Shown: positions 1 to 40,118 of the stretch, piece after piece
How the letters are laid out: each line of letters begins with the position of its first letter
Numbering within the stretch: position 1 is the first letter of the stretch
Source: a virus
Virus record (IMG/VR): IMGVR_UViG_3300028592_000042
Location: 1 to 40,118 of that record
Direction: 5' to 3' (one strand)
DNA: 40,118 nucleotides
Program-made: the position numbers and the translations under genes
Notes under the pieces: model-generated
Told to the model about the DNA's origin: nothing
The model's database searches: none
The model's input: only the letters and a program-made list of their open reading frames with translations

Positions 1-127
1 CTGTGGCTGGCGTTCGCCGTAGCGGCTGACTTCGGCGCGCTGGAGCACATGCACGCTGTTCGCGTCTGGGCGCTGCTCGTGCTGCTCGGCAGCAGCGTAG
101 GCGCGCTGTTCTGGAACATGCACTGGG
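1..127. repeat. Terminal overlap, copy 1 (circular closure)
   Basis: Bases 1-127 are identical to 39992-40118, the last 127 bases of the window. Joining the copies restores an open reading frame across the seam. The sequence is therefore a circular or circularly permuted molecule of 39,991 bp. A length of exactly 127 matches a common assembler word size, so I read it as an assembly overlap and not as a packaged direct terminal repeat. Confidence 0.95.
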
Positions 128-150
128 CCACCGAGAAGGGGCGCTGGTGA
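1..150 (+). CDS. Small two-helix membrane protein, 3' part (starts at 39896)
   Basis: This is the 3' end of the membrane-protein gene that crosses the circular join. Codon phase is continuous: base 1 corresponds to base 39992, which begins codon 33. The fragment covers both hydrophobic segments and ends with TGA at 148-150. That stop overlaps the ATG of the rusA gene at 150 (TGATG), so the two are probably translationally coupled. Confidence 0.75.
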   Translation: MWLAFAVAADFGALEHMHAVRVWALLVLLGSSVGALFWNMHWATEKGRW

Positions 151-518
151 TGGAGCTTCGTTACACGCTCGCTGGCCGCCCGCTGAGCTGGCAGCGCACG
201 AACATCGTGAACGGGCGTCCGATCACCGATGCCCGTCAGCGGGCCGCCAAGGGCCTCCACAAACTCGCGGCGATGCAGGCTGGGGCTCGCCCTCGGTCCT
301 GCGATGCGCAAGGCGCCTTCGAGCTCCACGTCGTCGCCTACTACGACAACCGCGTGCAGGGTGACGCAGACCGGCTCCTGGGGCTGCCGATGGATGCGCT
401 CGAGGGGCTTGTCTACAAGAGCGACCGCCAGGTGGCTCGGGTCAGCTGCGAGCGCCGCATCGACCGCGAGAACCCCAGGGTGGAAGTCGTCGTGAGGCGC
501 ATCGAGGAGGGGGCGTGA
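150..518 (+). CDS. rusA: RusA-like Holliday junction resolvase
   Basis: 122 residues, the usual length for RusA nucleases. RusA dimers cut four-way DNA junctions and are used by phages to clear replication and recombination intermediates before packaging. The protein shows the family layout: an N-terminal beta strand and GRP loop (GRPLSWQR), a central acidic segment (NRVQGDADRLLGLPMDAL, about residues 67-84) carrying the metal-binding Asp residues, then a GLVYKSDRQV stretch like the family's G-Y-x-D-D-x-Q motif. ATG at 150 overlaps the preceding stop and is preferred to the GTG at 147. Its place just before the terminase genes fits a role in resolving concatemers. Family assignment is from motifs only. 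Confidence 0.85.
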   Translation: MELRYTLAGRPLSWQRTNIVNGRPITDARQRAAKGLHKLAAMQAGARPRSCDAQGAFELHVVAYYDNRVQGDADRLLGLPMDALEGLVYKSDRQVARVSCERRIDRENPRVEVVVRRIEEGA

Positions 519-742
519 TGCTGACCGCTCGCCGCTATCTCGTCGAAGGCTGGGATAGCCAGTTCAGCCACGAGACCCATGACGTCGTGACTGCCTACGA
601 TGCGGCCGACGCTGAGGTGCAGGTGGCGCGGCGCTATCGCAGCAGCCGCGCTTGGTCGTTGCACTACGTAGGGCCTGCTCCCGTTGAGCGAGACGCCTAC
701 GAGGAGAGCTTGCGCCTGCTGCGTGTCGGGGGTCGCCGATGA
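518..742 (+). CDS. Hypothetical protein, 74 aa
   Basis: A compact protein between rusA and terS. ATG at 518 overlaps the rusA stop (TGATG). It begins MLTARRYLVEGW and has a mixed alpha/beta look, an Asp/Glu-rich middle with an AADAEVQVARRY helix, and a basic C-terminus (LLRVGGRR). The YDAADAEVQVARRY pattern resembles small phage proteins with one helix packed on a sheet, but I do not recognise a family. No signal peptide, membrane segment or metal motif is visible. Confidence 0.65.
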   Translation: MLTARRYLVEGWDSQFSHETHDVVTAYDAADAEVQVARRYRSSRAWSLHYVGPAPVERDAYEESLRLLRVGGRR

Positions 743-1155
743 GCGCCCTCACCGCCCGCCAGGCCGCCTTCGTCCGCGCCTTCGTCGAGACCGGCAACCA
801 GACCGAGGCGTACCGCCGTGCCTACGGCGCCACGGGCCGCACGGCTGAGGCTGCGGCGTCGCGGCTGATGAGGAATGGCAAGGTGGCTGCTGAGGTCGCC
901 AAACACGCCAAGAAGGCCGAAAAGGCGAGCATCGCGACCGTCGAGGAGCTCCACGAGTTCTGGACGACGCTGATGCGAGACGACGCGCTCGAGCCGCGCG
1001 ACCGCCTCAAGGCCAGCGAGCTCCGAGCCAAGGCGGCCGGCGTGTTCGTCGAGAAGCGCGAGGTGAGCGGGCCTGGTGGGGGGCCGCAGCAGGTGGACGC
1101 GTCGATCAGCGTCGAAGGACTTGTGCGCATCGCGCGCACCAAGAAGGAGGTGTGA
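739..1155 (+). CDS. terS: Terminase small subunit
   Basis: 138 residues. The N-terminus follows the terminase small subunit pattern: LTARQAAFVRAFVETGNQTEAYRRAYG (residues 4-30), a helix-turn-helix with the typical N-x-T-x-A-Y-x-x-A-Y core that recognises the packaging site. A charged helical region follows (about 55-105), which in the family builds the oligomer, then a flexible Gly/Pro segment and a short C-terminus that would contact the large subunit. ATG at 739 overlaps the previous stop by four bases. The large subunit follows about 930 bases downstream after four small genes. Separation of the two subunits by several small genes is unusual. Confidence 0.88.
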   Translation: MSALTARQAAFVRAFVETGNQTEAYRRAYGATGRTAEAAASRLMRNGKVAAEVAKHAKKAEKASIATVEELHEFWTTLMRDDALEPRDRLKASELRAKAAGVFVEKREVSGPGGGPQQVDASISVEGLVRIARTKKEV

Positions 1156-1391
1156 TGTCGAACATCGGCAAGGCGGCTCTGCGCAAGAAGGCTGAGCCTG
1201 AGTTGGCGGCAGAGCCGCACGTGTACGTGCTCGCCTTTCAGAAGAAGGGCGGCGGCGTCGTGTGCATCAAGGGCCGAGTGCCGCTCTCGGCCATCGCGGT
1301 CGAGGCTGTGCACGCGCCTGACGCGCTCGACATGGCCATCGGCTGGGGCACCTCTCGCCTCGAAGAAGACATCCAGCGGGGGAAGCTGTGA
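1155..1391 (+). CDS. Hypothetical protein, 78 aa
   Basis: A strong Shine-Dalgarno AAGGAGG ends at 1150, four bases before the ATG at 1155. That selects this ATG over the GTG at 1152. The protein has a basic N-terminal tail (ALRKKAEPELA), then a beta-rich part (HVYVLAFQKKGGGVVCIKG) and an acidic C-terminal helix. It is probably cytoplasmic. No family is recognised. It lies between the two terminase subunit genes. Confidence 0.65.
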   Translation: MSNIGKAALRKKAEPELAAEPHVYVLAFQKKGGGVVCIKGRVPLSAIAVEAVHAPDALDMAIGWGTSRLEEDIQRGKL

Positions 1392-1591
1392 GCCGCGTGG
1401 TGCTCCGATTGGAGAGCGGCGAGGTGCTGGCCGAGGGACTGTGGCGCGATGCCATCCGCGCCGAATCGGAGGCGATGGGCGCGTCGCGCGGTCGCATTCG
1501 GCATGTGCTTGCTGATGGCACGACGGTCGATAGGGGGCCCGGGTACGTGTTCATCACGCGGCCCGGCGTGCGCATCGAGGGCATCACGTGA
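1388..1591 (+). CDS. Hypothetical protein, 67 aa
   Basis: A GTG start overlaps the previous stop (GTGA at 1388-1391). The protein is short and beta-rich: VVLRLESGEVLAEG, a helix (DAIRAESEAMGASR), then HVLADGTTVDRGPGYVF. It has no metal-binding or membrane feature. The overlap on both sides supports expression as part of the packaging operon. Function unknown. Confidence 0.6.
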   Translation: MSRVVLRLESGEVLAEGLWRDAIRAESEAMGASRGRIRHVLADGTTVDRGPGYVFITRPGVRIEGIT

Positions 1592-1908
1592 CATCCCTCG
1601 CCCTCAGCATCGCAATCATCGCCGTGGCCTTCGTGGCGCGTGATGTGGCTCTGCGCGTGCTGGCCGACCGAGCTCGGGAGCGTGGGGTGCTGCGCGGTGA
1701 CGCCGCCGCCGTCGTCAAGCTGCGCGACCAGTACGACGGCACCCAGGCGCGCATCGAAGCTCTTGGCGCAGGCATGAAGCGCGAGCTTGAACTGCTCGCT
1801 GGGCTCCACCACGGCCAGCGTGAGCGGCTGGATGGCATCGCCGAGAAGGTCGAGCGCCTCGACGGCAAGGACCAGATGGTTGCGGCGATGGGGAGGGCGA
1901 AGCGATGA
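1588..1908 (+). CDS. Membrane-anchored coiled-coil protein, 106 aa
   Basis: GTG at 1588 overlaps the previous stop. Residues 3-18 (SLALSIAIIAVAFVAR) form one hydrophobic helix. The rest is helical and charged, with heptad-like spacing (about 45-100: VVKLRDQYDGTQARIEAL and RLDGIAEKVERLDG). This is the shape of a single-pass protein with a long coiled coil. It resembles inner-membrane spanin-type proteins, but its position inside the packaging genes argues for another role. A better placed spanin candidate is at 21495-21839. Confidence 0.6.
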   Translation: MTSLALSIAIIAVAFVARDVALRVLADRARERGVLRGDAAAVVKLRDQYDGTQARIEALGAGMKRELELLAGLHHGQRERLDGIAEKVERLDGKDQMVAAMGRAKR

Positions 1909-2087
1909 ACAGCCGCGAGCTCTTCCACAGCGACGCCGCGTATCGGCTGCTCGCGCTCTGGCATCGGCGCTCGTGGCGCACGAAGCTCCGCGCGATCGAT
2001 GAGGCCGAGCGCCGCATGCGTGGCGCGGGCTTCCTGGTCTTCAAGCAGCGTGTGGGCACGCCCGTTCACGACTGGATGCGCCGGTGA
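1905..2087 (+). CDS. Hypothetical basic protein, 60 aa
   Basis: ATG at 1905 overlaps the preceding stop by four bases, and its own TGA overlaps the GTG of the large terminase gene. The protein is Arg- and Trp-rich and mostly helical (AYRLLALWHRRSWRTKLRAIDEAERRMRG). Immediate coupling to terL suggests a helper of packaging or nucleic-acid binding, which is inference only. No known family recognised. Confidence 0.6.
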   Translation: MNSRELFHSDAAYRLLALWHRRSWRTKLRAIDEAERRMRGAGFLVFKQRVGTPVHDWMRR

Positions 2088-3547
2088 CCCTCACGCGCGA
2101 GCAAGCCATCGAGCGGCTGTGGAGGCTGGGAGACCTCCACTGGCAGCTTCACGAGACGCAGGAGCGCATGCGCGGGGACATCTGCGCGCATGAGGGCGAG
2201 CTCTACGTCGTGAACTGCGCGCGCCGCCTCGGTAAGAGCTTCCTCGCGTGCACGCTGGCCATCGAGCAGTGCTTGCAGCTGCCCGGCTCTCAGGTTCGGT
2301 ACGCCGCTCCGACGGCCAAAGCGGTCCGGAAGATCGTCACGCCGAACATGAAGAAGATACTCGCGACATGCCCGGCCGACCTGCGGCCGGAGTTCAACTC
2401 GCAAGACGGCGTGTGGTCGTTCAAGAACGGGAGCGAGATTCACGTCGCTGGCGTCAACAACGGGCACGCAGACGACCTCCGCGGCGTCGAATCGCATCTG
2501 TGCATCGTCGACGAGGCTGGGTTCGTTGGCCGCGGCCTCGATGGCGACTCCAGCGCCACCGATGACGAGAGCGCAGACGAACTCGAATACCTCGTAGAGA
2601 GCGTGCTGACGCCCCAACTGCTCACGACGAACGGCCGCATCGTCCTGCTGAGCACGCCGCCCGTGACACCTGCTCACTCCTTCGTGGGCTTCTGCGCCAA
2701 GGCTGAGGCGGAGAACGCGTACTCGCGCTTCACGCTCTACGACGCGAAGCACATCCCGATGGAGCGCATCGAGCGGTTCATCGCCAAGGCTGGCGGGCCG
2801 AAGTCGAGCAAGGTGCGCCGCGAGTATTTCGCCGAGTTCGTGGTGGACGAGTCGCGCGCGGTGCTTCCCGAATTCTCGCAGCACGAGAGCGTCCTCGTCG
2901 AGGAGCGCCCGCGGCCTGAGCACTACGTGCCGATCGTTGTGGCGGATATTGGCTACCACGATTCGTCGTTCGCTGGGTTCGGCTATCACGACTTCCGCGC
3001 TGGCATCGACTACATCGAAGAGGAGTACGTCACCAACAAGACGCTCGCGCGCGTCATCGATGCCGAGTGCACGCGCGTTGCGACTGAGTGTTGGGGCGAG
3101 CAGCGGGCCAACGAGGCGCCGCGCTTCGCAGATGCGCCAGCGCAGGTGATCGCAGAGCTCAACGGCGAGGAGAGGCGCAAGGGCCGCCCGTGGCTCGGCA
3201 TCGCCAAGACGCAGACCGACGGGGCGTTCCTCGTCGCTGCAACGAACGACCTGCGCACGCGCCTTGGCGCACGCACGACGCGCATACATCCGCGCTGCAA
3301 GCGGCTCATCGCGCACGCGCGCAACGCCGTGTGGCGCAAGCCCGGCGTGGATTACCAGCGCATGGCGGGATACGGACACTTCGATGGCTGCGCGATGCTG
3401 ACGTACTTCACGCGCCTTGTGGACCGGCACACCAACCCGATCCCGACGCTGCCTGTCGGCGTCAGCGACGCAACTCACTTCATCGATGCAGCGCTCGAGC
3501 GCGACGCGCAGCGCGACAACCTCAGGAAGCTTGCGAGGAGCCGATGA
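2084..3547 (+). CDS. terL: Terminase large subunit (packaging ATPase and nuclease)
   Basis: 487 residues, normal for TerL. The enzyme docks on the portal, pumps DNA into the prohead and cuts the concatemer. N-terminal ATPase: Walker A variant NCARRLGKS (44-52), Walker B LCIVDEA (139-145, with D143 and E144), and coupling motif VLLSTPP (187-193). C-terminal RNase H-fold nuclease: VVADIGYHD (285-293, first catalytic Asp D288), FADAP (348-352) and GHFDGC (431-436, Asp D434). The degenerate Walker A with Arg residues before GKS is common in this family. GTG at 2084 overlaps the upstream stop. I expect headful packaging from the P22-like context, but the sequence does not prove it. Confidence 0.95.
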   Translation: MTLTREQAIERLWRLGDLHWQLHETQERMRGDICAHEGELYVVNCARRLGKSFLACTLAIEQCLQLPGSQVRYAAPTAKAVRKIVTPNMKKILATCPADLRPEFNSQDGVWSFKNGSEIHVAGVNNGHADDLRGVESHLCIVDEAGFVGRGLDGDSSATDDESADELEYLVESVLTPQLLTTNGRIVLLSTPPVTPAHSFVGFCAKAEAENAYSRFTLYDAKHIPMERIERFIAKAGGPKSSKVRREYFAEFVVDESRAVLPEFSQHESVLVEERPRPEHYVPIVVADIGYHDSSFAGFGYHDFRAGIDYIEEEYVTNKTLARVIDAECTRVATECWGEQRANEAPRFADAPAQVIAELNGEERRKGRPWLGIAKTQTDGAFLVAATNDLRTRLGARTTRIHPRCKRLIAHARNAVWRKPGVDYQRMAGYGHFDGCAMLTYFTRLVDRHTNPIPTLPVGVSDATHFIDAALERDAQRDNLRKLARSR

Positions 3548-3804
3548 TGCACAAACGCATTCAGGCGAAGCACATCGACGAGAGGGCCATTCTCCAGTTC
3601 ATCGGAGACCTGGACGAGAACCTTCGCGCCACGCACTGGCAGGGGTACGCCAACTCAATCCCGAGCGATGCGCCGCCGAAGGTGCTCCTCGCGAAGCTGG
3701 CAGCGATGAAGCGTCGCGGCTTGATCGATGGCTGCGCATGCGGCTGTCGAGGTGATTGGCAGATTACGAACGCGGGATGCGCCGCGCTGGAGAACGAACG
3801 ATGA
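3544..3804 (+). CDS. Small Cys-containing protein, possibly winged-helix, 86 aa
   Basis: Two ATG codons (3544 and 3547) are available at the terL stop. Both overlap it. The middle region (VLLAKLAAMKRRGLIDGCACGCRGDWQIT) looks like a helix followed by a beta wing, with a CACGC metal-like cluster between. This pattern recurs in small phage proteins of unknown role. It sits exactly between terL and portal and is coupled to both, so it may help head assembly or packaging. That is inference. Confidence 0.65.
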   Translation: MMHKRIQAKHIDERAILQFIGDLDENLRATHWQGYANSIPSDAPPKVLLAKLAAMKRRGLIDGCACGCRGDWQITNAGCAALENER

Positions 3805-6008
3805 GCGCTGACGACCAGATCACCCCGAGGCCGCCCGACGTGTATTGGGCCGCGGTCGAGCCCGAGAAGCTCGGCGCGCAAGTGATGGGCCGCTACCTCG
3901 AGTACATCCGCGAGCTCCAGTTGCGCGGAGTGCTCGACCTGATGAACCGCCTGGGAAGTACGTACTACGGCTATGACCCGGCGACTGACTCGCTCTCCGA
4001 CTGGATTTCGGAGGCCGGCGAAGAGGGCGAGTTCTTGCACCTCCACGTCAACGAGTTCGCCTCGCTCATCAATCATCAGCTGTCGCTGACGACGTCGGAC
4101 GCGATCGACTTCGACTGCCTGCCGATGAACGACAGCCCCGAGGCGGAGGCGCAAGCCACGCTCGGCGACCAGCTCATCCGCTACTACATGAGCGAAGGTC
4201 GGCTTGAGCGGAAGATGAGCGTTGCGCTGCTGCGCGCGCTGCTCATGGGCAAGAGCTACGTAGTCCAGCTGTGGGACGCGTACAAGGGCCCGAAGGTCCG
4301 CGTCGAAGATGCGCCGGTGTTCGGCGACGATGGCCAGCCGGTCACCGAGACGGTGGACGTCGAGGTGCCGGTCGCTGGCCAGCCTCAGATGGGCATGCAG
4401 GAGGCGCCGCCCGAGTTCCGCACGGAGCAGGTGCAGCGGCCGGTGACGCAAGAGCGCGTCGTGCGCGCTGGCGACATCGTCCACCGCATCTACTCGCCGG
4501 TCGACGTGGCTCACGATATCGGCGTTCGCGAAGCGGATGACGTCAGCTGGTACATCGTGCGCGAGCGCGTAGACCGCTGGGAGCTCGCCGCGCGTTACCC
4601 CGAGCACCGCAAGTACATCCTCGAGCGGCCCAGCTACAATCGCGACGAGACCAGCAAGTACGAGCGCGGCCAGTTCAGCGACGCGAACCGCCTCGTCAGC
4701 CGCACGGACCAGATTCACGTGCTGCGCTGCTTCCACGACCGCGGCGAGGTGATGCCGCCCGGTCTCGAGGTGCTCGTGTGCGGCGATCGCGTGCTTGGCC
4801 CGCCGATGCCGCTCGCCTACGAGCGCATGCCGGTCCACCCGATGGCGCCGCAGGACATGCTCGACACGGCGATCGGCTACGCGCGCGCCGCGAATCTGCT
4901 TGGGCCGCAGGCAGCGCTCAACGCCGCTGCGATCAACGGGCTCACGAGCTCGGACGCTGGCAGCGTGCCGAAGTGGGCGATGCCGAAGGGCGCGGACGTG
5001 AGCGTAGACGACGTCGCTCCGAACATGCGCGTCGTCTACTACACGCCGAACGCGCAGATGCCCAACGGCGGCGCGCCTGAGCTGATGATGACGCCGCAGT
5101 TCACCGAGGCGCACATCCGCCAGATCGACGTCTGGAAGGACACGCTCCAGCGCCTGTCAGACATCAACGCGGTCGTGCGCGGCGAGTCGGAGGGCAAGAG
5201 CGGCGCGGATAACGCGCTCATACAGGCGCAAGCCATCCAGGCGATGGGCCCCTACGAGAAGGCGTTCACGGAGTGTGGCCGATCGCTCGCGCTCGGCATC
5301 ATCGAGTGCATGCAGCGCTTCGCCGATGACGAGCGCATGGTGCGCGTGGTCGGCGAGGACGAGGCGCCGACGCTCGCTTACTTCCGCAAGGACGACCTTA
5401 GCGCCATCCGCTACGTCGAGGTCGATCTCGGAGACCCGGCGATGCGCACGTTCGGCATGCGCAAGCAGGTGGCGACCGAACTACGCGAAGCTGGCGACAT
5501 CACCGCCGAGCAATACCTCGCCTTCCTCGGCACGGGTCGCCTCGACCCGCTGTGGAAGGCGCAGCGCAATCAGGTGCGGCTCATCCGCTCCGAGAATGCC
5601 GCGCTTGCGAAGGGAAGCCAGGTCCCCACGCTCATCGCGGACTGCCATCTCGATCACATCCGCGAGCACCTCGCGCTGCTCTCATCGCCGACGCTCCGTG
5701 CGCAGCCGCAGCTGACGCAGGTCGTGCTCACGCACGTCATGGAGCACGAGACGCAGTGGGTGGAGCTGTCGATGCGGCCCGCGCTGCTCGCGGCGACGAA
5801 CCAGGCGCCCGCGCCGCCTGGGCCGATGGCAGGTCCGCCCGTCGGCGGACCGCAGCCGCCTCCTGATGCGAACGCGCCGCCTGGGCAGCAGCCCGCGGAG
5901 CGCGCTCAGGTGGGCGGTGTGCAGGAGGTGGCAGGCGTGCCGCTTCCGAGCGCGCCGAAGAACGCAGCGACGGGTGTGCCGGCTCAGGTCAACGGAGGGA
6001 TGCAGTGA
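3801..6008 (+). CDS. Portal protein (head-tail connector)
   Basis: 735 residues from the ATG at 3801, which overlaps the previous stop. An in-frame extension to 3756 has no reason to be used. The portal is a ring at one head vertex through which DNA enters and leaves. Assignment rests on position directly after terL and before scaffold, and on size close to the P22 portal (about 725). Sequence character also fits: a helical start (MGRYLEYIRELQLRG), a long region with NAAAINGLTSSDAG and RGESEGKSGADNALIQAQAIQ, a segment typical of portals near the tunnel loop, and a Pro/Gln/Gly-rich flexible tail (about 665-735). No catalytic motif is expected. It could be mistaken only for another large head protein. 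Confidence 0.88.
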   Translation: MSADDQITPRPPDVYWAAVEPEKLGAQVMGRYLEYIRELQLRGVLDLMNRLGSTYYGYDPATDSLSDWISEAGEEGEFLHLHVNEFASLINHQLSLTTSDAIDFDCLPMNDSPEAEAQATLGDQLIRYYMSEGRLERKMSVALLRALLMGKSYVVQLWDAYKGPKVRVEDAPVFGDDGQPVTETVDVEVPVAGQPQMGMQEAPPEFRTEQVQRPVTQERVVRAGDIVHRIYSPVDVAHDIGVREADDVSWYIVRERVDRWELAARYPEHRKYILERPSYNRDETSKYERGQFSDANRLVSRTDQIHVLRCFHDRGEVMPPGLEVLVCGDRVLGPPMPLAYERMPVHPMAPQDMLDTAIGYARAANLLGPQAALNAAAINGLTSSDAGSVPKWAMPKGADVSVDDVAPNMRVVYYTPNAQMPNGGAPELMMTPQFTEAHIRQIDVWKDTLQRLSDINAVVRGESEGKSGADNALIQAQAIQAMGPYEKAFTECGRSLALGIIECMQRFADDERMVRVVGEDEAPTLAYFRKDDLSAIRYVEVDLGDPAMRTFGMRKQVATELREAGDITAEQYLAFLGTGRLDPLWKAQRNQVRLIRSENAALAKGSQVPTLIADCHLDHIREHLALLSSPTLRAQPQLTQVVLTHVMEHETQWVELSMRPALLAATNQAPAPPGPMAGPPVGGPQPPPDANAPPGQQPAERAQVGGVQEVAGVPLPSAPKNAATGVPAQVNGGMQ

Positions 6009-6940
6009 GCGATCAGCAGCAGAGCAACGCGCCCGCGGAGCCCACGGGCCAGCAGGCGCAGGACAGCCAGCCGCAGGTGCCGGGTGCGGACCGACGGCCT
6101 GGCGAGACCACGGCCGAAGCAGCGCGCCGGTGGAAGCTCCAGGTGGAGGGGCGCGAGGAGGAGGTTGACGACGCCGGCTTGCTCGCTGCGCTCATCGAAG
6201 CGCATGGCGAAGACGGCGTGCGCAACATCGGCCAGTTGAGCAAGGCCACGCGCCGCAAAATGGGCGAGCTCACGCACCGGGAGAAGGAGCTTCGCGAGGC
6301 TGCCGAGGACCTCAAGGACCCGCGCCGCGCCCTCGCGCTCTTCACGAAGCTGCACGGCCCTCGAGCGCGCGCCGCGTTCGAAGAGTGGTACGCCGACCAG
6401 CTCGAGGAACAGCAGCTCTCGCCCGACCAGCGCGAGCTACGCCAGCTGCGCTCGGAGCGCGAGCAGTGGCAGCGTGAGAAGCGCGCACGTGAGGAGGCCG
6501 AAAACGCCGAGCGCACGAAGGCTGAGACCCAGCGAGCGCAGCAGACGATCGGCCGGCAGTTCTCGCAGGCGCTCTCGGAGGTCGGTCTCGACCCGACGCC
6601 GCACGTCATGGCGCGCATGGCTGCGCTGGCCGAGGCGGAGCTTGCCGACGTCGGCAGCTTCGACCCGCGCGAGCTCGCTCGAGAGGTCGTGAAGGAGTAC
6701 GAGGGCGGCGAGGTCGCAGGGCTTCTCCGCAAGCTCGCGAAGAACCCCGCGAAGCTCGTGGAGATGCTCGGCGAGGACGGTGTGCGCGCGCTACGCCAGC
6801 ACGACGTGCAGCGCGTGACGCAGAAGCAGCAGCCGGCTCCGGTCCGCGCTGCGGCTCCGCAGCAGTCGAGCGCGAAGCCGGAGCGCAAGCGCATGAGCAT
6901 CGACGAGTGGGAACGCGAGCTCGAGCGGCGGCGGGGATGA
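6005..6940 (+). CDS. Scaffold protein (putative)
   Basis: 311 residues, a size similar to P22 scaffold (about 303). It lies between portal and coat, where scaffold genes normally sit. The protein is highly charged, Gln/Glu/Arg-rich and predicted almost wholly helical, with a long coiled coil (about 90-185) and disordered ends. The basic C-terminal helix (KRMSIDEWERELERRRG) matches the basic C-terminal coat-binding helix known in P22-type scaffolds. GTG at 6005 overlaps the portal stop. No protease is present nearby, so the scaffold may be released whole. Confidence 0.8.
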   Translation: MSDQQQSNAPAEPTGQQAQDSQPQVPGADRRPGETTAEAARRWKLQVEGREEEVDDAGLLAALIEAHGEDGVRNIGQLSKATRRKMGELTHREKELREAAEDLKDPRRALALFTKLHGPRARAAFEEWYADQLEEQQLSPDQRELRQLRSEREQWQREKRAREEAENAERTKAETQRAQQTIGRQFSQALSEVGLDPTPHVMARMAALAEAELADVGSFDPRELAREVVKEYEGGEVAGLLRKLAKNPAKLVEMLGEDGVRALRQHDVQRVTQKQQPAPVRAAAPQQSSAKPERKRMSIDEWERELERRRG

Positions 6941-7335
6941 TCTGCGCGGGCACGAAGCTCTCGCGACTCAGGCGCCGTCTGAACGAGGCACTCAGGCAGG
7001 GCCCGAACGACGAGAACAGACTGACCGTTGCCTACGCAGCTCGCGCTCTCGCGGAGCGGACGCCTGCGAAGTACTCGGGCCAGCGGCTGCTCTTCGGCGT
7101 GATCGCCGAATGGGCGCGGCGCGACTACGCGATGGAGCTGAGAGTTTCGCGCGTGGAGACGCAGGCCAAGGCGAGCGCGGCGCGTCTCGCGGCGGTGGTC
7201 GAACGTATCAGCGCGGCGCGCGAGCGAGGAGACCAGCTGACGGCGCTCGCGCTGACGTTCAATGAGGAGCTGGAGGCAAGGCAGGCCCACGACGAGTGGA
7301 ACAGCCGTCTCGCCAGGGCGCGCCGGGTGCTCTAG
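6937..7335 (+). CDS. Helical protein next to scaffold, 132 aa
   Basis: ATG at 6937 overlaps the scaffold stop. The protein is Arg/Ala-rich and helical throughout (RLRRRLNEALRQ, AERISAARERGDQLTALALTFNEELEAR), with a likely coiled coil from about residue 65 to the end. Its TAG stop (7333-7335) overlaps, tail to tail, the stop of the reverse-strand lipoprotein gene. It is probably a minor head or assembly protein. No family recognised. Confidence 0.6.
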   Translation: MICAGTKLSRLRRRLNEALRQGPNDENRLTVAYAARALAERTPAKYSGQRLLFGVIAEWARRDYAMELRVSRVETQAKASAARLAAVVERISAARERGDQLTALALTFNEELEARQAHDEWNSRLARARRVL

Positions 7336-7790
7336 CGGCCCGCGTCGCCGCAAACGCGCACAGCCCCGCCGTCGGGCACCGGGCACAGCTCCTCGGTGCA
7401 CTCCGGCTGCGTGCTGACCTCGGGGTCGGGCGGCGCGATGTAGCCGGGGTGCGACGACCACTCCCGGCACAAGAGGCAGATGCCGTCGAACCCGGGCGGG
7501 CGCGGGCACCGCAGCCAGCGCCGGCAGTCGGCGTTGTGACGTTCGCCAGGCTCCTCGGCGACGTAGTCGTGGACGCTCGGACAGACGGGGGCGGGGCCGG
7601 GGTACGAGATGCACGTCGGCACCTCCTCGCAGCCCTCCTCCTCCCACGCATAGAGGGCCGGCGAGTCGCGCGCGTACGCGTCGATCGGCTGCGTTGCGTC
7701 GATCGGGCGTGCGGCGTCGCGCGTGCCGTTTGTGTCGTCGCCGCATGCAGACAGCAGCAGGGCAAGCGCAAGCAGTGTGCGGGTCGTCAT
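7332..7790 (-). CDS. Lipoprotein cargo gene inside the head operon
   Basis: 152 residues, on the strand opposite to all surrounding structural genes. The signal sequence MTTRTLLALALLLSACGDD carries a lipobox (LSAC, Cys at about residue 17), so an exported lipoprotein is expected. The mature start is Asp/Ala-rich (DAARPIDATQPIDAYARD), a linker style common in myxobacterial lipoproteins. The body has about ten Cys (EEVPTCISYPG, CPRPPGFDGICLLCREW, ECTEELC), suggesting disulfides outside the cytoplasm. ATG at 7790 is chosen because it starts the signal peptide. An upstream extension would spoil it. Reverse orientation and surface location point to a lysogenic-conversion gene. Function unknown. 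Confidence 0.8.
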   Translation of the reverse strand: MTTRTLLALALLLSACGDDTNGTRDAARPIDATQPIDAYARDSPALYAWEEEGCEEVPTCISYPGPAPVCPSVHDYVAEEPGERHNADCRRWLRCPRPPGFDGICLLCREWSSHPGYIAPPDPEVSTQPECTEELCPVPDGGAVRVCGDAGR

Positions 7791-8035
7791 GGACGGCGAC
7801 GGTAACCCGACTCGCGCCTCTGTGAAGCACACCGTTCGGTGGCCCACCCTTGCATGCGCCAGTGCACCGTGTCACGGTTGCAAGAACAACCGCAGCGATC
7901 CCGCTGACCCGGGCCGCTGACTCAGCCATCGAACGTCAGGACGCCTCGGCCATCCCGACTACGACGCTGGAGTCTCGGTAGGCATCGAAAGGACCGCTCC
8001 CGAACCGCGCTCACCGCGCGCTCTGGAGACGTTCG
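7791..8035. promoter_or_regulatory. Divergent intergenic region between lipoprotein and coat genes
   Basis: 245 bases between the leftward lipoprotein gene and the rightward coat gene, by far the longest gap in the head operon. It should hold the lipoprotein promoter and perhaps an extra promoter or processing site for coat. I see no convincing -35/-10 pair by eye. A GGAG ribosome site lies 7 bases before the coat ATG at 8036. No gene-like frame fills the gap. Confidence 0.45.
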
Positions 8036-9304
8036 ATGTCCGACGAGACGACTTCCACCCTGAATGGGTTTTTCAAGACCCGTTGGGCCGATAAGGCCGA
8101 GGACCTCACTCCCGACTTCGCCGACTTCGCCGACGCGATGCCCTTCAAGTCGCGTCCCAAGCTCGGCAAGGACTTCCAGTTCCCCGCGCGCGTGAAGCGT
8201 GCGCAGGGCTTCACGTTCGCCAGTGGCGGCGACCTCTTCGACCTCAACGACGCGGTCGCGGGGCTCATGCAGAACGCCACCGCGACGCAGACCACGTACG
8301 TCATGCGCGAGCGCATCTCGTACGACGCGGCTGCGCAGGCGACCTCGAGCGAAGATGCGTTCGGCGACGCGTTCGACGAGATCGTGCGCGACATGCTCAA
8401 CTCGATGGGCTTCCACCGGGAGCTCTTCCTGCTCTACGGCCAGAAGGCGATCGGCCTCACCGCCGAGGCCGGATCGAGCGCAACCTCGCACACGTACACG
8501 CTCTCGACCGCCTCGAGTGCGATCGGCCTGTGGCTCCAGTTCGACGGCGCGCCCGTAGACGTCTACGACCCCACGCTCGTCACGAAGCGCAACGCGGTCG
8601 GCGACCTCCTCGTCAGCGTCCCGACGCTCACGAGCGACGGTCAGACCGTCGAAGTCACGCTGACTGGCGCGGCTGCGGACAACGCGGCCGTGCAGAGCGG
8701 TGACGCGATCGTGCCGAAGGGCTGGGTGACCGGCTCAGGCATCGGCGTGAAGAAGATCGCCGAGAACACCGGCTCGCTCTACGGCATCTCGGCCTCGAGC
8801 TACCCGCTCTGGAAGGCGAACACGCTCTCGGCGAGCTCGGCCGAGGCGACGATGCTCCTGCTCACGCGCGCCGCGGCCATCCAGGTCCAGCGCTCGGGCC
8901 GCAAGGGCAAGCGCCTCAAGGCGTTCTGCTCGTTCCCGACGTGGAACGACCTGAACAACAACCACGCTGCGCTCCGCCGCTTCGCGCAGTCGACCAAGTC
9001 GGGGCTCGACCTCGGCGCGATGGAGTCGATCACGTACTACGGCCCCGGCGTCGCGATCGACCTCTCGCCCTCGGCGCTCGTCTGGAACGGCGAGTTGTAC
9101 ATGGCGGAGTGGGATTCGATCCACCGCATGGGCACGAGCGACATCACGTTCACGCTGCCCGGATCGAGCCCTGAGAACCCGAAGTTCTTCCACGAGATCG
9201 CGGGCAAGGCCGGCTACGAGATTCGTGGCTACTGGCGCCAGTTCATCGTGCCGAAGCGTCCGGCGTGCCTGACGCAGATCACCGGCATCGTCAACAGCGT
9301 CTGA
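8036..9304 (+). CDS. Major capsid (coat) protein
   Basis: 422 residues, close to the P22 coat length (about 430), preceded by GGAG 7 bases before ATG 8036. It builds the icosahedral shell. Evidence is the position after scaffold, a dedicated leader region, and composition: few Cys, many Ser/Thr/Ala, alternating strands and helices. A helix at about 117-140 (AFDEIVRDMLNSMGFHRELFLLYGQKAIG) resembles the spine helix of HK97-fold coats. Residues about 160-250 form a beta-rich insert (TYTLSTASSAIGLWLQFDG onward). The C-terminus (YEIRGYWRQFIVPKRPACLTQITGI) is a strand-rich segment typical of the capsid axial domain. Whether it has a P22-type I-domain needs a structure prediction. Confidence 0.85.
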   Translation: MSDETTSTLNGFFKTRWADKAEDLTPDFADFADAMPFKSRPKLGKDFQFPARVKRAQGFTFASGGDLFDLNDAVAGLMQNATATQTTYVMRERISYDAAAQATSSEDAFGDAFDEIVRDMLNSMGFHRELFLLYGQKAIGLTAEAGSSATSHTYTLSTASSAIGLWLQFDGAPVDVYDPTLVTKRNAVGDLLVSVPTLTSDGQTVEVTLTGAAADNAAVQSGDAIVPKGWVTGSGIGVKKIAENTGSLYGISASSYPLWKANTLSASSAEATMLLLTRAAAIQVQRSGRKGKRLKAFCSFPTWNDLNNNHAALRRFAQSTKSGLDLGAMESITYYGPGVAIDLSPSALVWNGELYMAEWDSIHRMGTSDITFTLPGSSPENPKFFHEIAGKAGYEIRGYWRQFIVPKRPACLTQITGIVNSV

Positions 9305-9324
9305 GCTGAGGAGAGCGGCGAGCC

Positions 9325-10248
9325 ATGACTGCACAGGCCATCACCATCATCGAGGTCGACCACGGCGACGGGATTGCCCCTGCCGACGTGGCTCGCCGCC
9401 TCGCTCTCCCGACTGCCAAGCCGCTCACCGAAGCGGTGGCGCTCGGCAATTTCTTCTCCAGCATCACCCGGCAGAACACGCGCATTCGTGTGCGCGTCGA
9501 CAGTGTCACCGGCGTGGCTGCCAGTCGCACCGTCACGATCACCGGCGCGAACATCGCCGCCGCGGAGTGGATCGGAATCTGGACCCCCGCGGGCACGTGG
9601 ACCGTCACGGCGGTCTCGAGCGGCGCGGCGAGCGGCGACGGCACGTTCAACACGTCCGGCACGAGCTCGACGGCGGCGACGAACATCGCGAACGCGATCA
9701 ACTCGCTGGCGGGTCTCAAGGACCAGGTCGTCGCGACCACCAACAGCGCTGACCTGATCGTCACGGCCGCGAAGAAGGGCTCGATCGGCAACGTTTATCG
9801 CGTCGTCGACGGGACCGGAAACGGCATCTCGAGCGCGGGTCTTCTCTCGGGCGGCCTCGACCCGTCGCAGCGCGCGACGGCGACCATCACGTGCGTCTTC
9901 GCGAACACCGACAACGACGACACGGTGACGATCGGCGGCGTCGTCTTCACCGCGAAGACGAGCGGCGCGAGCGGCGAGGGTCAGTTCAACCTCGGCAGCG
10001 ACAACGCCACGATGACGGCGAACCTGCTCGCCAAGATTCAGGCGCACTCGCGGCTCCTGGGGCTCCTCACGGCGAGTTCCAACAGCAACGCCATCACCCT
10101 GACGTTCTCGGTCGACCCGCGCGCGGCGATGGGCCTCTGCTCGCTCCAGACGAGCGACGCGGATGGCCTCGTCATCACGCAGCCGGCGCTCAGCAACACG
10201 CTCGCGAGCTCGCAGGTGACCCGCGCGTACGCGCTCGGCGCGCCCTGA
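9325..10248 (+). CDS. Structural protein with two related beta domains, 307 aa
   Basis: Follows coat, with GAGGAG upstream of ATG 9325. After about 50 residues the protein holds two copies of a Gly/Thr/Asn-rich beta domain. Copy 1 is about residues 60-165 and copy 2 about 185-285. Each has strands, a GDGTFNTSG or GEGQFNLGS turn, a helix (TAATNIANAINSLAG; TMTANLLAKIQAHSR) and a final ITLTF/LIVTA strand. This repeated unit is familiar from phage capsid and tail surface proteins. It is likely a decoration or head-stabilising protein. The exact role is unknown. Confidence 0.7.
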   Translation: MTAQAITIIEVDHGDGIAPADVARRLALPTAKPLTEAVALGNFFSSITRQNTRIRVRVDSVTGVAASRTVTITGANIAAAEWIGIWTPAGTWTVTAVSSGAASGDGTFNTSGTSSTAATNIANAINSLAGLKDQVVATTNSADLIVTAAKKGSIGNVYRVVDGTGNGISSAGLLSGGLDPSQRATATITCVFANTDNDDTVTIGGVVFTAKTSGASGEGQFNLGSDNATMTANLLAKIQAHSRLLGLLTASSNSNAITLTFSVDPRAAMGLCSLQTSDADGLVITQPALSNTLASSQVTRAYALGAP

Positions 10249-10257
10249 GGAGGCCAC

Positions 10258-10575
10258 ATGGACGACGAGACGACCCGTTCCGCGCTCCGTGGCCTGCGTC
10301 GCGACTCGCTGCGCGCGCAGCGGCGCCGCGACCCCGGCCTCATGATCGCCATCGGTCTCGCCGAGCCCGAGGACGACGCTGACGAGCCCTCGGGCGGCGT
10401 CGAGGAAGACGAGGGCGGGCCCAACACGCCTTCCGGTCGCCACGTCGAGGGCAACGAGCCGACGACCGGCGCGACTGCGATGCGCAAGGCGCACGCGCGC
10501 CACCAGGGCGCCGGCCAGTCCAATCAGAACTTCGGCCCGAGCATCAGCAAGCTTTCGCGTCGCTCGCATCGGTGA
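10258..10575 (+). CDS. Disordered acidic/basic protein, 105 aa
   Basis: A GAGGAGG site lies just before ATG 10258. The N-terminal 35 residues are basic and helical (ALRGLRRDSLRAQRRR). The centre is acidic (EPEDDADEPSGGVEEDEGG), and the end is Gly/Ser/Asn/Arg-rich. It is probably largely disordered. Its position between two head-completion genes suggests a minor virion or assembly protein. No family recognised. Confidence 0.6.
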   Translation: MDDETTRSALRGLRRDSLRAQRRRDPGLMIAIGLAEPEDDADEPSGGVEEDEGGPNTPSGRHVEGNEPTTGATAMRKAHARHQGAGQSNQNFGPSISKLSRRSHR

Positions 10576-10578
10576 CCG

Positions 10579-11556
10579 ATGCCGTACGTGAAGACGACCG
10601 ATGACCTGCTGGCCGAGGCGCGCGGCGGTGTCGCTGCGCCCTCGGCCAATGGGCTCATCTCGCCTTCTGAGCTCCTGAGCTTCGCCGACAGTGACATGCG
10701 CACCGAGCTTGCGCAGATTCTTATCGGCACGCGCTCCGAGTACTGGCTCACCGACTACACGACGCCCGTCGTAGCGAGTCAGAGCACGTATCGGCTCCCC
10801 GACCGCGCGCTCGGCATGGGCCTGCGTGACGTGACCGTGCTCGACAGCGGCGGGCGCGAGTACAACTGCACGCAGATTCCCGCCGACCAGCGATACCTGT
10901 GGTCGCACGGGCAGAGCTGGGGTGAGTCGGGGCCGTTCGTCTTCACGTTTGAGAACGGCTCAGTGACCCTGCTGCCGACTCCCGCGCAGTCGAGTCAGTG
11001 GACGCTGCGGATGCGGTACTACGCCGAGCCGTCCACGCTCGACCTGCTCGAGAACTGTTCGGCGTTCTCCAACACGCCTCCCAGTCCGACGCAAATCGCG
11101 CTCGACGACACAGTCTCGCCGGCCACCGGCAACAATGCCGTGATCGACATCATCTACGGCGCCGGGATGCACGAAGTGATGTTCACTGAGCGGCTCGTGA
11201 ACAGCGCCGTTGGCACGACCATCATCCTCCAGGGCGATACGCCGATCGTTCCCGAGGACGTGGCGGGCAACGACGTTAGCAGTCTCACGCACTACGTCGC
11301 TCGGCTCGGCCGGACTCCCCTGCCGCCTATCCCGATGACGCTGTGGCCCGCGCTCGTGGCGCTCACGCGCCGCAGCTACTGCGAAGCCATCGGCGACATG
11401 CGCGGCATGGAGGCCGCCTCGGCGATGTACGAGCGGAAGAGGGCTGCCGCGCTGAGTCTCTTGCAGCCTCGAGTGGACGGCGAGGTGCGCCGGCCCGTCC
11501 CGCTCTTCACTCCGCTCCGTGGCGGTCGCTATCGCGGCAGAGGGTGGGCGCGATGA
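10579..11556 (+). CDS. Putative head-tail adaptor protein, 325 aa
   Basis: Starts four bases after the preceding stop. The first 75 residues form helices (TTDDLLAEARGG, SPSELLSFADSDMRTELAQILIG). Strand-rich stretches follow (STYRLPDRALGMGLRDVTVLDSG; GSVTLLPTPAQ; WTLRMRYYAEP), then a helical C-terminus (ALVALTRRSYCEAIGDMRGMEAASAMYERKRAAAL). This helical-then-sheet plan, and the position between coat and the giant hub protein, match adaptor proteins that extend the portal in short-tailed phages. It is longer than P22 gp4 (about 166). The assignment is positional. Confidence 0.6.
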   Translation: MPYVKTTDDLLAEARGGVAAPSANGLISPSELLSFADSDMRTELAQILIGTRSEYWLTDYTTPVVASQSTYRLPDRALGMGLRDVTVLDSGGREYNCTQIPADQRYLWSHGQSWGESGPFVFTFENGSVTLLPTPAQSSQWTLRMRYYAEPSTLDLLENCSAFSNTPPSPTQIALDDTVSPATGNNAVIDIIYGAGMHEVMFTERLVNSAVGTTIILQGDTPIVPEDVAGNDVSSLTHYVARLGRTPLPPIPMTLWPALVALTRRSYCEAIGDMRGMEAASAMYERKRAAALSLLQPRVDGEVRRPVPLFTPLRGGRYRGRGWAR

Positions 11557-14381
11557 AGCGCGTCACGCTGCCTTGCGCCGGTCTGGCGACCGATCCCAAC
11601 CCGCTGCTCACGGCAGCGCAGGGCGGGATGCGTCGCGCTGATGATGTTGTTGTTGTGAGCGACGGCGCGGTCATGCCGCGGCCCGGATTCCCGGTGTTCA
11701 CCGACAAAAACGGCTCGTTCGTGCCTCGCGCGATGGCCGTTTTCGCCGGCACCCCGATCGTCACCTCGAGCGACGGCGCGAGTTGGCAGCTCGAGAGCGA
11801 CTCCGACGTCATCACGGGCGAGGCAGAGCCGCCTGATGAGCAGGTCTCGCCAACGCAGTTCGCGGAAGCGCGCGAGGCGCTCTACTACACGTCGATCGAC
11901 GGCGTCAAGAAGCTCGTTTCGCCCGTCAGCGCCACTGCGGACGATGCGGGCCTCGAGATGCTCGTGTCGACGTTCGGCCCTCTCGACACGACGGTGGTCG
12001 GCGGTCCGTTCACCACTGCGGGGCAGTTCGCCTTCCGGCTCGTCTTCAAGCGAACCGATGCGAATGGCTACGTCACGCGCAGCGCGCCGAGCCCGAAAAT
12101 CATCAAGCCCGTAGCGAACACGCCGTTTTATCTCGATTGGTCGCAGTCCATCTCTCGCGTGTCCATCCCTTCGTGGATTGTCGCTGGCGATGAGATTGAG
12201 GTGTACCGGTCGCGTGAGAGCGCGGGCGTCACCACGCCTCCGAGCTCCGAGTTGTACCTACAGCAGACGTACACCGTCACGAGCACCAACGTCAGCAACG
12301 GCTACTGCGTGCTCGCCGACGACTACACGGTGGACGACGCGCTCGGCGCGGCGCTCTACACGAATCCGTCGCAGCAGGGCATCGCAGCAAGCAAGGCGGC
12401 CCCGCCGCGCGCCGTGGCGCTCGCGTACTGGAGCAGCTGCATGTGGTTCGGCAACACCGTCGAGCCCAACCGCCTCGAGCTTCGAATCACCGACGTTGCC
12501 GCGAACCTCACAACGGCCACACACGGGCTAACGTACGTCGCCAACATCGCTGCGACGTACACCGCAGGCTCTCCGAACATCACCAACGTCACGACGGTCT
12601 CGAATGCCGTCGTCGGAATGGCAATCACCGATGGCGTATCGCTGAGTCCTGCGCTCACTGGCACGTACGTCCCGGCCAACACGTACATCGGCGCGATCAG
12701 CGGCGCTGGCCCGTACACGGTCAGCATGGTCAACGCGCTTGGCGCGCCGGTGAACGCGCTGGCGAGCGGCGTCAACCAGGTGGCGCGCTTCCACGACATC
12801 ATCAGAATCGGCGGCGTCGAGTTCTACGCTGCGAGCCAGCAGTACTTGCCTGGCTACGTGCTCAGTTCTGAGCGCGGGTTCGCAGTGAATACGTCCTCGT
12901 CGCTCGATGAGCGGCTCGTGTTCACCGCCGAGGCTCTCGCGCTCGCGGTCAACATGTACGCGACGAAGAACCCTTCGTTCACGATTCGCGCGTACAACCT
13001 CGGCGACGTCGCAAATCCGATCGGCAGCTACTCCCCCGGGTCTCTGCTCTTCGAGGAGATCGGCGTCGCGGGATCGTCGTTCACGGCGCAGTGCACAACG
13101 AAGCCCACCGTCGTGAACCCGACGACTGCGAGCGCCATCTCGAGCTCGAGCGATTCGGCCGCTGCTCGCCTCTTCTGGAGCGATCCCGACGAACCCGAGG
13201 CGGTGCCGATCGTGCAGTTCGTCGACGTCGGCAACCAGCGCGACCCGATTCTCGCGCTTGTGCCGCTGCGCGCGGCGTTGCTCGTCTTCAAGCAGGATGG
13301 CGTCTACCGCGTTACCGGCTCCGCGCCGGACAACTGGTCCGTGGAACTTCTCGACGGCTCCACGCGCCTGCTCTATGGGGCGTGCGTCGACACGCTCGAC
13401 GATCGCGCGTTCGCGCTGACGAATCGCGGCGCAGTCGTCGTCGACGAAGGTGGCGTGCAGAACATCTCCGAGCGCCGCATCGGCCGTTCGCTGCTCGAGG
13501 CGCAGCGCGTCATCGGCGAAGAGCAGAACATCGGCTGGGTTCGCGCCTGGGCCCAAGCCGGCGTTGTGTGCTTCGGTCTTCCGGAACAGGGCGACTCCGA
13601 CGAGGTCTCGTTCTGGCTCGTCTATCGACCCGTCACCGGCTCTTGGACGAAGTGGGTGATCGAGGCGACCTGCGCCGCGCAGGACAGGCGCGGCACGGCG
13701 TTCTACTACGCGCGCCCCGAGATGTGGGAGTTGCGGCGCAGCCTGTACGCGCTCGAGAGCGTCGGAACGAGCGGCTACGACAACGCCTACGCGCTCTCTG
13801 GCTGGACCTACAGCAGCAGCGTGCCGTCCGTCACCGTGAGCGCGGCGCAGCGCGGCTCGTGGGTGCCGAAGGTCGGCGATTGGGTCTCCGGCACCGTCAG
13901 CGGCTCAACGGAGTACCGCGAAGTCACGAATGCGCAGCTGAGCGGCGCTGACTACGTGCTCACGCTCGCGAGCGCGTTCTCGGGCACGCCTTCGGCGGCG
14001 CGCACTGGTTACGAGGCGATCGCCCCTGTGCTGCACTGGCAGGCTCACAGCGTCGACCCGATCAACACCGCGCTCTATCGCGAGGTGCAGGCGCTGATGT
14101 CGTTCAGCGAGGATGAGATCGCCAGTGGCGCTGGCCCGGCTATCTCCTTCGACGTCGGCGCCACGACCGAGCTCAACGGCACGCCGCAGACCGTCGAGAC
14201 GAGCACTGCGCGCGCTGCGGTCACGCCGCCGAGCACCATCGTCCGCACGATGCCGTCGAAGGAAGTCGCGCGCGCGACCCACTTCTACCCGTACCTCGCT
14301 GGCACCAACGTCAAGCTCCCGTGGGTGTGCCTCGGCGTCGGGCTCGTCTTCGAGCCTGCGAGCGAGAGGACGGCGCGATGA
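11553..14381 (+). CDS. Large tail hub / DNA-stabilisation protein (gp10-like position), 942 aa
   Basis: ATG at 11553 overlaps the adaptor stop. The N-terminus (LPCAGLATDPNPLL, then GGMRRADDVVVVSDGAVMPRPGF) matches the start of many podovirus hub or stabilisation proteins, where a list of variables is marked by R-x-G-x-P. The rest is beta-rich and Ser/Thr-rich. About residues 560-760 suggest a propeller-like run of short strands (ILALVPLRAALLVFKQDGVY, FALTNRGAVVVDEGG, WVRAWAQAGVVCFGL). An Ig-like or fibronectin-like piece is plausible near 180-260. It is twice the length of P22 gp10 (about 472), so extra domains are present, perhaps including receptor contact. Confidence 0.65.
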   Translation: MKRVTLPCAGLATDPNPLLTAAQGGMRRADDVVVVSDGAVMPRPGFPVFTDKNGSFVPRAMAVFAGTPIVTSSDGASWQLESDSDVITGEAEPPDEQVSPTQFAEAREALYYTSIDGVKKLVSPVSATADDAGLEMLVSTFGPLDTTVVGGPFTTAGQFAFRLVFKRTDANGYVTRSAPSPKIIKPVANTPFYLDWSQSISRVSIPSWIVAGDEIEVYRSRESAGVTTPPSSELYLQQTYTVTSTNVSNGYCVLADDYTVDDALGAALYTNPSQQGIAASKAAPPRAVALAYWSSCMWFGNTVEPNRLELRITDVAANLTTATHGLTYVANIAATYTAGSPNITNVTTVSNAVVGMAITDGVSLSPALTGTYVPANTYIGAISGAGPYTVSMVNALGAPVNALASGVNQVARFHDIIRIGGVEFYAASQQYLPGYVLSSERGFAVNTSSSLDERLVFTAEALALAVNMYATKNPSFTIRAYNLGDVANPIGSYSPGSLLFEEIGVAGSSFTAQCTTKPTVVNPTTASAISSSSDSAAARLFWSDPDEPEAVPIVQFVDVGNQRDPILALVPLRAALLVFKQDGVYRVTGSAPDNWSVELLDGSTRLLYGACVDTLDDRAFALTNRGAVVVDEGGVQNISERRIGRSLLEAQRVIGEEQNIGWVRAWAQAGVVCFGLPEQGDSDEVSFWLVYRPVTGSWTKWVIEATCAAQDRRGTAFYYARPEMWELRRSLYALESVGTSGYDNAYALSGWTYSSSVPSVTVSAAQRGSWVPKVGDWVSGTVSGSTEYREVTNAQLSGADYVLTLASAFSGTPSAARTGYEAIAPVLHWQAHSVDPINTALYREVQALMSFSEDEIASGAGPAISFDVGATTELNGTPQTVETSTARAAVTPPSTIVRTMPSKEVARATHFYPYLAGTNVKLPWVCLGVGLVFEPASERTAR

Positions 14382-14746
14382 GAATCACGACGCTCATCCT
14401 CCGCGGCATCGAAGACGGCGCCGAGCTCGCTCGGAAGCTGGATGCGTTCGTCCGCGAGACGACGTCCATCCTCAACGGTGGTGTTCGGTTGAAGGACCAG
14501 CTTGCTGCGGAAATCAAGACCGTGCGGTACGTCGGCGGCGAGAGCCTGCCCATCCTCACGCGTTACACGTCGAAGCCGGCAACGGTTGCAGTGCTCGCTG
14601 CATCGGAGTCGCAGAACGTGTCTGCCACTCAGAGCGGCAATCGCGTCTCATGGTCCTACTCGGACGGCTTCGTGACCATCGCTGATGTCGACGGGCTCAC
14701 CGCCTCGACCGACTACGTCGTGACGTTTGCCATCGTGGAGGCGTGA
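14378..14746 (+). CDS. Structural protein, 122 aa
   Basis: ATG at 14378 overlaps the stop of the hub gene. Residues 1-40 include a helix (ELARKLDAFVRETTSIL). The C-terminal half is beta-rich (TVAVLAASESQNVSATQ; RVSWSYSDGFVTIADVDGL; TDYVVTFAIVEA), like small tail-surface modules. Such a helix-plus-beta-sandwich could bridge the hub and other tail proteins. No family recognised. Confidence 0.6.
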   Translation: MRITTLILRGIEDGAELARKLDAFVRETTSILNGGVRLKDQLAAEIKTVRYVGGESLPILTRYTSKPATVAVLAASESQNVSATQSGNRVSWSYSDGFVTIADVDGLTASTDYVVTFAIVEA

Positions 14747-15645
14747 CCGTGGCTGACCCCCTCACCGATCCCGTTGGGTACTTCGAAAACGACCGGCGTG
14801 GGCGAGACGAACTCGCGTCTGAGTCGCGCCGGCACCGCGACCGCTTCACTGGCGATCAGCTCTTCGGCCAGCAGGACGACGAGGTCTACGCGCAGGGCGG
14901 CTACGAGCCGACGCTCGACCAACTGACGCCCGACTACGTCTACGATGACCCCTACGCCATCTACCGCGAGGGCCCGCGGCGCTCGGAGATGGGGCAGGCG
15001 CGCGGCGAGGACTACTACGTCAACGAGGCGCTCCGTCAGCTCCAGCAGCTCTCGGGGCAGCAGGGCCTGAGCCGCGCCGACCAGGCGATGATCGACGCGC
15101 AGCAGCGTCAGGTCTCGCAGCAGGCACGCTCGTCGCGCGAAGCGCAGATGCAGCAGGCGCAGGCCCGCGGTATGGGCTCGAGCGGACTCGCGTTCATGTC
15201 GGCGCAGCAGGCCGACGAGGCGGGCGCAGACCGCAGCGCCGACATGCGTGCGCAGATGATGATGGGTGCGCAGCAGCGCGCTCTCCAGGCAATGCAGGCG
15301 TACGGCTCGCTCGGCTCGCAGTACTACGGGCAGAGCTTCGGGCAGGACGCGGCGCGTCGGAACGCGATCGACGACTTCAACCGCTGGCGCACCGAGACCG
15401 TGCTCGGCACGCAGCAGCGCAATACCGACCAGCGCAACCGTGCGGCTGAGGCGGAGTCCTCGGCCTACCAGCAGCGCTACAACAACCGCTACGGCCGGTA
15501 CCAGGACGATGAGGCCCGCCGCATGGGCATCTTCGATCGTCAGCGCGACGAGCGTCGGTACCAGCAGGAGCGAGAGGACGGGCGCACTCAGGCGCTCATC
15601 GACACCGGCGCCGGCCTCGTTGGCGGCGGCCTGGGAGGTCGGTGA
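14743..15645 (+). CDS. Gln-rich candidate ejection protein, 300 aa
   Basis: GTG at 14743 overlaps the previous stop. A second GTG at 14749 is also possible. The protein is rich in Gln, Arg, Ala and Tyr. Residues about 95-190 are strongly helical (LRQLQQLSGQQGLSRADQAM; SRQAQMQQ-like runs), and the last 15 residues (LIDTGAGLVGGGLGGR) are Gly-rich and hydrophobic. That pattern matches ejected internal proteins of short-tailed phages, which leave the head with the DNA and enter the cell envelope. The order hub, then 300, 656 and 673 aa proteins parallels P22 gp7, gp20 and gp16. Role inferred from order and composition. Confidence 0.6.
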   Translation: MTVADPLTDPVGYFENDRRGRDELASESRRHRDRFTGDQLFGQQDDEVYAQGGYEPTLDQLTPDYVYDDPYAIYREGPRRSEMGQARGEDYYVNEALRQLQQLSGQQGLSRADQAMIDAQQRQVSQQARSSREAQMQQAQARGMGSSGLAFMSAQQADEAGADRSADMRAQMMMGAQQRALQAMQAYGSLGSQYYGQSFGQDAARRNAIDDFNRWRTETVLGTQQRNTDQRNRAAEAESSAYQQRYNNRYGRYQDDEARRMGIFDRQRDERRYQQEREDGRTQALIDTGAGLVGGGLGGR

Positions 15646-17615
15646 TGGGCGACGAGCTCGAGCCGTTCGTGATCGGCATTGGCGACGAGGAGCGCCGCCG
15701 CCGCGATGAGCAGCAGCGTCGCGACGACGAGGCGCGCCGTGCCGCTCTCGAGGCTCTCCAGCGCGTCGAGCCGCAGCTGTCCGAGATGGACCGGCAGTCG
15801 GCGCAGATGACGCCAGAGCCGTTCGGCATGTCGCAGGCAGAGCGCGACGCGCGAGCGCCGACGCAGCCGGGCTCGACGTTCGCGAGCGTTCCGGGCGCAC
15901 GCCGCACCGGGGCAACTGGCTCCGTGGTTCCTGGCGTTGCAGCGCCTCCCCCAGACCGTGCCGCGCCGCCTCCGCAGGCCGCACCGGCGCCGCCCCAGGC
16001 TGCCGCTGCGCCTCCTTCCGTGGCCGCTCAGCCGGAGGCGCGACTGCGCGCGCAGATGCCGCGCTTCGAGCAGCCGCGTGGGAACCCGATGACTGCCGCC
16101 GCGGGCGCCGTGCGCGACGTTGAGCAGCGCCGCGAGGACGAGGGCGCCGAACAGGCCGCGATCGATCGCTGGGATCAGCGCATTCGTGCCGTCGAGCAGA
16201 TGTACTCGCAGGAGCGCGACCAGCGCCGCCGCGCGATGCTCGGATCGCTGCTCGCGAATATCGTCGCGGCGGCTGGCCGCTTCATGGCTGGCTCGCGCAC
16301 GGCGATGCGGCCGGCAACGCCGCGCTTCGATGCGTTTCGCGACCGCACGAACGAGCGTCTCGCGCAGCAGGCGGGCGAGTGGGATGCGACGGATCGCGCC
16401 GTGCTCCGTGCAGCCGAACTTCGCGAGGGCGACCGTGCGCGTGCGATGCAGACGCAGGACCGCGCATCGCAGCGCGCGCTACAGGAGCGCGGTCTCGGCC
16501 TCCAGGAGCGTCGCCTCGACATGCAGGCCGCGGGCGACGAGGAGCGCCGCGGGCTCGCACGTCAGGAGCTCGAGCGCGTTGCAGCGGAACGTGCACAGCG
16601 TGGCGACGCGCGATCGCCGCTCTCTCAGTCCTACCAGGACACGATGCGGCAGCGCATTGAGACCTACCGTGCGACGGGCCAGGCGCCGCTCGCCGACTCG
16701 CTCGAGCGCCTCTTCGGTGACCGTCTCGAGAGCATGACCGCGGAGCAGCTCGAGCCGCTGCTTGGGCGCACGGGCGGGCTTCCGCAGGTGCACACGCGCG
16801 GGCGGGCGGGTGGCACCGGCGGCACCGCCGCGGCGGACGCGCGTCGCGCTGGCGTCGTGGCTGTCGGCGAAACCGATACGCAGCGCTTCGTGGACGCGGG
16901 TCTCATCACGTCCGAGGCTGCGCAGGGCCTCACCGAGCAACTCCAGTCGAGCGATCGGCGCACTCGCGAGGCTGCGCAGGCTGAAATCAACCGGCTCAAC
17001 GGTCGGATGCCCGCGAGCGGCGCGTCTCGCGTGCTCATCCCTGGCGTGCGCGCTGGCGACCATGTCGACGACACGCAGGCTCGCCAGTACACGAGCACGC
17101 TCGTCAACACGCGCGGCGCTCTCGAGGCGCTCCAGGTCTACGACGACGTCTATCGCCGCTACGGCGCGTCCGGGTTCTTCTCGGCTCAGGCGCGTGCGGA
17201 GATGGAGGCTGCGCACGACCGGCTCGTCGCGATGGTTGCGAGCATCCGCGGCACGGGCGTCATCAGCCCCACCGAGATGCCGACGATCGACGCGGCGCTA
17301 CCGAACCCCACGAGTTTCACGCAAGCGACGCTCGGCACGTTCCCGGCGCGCCTCCGCGCGTATCGAGAGAGTCTGCTCCGCAACGCAGTTGCAGCGCTCG
17401 ACGCCGCGGGCGTCGATGATGCCGGGCGCCAGGCTGCTGAGCGCTACCTCGGCGGCAGCCAGCCTGCGCGCGCCCCCGAGGCTCAGCCGCAGAGCGGCGG
17501 CCGGATGTTCCGCGTCACCGCGCCTGACGGACGCACGCTTCCGCAACCTGTGGACGAGGCAACGGCCGAGCGCTTCCGACAGCGCGGCGGCTTCCGCATC
17601 GAGGAGGCTCGCTAA
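15645..17615 (+). CDS. Large candidate ejection protein, 656 aa
   Basis: ATG at 15645 overlaps the preceding stop (TGATG) and is preferred to GTG 15642. The N-terminus is a charged coiled coil (EERRRRDEQQRRDDEARRAALEALQRVEP). A Pro/Ala-rich linker follows (about 90-130). Residues about 150-330 are dominated by Arg/Glu/Gln/Ala helices with one hydrophobic stretch (MLGSLLANIVAAAGRFMAG, about 195-213). The C-terminal third is helical (TSTLVNTRGALEALQVYDDVYRRY). No lysozyme or transglycosylase motif is visible, so wall degradation during entry is not assigned. Parallels P22 gp20 by order. Confidence 0.6.
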   Translation: MGDELEPFVIGIGDEERRRRDEQQRRDDEARRAALEALQRVEPQLSEMDRQSAQMTPEPFGMSQAERDARAPTQPGSTFASVPGARRTGATGSVVPGVAAPPPDRAAPPPQAAPAPPQAAAAPPSVAAQPEARLRAQMPRFEQPRGNPMTAAAGAVRDVEQRREDEGAEQAAIDRWDQRIRAVEQMYSQERDQRRRAMLGSLLANIVAAAGRFMAGSRTAMRPATPRFDAFRDRTNERLAQQAGEWDATDRAVLRAAELREGDRARAMQTQDRASQRALQERGLGLQERRLDMQAAGDEERRGLARQELERVAAERAQRGDARSPLSQSYQDTMRQRIETYRATGQAPLADSLERLFGDRLESMTAEQLEPLLGRTGGLPQVHTRGRAGGTGGTAAADARRAGVVAVGETDTQRFVDAGLITSEAAQGLTEQLQSSDRRTREAAQAEINRLNGRMPASGASRVLIPGVRAGDHVDDTQARQYTSTLVNTRGALEALQVYDDVYRRYGASGFFSAQARAEMEAAHDRLVAMVASIRGTGVISPTEMPTIDAALPNPTSFTQATLGTFPARLRAYRESLLRNAVAALDAAGVDDAGRQAAERYLGGSQPARAPEAQPQSGGRMFRVTAPDGRTLPQPVDEATAERFRQRGGFRIEEAR

Positions 17616-19636
17616 TGCCTGGCGATGACGGCATGGACGAGTTCGACGCGCTCTTCGCCGAGCAGACGGCGAGCGAACCCGCTCCGGCTGAGCCGCGTAT
17701 GCGTCGCGCTCGCCGCACGGTGCTCGACACGGTGAACGTGGAGGGCTCGCCCGAGGGCGACGGCATCACGACGATGACGGGCCGCGGCCGTGTCGTGCTC
17801 GGCGACGAAGTCGATGCGAATGCAGCGCTCGAGAAGGCGCCCGCGGTCTCGTACGACGACGCGGGCACCAGCGAGCGAGCGCGTGCGGATGCAGCGAGCG
17901 CGCTCACGGACGCGCGCATGCGCCACGAGTCGATGGGCACGGGCGACCCGATGGAGCGCACACGCCGCGTCGCTGCCGCGCAGGACGCCGCGAGCGTCTC
18001 GCCGTGGTGGGACACGCTCCAGCTCGTCAACCCGCTCGCTGGCGACGAGGGCATAGCTGCGGGGCGCCGCACGCGCGAGCGCGCCTCGCAGTGGTGGGAT
18101 CAGTTCACCAGTAGCGACGCAAGCCTCGGCGGGCGCAACCCGCTCGAGCCGATCGTTGGGCGCGACCTCCGCAGCGAAGCGCCGATCGCCGGCATCGCGA
18201 ACGCAGGCCCTGGGCTCTTCGACGAGCTGGCTGGCGCAGCGCAAGCGACGCTCAGCCCAACCCAAGCGCCGCTCGACACTTACCGCGGCACCCGCGACGC
18301 ATTCCGGCGGCGCAGCCGCGAGGTGCGCGAGCAGGCACCGCATCAGTTCGCGACGGGCGAGCTTCTGGGCTCGGCCGCAAGCGCGGCCGTTCCTGGACTC
18401 CAGGGTGTACGCGGGGCAGCTGTGATGGGTGGCCTCGCAGGCTTCGGCGCGAGCGAGGGCGATATCCTCGACAGCCCCGGACGCGTGGCGCTCGACACGG
18501 GCATCGGCGCTGGCGTCGGGGCGGCGTTCGGCACCGCAGGCGCAGGGCTCGGTCGCGCTGCTCGAGCACTGCGACCAGAGGCGTGGGACGACGCTGCGAC
18601 CGCAACGCTCCGCGGGAGCGACCAGGCGCGACTCGAGGCGTCGGGCGTGTGGGGCCGTCAGGCTCTCGAGGCCGCGGAGCGCATGGGCGGAGTGCCCGCG
18701 CTAGCTGACGACTTTCGCGCGCTGCGGCTCGGGGAGGGCCGCATGGGCATCCCGCGGATGGACCGCGCAGCGGATGACGCACAGCGCATCGGACGCGAGG
18801 CGATCGACGCGGCCGGCGATGTCTCGCGCGACCTCACGACGCGCGGCGTGGATGTGCCTGCGTCGCGCATCTTGGAGCGAGCGGACGACCTTGCCGCGGG
18901 CTCGCGCCAGCTGCCGTCCGACATCGCCCATCGAGCGGCGGGACGCATCGAGGGCGAGGTGGCGCCTATGCGCGGGCGGGAAGCGATTCCGTTCGACGAC
19001 GCGTGGCAGCTGCGCCGCAGCTACGACAGGCGGGCGGACTTCGGCGACCGCACCCCATCGGACGAAGTGGCGGCGTCGGCTGGCGGTATGTTCCGTCAGC
19101 TTCGCGACGTCGCCGCTGACGAGCTCGAGGCTGCGGCGCTTCAGGGCGGGCGCGGGGCCGACTGGCAGCGCGCGATGCGTCAGTCGAGCATCGGCGCGTT
19201 CATGGAGCGGCACGGCCGCGGTGCTCAGCGCCTCAGCACGCAGGGCGGCATGGGCGGCGCGACTGCGACGGGCGACATCATCGCCGACGCGGTGAGCAGC
19301 GGCTCGCCGATGCAGATGGTGACCGCGTTGCCGCGCTCGCTTGCCGCGCGCTGGCTCGGTCAAGAGCAGCGAATGCTCGCTCCTGGCATCCGAGCTCGCG
19401 CGGGCGAGATGGCGGCTAGTGGCATGCGCAGCGTCTCGCACCGGCTCTACGCGCTCGCGCAGCGCGGGATGCTGCCGAGCGACACGCCGGCTGCGCGTCA
19501 GCTGATCGACGCAGCGGCGCGTGGCGAAGCGGCGTTCGAGACGACGCTCTACGTGCTCTCACAGCGAGACGCGGAGCTGCGGCAGGCGATGCAGGAGTTC
19601 GAAACGCTCCAACGAGAGCAGCAGGAGAATCGCTGA
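17615..19636 (+). CDS. Large candidate ejection protein with membrane-like segments, 673 aa
   Basis: ATG at 17615 shares a base with the upstream TAA. The N-terminal 150 residues are acidic and disordered. Two Gly/Ala-rich hydrophobic stretches occur at about 250-285 (LLGSAASAAVPGLQGVRGAA, MGGLAGFGAS) and 290-315 (GIGAGVGAAFGTAGAGLG). The rest is amphipathic helix with many DxxAR-like repeats. Proteins of this plan in P22-like phages (gp16, about 609 aa) enter the envelope and help DNA cross the inner membrane. No enzyme motif seen. It ends in a coiled coil (LRQAMQEFETLQREQQENR). Confidence 0.6.
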   Translation: MPGDDGMDEFDALFAEQTASEPAPAEPRMRRARRTVLDTVNVEGSPEGDGITTMTGRGRVVLGDEVDANAALEKAPAVSYDDAGTSERARADAASALTDARMRHESMGTGDPMERTRRVAAAQDAASVSPWWDTLQLVNPLAGDEGIAAGRRTRERASQWWDQFTSSDASLGGRNPLEPIVGRDLRSEAPIAGIANAGPGLFDELAGAAQATLSPTQAPLDTYRGTRDAFRRRSREVREQAPHQFATGELLGSAASAAVPGLQGVRGAAVMGGLAGFGASEGDILDSPGRVALDTGIGAGVGAAFGTAGAGLGRAARALRPEAWDDAATATLRGSDQARLEASGVWGRQALEAAERMGGVPALADDFRALRLGEGRMGIPRMDRAADDAQRIGREAIDAAGDVSRDLTTRGVDVPASRILERADDLAAGSRQLPSDIAHRAAGRIEGEVAPMRGREAIPFDDAWQLRRSYDRRADFGDRTPSDEVAASAGGMFRQLRDVAADELEAAALQGGRGADWQRAMRQSSIGAFMERHGRGAQRLSTQGGMGGATATGDIIADAVSSGSPMQMVTALPRSLAARWLGQEQRMLAPGIRARAGEMAASGMRSVSHRLYALAQRGMLPSDTPAARQLIDAAARGEAAFETTLYVLSQRDAELRQAMQEFETLQREQQENR

Positions 19637-20160
19637 TGGGACGGCCCGACTTCGTTAGCCCTTCGACGCCTCGCGCCGCCGAGAGCGACATCGCGATCAT
19701 CTACAACTCGGCGACGCTCTCGGCGTCCGGCGCGTGGACGCGATCGAGCATCGTCAGCGTGATCGGAGTCCGGCGCATTACGATCTTCGCCGACTACGAC
19801 CCCGCGGCGACGAGTGGCTACCCTGTGATCGTCCCGCTCGTCAGCAACGCTCTCGAGCAGCCGGCCGCGGGAGACGACTCGTGGTTCCAGATGCCCGTGT
19901 GGGACGGCTCTGTCACGGCCGGCGCGCTCACTGGCACTCTGCCGACCGGCGCCGACTACACGCTCTCGCAGTCGCAGGGCGTCGCGTTGACGTACGGCCT
20001 CGCTGTACGGCTCGCAGGCGCGAGCGCGGCGACCGATGAGTATCGCCAGGCGATCACGCTCGACGTCACGCCGTATCGCTGGTTCCACTTCATCGCTGCC
20101 GAGGTCGGAGCTACCGGCAGCCCCGGCGCGCTCGGAGCGTTCTACGCGACCGGTGTGTGA
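19636..20160 (+). CDS. Beta-rich virion protein, 174 aa
   Basis: ATG at 19636 overlaps the preceding stop. No signal peptide. Ser/Thr/Ala/Gly-rich with repeated strands (IAIIYNSATLSASGAW; VSVIGVRRITIFADYD; FHFIAAEVGATGSPGALGAF), like a single jelly-roll. The pattern of SATLSASGAWT then RWFHFIAAE is reminiscent of small beta-sandwich domains in phage surface proteins. It precedes a LamG-type protein, so both may belong to the tail tip or capsid surface. No function assigned. Confidence 0.6.
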   Translation: MGRPDFVSPSTPRAAESDIAIIYNSATLSASGAWTRSSIVSVIGVRRITIFADYDPAATSGYPVIVPLVSNALEQPAAGDDSWFQMPVWDGSVTAGALTGTLPTGADYTLSQSQGVALTYGLAVRLAGASAATDEYRQAITLDVTPYRWFHFIAAEVGATGSPGALGAFYATGV

Positions 20161-20972
20161 TGCTGGTCCGGCCTCTCACGCGTCCGATCGTCTCGCCGCT
20201 CGCCGACCCGCTGCGCGAGAACGCGCTCCCTTGGGACGAGGGCGTGCGCGGCGGTGGCGCGCTCTCCACGCCGACCATCCTCGGCGGCGCGCTCACCATC
20301 TGGAACGACCAGCGCGACCTCGTCGACGTCGGCGGCACCGCCTACAGCGATTGGGGCAATCAGGCACAGGCGTCCGGCGACTTCACGCAGACGACGCCTA
20401 GTGCACGCCCTGCGACCGGCCGCACGATTGCCGGCTACGCCGCGCCTGACTTCGATGGCACTGACGATTTCATGACGACGACGGCCTTCCCGCTGTCGTC
20501 GTGCGTGAGCGCCAGCGCCTATCACGTCTTCGTCGTCTACCTCGCTGACGCGATCGCAACGAACTCGTTCGGCTTCAACAACGCCGGGCTCGTTTGCGAC
20601 GCGGGCGGCTTCTTCTGGACATCGCTGCGGAACATCGCCGGCACGCTGACTGCGACGTGTGGCCACTGGGACGGCGCCGAGAAGACGATCTCCGCTTCTG
20701 GTGTGGCGACGGGCTCCGCGCAGCTCCTCGAGTTCTGGTTCACCGGCGGGACCCAGCGCGCGCGTGTTGCTGCAGGCGCGACCGCGAGCGGCGCCGCGGG
20801 GAACATCACGACGCTCACGAACCAGGTGCGCATCGGCCGCAACTTCGCGGGCGCGAGCTCCTCGCACAACGGCCTCATCGCCAGCGTCCTCATGTGCAAC
20901 CGCGCGCTCACTGCGGGCGAGCAGACGATCATCCGCGCCTACCTCGCAGCGCGATATGGAGTCACGGTCTGA
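20160..20972 (+). CDS. LamG/concanavalin-like surface protein (candidate receptor binding)
   Basis: 270 residues from ATG 20160 (TGATG overlap). The C-terminal 210 residues fit a LamG-like jelly-roll. They start with the PDFDGTDDFMTT strand that opens the fold, continue through a series of Ser/Thr-rich strands, and end with GLIASVLMCNRALTAGEQTIIRAYLAARYG (about 238-267), the closing strand and helix common in these lectin-like domains. Such domains bind sugars or decorate virion surfaces. No long fibre or tailspike gene is seen elsewhere, so this is the best candidate for host recognition. That role is inferred. Confidence 0.65.
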   Translation: MLVRPLTRPIVSPLADPLRENALPWDEGVRGGGALSTPTILGGALTIWNDQRDLVDVGGTAYSDWGNQAQASGDFTQTTPSARPATGRTIAGYAAPDFDGTDDFMTTTAFPLSSCVSASAYHVFVVYLADAIATNSFGFNNAGLVCDAGGFFWTSLRNIAGTLTATCGHWDGAEKTISASGVATGSAQLLEFWFTGGTQRARVAAGATASGAAGNITTLTNQVRIGRNFAGASSSHNGLIASVLMCNRALTAGEQTIIRAYLAARYGVTV

Positions 20973-21334
20973 TGCCTATTCGAGCACGCGTATTCGCGAC
21001 GCTCATCGGCGCTCGCAATGCCAGGGACACTCTTGACCCGACTGGCATCAAGCGATGGCTCCTGAGCCACGACGAGGGCGTGGGCCGACTCGGGTACACC
21101 ATCGCCAACCCGGGCAACGCGGCTGCTCGGCTGCGAGCTCGGGGCATCCGCACGCGGCTGCGCATCATCATCATCCGCCACCCCGACGGCGGCTCTTTCG
21201 CGCTGCCCGAGCCGGACGGCGAGACGCTCGCGGGCGCGGTGACCCTGCCGGCTGCGTGGCGTGACGCGCAGGTGGCTGACGGCAGCTTCACCGACCTGCC
21301 TGCTGATGACCCTCCCATCGCGCCGAGGACGTGA
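20972..21334 (+). CDS. Hypothetical protein, 120 aa
   Basis: ATG at 20972 shares its first base with the preceding stop. Arg-rich, with a central beta stretch (GIRTRLRIIIIRHPDGGSF, about 57-75) and an acidic, Pro-rich tail. No signal peptide or clear membrane span. It lies between the LamG-type gene and the lysis genes and may be a virion-associated or accessory protein. Not recognised. Confidence 0.55.
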   Translation: MPIRARVFATLIGARNARDTLDPTGIKRWLLSHDEGVGRLGYTIANPGNAAARLRARGIRTRLRIIIIRHPDGGSFALPEPDGETLAGAVTLPAAWRDAQVADGSFTDLPADDPPIAPRT

Positions 21335-21498
21335 TGCCCATCGTTGAACTGATCGTGTTCGCCGACGTGAGCGCGCGACTCGGACGCGGCGGCAGCGCCC
21401 GTGACCGTCGTCGACAGCGACGCGCCTACGAGCAGCACCAAGCCTCTCTGCGCACGCTCCGCCAGCGCCTCGGCGTGAAGTGGGCGGTGACGGTGTGA
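21334..21498 (+). CDS. Hypothetical basic protein, 54 aa
   Basis: Begins MPIVELIVFADVSARLGRGG with the ATG at 21334 overlapping the stop before it (TGATG). It ends at a TGA that overlaps the next GTG. The middle is strongly basic (RDRRRQRRAYEQHQASLRTLRQRL). Both end-overlaps argue it is a real gene despite its size. Function unknown. Confidence 0.5.
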   Translation: MPIVELIVFADVSARLGRGGSARDRRRQRRAYEQHQASLRTLRQRLGVKWAVTV

Positions 21499-21839
21499 CC
21501 CTCACAGAAGCCTTCCAGTCTCTCGGTGGCGTCGGCGTCTTCATCGGCGCCGTCGCGTACGCGCTGAAAGAGCGCAGTCGCGCCGTGCGCATTCGCGCGG
21601 AGGCTGAGCGCAACGAGTCAGAGCGCTCCGTCGCAGACGGCGAGAACATCGCTGGCGCGCTCGAGGAAGTGCGAAAGGCGAACGCGGCACTGCGAGACGC
21701 GACTGCCGCGCTCCAGAAAGCACGCGAGGACGTGCACGCACTCAAGCTCTGGGCGCAACGCGTCGTCTACGAGATGAAGCGCCGGAACATGACGCCGCCC
21801 GAGATGCCCGCGGTGTTGCTCGACACGGAGGAAGCATGA
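21495..21839 (+). CDS. Candidate inner-membrane spanin (i-spanin-like), 114 aa
   Basis: Start taken as GTG 21495, which overlaps the preceding stop. The upstream GTG at 21480 is less likely. Residues 8-24 (FQSLGGVGVFIGAVAYAL) form a hydrophobic helix, followed by about 80 residues of Ala/Glu/Arg coiled coil (ENIAGALEEVRKANAALRDATAALQKAREDVHALK). An N-terminal anchor plus a periplasmic coiled coil is the shape of an Rz-type protein, which with an outer-membrane lipoprotein fuses the two membranes in the last lysis step. It is followed at once by a holin-like gene, and a lipoprotein gene is at 22218. The family is inferred from topology only. Confidence 0.5.
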   Translation: MTLTEAFQSLGGVGVFIGAVAYALKERSRAVRIRAEAERNESERSVADGENIAGALEEVRKANAALRDATAALQKAREDVHALKLWAQRVVYEMKRRNMTPPEMPAVLLDTEEA

Positions 21840-22033
21840 AGCTCGCAATCCCCGAGAAGCTCCACATCCCCGCAGCCATCTTTGGCGGCTGCGGGCTGGT
21901 CGCCGTGGGTCTCGCCTACGGCCTGTCAGACGACACCGGCCGCGCGCCCATCGTGGCCGCGGTCGGCGTCCTATGGGGCGTCGCGCAGGCGTTCCTGCCG
22001 GCGCTGCTGAGCGGCGGAAAGGCGGAGGAGTGA
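21836..22033 (+). CDS. Putative holin, 65 aa
   Basis: ATG at 21836 overlaps the stop before it. Two hydrophobic helices (about 12-29, IPAAIFGGCGLVAVGLAYGL, and 38-56, APIVAAVGVLWGVAQAFLPAL) are joined by a short polar turn (SDDTGR), and the C-terminus is short and charged. This is the class II holin plan. Holins form inner-membrane lesions that release the endolysin at the programmed time. A lysin gene (amidase) is 1.7 kb downstream. An alternative is another small membrane protein. Confidence 0.6.
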   Translation: MKLAIPEKLHIPAAIFGGCGLVAVGLAYGLSDDTGRAPIVAAVGVLWGVAQAFLPALLSGGKAEE

Positions 22034-22218
22034 TGCCCTGTCGCAACCGCCTCGGCCGGCGCGAAATCTCGTGCTGGGCCTGTGGGAGTATCGCCGAGGA
22101 CGACATCATTCAGGCGTGGGAGAACGCGAAGCGCGACGCCGCGAACATTAGCGAGCGCGATCGCCGCATCTTCGACAATAACAAGGCGCTGCGAAAGCTC
22201 GCCGGATTGGAGGAGTGA
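22033..22218 (+). CDS. Small helical protein with CxxC, 61 aa
   Basis: GGAGG is close upstream of ATG 22033, which overlaps the holin stop. The sequence has CWACGS near residue 14 and a helical remainder (IIQAWENAKRDAANISERDRR). A single CxxC with C4 upstream could bind a metal. Located within the lysis genes. Function unknown. Confidence 0.55.
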   Translation: MPCRNRLGRREISCWACGSIAEDDIIQAWENAKRDAANISERDRRIFDNNKALRKLAGLEE

Positions 22219-22646
22219 TGCGCGCTGTCGCCCTCTGCCTCGGCATCCTCGTCGGCTCGTGCGCGGTTGGCTGTGGCGGCGCTGCGCAACGCGTGCTCTC
22301 GGCGCAGGCCGAGGTGCACGTCTCGACGCGTGGCGCGCGCGTGAGCTTCTACGAGGAGCGCGCCGCGTTCTGCCAGTCGAGCGAGACGACGCTCGAGCGC
22401 TGGGAGGCGTGCATGGCGCCTGCGGTCCACGTCCAGCGTGCGGCCGACTCGTACCGCGCCGCGCTGCTCGGTGGGCAGGCCGCGCTACGCGCTGGTCGCC
22501 CGGAGGCCGAGGTGCTGCCGTGCGTCGTCGCGGCGGCGGTGCGCTTCGTCGAGGCGCTCACGGCGGCGAACGTGCCCATCCCGGATGAGGTGCTCGCGAT
22601 CGCCGAGATGGCGAAGGGCATGGAGGAGGTCTGCGATGCCGGCTGA
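22218..22646 (+). CDS. Lipoprotein, candidate outer-membrane spanin, 142 aa
   Basis: ATG at 22218 overlaps the preceding stop, with AGGAG just upstream. The N-terminus MRAVALCLGILVGSCAVGCGG is a lipoprotein signal peptide. Cys at 15 (VGSC) or 19 (AVGC) could be lipidated. The mature protein is helical and Ala/Glu-rich with several Cys (FCQSSETTLERWEACMAP). An outer-membrane lipoprotein next to a holin and an i-spanin-like gene fits o-spanin. It is longer than most o-spanins and lacks their Pro-rich region, so the assignment is tentative. Confidence 0.55.
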   Translation: MRAVALCLGILVGSCAVGCGGAAQRVLSAQAEVHVSTRGARVSFYEERAAFCQSSETTLERWEACMAPAVHVQRAADSYRAALLGGQAALRAGRPEAEVLPCVVAAAVRFVEALTAANVPIPDEVLAIAEMAKGMEEVCDAG

Positions 22647-22821
22647 GATCGTCTCGTGGGTGCAGCTGCTCATCCGCCTCGGCCTCGCTGTCTACGACGC
22701 GGTCCAGCGCGGCGACACCGGGCGCACGGTCGGCGAGATCTTCGCCGAGGTGCCGAAGGACGAGGATGCGATCGCGGAGCTGCGCAAGCGCGCGCGCGAG
22801 CACTACGGAGTCGGCGGGTGA
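22636..22821 (+). CDS. Small protein with one hydrophobic helix, 61 aa
   Basis: Starts inside the end of the lipoprotein gene (ATG 22636, 11-base overlap) behind a GAGGAGG site. Residues 4-19 (EIVSWVQLLIRLGLAVYDAV) are amphipathic or hydrophobic, followed by an acidic and basic helical tail (DEDAIAELRKRAREHYG). It may associate with membrane. No family known. Confidence 0.55.
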   Translation: MPAEIVSWVQLLIRLGLAVYDAVQRGDTGRTVGEIFAEVPKDEDAIAELRKRAREHYGVGG

Positions 22822-23078
22822 CCGGCCGCGAGGTCGACTCGGTCATCGTCATGCGCAAGCGTGGCGGCTGGCAGGTGGCCACGTACTACGTGGGCAACAA
22901 GGGCGACCACCCCGATGCGATCGGTGGCTCGCCTCGTCCGGAGGACGTGCTCGTCCTCGTCGCGCGCTCTCTAGGCCTCACCGCGAGCGACCTGCTGCGA
23001 GCGTCGCAGCACCCCGATGCGCCCGGCGCGCTACCGCCGGAGTGCGACGAAGGCGAGTTCCCGGAGCCGCCGCTGTGA
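22818..23078 (+). CDS. Hypothetical protein, 86 aa
   Basis: GTG at 22818 overlaps the stop before it. Begins with a beta hairpin (EVDSVIVMRKRGGWQVATYYVG), then a helix (EDVLVLVARSLGLTASDLLRAS), and ends in an acidic, Pro-rich tail (CDEGEFPEPPL). No metal or membrane feature. Unknown. Confidence 0.55.
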   Translation: MTGREVDSVIVMRKRGGWQVATYYVGNKGDHPDAIGGSPRPEDVLVLVARSLGLTASDLLRASQHPDAPGALPPECDEGEFPEPPL

Positions 23079-23275
23079 CGTCGCACTGCCCTCACTGCGG
23101 CAAGCGCCTCGGCGTGATCGAGTCGGTGACCACGTCGCCGAGTGACCCGCGCGCGGAGGGCTCAGCCGAGCTCGGCCGCGTTGCCGTGCGCCGCAGGAGC
23201 GCGAGCAGCCAGAGCCTGCGCGCCGTCACCGAGGCACTGCGCAAGCACAACGACGAGCAGGAGGGTGAGCCGTGA
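23075..23275 (+). CDS. Small zinc-ribbon-like protein, 66 aa
   Basis: GTG at 23075 overlaps the preceding stop. An N-terminal CPHCGKRLG (residues 5-13) looks like half of a zinc ribbon. The rest is a basic, Ser-rich helical stretch (RRRSASSQSLRAVTEALRKHNDEQ). With only one CxxC pair, metal binding would need a dimer or partner. Unknown role. Confidence 0.55.
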   Translation: MTSHCPHCGKRLGVIESVTTSPSDPRAEGSAELGRVAVRRRSASSQSLRAVTEALRKHNDEQEGEP

Positions 23276-23445
23276 ACGACGCCGGGACGCTGCCGATGGT
23301 CATCAGCGAGGTTGGCGAGATTCGCGGGCGCATCCGCGTCAGTCTGCAAGGCGACGACGAAGTGCCCGGCCCGGTTCTCGTCGAGGGCTACCAGATCAGC
23401 CTTGTCGAGGAAGAGGCGCACCGCGGCCCGCCGGAGGAGCCGTGA
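23272..23445 (+). CDS. Hypothetical acidic protein, 57 aa
   Basis: GTG at 23272 overlaps the stop before it, and its own stop overlaps the next GTG. Strands with Gly turns (VISEVGEIRGRIRVSLQGDDE, VLVEGYQISLVEEE) suggest a small beta barrel or sheet. Acidic overall. No family recognised. Confidence 0.45.
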   Translation: MNDAGTLPMVISEVGEIRGRIRVSLQGDDEVPGPVLVEGYQISLVEEEAHRGPPEEP

Positions 23446-23612
23446 CCCTGCTAGAGCGCACGCGCCGCAGCGTCTACCTCGAGGACGCTACGACGGCGCG
23501 AATCATCACGAGCATGACGCGCGTTGGCGTCGAGCTCGACGTCGCCATCCCGATCACGGTGTGGCTCGTGCGCCGGATGCTCGTGCAGTGGCGCGCTGCG
23601 GGGACCGCATGA
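23442..23612 (+). CDS. Hypothetical protein, 56 aa
   Basis: GTG at 23442 and TGA at 23610-23612 both overlap neighbours by four bases. The chain is basic at the start (ERTRRSVYLEDATTARIITS) with an Ile/Val-rich half (DVAIPITVWLVRRMLVQW) that could be an amphipathic or membrane-touching helix. Unknown. Confidence 0.45.
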   Translation: MTLLERTRRSVYLEDATTARIITSMTRVGVELDVAIPITVWLVRRMLVQWRAAGTA

Positions 23613-23746
23613 GGCGCTCGCCCGCGTGGCCGCTCGGCCTGTGGCTCGTGCTCGGCGGCTCTGCCGCGGGGCTGACGACGATGCTGTACCTCGCGGCGCT
23701 CGGCGCGTGGGTGCTGCTCCGTGAGGCGTGGGAGGCGACACGGTGA
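23609..23746 (+). CDS. Small membrane protein, 45 aa
   Basis: ATG at 23609. One or two hydrophobic segments (WPLGLWLVLGGSAAGLTT and MLYLAALGAWVLLREAW) make up nearly the whole protein, which has basic residues at the start. It lies directly before the amidase gene, overlapping it by four bases (GTGA). It could be a second holin, an antiholin or a lysis regulator. This position is more typical of holin genes than that of the candidate at 21836. Confidence 0.5.
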   Translation: MRRSPAWPLGLWLVLGGSAAGLTTMLYLAALGAWVLLREAWEATR

Positions 23747-24366
23747 ACAGCGACCGGCCCGACTTCCGCTACAGCTTCGCGCACACGCCGTACGTGCGGC
23801 CTCGCATGGAGCCGGCGCGCAGCGTGGTGATTCATACGACCGGCGGCATCAGGCCACCGCGAGGCGTCTACGACACGCTGCGCCAGCGAAAGCTGAGCGT
23901 GCATTACATCGTCGGCAGCGACGGCGAGGTGCTGCAGACGGCGCCCCACAGCCTCGTGTGCCTCCACGCCGGCAAGGTCAACGCGTGGACCGTCGGCATC
24001 GAGTGCGTGTCGCCGCTCATCCCGAGCACGAAGGCGGCGCAGCTCGAGCGTCAGCGCGGCGTGCGTCGTCGCGTCTACCGCGACCGCGTGCGAGGCCGGC
24101 GTGAGATTGACCTTCTCGCGCTCACCGACGCGCAGATGGACGCGACGCTGCTGCTCGTCGAGACGCTGTGCGATCAGCTACGGCTGCCGCGCGTCGTGCC
24201 GACGGAGGCCGACGGCTCGCTGCTGCGGCGCGAGATGACCGACGAGGAGCTTGCGGGGTTCCGCGGCGTGATGGGGCACTCGCACGCGCACATCAGCAAG
24301 ATCGATCCAGGGACCGATGTGCTCGACCTGCTGCGGCAGCGCTGGCTCGCGAGGCCGGCGGCGTGA
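23743..24366 (+). CDS. N-acetylmuramoyl-L-alanine amidase (endolysin)
   Basis: 207 residues, GTG start at 23743. An amidase_2-type enzyme that cleaves the bond between muramic acid and the peptide stem. Visible motifs: SVVIHTTGG (27-35, with zinc ligand H31), SVHYIVGSDGEVLQ (52-65), LHAGKVNAWTVGIEC (74-88), then the closing GVMGHSHAH (175-183, H179) and KIDPG (186-190, D189). This gives the His-His-Asp zinc site. There is no signal peptide, so release depends on a holin. No separate wall-binding domain is visible. A stretch of Arg-rich residues (about 104-121, RQRGVRRRVYRDRVRGR) interrupts the fold. Confidence 0.9.
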   Translation: MNSDRPDFRYSFAHTPYVRPRMEPARSVVIHTTGGIRPPRGVYDTLRQRKLSVHYIVGSDGEVLQTAPHSLVCLHAGKVNAWTVGIECVSPLIPSTKAAQLERQRGVRRRVYRDRVRGRREIDLLALTDAQMDATLLLVETLCDQLRLPRVVPTEADGSLLRREMTDEELAGFRGVMGHSHAHISKIDPGTDVLDLLRQRWLARPAA

Positions 24367-24512
24367 GCGCACTGACCTGGGACGACATCGGCCGCACACT
24401 CGGCCTCGAGAAGCCCGAGCCGCGTCAACGACCGCAGCGGCCTCGGCTCACGGGTCGTGGCCCTCGGCGGCGTCGGGTGCTGCGGAGGCCGAAGTGCCTC
24501 CGTCGGCGATAG
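24363..24512 (+). CDS. Short Arg-rich protein at the end of the rightward operon, 49 aa
   Basis: GTG at 24363 overlaps the amidase stop. The first 15 residues form a helix (MSALTWDDIGRTLGLEK), then a Pro/Arg-rich, strongly basic tail. It overlaps the 3' end of the leftward gene at 24448. It may be a real last gene or a read-out by chance. The overlap with the amidase favours real. Confidence 0.4.
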   Translation: MSALTWDDIGRTLGLEKPEPRQRPQRPRLTGRGPRRRRVLRRPKCLRRR

Positions 24513-24696
24513 CGCCGGTCCAGCGCGTCTCGGTCTTCGCCTGCACGCGCTCTGGAGCTGGCGAGCGGAGCTTCTCGGCGCCGTTCTCCCGGACGAACTG
24601 GATGCGGTGCACCGCGTCGCTCACGTCACAAGCCTGCACGCGCCACACGCGCAGCGTCGTCACGACCTCGGTCACGATGACCTCGCGCAGCGACAT
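24448..24696 (-). CDS. Hypothetical protein, 82 aa
   Basis: Start chosen at the ATG at 24696 (MSLREVIVTEVVTTLRVWRVQACD), which sits behind AGGAGG on the leftward strand and overlaps the stop of the gene before it. The N-terminal half is a long beta or amphipathic stretch. The tail is Ala/Ser/Glu-rich and disordered. It is the last gene of the leftward transcript. Unknown function. Confidence 0.6.
   Translation of the reverse strand: MSLREVIVTEVVTTLRVWRVQACDVSDAVHRIQFVRENGAEKLRSPAPERVQAKTETRWTGAIADGGTSASAAPDAAEGHDP
24483..24502. terminator. Hairpin at the convergence of the two operons
   Basis: A 7-bp perfect stem (CGGAGGC / GCCTCCG) with a 6-base loop lies where the rightward lysis operon and the leftward operon meet. 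Being symmetric, it could act in both directions. There is no T-run, so classical intrinsic termination is not shown. Confidence 0.3.
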
Positions 24697-24989
24697 CACT
24701 CCTCCTCCCGGCCATCGCGGGCTGCGTCGTAGTGGGCGAGGGCGTCGTGCAACGACTCGGCTGCGGCGTTGTCTGCCTGGCACGTGTCGCACCAGCCCAT
24801 CACAACGGCGTGGTCGGGGCATGCGCTGTCGCCGAGATGCCGCGCAGCCTCCACCGCCGCACGCGCCGCCTCAAGCTCGGCCCGCAGCCGCTCGTTCTCG
24901 GCGAGCGCCTCAGCAGCGGCGGAGGTCCACGGCTCGCCAGTGCCGTCGCGCAGGCACGTCTCGACGAGACGCCGCAGCCGCTCACTCAC
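24696..24989 (-). CDS. Helical protein with Cys pair, 97 aa
   Basis: GTG start at 24989. Strongly helical (ALAENERLRAELEAARAAVEAARH, likely coiled coil at about 28-52). A CPDHAVVMGWCDTC stretch follows (about 57-70) that could hold a metal (C-x2-H-x6-C-x2-C), then an acidic end (DALAHYDAARDGREEE). Overlaps neighbours at both ends. Unknown. Confidence 0.6.
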   Translation of the reverse strand: MSERLRRLVETCLRDGTGEPWTSAAAEALAENERLRAELEAARAAVEAARHLGDSACPDHAVVMGWCDTCQADNAAAESLHDALAHYDAARDGREEE

Positions 24990-25326
24990 GGTCGCCCCCG
25001 TCGAGGACGGCGCGGAGCACTGCGATGGCGAAGCCGTCCTTGTGGCCGGCGTCCCTCACGGCGTCGCAGAGCGACCGCGCAGCCGCCTCCACCCGCCGCA
25101 GTCTTGCGAGCTCGGCGGCCTGCTCGTCGAGAGCGGTGAGGAGGGCGGCGACGTCAGCGGGCGCCGCGGCGATGGCCTCGGCATCAGTGTCGCGCCAGAG
25201 CCGCTCGCGCGGGGTGCCATGCTTGGGCGGTCCCAGCGAGATCCACCCGCGCCCTTCGTACGTCCACGGCCCCGGTGTCGCCGCCGCCCACCGCCGCCGG
25301 ATAGCCTCGAGTTCGGCGGGCGTCAC
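24982..25326 (-). CDS. PGPW-motif protein (Ea22-like), 114 aa
   Basis: GTG at 25326. Starts EAIRRRWAAATPGPWTYEG: the A-T-P-G-P-W motif is typical of Ea22/ead-like proteins found in many temperate phages' accessory regions. A second hallmark, an Ala-rich helix with AIAAAPADVAALLTAL (about 50-66), is also present. Biochemical role is unknown for the family. Its presence supports that this is a classical accessory region of a temperate phage. Confidence 0.65.
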   Translation of the reverse strand: MTPAELEAIRRRWAAATPGPWTYEGRGWISLGPPKHGTPRERLWRDTDAEAIAAAPADVAALLTALDEQAAELARLRRVEAAARSLCDAVRDAGHKDGFAIAVLRAVLDGGDRE

Positions 25327-25598
25327 GGCTCCTCCGCGAGGCTGATGCCGTGAAGCGCCAGGACGACTGCCGCCGCACCGCTCGCCTTGCCATCGTGCCA
25401 GGCGTCGGCCGCAGCTTCCGCCGTCAGGCGAATGTCCGCGGCAACGCGCTCTGCCTCCTGCTGCGCCCGCTCTAGCGCGCGGCGTTCCGCAGCCGCGAGG
25501 GCAGCGGCGATGCGGCTGCGCAGGTCGTGCAGTTCGGTCACGCGGCCCGCGTGCTGCTCGAGCACGGCGAGCGCCTCTTCGTCATGTCGCGTCGCCAT
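25323..25598 (-). CDS. Coiled-coil protein, 91 aa
   Basis: ATG at 25598 preceded by GGAGG. Ala/Glu/Arg-rich (SRIAAALAAAERRALERAQQEAERVAADIRL, about 28-58) with clear heptads, then a small C-terminal part (ADAWHDGKASGAAAVVLALHG). Probably an oligomeric cytoplasmic protein. No family known. Confidence 0.6.
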   Translation of the reverse strand: MATRHDEEALAVLEQHAGRVTELHDLRSRIAAALAAAERRALERAQQEAERVAADIRLTAEAAADAWHDGKASGAAAVVLALHGISLAEEP

Positions 25599-25649
25599 CG
25601 TCCCACCTCCACCTTGCCTTGCGGCGGTCAGTCGTCTGCGGCCTCGTCG

Positions 25650-25994
25650 CTACCGTCGGGCCTCAGGCGTCAACCGCGCTGCGCGCGCGTCGCCGGTGAT
25701 GAGTACGAAGTGATCGATCGCCGCGACGACAGCGGCCTCGATGTCGATCGCATCCTCCTGCTCGTCGCAGTCACGGAGTGCGATGGGGCACAGCTTCCGC
25801 GCCTTGCTGCGGAGGCCGGCAAGCGAGTCGCTCGTGATCGAAACCTCGACGTTCGTCTCGCCATCGTCGGAGCCGATCGTTACGGCTGCGTCGTACACGA
25901 CGTCACCGCGGACCGGCTTGTGATGTGACGTCAGTGGGTACGCGCGCACGCTCACCTCTGCATCGACCGACCAGGAACCGACCTGCTTCTCCAT
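25650..25994 (-). CDS. Hypothetical protein, 114 aa
   Basis: The second in-frame ATG (25994) has GGAGG five bases upstream and is preferred to 26006. Mixed alpha/beta: strands EVSVRAYP and AAVTIGSDDGETNVEVSI, then a helix-rich C-terminal half with Cys72-like positions (KARKLCPIALRDCDEQEDAIDIEAAVVAAI). It is the gene next to the attachment site on the accessory side. Unknown. Confidence 0.6.
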   Translation of the reverse strand: MEKQVGSWSVDAEVSVRAYPLTSHHKPVRGDVVYDAAVTIGSDDGETNVEVSITSDSLAGLRSKARKLCPIALRDCDEQEDAIDIEAAVVAAIDHFVLITGDARAARLTPEARR

Positions 25995-26047
25995 CACGTC
26001 CTCCATCTGTCAGCACACCGCGGCACTCGACGAGGGTGGGCGGCGCC

Positions 26048-26209
26048 ATTCCGCACAATCTCCGCACGCGCCGAGAAGCGGCCCTGGCGAGCCCATTCTC
26101 CTTGCGTTTCCTGCGTTCGGGCATCGCCCTTCTAAGCCGACGGTCGCCCGTTCAAATCGGGCCGGGCGCGTTAGGAATCCTGAGCAGGCTGTGCGGAATC
26201 CGTGCGGAG
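26048..26209. other. attP: attP: phage attachment site with core and arm sites
   Basis: A non-coding stretch. Its core (26129-26170) is the 3' half of a tRNA-Arg gene. On the left are ATTCCGCACA (26048-26057) and CTCCGCACG (26060-26068). On the right the same two sequences recur inverted, TGTGCGGAAT (26190-26199) and CGTGCGGAG (26201-26209). Each pair shares TCCGCAC spaced 11 bp apart, about one helical turn. Inverted arm pairs around a tRNA-derived core are the expected layout for a lambda-type tyrosine integrase. The integrase gene is 1.2 kb away (27433-28608). Confidence 0.85.
26129..26170 (+). other. attP core: 3' half of tRNA-Arg(TCT)
   Basis: Anticodon loop CTTCTAA (26129-26135, anticodon TCT at 26131-26133), a variable loop, a perfect T-stem (GCCCG / CGGGC), a canonical T-loop TTCAAAT (26151-26157), the acceptor 3' strand CGGGCGC and discriminator G at 26170. 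The D-arm and 5' acceptor strand are missing, and the 5' anticodon stem fits imperfectly. It is therefore a gene fragment. Integration here would rebuild a host tRNA-Arg(TCT) gene. CCA is not encoded. Confidence 0.85.
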
Positions 26210-26401
26210 TCATCCGCGCCTGGTCTCGCGTTCCGCAGCCTCGTCCAGCACGCGGCGCGCCCATGCGGAAAGGTCCTCGCCGCCGAGCTCAGCGGCGGCG
26301 CGCCACGCTGCGATCTGTGTGTCGAGCGCGCGCACCTCGAGCCGTTGCGTTCGCTTCTCGCCGTCCTGCGGCGGTCGTCCTCGGGACATCGGCTCCATCA
26401 T
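26210..26401 (-). CDS. Small ribbon-helix-helix-like DNA-binding protein, 63 aa
   Basis: Begins MMEPMSRGRPPQDGEKRTQRL, with ATG at 26401 or 26398 overlapping the stop of the methyltransferase gene upstream. A strand-like RTQRLEVRALDTQIAAW leads into a helix and a second helix (GGEDLSAWARRVLDEAAERE), as in CopG-type repressors. It abuts the attP arm at 26209. It is a candidate regulator of the methyltransferase promoter at 27384-27412, or an Xis-like architectural factor because of its position. Both are inferences. Confidence 0.6.
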   Translation of the reverse strand: MMEPMSRGRPPQDGEKRTQRLEVRALDTQIAAWRAAAELGGEDLSAWARRVLDEAAERETRRG

Positions 26402-27168
26402 GCCGCCTCTTGGAGAGCGGCGACCATCATCCGACCGATCGCCTCGGCGACCTGCGGCACGACCGCGTTGCCTAGAACGCGATGCCGATCTGACGCGAAG
26501 GGATCTCGGTCCAGTCGTCGGGGAACCCCATCGCCCACTCCACCCACTGCGGGAGGAGCGGTCCAGCAGGATGCAAGGGAAGCTCGCCCCGCTTCGCCAT
26601 CGTCCAGATGCTCGGCTTCCCCTTCGTCGCGTACGCCTCGCGATGGTCGTGCGGGTCCCCGTTGTTCGAGGAACCGTAGGAAGACGCCGTCGGGGTCGGC
26701 AACGACGAAGGTTCGAGCACGCAGATGCGGAGCTCCGACGGCTGCGGCAGGAACCGTGAGGGCAGCCGGAACGTAGCCGAGCGCTTCGAGGTCTCCGAGG
26801 ACCGTCGGAAGCCAGCGGCTCTGGCCATGCGTGACGTTCTCGACGACGACGCACGCAGGGTCGCACCGGTCGACGATGCGTGCGAACTGGAACCAGAGGC
26901 CGGATCGCGCTCCATTGATGCCCGCTCCCTTCCCCGCAACGCTGAGGTCCTGACACGGGAAGCCGCCGCAGATGAGATCGGCGTGCTCGACGCTCAGCGG
27001 AGACACGTCGTGCACGTCGTCGAGACGCTTCGCGTCTGGCCAGTGCTTCGAGAGCACGCGCCGACAGAACGGGTCGGCCTCGGCCTGCCACACCACATGA
27101 CCGAGGCCGGCGCGCTCGAGGCCAAGTTCCAGCCCGCCGATGCCGGCGAAGAGCGAGCCGATCTTCAC
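26398..27168 (-). CDS. DNA cytosine-5 methyltransferase
   Basis: 256 residues, GTG start at 27168 (MKIGSLFAGIGG). Transfers methyl groups from SAM to cytosine C5. Motif I FAGIGGLELG (7-16), motif IV GGFPCQDLS (68-76, catalytic C72), motif VI VENVT (109-113), motif VIII RARTFVV (150-156) and motif X GNAVVPQVAEAI (233-244) are all intact. The target-recognition part between VIII and X is short (about 70 residues), at the small end of the family. No restriction partner is seen nearby, so this is an orphan phage enzyme, plausibly protecting phage DNA from host restriction or altering expression. It is in an operon with 27165-27377 and the ribbon-helix-helix protein. Confidence 0.9.
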   Translation of the reverse strand: MKIGSLFAGIGGLELGLERAGLGHVVWQAEADPFCRRVLSKHWPDAKRLDDVHDVSPLSVEHADLICGGFPCQDLSVAGKGAGINGARSGLWFQFARIVDRCDPACVVVENVTHGQSRWLPTVLGDLEALGYVPAALTVPAAAVGAPHLRARTFVVADPDGVFLRFLEQRGPARPSRGVRDEGEAEHLDDGEAGRASLASCWTAPPAVGGVGDGVPRRLDRDPFASDRHRVLGNAVVPQVAEAIGRMMVAALQEAA

Positions 27169-27377
27169 GGCTTCTTCCCGAACGCGCGGAACGCGAAGAC
27201 TTCGCGGTAGAGCGCACCCAGCTCGGCGTGCTCCGCATCCCACGGCTGGAAGCGACCACGAGCCGCATCCACGCGCTGCGCGAGACGCTCGACGCGGCGG
27301 TAGCGGTCGCCCTTGCTCTCGCCGGGGATCTCGACCATGGCCGCACGGGTCTCGGTGGTGAGCGTCGCGATGTCCAT
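27165..27377 (-). CDS. Hypothetical protein, first gene of the methyltransferase operon, 70 aa
   Basis: ATG at 27377 lies only six bases after the -10 TATATA, so the transcript may start at the start codon (leaderless). An internal ATG encoding MVEIPGESKG is an alternative. Helical and charged (YRRVERLAQRVDAARGRFQPWDAEHAELGALYREVF), ending in a basic FGKKP tail. It overlaps the methyltransferase start by four bases. Unknown role. A regulator or partner of the enzyme is plausible. Confidence 0.6.
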   Translation of the reverse strand: MDIATLTTETRAAMVEIPGESKGDRYRRVERLAQRVDAARGRFQPWDAEHAELGALYREVFAFRAFGKKP

Positions 27378-27383
27378 GTCCTC

Positions 27384-27412
27384 TATATACGTCCGGACAG
27401 AACGCGTGTCAA
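27384..27412 (-). promoter_or_regulatory. Sigma70-type promoter for the methyltransferase operon
   Basis: On the leftward strand, -35 TTGACA (27412-27407) and -10 TATATA (27389-27384) are separated by exactly 17 bases. The -35 is a full consensus match and the -10 is close to consensus. It lies in a 55-base gap between the integrase stop and the small gene at 27377, so the methyltransferase cluster can be expressed separately from the long leftward transcript. Confidence 0.85.
27391..27398. promoter_or_regulatory. Operator palindrome 1, GTCCGGAC
   Basis: Perfect 8-bp palindrome located in the promoter spacer, touching the -10. Second copy at 27414-27421, centre to centre 23 bp, about two helical turns. 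Pairing at that spacing suggests co-operative binding of a dimeric repressor. It also contains CCGG, a possible methylation site. Confidence 0.7.
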
Positions 27413-27413
27413 C

Positions 27414-27421
27414 GTCCGGAC
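27414..27421. promoter_or_regulatory. Operator palindrome 2, GTCCGGAC
   Basis: Identical palindrome immediately upstream of the -35 element. Both copies are followed on the leftward strand by G then the promoter hexamer, so a bound protein would block both hexamers. Confidence 0.7.
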
Positions 27422-27432
27422 GAAAATAAGTC

Positions 27433-28608
27433 CTAGCTCTCCTTCTTCCGCGCGCGCCGCACCTTCTCGCGCAGCCCTTCCGGCGCGAGATGCGCGTATT
27501 TTTGCGTCACCTGAACCGAGCTGTGCCCCATCCAGTCGCGCACCTCGTAGAGCGAGAGCGCGGGCATCCACGTGCCCATGACGAGGTGCGACGCGCACGT
27601 GTGCCGCAGGTCATGGAAGCGCACGTGCCTCGAGATGCCGGCGCGCCTGCACCAGCCGGGCATGCGCTTGCCCTTCGCGGCGTAGTAGTCGCGCCAGCGG
27701 GCGTCGTACGTGTCCGGGTGGCGCTTGCCCTTGTTGCGGCCGACGAGCTGCGGGAACACGGGTGCCGTGCCCACGCCAGGCTTCTGGTCGCGCCAGCGTC
27801 GGAGCGCGTCGAGAGGCGGCCCGAGCAACGGCACCTCGCGCGGCTTGTCGTTCTTCGACTCGCGCACCATCACGCGCGGATGCTCGCCGGAGAGCACGAC
27901 GTCCGACCACGTCAGCTTCCAGAGCTCCTCGCGTCGGAGCCCGGTGTAGATCGCGACCGTGTACATGGTGCGATAGGGCTCATCGGTCTCGATGCCGGTC
28001 GCGAGCGCGATCTCAGCGGGCGTCAGGAACGTCCACACGTCCTTCGTGGCGCCGCGCTGCTTCGGCACCTTCACGCCGTCGCACGGGTTGCTGCGCACCC
28101 TGCCCTCCTGCAGCGCGTCGGAGAACGCGAGCTTGAGCAGCGAGAAGCAGTGCTTGACCGTCTGCCGCGAGAGGTTCTCGCCGGTCTCGCGTAGCTCGGT
28201 CTTGCCGGTGACGGGCGACGTCACCGCGTCGGCGGCCTCGGTCTGCATGAGGCCGCGCACCCATGAGACGACGTCGGCCGTGTCGATACGCTTGATGGGC
28301 CGGTCGGCGAACGGCGCGTTGAGGATGTGCCGCTTCCACCGCGACCGTTCGCGGCGGATGCCACGCACGCCGTCTTGCTGGCGACGTGCGAGCCAGACGT
28401 CGCCCCACTCGCGGAGCGTGAGCGTCTGCGGCAGTTCCACGGCGCGAGCTCGGTGCAGTCGCACGGCGGCCTCGATCGCGGCGAGCGCCTCGGGCCTCGA
28501 GTCGTGCACGCCGAGGTTGTGGCGCTCGCCGTCGAGCATGACTTCCGCGCGGAACTTCCCGCGGTACGCCCACACGCTGCCGGTGCCGTGCTTGCGCTTC
28601 TTCGTCAA
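27433..28608 (-). CDS. int: Tyrosine integrase
   Basis: 391 residues, start TTG at 28608 with GGAGG six bases upstream. It recombines attP with attB. N-terminal arm-binding domain (about 1-60), core-binding domain (61-180), catalytic domain (about 190-391). Catalytic residues: R225 (TGLRREEL, 222-229), K252, H332 and R335 (HDLRHTCASH), H362 (GHSS) and Y371 (QKYAHL). All are in place. The coding strand overlaps the stop of the small upstream gene (TTGA). attP lies 1.2 kb past the 3' end, with the methyltransferase operon in between. Confidence 0.95.
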   Translation of the reverse strand: MTKKRKHGTGSVWAYRGKFRAEVMLDGERHNLGVHDSRPEALAAIEAAVRLHRARAVELPQTLTLREWGDVWLARRQQDGVRGIRRERSRWKRHILNAPFADRPIKRIDTADVVSWVRGLMQTEAADAVTSPVTGKTELRETGENLSRQTVKHCFSLLKLAFSDALQEGRVRSNPCDGVKVPKQRGATKDVWTFLTPAEIALATGIETDEPYRTMYTVAIYTGLRREELWKLTWSDVVLSGEHPRVMVRESKNDKPREVPLLGPPLDALRRWRDQKPGVGTAPVFPQLVGRNKGKRHPDTYDARWRDYYAAKGKRMPGWCRRAGISRHVRFHDLRHTCASHLVMGTWMPALSLYEVRDWMGHSSVQVTQKYAHLAPEGLREKVRRARKKES

Positions 28609-28793
28609 CGCCGCCTCCGGATCGTCTTCTTCTTCGAGAGCATCTCCGCCGCGTACCTGAGGTGCCGCTCCGTCACGACGACGGGCTCCTCCGGCTGCGG
28701 TTCGATGTTCGCCGCGGGCTCGCGACGCAGGCGCGCCACGACCGCTTCGGCGATGCGCTCCACGTCCTCGTCGCTGAGTCGCGGCTCCGCCAC
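28605..28793 (-). CDS. Small basic protein, candidate excisionase, 62 aa
   Basis: GTG start at 28793. Two helices (LSDEDVERIAEAVVARLRRE and ERHLRYAAEMLSKKKTIRRRR) with a Glu/Pro-rich linker. Strongly basic end. Its stop overlaps the integrase start, and small basic genes coupled to int are often excisionases (recombination directionality factors). The fold is not clearly a winged helix, so this is a positional guess. Confidence 0.5.
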   Translation of the reverse strand: MAEPRLSDEDVERIAEAVVARLRREPAANIEPQPEEPVVVTERHLRYAAEMLSKKKTIRRRR

Positions 28794-28794
28794 G

Positions 28795-29874
28795 TCACTC
28801 CCCTCCAGGCTCGGCCGTGCCCGGCTGCTCGGCGCAGTGCACGCGGCGCCAGCCGAGCGCGAGCATCATCGCAACGAGGCGACCGCCAGGAGCTTCGACG
28901 AACTCAACTGCGATTGGACCTACGTGGTCATCGCCGGAGACGCCGCGCACCGTGTGCCGTCCGAACTCGTCGTGCTCCCACACATCGCCGACCGCATGCG
29001 GCGCCTCCCCCGCCGTCTCCTGCGCGCGTCGGTAGCGCATCTCCATCACGGCCGCGCCATAGGGCACGTCACGCACGGCGATACCGCCCGTCTCCGCAGC
29101 GGCCTCCCAGTCGCGCCGCTCCGGCTCTGCCGTCTCCTGCGCAGGCGCCGGCTCACGCTCGCGGGCGGCGGCGATGATGGCGGCAGGGTCGAGCGCACGG
29201 ATGTCGCGTTCGAGGTCCTCGAGATGCACCCGGTTGCCACCTGCGTGGTTCACGACACGGGCGGCGCGCACGACCTTGGGCGCCCATCCCGCCGCGCGGA
29301 GCTGCGCCTCAGTGGAGCCCTGCCCGCCTTCGAAGCACACGACGCCACCGAGCAGCACGCACTGCACAACGCGGTCGCGGCCCCACGGGTCGCGCCATAC
29401 GTCGCCGGCCCGATGCTTCTCGCGGGCGGTGGCGACGATGGCATCACCGTGATCGCGGATGTCGCGCGCGAGCGTCTCGCAGACGTCCACCTTCGCGCGG
29501 AACCACTCGGCGTTCTTCTCGTCGCCAGCCGCCTTCGCAGCGCGCATGCGCTCTTCGCAGCCAGCCCGCTTCGCGTCGCAGAGCAGCGCCACCCGCTCCA
29601 TCGCGAGCTTGAAGCCGCCATCCTGAGCCGCCTCGTAGCTGCGCGCCGCCGTGTCCATCGTGCCGCTCAGCGCTCCGCGAAAGAGTTGCTCACGGCGAGC
29701 GAGGTCGTCGCGCTCCGCCGTCACCCGGTCGCGCTCGGCGATGACGCGCTCGAGCTCGCGCTCGCGTGCCCCCCACGCATCGAGCAGCGTGCGGGCGCGG
29801 CGTCCGGCAGCGCCAGTGAGCAGCGCCTCCGCCTCCAGCTCTCGCAGAGCCGCCAGCGTCTCGAGTTCGCTCAT
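28795..29874 (-). CDS. Protein with two GDVW-type domains and a coiled coil, 359 aa
   Basis: Start at the ATG at 29874 (MSELETLAALREL). It overlaps the stop of the upstream gene. N-terminal 150 residues form coiled coil (ELERVIAERDRVTAERDDL), including C99, C106 and C132. Two related small domains follow: residues 157-200 (AGDVWRDPWGRDRVV...LRAAGW) and 296-346 (VGDVWEHDEFGRHTV...MLALGW). Each starts with GDVW and ends with an Ala/Leu helix and GW, so the unit is an internal duplication. Function unknown. A nucleic-acid or ligand-binding beta domain is possible. Located between recT and int. Confidence 0.65.
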   Translation of the reverse strand: MSELETLAALRELEAEALLTGAAGRRARTLLDAWGARERELERVIAERDRVTAERDDLARREQLFRGALSGTMDTAARSYEAAQDGGFKLAMERVALLCDAKRAGCEERMRAAKAAGDEKNAEWFRAKVDVCETLARDIRDHGDAIVATAREKHRAGDVWRDPWGRDRVVQCVLLGGVVCFEGGQGSTEAQLRAAGWAPKVVRAARVVNHAGGNRVHLEDLERDIRALDPAAIIAAAREREPAPAQETAEPERRDWEAAAETGGIAVRDVPYGAAVMEMRYRRAQETAGEAPHAVGDVWEHDEFGRHTVRGVSGDDHVGPIAVEFVEAPGGRLVAMMLALGWRRVHCAEQPGTAEPGGE

Positions 29875-30185
29875 CGGGCGGCTCCTGACTTGAGGGAGCG
29901 GATGCGCTGAGCCGACACGCGGGCTCCGACTGCGTGCGCGTCGCCGAGCGAGCCGCGGACGCCGGTCGCGTTCTTCGCCGCTTCGATGCGCTCGCGCTCG
30001 ACGCCGTCGCACTCAGCCGCTGCGTCGTCCAGCGCCGCGTCTCGTGCAGCCGCTTCGCGCTCGAGGCTGGCGCGGAGCGCGCGAGCCAGCGAACGCTCCC
30101 ACAGCGACGGGTGCGCGCGGTCGCCTTCCCACTGAGCAAGCAGCCCCACCGCATGCTCGCGCGTCATCTGCTTCTCGTCAGTCAT
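29871..30185 (-). CDS. Helical protein, 104 aa
   Basis: ATG at 30185, with GGAGG 7 bases upstream. Starts MTDEKQMTREHAVGLLAQWEGDRAHP. A long charged helix follows (SLARALRASLEREAAARDAALDDAAAEC, about 38-65). The C-terminus is basic (RVSAQRIRSLKSG). It may be a regulator or a recombination accessory. No family recognised. Confidence 0.6.
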   Translation of the reverse strand: MTDEKQMTREHAVGLLAQWEGDRAHPSLWERSLARALRASLEREAAARDAALDDAAAECDGVERERIEAAKNATGVRGSLGDAHAVGARVSAQRIRSLKSGAAR

Positions 30186-30346
30186 CACGCCACCTCCCGT
30201 GCTGCCCTCTGCGAAGAGCCCGAACGACTGGCCAGACGTTTCACCAGCGAGCACTCCCACTGGCGCTCGGACTCTTCGCGCAGAGCAGCTCGGCACCATG
30301 CCGCACTGATACGCCGTGTCCGTTCTCTCGCGGCCGACACGCACAC
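30185..30346 (-). CDS. Possible small protein, 53 aa
   Basis: GTG at 30346, frame ending with TGA that overlaps the next ATG (TGATG), as is usual in this operon. Basic and helical (AARERTRRISAAWCRAALREESERQ). No ribosome site is obvious and no family recognised, so it could be chance. Confidence 0.35.
   Translation of the reverse strand: MCVSAARERTRRISAAWCRAALREESERQWECSLVKRLASRSGSSQRAAREVA
30207..30286. repeat. Long imperfect inverted repeat
   Basis: Arm CTCTGCGAAGAGCCCGA (30207-30223) pairs with TCGGACTCTTCGCGCAGAG (30267-30285, one CG insertion and one mismatch), with a loop of about 43 bases. It lies just upstream of the 104-aa gene on the leftward strand and could form a large hairpin near its ribosome site, or be an operator or RNA processing site. 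It overlaps the possible small gene at 30185-30346. Confidence 0.5.
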
Positions 30347-30378
30347 CGCAGAGTCCGCGCCGTAGCGCGGCGGAGTCG

Positions 30379-31437
30379 TTACGCGATGGCCTGCTCGACC
30401 AGCATCGAGTCGAGGCCGCGGCCCTCGCAGTGCGCCTTGATGACGGCGAAGACCTCGCGCTCTTGCGAACTGCCAACCTCGAGCGCGGCGAGCGCCACGC
30501 GGTTGTCGTTCGCCCACGAGCTGAGCGCCTCGTTGGTCTCGACGCTCTCCAGCTCGCCCATCGCGTAGTCGAGAGCGCCCTTGCGGTCGTCTTCGATCGA
30601 CGCGCGCGGCTGCGGAGTAGGACGCACGCCCTTGCGGCGGAACGCGTCCCGCACAGCCTCGACGGTCATCGGCGGCGTCACCTTCTTGCCGTGCTGCGTG
30701 ATCGCCTTCCACTGCTCACGCTTGCGCGTCGAGTCAGGCAGCTTCGCGAACGCGGCGCCGTTCTCACGAATCCACGCCCACAAGTCGTCTTCCTCGACGA
30801 TGCGCCGGAGGTCGTCCATCGCGAGCGCGAACGCGTCTTCCGGCGACGTCGGCTCGTCTGCCTCGTGGAGCGCGGCGCCGAGGTCACGCACCTCCACCGA
30901 ACCGGACGAGCCAGGCGCGGGCTGCTCGATCTCGCCTTCGACGTAGACGCCCGCGAGAACCTCAGCGGCGAACGCGCGGGCCGCGCTCGAGACGCAGCGC
31001 GCCTTTAGCATGGTCTCGCTGTACTGCGACCACGTGCCTTTGCCCCAGAGGCCGGCGCGCTTGGCGCGGTCCTGGTCCCACGTCTCGACGTGTTGCTCGC
31101 CATCGGGCGCCGTGAGACGCAGCGTCGCCTTGGTCGACGTCGACTCCAGCCACGAGATGCGATACCCCGCCCGCCGCAGCAGGGCGATCATCGTGTCGTA
31201 GGAGATGATGACCTTCCCGCGCACGACCTGGAGGCCGCGCAGCGAAGCCATCGCCGGAAGCCCGAGCTCCTGCCCTGCGAGGATGACTGCGAGCACCTCG
31301 CCCTCGCTCTTGAGCGACTCCGGGATCATGCCGCGCGCGTTCTTGAGCGCAGCAGCGGCACGCATCGCGACGTCGAGCATCTGCGCGTGAGCGACTACAG
31401 CGCTCGAGTCTCCACTACGGATGATTGCGTCACCCAC
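30379..31437 (-). CDS. recT: RecT-family single-strand annealing protein
   Basis: 352 residues, GTG start. RecT proteins pair complementary single strands in phage recombination. The N-terminal 190 residues carry the family pattern: PESLKSEGEVLAVILAGQEL (about 39-58), LGLPAMASLRGLQVVRGKVI, then KGTWSQYSETMLKARCVSSA (about 133-152) and AFAAEVLAGVYVEGEI. The C-terminal part (about 195-350) is additional and contains two similar segments of about 50 residues (DAFALAMDDLRRIVEE...; GALDYAMGELESVETN...), probably a duplicated helical domain. No exonuclease partner gene was recognised in the operon. Confidence 0.8.
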   Translation of the reverse strand: MGDAIIRSGDSSAVVAHAQMLDVAMRAAAALKNARGMIPESLKSEGEVLAVILAGQELGLPAMASLRGLQVVRGKVIISYDTMIALLRRAGYRISWLESTSTKATLRLTAPDGEQHVETWDQDRAKRAGLWGKGTWSQYSETMLKARCVSSAARAFAAEVLAGVYVEGEIEQPAPGSSGSVEVRDLGAALHEADEPTSPEDAFALAMDDLRRIVEEDDLWAWIRENGAAFAKLPDSTRKREQWKAITQHGKKVTPPMTVEAVRDAFRRKGVRPTPQPRASIEDDRKGALDYAMGELESVETNEALSSWANDNRVALAALEVGSSQEREVFAVIKAHCEGRGLDSMLVEQAIA

Positions 31438-31717
31438 GGTCCACCTCCGCAGCGCGCTCTTCGCGCTCCTGATGTTCGATTTGCGACGCGCACGTCTCGC
31501 AGAAGCCGTCTCGCTCCCGCGGCGCGCCGACTAGTTCGGTCGCGCAGTTCTCGGTCTTGCACTGCTCGGGCTCGCCGCAGTCGTCGGACCGGTCCCAGTC
31601 GCCGCAGTCGAAGCACTGTCCCGGATCGTCGCTGTCTGCGCATCCATCGCAGAAGTGCAGGCCGCAACCGCAGAGCTTGTCGGCGCGCTCGAAGCAGCAG
31701 TGATCGCAGATAATCAT
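31430..31717 (-). CDS. Cys-rich zinc-binding protein, 95 aa
   Basis: ATG at 31717 chosen because AGGAG lies 8 bases upstream (GTG 31723 has a poor spacing). Fifteen or more Cys in pairs (CDHCC, CGCG, CDGCAD, CFDCGD, CETC) suggest two or three zinc sites of ring or ribbon type. Acidic middle. It overlaps the recT start by 8 bases, so they are coupled. Unknown function. Possibly a nucleic-acid or protein-binding accessory of recombination. Confidence 0.65.
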   Translation of the reverse strand: MIICDHCCFERADKLCGCGLHFCDGCADSDDPGQCFDCGDWDRSDDCGEPEQCKTENCATELVGAPRERDGFCETCASQIEHQEREERAAEVDRG

Positions 31718-31971
31718 CCCCACAGCTCCTCTTGAGCGCCTCGCAAGGCGAGCTCCTCGAGCGCGAACACTTGAGTGTCCCCTACGGCGGAGAGCACGAG
31801 CACTCGCCGGTAAAGACCGTCGCGCTCATACGCGGTCGCCTGGTACTGGCGGCCATCGGGCCTCTCGATCTCGACGCCGCGACCAGGCTTGGAGAGCCAG
31901 CGTCCGAGTGAATCTTCTGCCGCCTCAAGCGAGGTCGGCAGCGAGAGCGTGGGGTCCGCGTAGGCGATCAC
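31714..31971 (-). CDS. Hypothetical protein, 85 aa
   Basis: GTG at 31971, overlapping neighbours on both sides. Helix (SLEAAEDSLGRWLS) followed by several strands (GVEIERPDGRQYQATAYERD; LYRRVLVLSAVGDTQVFAL). A small alpha/beta protein. No family recognised. Confidence 0.55.
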   Translation of the reverse strand: MIAYADPTLSLPTSLEAAEDSLGRWLSKPGRGVEIERPDGRQYQATAYERDGLYRRVLVLSAVGDTQVFALEELALRGAQEELWG

Positions 31972-32294
31972 GGCTCACCCACAATGAAGTCGCCAGTGAT
32001 AGCTGCGACGTCAGACCGGAGCGCCGCCGTCGTACGCCGCTTGATTTCGGCCGTGAGCCGTTGACCCTCGCGACGCCGCGGCCAGTGCGCCCACTTTGTC
32101 GTGACCATCTCGAAGACGCGCTCCGCAACATCGCGGTCCATCGGATACGTGGCTCCGATTGCGTGCCCGCTGGTGACCCAGGTGACGCTCCACCCGGTGC
32201 CACGCACTGCGCGATGGAGCGCCCAGGCGCCATCAACGCGCTCTGCGTCGATTTCGCGCGGACCCTCGCCCATCTGAACGGTGATGCGAGCCAT
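31968..32294 (-). CDS. Hypothetical protein, 108 aa
   Basis: ATG at 32294 with GGAGG 7 bases upstream, preferred to GTG codons before it. A strand-rich beginning (MARITVQMGEGPREIDAERVD), Trp-rich middle (GTGWSVTWVTSGHAIGATYP), then helical (DVAERVFEMVTTKWAHW). No catalytic motif seen. Unknown. Confidence 0.6.
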   Translation of the reverse strand: MARITVQMGEGPREIDAERVDGAWALHRAVRGTGWSVTWVTSGHAIGATYPMDRDVAERVFEMVTTKWAHWPRRREGQRLTAEIKRRTTAALRSDVAAITGDFIVGEP

Positions 32295-32848
32295 CACCAC
32301 GCCTCCGCGTCAGCGTCGTAGTCGTATTCGCGCTCGTGCGCGCCAAAGCCTTCCGGCACATCGGGCGAGCCGTAGCAGCTGCGTGCGTGTCGGGCTTCGC
32401 TCTCCGCTTCGCAGGTGCCGCAGCGACAGGAGGCGTCTTCGGTGCACGTCGAGTAGTCGGTCATCGGCGAGTAGGCCGGCGCGGGCAGCGTCTCTGCGGT
32501 CAGCACGCGGAAGCGGCGCGTCTCTGCCTCGGCGCGCTGCGTCTCCTCGTAGGAGCGCCACAAGAACATCGCCTGTTCGCCCAGGAACGGCGCCGTGTAC
32601 TCGTTGACGCGCTCGAAGCCGAGCTCGTTGCGGCGATGCAGCAGCGCGTCGGCGAAGATCGCCTTCACCTGCGCGTCGGTCAGCTCGACCGGCATCATCA
32701 CCACGGCCAGCGCGTTGCGCGCGCACTCGCGGAGGTCGCCAGTCAGGCCGGCCGTCTGCCAGATCCACTCGATGCGCATGACGAGCGTCAGCAGCGCCGG
32801 AGAGAGGCCGTAGGCCGTCGAGGTGGCGGTGACGAGAACAGCGTTCAC
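32294..32848 (-). CDS. Hypothetical protein with C-terminal Cys cluster, 184 aa
   Basis: GTG at 32848 overlaps the neighbouring stop. The first 100 residues are helical (IEWIWQTAGLTGDLRECARNALAV, QVKAIFADALLHRRNELG). The C-terminus has CTEDASCRCGTCEAE (about 135-149), a likely metal site, followed by an acidic tail (HEREYDYDADAEAW). No family recognised. Confidence 0.6.
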   Translation of the reverse strand: MNAVLVTATSTAYGLSPALLTLVMRIEWIWQTAGLTGDLRECARNALAVVMMPVELTDAQVKAIFADALLHRRNELGFERVNEYTAPFLGEQAMFLWRSYEETQRAEAETRRFRVLTAETLPAPAYSPMTDYSTCTEDASCRCGTCEAESEARHARSCYGSPDVPEGFGAHEREYDYDADAEAW

Positions 32849-33090
32849 GGCTGCACCTCACGGCTGCGCGAAATGACACGCTCGACAGCCTCGCTGTGCT
32901 CCTGACAGAACGAGTCGCACGCGTCCTGCCCGCCCTCGTGCACAACGCCGAGGACGAATCCGGGCGGGTCGCCACTCAACACCGACATGCCGAAGACGAT
33001 TGCGTCGTCCTCGAAAGGCACGAAGCACCACCAGTCTTTCGACGGGTCGGACATGCCAGCGTCGATCACCCAGCGCTGCCAGCCACTCAC
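32845..33090 (-). CDS. Hypothetical protein, 81 aa
   Basis: GTG at 33090. Trp/Phe-rich beta-type start (WQRWVIDAG...DWWCFVPFEDDAIVFGMSVL), Gly-rich turn, then a helix (EHSEAVERVISRSR) with two Cys (CDSFC). Overlaps both neighbours. Unknown. Confidence 0.55.
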   Translation of the reverse strand: MSGWQRWVIDAGMSDPSKDWWCFVPFEDDAIVFGMSVLSGDPPGFVLGVVHEGGQDACDSFCQEHSEAVERVISRSREVQP

Positions 33091-33332
33091 AGGCCGACTC
33101 CGTCACAGCCAGACTCGAGAGCCAGCGTCTCGACGGGCGAGACGTCGATCGGCGTGAGACGCGCCGCAGCCTTCTGCGCGCGCACGCGCAGTTCTCGGCG
33201 ATCGTCCGCGGGGGCGTCGGGGTGCTCGTACGCCTCGATCAGCAGCGTCAGATACGCGGGGCGTTTCTTGACGGGGAAGTTCGGCTTGCGCGAACGAGTC
33301 AGTGGGACCGTGGCCGGGGCACTCGGGAGCAT
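33087..33332 (-). CDS. First gene of the leftward operon, 81 aa
   Basis: Third in-frame ATG (33332) selected, because GGAGG lies 8 bases upstream and the transcript from the promoter at 33358-33388 would start near 33351, after the earlier ATGs. Basic (LTRSRKPNFPVKKRPAYLTLLIEAY), then a helical region (ADDRRELRVRAQKAAARL). As first gene of a PL-type operon it could be an antiterminator-like or host-takeover factor, but no motif supports that. Confidence 0.6.
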   Translation of the reverse strand: MLPSAPATVPLTRSRKPNFPVKKRPAYLTLLIEAYEHPDAPADDRRELRVRAQKAAARLTPIDVSPVETLALESGCDGVGL

Positions 33333-33357
33333 CGGACTCACCTCCATCGTGTGGAAG

Positions 33358-33388
33358 ATATGATGCGGCATATCCGCCGCACACGCAA
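33358..33388 (-). promoter_or_regulatory. Leftward early promoter (PL-like)
   Basis: On the leftward strand, -35 TTGCGT (33388-33383) and -10 TCATAT (33363-33358) with a 19-base spacer. The operator palindrome fills the spacer. The same arrangement with nearly the same -10 region (TGCCGCATCATA) is seen at the rightward promoter. The predicted start is near 33351. The spacer is longer than ideal for sigma70, so strength is uncertain. Confidence 0.55.
33365..33380. promoter_or_regulatory. Operator OL, GCGGCATATCCGCCGC
   Basis: 16-bp palindrome-like site (GCGGC / GCCGC half-sites) with a matching copy at 34608-34623 (one base difference). Located between the -35 and -10 of the leftward promoter. 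Probable binding site for the repressor at 34114. Confidence 0.75.
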
Positions 33389-33478
33389 GCCCAGGTGGTG
33401 CAGACGTGCATCGCGGAAGTGAGATTGCTCACGGACGCATGGTTGCGTGCCAAGGCCCCGCATCCGACCGTCGCGCAT

Positions 33479-33910
33479 ATGCGAGGCCCCCTCTGCGCCG
33501 CGGCGATCAGCGTGCTGTGTGGATGCGGCAGCGAATCCACTGACCCGCGGAACGCCTGGCTGGGCTCCTACGCGGGCTCACTGTTCGCCGAGGCGCGAGA
33601 CTGCGGTACGGGCGAGAGGCTTGAGCCCGTCGACGCTGACGTGCGCCTCACCGTGGTGGCGCTGGGCAACCACCTGGCGATCGATGGCGGGTGCCTCATT
33701 GAGTTCGACCTGACCAGCAACACGCGGGGTCGCATCAGGCCGTTCACGTGCGACCGCGCACTTGAAGACGGCACGCCGATCCGAACCGTCTTCGTCTCGG
33801 GAATCGTCGAGTTAGACGGTGACGAGCTCTACTTCGAGATGTCGACAGAGGTGTCGACGCCCGAGTGGTGCGAGACGTCAGCGGACACGTTTGTCGGCCT
33901 GCGCGAGTAG
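33479..33910 (+). CDS. Lipoprotein cargo gene in the immunity region, 143 aa
   Basis: ATG at 33479 gives MRGPLCAAAISVLCGCGS, a lipoprotein signal (VLCGC, Cys at about 16). An in-frame upstream GTG would add a non-signal leader. The mature part is beta-rich (VDADVRLTVVALGNHLAIDG; RTVFVSGIVELDGDELYFEM), with several Cys and acidic character. It reads rightward, opposite to the repressor and to the leftward operon, and stands where lambda has rex. It is probably expressed in the lysogen. Role unknown. Superinfection exclusion and host benefit are both possible. Confidence 0.7.
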   Translation: MRGPLCAAAISVLCGCGSESTDPRNAWLGSYAGSLFAEARDCGTGERLEPVDADVRLTVVALGNHLAIDGGCLIEFDLTSNTRGRIRPFTCDRALEDGTPIRTVFVSGIVELDGDELYFEMSTEVSTPEWCETSADTFVGLRE

Positions 33911-34054
33911 TTCGCGCACAATGGCCGCCCGATGCTCAGGGTCCGCGCTGGGGTCGTAGCGCAGGAATGGCGGATCGAGGCGTGCCACCTCGGGCACGCG
34001 ATCACGCAGCACCACCCACCCGAGCGAACGAGCAAGAATCAGGTCGTCGCGCAT
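33878..34054 (-). CDS. Small protein beside the repressor, 58 aa
   Basis: ATG at 34054. Sequence begins MRDDLILARSLGWVVLRDRVPEVA, then basic and helical (HRAAIVRELLAQADKRVR). It overlaps the lipoprotein gene tail to tail by 33 bases and lies downstream of the repressor on the same strand, so it may share the repressor transcript. No strong ribosome site. Unknown function. Confidence 0.45.
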   Translation of the reverse strand: MRDDLILARSLGWVVLRDRVPEVARLDPPFLRYDPSADPEHRAAIVRELLAQADKRVR

Positions 34055-34113
34055 TGGCCCATCGTTCCGCGCAGGCGCCCTGCGCTGGTTGTAATGATGG
34101 GACCACCGACGCT

Positions 34114-34614
34114 CTACGGGCGGTCCAACTGACGGCTAACCTCGCGATCTAGATCGAGATTTTCGACCGCCATCTCGATCGTCTTCGCCACCGATAGATG
34201 GTGGCGCTTCGCGAGTAACGCATAGTCGTAGAACCTAGGATTTGGCTCGAAGCCTTCAAGCGGCAGGCTCTCAAGCCAGATGCGCTCCGCGTCTTCGACG
34301 GGGTTCTGTTCAAGCCACGTCGCGAAGGTGGGCTGCCACGAGGGCGAAACGAAGCCCTTGACCAGCCAGTCGATCGACACGCCCGTTACCCGCGAGATCG
34401 GCTCCCACCACACCGCATCCGGGCCGCCCTTGCCGGCCTCCCAGCGTTCAACCGTGCTGCGCTCGGCGCCGAGCGCACGGACGAAGTCAGCGCGCGCCGC
34501 CATCCCACGAGCCTTTCGCGCCCGCTCGACACGCTGGCCAAGCTCCACAAGCCACCGCTCCTGAGCAGGAGTGAGCCGACGCTTTGCCACGGCCGAACCG
34601 TGTCGACGCGGCAT
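34114..34614 (-). CDS. Phage repressor (HTH_3 type)
   Basis: 166 residues from ATG 34614. A GTG at 34590 is an alternative start. Residues about 18-80 form a helix-turn-helix domain (QERWLVELGQRVERARK, then RADFVRALGAERSTVERWEAG, recognition helix near AERSTVERWE). The C-terminal half is unusual (FATWLEQNPVEDAERIWLES; KTIEMAVENLDLD) and has no serine/lysine autocleavage motif, so RecA-stimulated self-cleavage is not evident. Position between two divergent early promoters and next to a Cro-like gene supports the role. It likely binds GCGGCATATCYGCCGC at 33365 and 34608. Confidence 0.8.
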   Translation of the reverse strand: MPRRHGSAVAKRRLTPAQERWLVELGQRVERARKARGMAARADFVRALGAERSTVERWEAGKGGPDAVWWEPISRVTGVSIDWLVKGFVSPSWQPTFATWLEQNPVEDAERIWLESLPLEGFEPNPRFYDYALLAKRHHLSVAKTIEMAVENLDLDREVSRQLDRP

Positions 34615-34623
34615 ATCTGCCGC
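34608..34623. promoter_or_regulatory. Operator OR, GCGGCATATCTGCCGC
   Basis: Differs from the site at 33365-33380 only at one base. It overlaps the start codon of the repressor gene, so bound protein would also limit the repressor's own expression, an autoregulatory arrangement. Confidence 0.75.
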
Positions 34624-34648
34624 CACGCACTGGATATCGGTCGGCGAG

Positions 34649-34679
34649 TTGACGATGTTGGAGGTTTGCCGCATCATAC
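34649..34679 (+). promoter_or_regulatory. Rightward early promoter (PR-like)
   Basis: -35 TTGACG (34649-34654) and -10 TCATAC (34674-34679), spacer 19 bases as at the leftward promoter. Two CCGCAT direct repeats (34669 and 34683, 14 bp apart) flank the -10. The predicted start would be at or next to the ATG at 34687, so the first mRNA may be leaderless. Confidence 0.55.
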
Positions 34680-34686
34680 TTACCGC

Positions 34687-34965
34687 ATGCACGGAACCAG
34701 TCTCTCCACGCGCTTGAGGGATGCGCGCACATGCGCGGGGCTGACGCGCGCCGAGCTTGCGCGTCGCCTCGGGGTCGACCGCGGCACCGTGATGCGCGCA
34801 GAGGACGGCAAGAACGAGCCGCGTCCCGCGACGCTCGCAGCCTGGGCCCGCGTTTGCGGGGTGTCCGCGGATTCGCTGCTCGGTCTCGACGGGTCGCCCA
34901 CGCCTGTGATGCCTTGCCACGCCGGCGAGGGGCGCAAGCCCACTAACGTCGAGGTCGCGCGATGA
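34687..34965 (+). CDS. Cro-like helix-turn-helix protein, 92 aa
   Basis: ATG at 34687 with no upstream ribosome site. The first 60 residues fit a classic HTH_3 domain (TRLRDARTCAGLTRAELARRLGVDRGTVMRAEDG, recognition helix GVDRGTVMRAED near 27-38) followed by PATLAAWARVCGVSADSLLG. A disordered Pro/Lys tail is at the end. First gene of the rightward early operon, opposite the repressor. It likely antagonises the repressor. Confidence 0.8.
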   Translation: MHGTSLSTRLRDARTCAGLTRAELARRLGVDRGTVMRAEDGKNEPRPATLAAWARVCGVSADSLLGLDGSPTPVMPCHAGEGRKPTNVEVAR

Positions 34966-35378
34966 AGGTCGTGCGTCGCTACCTCACGCGCGGCGGGAAG
35001 CCGCTGACGCTGCGTGAGCTCGACAGCATCCCTGGCGACCCAATCCGCGCCTACTCGCGCCTCAACGCGGCCAAAGCTCGCGGCGATATCGTCGCTCCGG
35101 AGTCGTGCTCGAAGTGCGGCAAGACCAGCGTTCGCATCTTTGGTCATCACGACTCGTACGACCGCCCGCTTGATGTGACCTGGCTTTGCGCGGGGTGTCA
35201 CTCCGCGCGCCACGTCGAGATTCGACTCGCCAACGCGAAGTCGCTCGGCGTCGAGGTGGTCGAGAGTCGTGTGCGCGGCCCGAACGACCCGAACAAGGGC
35301 GCGTGCCTCCTCTGCAACAGCCGCGCTCACGACAGGCGCCGCTGTCCCCTCACCCGCACTGCCGTGGAGGTGCTGTGA
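34962..35378 (+). CDS. Two-site zinc protein (HNH-like plus zinc knuckle), 138 aa
   Basis: ATG at 34962 overlaps the Cro-like stop. First site: CSKCGK...FGHHDSYDRP...WLCAGCHSARH (about 49-85), an arrangement like HNH-type zinc pockets, without a clear catalytic set. Second site at the C-terminus: CLLCNSRAHDRRRC, a C-x2-C-x4-H-x4-C zinc knuckle. Both types bind nucleic acids. A role in early gene control or host nucleic-acid handling is plausible but unproved. Confidence 0.7.
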   Translation: MKVVRRYLTRGGKPLTLRELDSIPGDPIRAYSRLNAAKARGDIVAPESCSKCGKTSVRIFGHHDSYDRPLDVTWLCAGCHSARHVEIRLANAKSLGVEVVESRVRGPNDPNKGACLLCNSRAHDRRRCPLTRTAVEVL

Positions 35379-35539
35379 TGCTCAGGAAGCTCTCTCTCTG
35401 GCTCTGGTCGCCCGGCCGCGTGGAGATGTCCCTCTTCGACACGGCGCGCGCGCTGCACCCCCGTCGCGACGCGCTGTGGCTGCGGCTCAGCCTCGAGAGG
35501 CTGCTCGCTGACTCGTACGGGCGGGGTAGCTGGCGATGA
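35378..35539 (+). CDS. Hypothetical basic protein, 53 aa
   Basis: ATG at 35378, GGAGG 7 bases upstream and overlap with the preceding stop. Begins MLRKLSLWLWSPGRVEMSLFD and has an Arg/Leu-rich helix (LWLRLSLERLLADSYG). May be weakly membrane-associated. Unknown. Confidence 0.55.
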   Translation: MLRKLSLWLWSPGRVEMSLFDTARALHPRRDALWLRLSLERLLADSYGRGSWR

Positions 35540-35730
35540 CGCTGGAGACTCTGCTGCTCGAAGCGCTCTGCGCCGCGTCTCCCGAGGGAGCGCCGGGTCG
35601 CGATGCGCTGAAGGCCGAGGTCTCGAAGCGCCGCTATGCGGCCGAGCTCAATCGCATCTGCGATGAGCTGCTGCGCGAGGGCAACATCCGCCTCGGCGCG
35701 CTGCTGTTCAGCTGCGAGGCGTACGCGTGA
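35536..35730 (+). CDS. Hypothetical helical protein, 64 aa
   Basis: ATG at 35536 overlaps the stop upstream. Helices (LETLLLEALCAASPEG; LKAEVSKRRYAAELNRICDELLREGN) resemble a small helix-turn-helix or winged-helix. The end is short (IRLGALLFSCEAYA). Possible regulator. Not recognised. Confidence 0.55.
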   Translation: MTLETLLLEALCAASPEGAPGRDALKAEVSKRRYAAELNRICDELLREGNIRLGALLFSCEAYA

Positions 35731-35972
35731 GCCCGTACCGCACCGCGGCGCCTCGCGCCCCCCAGCCTCGCCGAAATCAGCGCCGACTTCTTCGCGCATG
35801 GGTCTCCCTCATGCAGTGGATGCACGGGCGCATGCACGGTCGCCGCTGCGTCGGATGCGGAGTGCCGCTTGTCCCTCGTCGCCATCGCGACGGCGACATC
35901 TTCGCGGGCTGGGGCGTGTGCATGCGCTGGTCTGACTGCGCAAAGCGCATCAACCGGAGCTTCGACGCGTGA
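35727..35972 (+). CDS. Small Cys-containing basic protein, 81 aa
   Basis: GTG at 35727. Arg-rich N-terminus (YRTAAPRAPQPRRNQRR). CVGCG around 41-45 with a second Cys pair further on (CMRWSDC, about 65-71) indicates one zinc ribbon. Overlaps both neighbours. Unknown function, one of several zinc-type early proteins here. Confidence 0.6.
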   Translation: MSPYRTAAPRAPQPRRNQRRLLRAWVSLMQWMHGRMHGRRCVGCGVPLVPRRHRDGDIFAGWGVCMRWSDCAKRINRSFDA

Positions 35973-36235
35973 CCCTCCGCCTCTCCATCCTGCGCGCTCT
36001 CGAGCGCACAGCCTCGTGCTCCCTCGACACCGACGAAGAGCGCGACGTGGTCGCTGACGCGGTGCTCGCTGAGCTGCGCATGCACCCCGACGCGCATCTC
36101 ATCCGCAGCGTCTTCACGAACGCGCCCACCGGCGGCGGGAAGCTGATCGTGATGCGCACGTTGCTCGGCAAGCGCGAGAGCGTCGTGCTCAGCGCCGCGG
36201 CCCGTCTCGCTCAGTGCGACGAGGTGACGCCGTGA
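35969..36235 (+). CDS. Hypothetical protein, 88 aa
   Basis: GTG at 35969. A helical start (ILRALERTASCSLDTDEERDVVADAVLAEL) and a Gly-rich turn (TNAPTGGGKLIV) that superficially resembles a P-loop but lacks the GKT/S Ser/Thr. Then a helical end. Unknown. The P-loop resemblance is not accepted as an ATPase. Confidence 0.55.
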   Translation: MTLRLSILRALERTASCSLDTDEERDVVADAVLAELRMHPDAHLIRSVFTNAPTGGGKLIVMRTLLGKRESVVLSAAARLAQCDEVTP

Positions 36236-36645
36236 CCCGTCTCCAAACGACCGTCGTGCAGCTCGACGAGGACATGGTCCGCGTGCTCGACGAGGTCGCC
36301 GCCGGCCTCGGCGTGAGCCGCAGCCACGTCGTGCGGCGCTATCTCGAGGAGCCGCTGCGTGCGCGCTGCCTCTGGCCACGACCCCCTGGCGCGCACCCGG
36401 CCAGCCCCGACAACGACAGCACCGTCCATCCCCACAACGCCACTGCCGCAGCGGGGCTGTCGTCGACGAGCGAACAGGGTGCACCTATCTCCGCGCCGGC
36501 CTGCGAACCGGACGCCCATTCCCCCAAGGCGCCTCCGCAGGCCGGCGCGGTCCCCCGAGCTCGCCGCAAGCACCCCTGGAACGAGCGCGTAGACGTCACG
36601 CGTGAACAGCCGTCGCTGCGTTCACGGCATGGAGCCGGGCGATGA
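36232..36645 (+). CDS. Ribbon-helix-helix protein with disordered tail, 137 aa
   Basis: GTG at 36232. The first 40 residues fit the CopG/Arc fold: a strand (RLQTTVVQLD), helix (EDMVRVLDEVAAGLG), turn, helix (SRSHVVRRYLEEPL). The rest is Pro/Ala/Ser-rich and disordered, with a basic end. Probably a dimeric DNA-binding regulator of early genes. A target is not known. Confidence 0.65.
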   Translation: MTRLQTTVVQLDEDMVRVLDEVAAGLGVSRSHVVRRYLEEPLRARCLWPRPPGAHPASPDNDSTVHPHNATAAAGLSSTSEQGAPISAPACEPDAHSPKAPPQAGAVPRARRKHPWNERVDVTREQPSLRSRHGAGR

Positions 36646-36839
36646 ATCCGTACCGCGACGACCCTACCTCCAAGAGGAGGGCTCACGAGCACAGCGAGTG
36701 GATGCGCCGCGAATACGCGTGGGTGGGCCCGTGCGTCATCTGCGGGACCCGCGACCACTACGAGCAGCCCTGCGTGTATTGGCGTCTGCCGTGGCGATCG
36801 GTCGCCTCGGTGCTGTTGGACATGGTGGCGCTGCGATGA
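36642..36839 (+). CDS. Small Cys-containing protein, 65 aa
   Basis: ATG at 36642. Charged start (YRDDPTSKRRAHEHSEWMRREYAW), then PCVICGTRDHYEQPC (about 30-44), a C-x2-C...H...C site suggesting one zinc ion, then a hydrophobic C-terminus (WRSVASVLLDMVALR). Unknown. Confidence 0.55.
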   Translation: MNPYRDDPTSKRRAHEHSEWMRREYAWVGPCVICGTRDHYEQPCVYWRLPWRSVASVLLDMVALR

Positions 36840-36997
36840 CGGGCTGCGTTCGTGGCCGCGACTGCGCCGGCTGCGGCGTCGAGCAGTGCATGCGCTGTCA
36901 GCGCTCCATGTGCAGGCACGCGCTGCGTGATCGGCTGTGCGGCGGCTGCGCGCGCGACCTCGGCGTCGTCGTGCGCCGAAAGCGGGGGAAGGCGTGA
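36836..36997 (+). CDS. Cys-rich zinc protein, 53 aa
   Basis: ATG at 36836 overlaps the previous stop. Eight or more Cys in repeated C-x2-C spacing (CAGCG, CMRCQ, CGGC) over only 35 residues suggest two zinc sites. Basic tail (VVRRKRGKA). A nucleic-acid-binding role is plausible. No family recognised. Confidence 0.6.
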   Translation: MTGCVRGRDCAGCGVEQCMRCQRSMCRHALRDRLCGGCARDLGVVVRRKRGKA

Positions 36998-37278
36998 GGC
37001 GCGCGCCCGGCACTCGTGAACACGCGTGGAGCGGCGGTGTCTGCCTGCGCTGTTTCATGCGCCTTCATTGGGAGGGCGCGAAGCACGGCTGTGAGGGGCA
37101 CATGACGGTTGAGGAGCATCGCGTCCGCAATCGTCGTCACGTCCAGCGCAAGAAAGCGCGCGCGAAGATGACGAAGCCGATGATCGCGGATGCGGTCGTC
37201 GGAATCATCCATCAGAACGACTCCATGCCTGCGTTGACGTTCGACGTGGTGCGCAATCAGGAGCGGGGCCGGCCGTGA
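36994..37278 (+). CDS. Basic protein with a Cys pair, 94 aa
   Basis: GTG at 36994. Residues 17-33 hold CLRCFMRLH...GCEGH (one zinc-type site), followed by a strongly basic stretch (RRHVQRKKARAKMTK) and a helical C-terminus (PMIADAVVGIIHQN). Basic patch plus zinc site suggests nucleic-acid binding. Unknown. Confidence 0.6.
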   Translation: MRRAPGTREHAWSGGVCLRCFMRLHWEGAKHGCEGHMTVEEHRVRNRRHVQRKKARAKMTKPMIADAVVGIIHQNDSMPALTFDVVRNQERGRP

Positions 37279-37649
37279 GGTCCAAGGCTGCAATCGACGC
37301 CGCAATGGCGTCGCGCGATGAGCGTCTGCACCTCTCCGTGACTGACGCGGAGTTCGATGGCGCGCTGAGCGCTGGTGCCATGCACTACGCGGCGCACATT
37401 GAGGGACAGCCGGCGCTGCCACAGCCTCCCGACTGGCTCGCTCGCCGCGGTGGCATCTCCGAGGCAGCAAAGCTGCTGGCGGCGATCGTCTCCGAGCTCG
37501 GCGCCTGCCGTCCCGCTGACGTGTGGGCCCGCATCGGCAACGCGATGGGCTCGCAGGAGTGGAGTCGGTTCCTCGATGAGGCGGTATCCGTCGGCATCGT
37601 GATGAAGACCCCTGATCACCGTCTCGTCGTGCGCAAGAGGGCCGCGTGA
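37275..37649 (+). CDS. Hypothetical protein, 124 aa
   Basis: GTG at 37275. Helical front (AIDAAMASRDERLH, EFDGALSAGAMHYAAHI). The C-terminal half (SEAAKLLAAIVSELGACRPADVWARIG...FLDEAVSVGIVMKTPDHRLVVRKR) resembles a winged-helix. It stands directly before the initiator gene, so it may help origin recognition or be a regulator. Inferred from fold only. Confidence 0.6.
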   Translation: MRSKAAIDAAMASRDERLHLSVTDAEFDGALSAGAMHYAAHIEGQPALPQPPDWLARRGGISEAAKLLAAIVSELGACRPADVWARIGNAMGSQEWSRFLDEAVSVGIVMKTPDHRLVVRKRAA

Positions 37650-38590
37650 CCTGGTACCGCGTCGACGACGGCTTCCCCGATCATCCGAAGCTCGAGCAGC
37701 TCGAGGCGGATGCGACTGAGCACGCGCTCGCGATCGCAGCGTGGACGCTCATGGGCGCCGACTGCGCGAAGCGCCGCACTGATGGGCTCTTCACCGAGCA
37801 CCGGCTGCGCCGCCGTATCCACTGGCCCGAGGCGCTGGTCACGAAGGCGCGCGATGCGCTTATCCGCGTCGGCCTCTGGATTCGCCGCAGCGAGACCGAG
37901 CTCCAGTTTCACGACTGGAGCGACTACCAGCCGACCCGCTCTGAGCTGGACGAGGACCGCCGCCTCGCGACCGAGCGTCAGAAGCGCTGGCGTCAGAAGC
38001 GCCGCGCCGACCGTGCGGCGGGTGTAGACGGTGGTGTAGACGCGTCTACAAACGCGTCTACAAACGCATCGACAAACGCGTCACGAGATGCGTCACGAGA
38101 CGGGTTACGAGACGCGTCGGTAGACGCAGGGAGTGGTGCGTCTACCGTAGACGCCCCTGTAGACGGTGCCCCGTCCCGTCCCGTCCCGTCCCGTCCGACT
38201 TCGTCGTGTGTGAGCGACGACGACGATCCGGAACCTGTCCGTCCTACTGCCCAGCTCTCGGCGATGAAGGCCTATGCCGAGGCGCTCCATGCGGTTGGCG
38301 GGATCTTCACGGGCGGCGCCAACTGGCGGGATGACTTCCGCGCTGTTGAGCGCCTTGCAGAGGCGTACGCCGCATCGCGCCGCATGAGCCGCGACAACGT
38401 CCTTCGTGGCTGGGCTGACCGCTACATGAAGGACCGAAACTCTCGGCGCCCCGACTGGTGGCACGAGCGCTGTGTGACGTGGGCCTCTGAGGCTCCGCCC
38501 AAGGCCGTCACGGTCGCTCGAGAGCCGAACGAAGACGCCATCGCGAAGGCCAAGGCGCGACTGCTCGCGCAGAAGGGGGTGGGGACGTGA
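37646..38590 (+). CDS. Replication initiator (O-like / replisome organiser)
   Basis: 314 residues, GTG start. The N-terminus MTWYRVDDGFPDHPKLEQLE and following helices (EHALAIAAWTLMGAD; DGLFTEHRLRRRI, then ALIRVGLWIR) match the winged-helix start of phage replication initiators (O and DnaD-like organisers). Residues 126-175 are low-complexity and are encoded by the iterons. The C-terminus (MKAYAEALHAVGGIF, RMSRDNVLRGWADRYMKDR) probably binds the helicase that follows. It should load the DnaB-type enzyme at the origin inside its own gene, as lambda O does. Confidence 0.75.
   Translation: MTWYRVDDGFPDHPKLEQLEADATEHALAIAAWTLMGADCAKRRTDGLFTEHRLRRRIHWPEALVTKARDALIRVGLWIRRSETELQFHDWSDYQPTRSELDEDRRLATERQKRWRQKRRADRAAGVDGGVDASTNASTNASTNASRDASRDGLRDASVDAGSGASTVDAPVDGAPSRPVPSRPTSSCVSDDDDPEPVRPTAQLSAMKAYAEALHAVGGIFTGGANWRDDFRAVERLAEAYAASRRMSRDNVLRGWADRYMKDRNSRRPDWWHERCVTWASEAPPKAVTVAREPNEDAIAKAKARLLAQKGVGT
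38021..38170. repeat. Iterons and predicted replication origin
   Basis: About nine tandem 12-bp units (for example GGTGTAGACGGT, TCTACAAACGCG, TCACGAGATGCG) occur from 38021 to 38128, followed by partial copies (TCTACCGTAGACG) to about 38170. Within them is a perfect 16-bp palindrome TGTAGACGCGTCTACA (38035-38050). The 12-base unit keeps the reading frame (four residues). In-gene iterons within an initiator gene are the mark of a lambda-type origin. Confidence 0.75.
38171..38195. repeat. Five tandem CCGTC pentamers
   Basis: Five perfect CCGTC units in the initiator coding sequence. Because 5 is not a multiple of 3, loss or gain of one unit would shift the frame and remove the C-terminal helicase-contact part. 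Could be a phase-variation element or simply a slippage-prone tract. Confidence 0.8.
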
Positions 38591-39864
38591 GCGCTGCCGA
38601 GAAGATCCCGTGCATCGATGCAGACGCCGAGGCTCGCTATCTCGCAGCCTGCATGCATGACGACGCCGTGCTCGAGCGCCACCCCGTGTGGCCGCGCGAG
38701 ATGGGCGTGCGCACTCACGCGCTCATCCTCGAGGCCATGCAGGCGGCGCGGGCCGCTGGCCACAGCACCGACCACGTCACCATCGCTCTGCGCCTCGAGG
38801 CCGCTGGGCACCTCGCCCGCATCGGAGGCGAGCGTGTGCTCAAGTCGATCGGCGCGGTGGTCGAGCTCCACCCCGGCCCGCTCGCTCGGCACCTCCGCAT
38901 GCTCGCTGTCGCTCGAGGAGTGCGCGAGTCGGCCATGCGCGCCGCCACCCTCGCCGAGCATGACCTCGCAGAGGCGCTCAGGACGCTCCGTGCAGCCGCG
39001 GAGTCGCGTCATCCGGACGAAGAGAGCCACGAGCGCTTCGGCAGCCTCAGGCAGGCCGTGGAGAGCGCCTACGCGGAGCTTGCCGAGAGGACCAAGCGCA
39101 ACGCTGGCCGCACCCGACCGGCGTACGTGACGACCGGTATCCGCACGCTCGACGAGAAGATCGGCGGCTGGGAGTACGGCGACCTCATCGTGTTCGGCGG
39201 CGACACGAGCGTGGGCAAGAGCACGACCGCGCTCTACACGCTCTGTGAGATGGCCAGGGCTGGGCACCGACCCGGCATCATCTCGTGCGAAGACCCGGCC
39301 GCGCGCCTCGGACGCCGAGCTATCTCGATGCTCTCGGGCGTGCCGTCGGTTGCGATCCGAAAGGGCGACCTCTCGCAGTGGCAGTGGCAAGGCCTGAGCG
39401 GCGCTGTCGCGAAGGTAGGCGACCTCGAGGTGGAGCTCGCGTACGCCATCGGCGAGCCCATCGACGTCGTGATGGAGTGCGCCCGTACGCTCATTCGCGA
39501 GCGTGGCTGCGATGTGGTCCTGCTCGACTACGTCCAGGCTGTCAGCGTGCCGGGCATGGAAGAGCGCTTCGCGATGCGCGAGGTGCTCACGCGGTTCAAG
39601 CGCGAGTGCAACCGGGCCGTACCCGCAGCGCTCGGCATCGTGCTCTCACAGTTCAAGCGCCGGCCTGACGTCACCGAGAGGCCGAAGCGCAGCGACCTCT
39701 ACGAGAGCGGCTACCTTGAGCAGAAGGCCGACGGGATCGCACTGCTCTGGAAGGACGCCGACGGCCTCCTCTGCGGCGTGCTCGACAAGGCGAAGGACGA
39801 CGAGACCGGAATCGAGTTCTCGTTCGCGCGCCAGAACGGCGTGTTCGCCGAGGTGCTGCCGTGA
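38587..39864 (+). CDS. dnaB: DnaB-type replicative helicase
   Basis: 425 residues, GTG start overlapping the initiator stop. N-terminal helical domain (10-140). Linker, then RecA-fold ATPase: Walker A FGGDTSVGKST (203-213), EDPAARLGRR (235-244) resembling the family motif after the P-loop, Walker B DVVLLDYVQ (309-317), SQFKRR (about 352-357) and a conserved end (LDKAKDDETG; FSFARQNG). Unwinds DNA at the fork. Close coupling with the initiator gene suggests the initiator loads it. Confidence 0.9.
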   Translation: MSAAEKIPCIDADAEARYLAACMHDDAVLERHPVWPREMGVRTHALILEAMQAARAAGHSTDHVTIALRLEAAGHLARIGGERVLKSIGAVVELHPGPLARHLRMLAVARGVRESAMRAATLAEHDLAEALRTLRAAAESRHPDEESHERFGSLRQAVESAYAELAERTKRNAGRTRPAYVTTGIRTLDEKIGGWEYGDLIVFGGDTSVGKSTTALYTLCEMARAGHRPGIISCEDPAARLGRRAISMLSGVPSVAIRKGDLSQWQWQGLSGAVAKVGDLEVELAYAIGEPIDVVMECARTLIRERGCDVVLLDYVQAVSVPGMEERFAMREVLTRFKRECNRAVPAALGIVLSQFKRRPDVTERPKRSDLYESGYLEQKADGIALLWKDADGLLCGVLDKAKDDETGIEFSFARQNGVFAEVLP

Positions 39865-39895
39865 CCGGCGAGAGCATGCGCAAGGGGGCGTGGTG

Positions 39896-40118
39896 ATGGC
39901 CTACCGCAAGAACGAGAAGCCTGAGGTGGACGAGATCCCCGTGCGTGCGCCGATTCGGTGGCATCGAGCGAGCGTCCCCGCTGTGGCGCTTCTGTGGCTG
40001 GCGTTCGCCGTAGCGGCTGACTTCGGCGCGCTGGAGCACATGCACGCTGTTCGCGTCTGGGCGCTGCTCGTGCTGCTCGGCAGCAGCGTAGGCGCGCTGT
40101 TCTGGAACATGCACTGGG
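39896..40118 (+). CDS. Small two-helix membrane protein, 5' part (continues at 1-150)
   Basis: Read across the circular join, this gene encodes 81 residues. The ATG at 39896 follows a GGGGG stretch about 7 bases upstream. The first 25 residues are charged. Two hydrophobic segments follow, roughly residues 27-42 (ALLWLAFAVA) and 52-70 (VWALLVLLGSS), then a short basic tail ending KGRW. It sits between the helicase gene and the rusA gene in the early operon. A small inner-membrane protein here could be a host-takeover, superinfection-exclusion or holin-like factor. Nothing in the sequence chooses between these. The gene is complete only on the circular molecule. Confidence 0.7.
   Translation, partial: MAYRKNEKPEVDEIPVRAPIRWHRASVPAVALLWLAFAVAADFGALEHMHAVRVWALLVLLGSSVGALFWNMHW
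39992..40118. repeat. Terminal overlap, copy 2 (circular closure)
   Basis: Exact second copy of bases 1-127. It lies inside the coding sequence of the small membrane protein that starts at 39896 and ends at 150. Confidence 0.95.

Follow-up and report, generated by a model that had tools for sequence, protein, structure and literature searches.

The question that this locus raises is where, and by what means, the phage that carries it enters the chromosome of its host. The window, i.e., the whole stretch of DNA that was analyzed (40,118 nt), is an entire IMG/VR virus record. Its bases 1–127 are identical to 39992–40118, which indicates a circularly assembled genome with a unique length of ~39,991 bp. 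The value 127 is a common assembler k-mer, and the repeat is probably an assembly (k-mer) overlap rather than a genuine terminal repeat. The genes include a terminase, a portal, a major head protein, a repressor match, a RecT-like protein, a replication initiator, a DnaB-like helicase and a tyrosine integrase, and the GC content of the phage DNA is 67–72%. A circular assembly together with an integrase and a repressor match is what a temperate phage should have. For the structural genes the best named relative is a Silvanigrella aquatica phage (20–27% identity). No DNA-level similarity to phage records was found, integrases in phage records are at most 28% identical to the one studied here, and single-sequence queries with the integrase and the terminase against viral contigs gave no close relatives. 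Plasmid records held no relative of the terminase and only integrases of 25–28% identity. We suggest, with a probability of roughly 0.93, that positions 26048–26208 are the attP of a temperate tailed phage, whose integrase (27433–28608) carries out the exchange at the anticodon region of a host tRNA-Arg(TCT).

The tRNA half at the core

The attP core (26129–26170, + strand) reads as the 3' half of a tRNA-Arg(TCT), from the anticodon loop to the discriminator base; this is based on the sequence, the Rfam tRNA model and ARAGORN analysis of chimeras. On the same strand, the anticodon loop CTTCTAA (26129–26135) is followed by the 3' strand of the anticodon stem, GCCGA (26136–26140), and by the variable region CGGTC (26141–26145). 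The T-stem strands GCCCG (26146–26150) and CGGGC (26158–26162) pair at five of five positions around the T-loop TTCAAAT (26151–26157), and the half ends with the acceptor 3' strand CGGGCGC (26163–26169) and the discriminator G (26170). Direct reading thus confirmed to the base the first-pass annotation, in which this core was described as a tRNA-Arg(TCT) 3' half with a perfect T-arm. The TCT anticodon, the GCCGA stem and the CGGGCGC acceptor strand all match tRNA-Arg(TCT) genes. ARAGORN called no complete tRNA over all 40,118 nt, and the Rfam tRNA model matched 26113–26170 with 25.2 bits (E 0.002, local scan), short of its gathering score of 29; both results are expected because the core is only half a tRNA.

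The extent first given to the core needs a small correction, as the similarity to tRNA-Arg(TCT) continues slightly further left, to ~26120. This extension (26120–26128, + strand) lies on the 5' side of the anticodon stem and reads GGCATCGCC versus AGCATCGGC, with four of five stem pairs and a C/G mismatch at 26127. The reference tRNA-Arg(TCT) genes come from Kapabacteria and Bacteroidota MAGs (L003 and L002) and read ...GAGCATCGGCCTTCTAAGCCGA... at this place. It is probably a left core-type site. When real tRNA-Arg(TCT) 5' halves were joined to 26129–26170, the chimeras were called tRNA-Arg(tct) by ARAGORN, and with GCGCCCG 5' halves the acceptor stem pairs at 7/7 positions and every arm is paired. 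The 5' halves were taken from two Bacteroidota/Kapabacteria tRNA-Arg(TCT) genes, which are not believed to belong to hosts. In silico, then, the phage half is fit for rebuilding the tRNA gene that it enters.

Arm repeats and the integrase

Around the core there are four copies of TCCGCAC, which are putative arm-type sites of the integrase. Two are found in the P arm on the + strand (26050–26056 and 26061–26067) and two in the P' arm on the − strand (26191–26197 and 26202–26208), with a spacing of 11 bp in each pair; the distance between the anticodon loop and the first P' repeat is 56 bp. A 10-mer, ATTCCGCACA, is found at 26048–26057 and has an inverted copy at 26190–26199. Both the two oppositely oriented pairs and the 10-mer common to the two arms had been proposed before, and their positions were verified by direct reading. 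The word itself is not rare, with 11 copies in the full 40,118 nt versus 12.6 expected, and four of the 11 fall inside the 160-bp attP stretch. What is unusual is how the copies are arranged: when all 40,118 nt were shuffled with dinucleotide composition kept, an equal-spaced pair of exact 7-mers together with an inverted pair of the same spacing within 260 bp appeared in one of 200 shuffles. In the real sequence the same four-copy pattern is seen elsewhere solely in a repeat array at 38023–38160. This array contains 12-bp tandem repeats and inverted copies (GTAGACG/CGTCTAC), is iteron-like, lies inside the replication initiation gene (37646–38590) and is a possible origin of replication; lambda O likewise has an origin inside the initiator gene.

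The integrase is a 391 amino acid tyrosine integrase encoded on the − strand (27433–28608; PF00589, E 2.2e-22; PHROG integrase, E 2.4e-57). It has the full catalytic set (R225, K252, H332, R335, H362, and Y371), which is kept in its relatives. The Pfam arm-binding domain gave no match in this protein, even at a loose threshold, and for this reason its structure was predicted. The AlphaFold2 model (mean pLDDT 85, pTM 0.57) consists of three strands and a helix (residues 9–57), a helical domain (64–166) and the catalytic domain, and it most closely matches the folds of full-length lambda integrase (1z1b, E 9e-12) and of the Tn1549 integrase. The N-terminus is therefore predicted to be a lambda-like arm-binding domain. 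Lambda Int, the best fold match at full length, likewise has arm-binding, core-binding and catalytic domains, but its sequence identity to the phage integrase is only ~18–20%, and lambda attB is not a tRNA gene.

The integrase gene lies 1.3 kb from attP, while in most relatives attP is adjacent to it. The space between is occupied by a C5-cytosine DNA methyltransferase gene (26398–27243, − strand; PF00145, E 7.5e-40; PHROG DNA methyltransferase), which is not part of the site; one other locus (L066) has a stretch that is 55% identical to this methyltransferase.

In the mechanism that we propose, the N-terminal domain of the integrase would bind the TCCGCAC arm sites and its core-binding and catalytic domains would bind core sites around the anticodon stem-loop, so that the protein would bridge arm and core sites. 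Strand exchange would take place with the anticodon region of the host tRNA-Arg(TCT), with a crossover that we place, provisionally, in the anticodon loop. After integration the host 5' half would be joined to the phage 3' half (26129–26170) and the junction would encode a whole, hybrid tRNA-Arg(TCT), while the 3' half of the host gene would end up at the opposite end of the prophage.

Related integrases and their attachment sites

A profile search with four integrases yielded 16 distinct contigs, whose integrases are 32–43% identical to that of the phage. Most of these relatives were identified by their integrase rather than by their att site. In 11 of the 16 contigs an antisense T-arm is present within 300 bp downstream of the integrase gene, versus an expectation of 0.004 per locus, and a sense-orientation T-arm in the same 300 bp was found in none of the 16. 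Two other contigs have the T-arm 1.4–1.7 kb from the integrase gene (L059 and L064; the L064 core is at 1.7 kb) and in L068 the T-arm is imperfect. In most relatives the tRNA half starts at the anticodon loop, and the T-arms remain paired even though their letters differ. Their anticodons vary as well: Arg (TCT, CCT, and CCG), Thr (CGT), Val (CAC) and Ala (GGC), with others less clear.

Paired inverted arm repeats were defined as two 8-mers, 9–12 bp apart, to the left of the core and an inverted pair of this kind to its right, allowing three mismatches overall. They were found in 13 of 16 attP sites, this phage's included, versus 17 of 922 random sites drawn from the same loci (1.8%). The repeats of a pair in the relatives stand about 10–11 bp apart. 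Of the 16 attP sites, 14 have a left-pair spacing of exactly 11 bp. The letters of the arms change from phage to phage (TCCGCAC, GGCAACAC, GGCCACCA, TGTCCCAC, ATCCGTCC, CTGGCCGG, and ACCTGTCC). This recurrence of arm pairs supports the earlier proposal that the locus is an attP with likely integrase arm sites, which the integrase may be expected to bind. The distance between the outer left repeat and the anticodon stem is mostly 54–58 bp, is 66 and 68 bp in L064 and L065, and is 75 bp in this phage; few as they are, these distances appear to change in increments of one helical turn. A general rule that the arms are centered on the anticodon loop, as they are here (midpoint 26129), was considered and rejected, as the centers in the relatives G004 and G005 are off by 19 and ~34 bp. 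Relatives do not preserve the near-perfect symmetry of the arms, so it cannot serve as evidence of where the crossover lies.

The closest phage overall is L064 (TerL 41%, portal 31%, MCP 37%, and RecT 31%), and it shares the unusual gap between integrase gene and core, which in L064 is filled by other genes. The integrase closest in sequence (43–46%) is that of L070, where a tRNA-Arg(ACG)-like gene with an odd T-arm is found at ~11139–11221, in the opposite orientation downstream of the integrase gene; it represents either a different type of junction or a degenerate half. In three loci (L008, 1–1413; L053, 3936–5537; and L052, 2025–3620) the integrase frame is open through the arm repeats and the antisense tRNA core. 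Integration might thus alter the integrase C-terminus in these phages, or the open frame could be due to chance in high-GC DNA.

Another feature of these loci is a small ORF that ends at or near the start of the integrase gene, in this phage and in most relatives. Here it encodes 62 amino acids (28605–28793, − strand), overlaps the integrase start codon and is a candidate accessory or directionality factor. Comparison of the C-terminal 32 residues of eleven such proteins gave a mean local score of 27.7 versus 20.6 for shuffled sequences (sd 0.6, largest 22.1). The 62-aa protein of this phage is less distinct, with 23.7 versus 20.1 (sd 1.6). The small ORFs of about ten relatives share a C-terminal motif that is roughly D/E-x-x-R-A-x-x-L-x-R-x-G, and no family for the 62-aa ORF was found in PHROGs, Pfam or NCBIfam. 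That its product is a recombination directionality factor or an accessory protein is a guess. Tentatively, and with more doubt than confidence, one can suggest an undescribed integrase subfamily of uncultivated phages that keeps the attP plan (a half starting at the anticodon loop and an 11-bp left pair), leaves arm letters and tRNA isotype free, and comes with a small protein whose ORF overlaps or abuts the integrase start, perhaps a directionality or accessory factor of a new type.

The target and known systems

Another question is whether tRNA-Arg(TCT) itself is the target. A degenerate tRNA-Arg(TCT) pattern retrieved 34 stretches from IMG/VR, among them L008, which belongs to contig 3300037311_000443 (G003; 40,160 bp) and encodes an integrase 38–40% identical to that of the phage. 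In this contig an intact tRNA-Arg(TCT) at 181–256 is followed by the integrase gene on the opposite strand. At 275–294, TTTGGAGCAG is present twice with a 10-bp spacing and lies 56 bp beyond the anticodon loop, the same distance as that of the first P' repeat here. The start of the contig reads as the tail of another tRNA, apparently host DNA. With the intact tRNA, this makes G003 look like an integrated junction; only the right-hand repeat pair is visible, the left flank being host DNA, and no second (partner) junction was found on the contig. The phage attP differs in that it holds half a tRNA and TCCGCAC at 11 bp. The intact tRNA-Arg(TCT) of this relative and the completion of real 5' halves by the phage core both support the target that had been named by the first-pass annotation, and tRNA-Arg(TCT) is thus its likely identity. 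Kin of the integrase were also sought among other phages with tRNA-Arg(TCT) cores (L038/L039, L011, L014, L018, L028, L030, and L033) and were rejected, as their sequences are dissimilar; L014 and L030, unlike the other unrelated ones, have a partial match of 28% to the phage integrase. L038 (82–115) and L039 (14318–14351) are on one provirus-like contig (3300009553_000023; 65,447 bp), one end of which carries a complete tRNA-Arg(TCT) and the other a half that starts at the anticodon loop; by their sequence, these ends are the attL and attR of another integrase at tRNA-Arg(TCT).

In host genomes, where a match to the core had been proposed as a check, an exact 41-mer of the core had no match among 84,980 species genomes, and an exact 34-mer had none in IMG/VR. 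A looser pattern matched two genes only, which are indeed tRNA-Arg(TCT) genes, from Bacteroidota/Kapabacteria; these MAGs are not believed to be hosts. No attB, attL, attR or prophage junction of this phage was seen in the genomes searched. Either the host is unsampled, or its tRNA departs from the core at positions that the phage half would overwrite. The result weighs against the reading but does not refute tRNA-Arg(TCT) as the target, because the host may not be among the genomes searched and the core need not equal its tRNA letter for letter. In phage Boilgate, 5 of 43 positions differ between attP and attB-4 (PMC10865867).

Boilgate also offers a close parallel. It uses tRNA-Lys(TTT) with a 43-bp core over the tRNA 3' half, the mismatches with the host leave the tRNA foldable, and arm-type sites flank the core (PMC10865867); the site described here likewise combines a tRNA 3' half with flanking arm-type sites. 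Fionnbharth, which uses the same tRNA-Lys(TTT), keeps 10 bp only and needs a phage tRNA (PMC10865867). This suggests a different reading of our locus, in which ~10 bp would be shared at the anticodon, the host tRNA destroyed and a phage tRNA put in its place. The exchange region here may be as short, as there is no host match that fixes the shared length. Yet ARAGORN finds no tRNA gene in the circularly assembled genome, the full 42-nt half, with its paired T-arm and acceptor strand, completes a tRNA, and the T-arms of most relatives are kept paired though their letters differ, all of which make such tRNA-dependent lysogeny very unlikely here. Cores at the anticodon loop are usual in mycobacteriophages. 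Their common core normally spans 30–45 bp and includes the tRNA 3' half, and tRNA-dependent lysogeny is exceptional (PMC10865867).

Equally improbable is a target other than tRNA-Arg(TCT), whether a different tRNA or a tRNA-Arg pseudogene, with just the anticodon loop region in common; the relatives do use several isotypes and no host was seen, but the anticodon, the GCCGA stem and the acceptor strand fit tRNA-Arg(TCT), the tRNA that G003 adjoins. The least likely reading is a decayed or captured phage tRNA gene that lost its 5' half beside repeats that arose by chance: phages do carry tRNA genes and remnants, and the 5' side retains some similarity (26120–26128), but the 3' half is intact, the break falls at the anticodon loop in most relatives, the half is antisense and downstream of the integrase gene, and the paired arm repeats recur in 13/16 sites versus 1.8% of random ones.

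The reading as an attP for tRNA-Arg(TCT) also fits two systems with known layouts. The attP of mycobacteriophage CrimD (Cluster K1) has two pairs of 11-bp arm-type repeats, with P3/P4 inverted relative to P1/P2 (PMC3203893), which is the same four-site layout as in this phage. CrimD differs in its core, which is the 24-bp 3' end of a tmRNA with exchange near the T-stem (PMC3203893), in its attP, which lies on the 5' side of the integrase gene, and in the repeat letters. In Omega and Cluster J a 44-bp core begins in a tRNA anticodon loop ~100 bp past the 3' end of the integrase gene, and integration was shown experimentally (PMC3706429). Like this phage, they have a core that starts in the anticodon loop and is flanked on both sides by paired arm sites, whereas the tRNA there is tRNA-Leu, the arm consensus is another, and here the integrase gene is 1.3 kb off with the methyltransferase gene between. 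The attP plan itself is therefore already known from CrimD and Cluster J, and the site described here is a well-supported further case.

For an uncultivated phage, this names a likely chromosomal target. Where the acceptor stem of a tRNA-Arg(TCT) gene is GCGCCCG/CGGGCGC, the integrase and its attP also form a ready-made pair that could serve to integrate DNA into high-GC hosts. In the ~15 related attP sites the arm repeats differ and the integrase sequence is known, which makes a code between the N-terminal domain and the arm sites testable. Furthermore, a half-tRNA with inverted paired repeats beside an integrase gene predicts insertion targets from metagenomic phage contigs that are not linked to a host.
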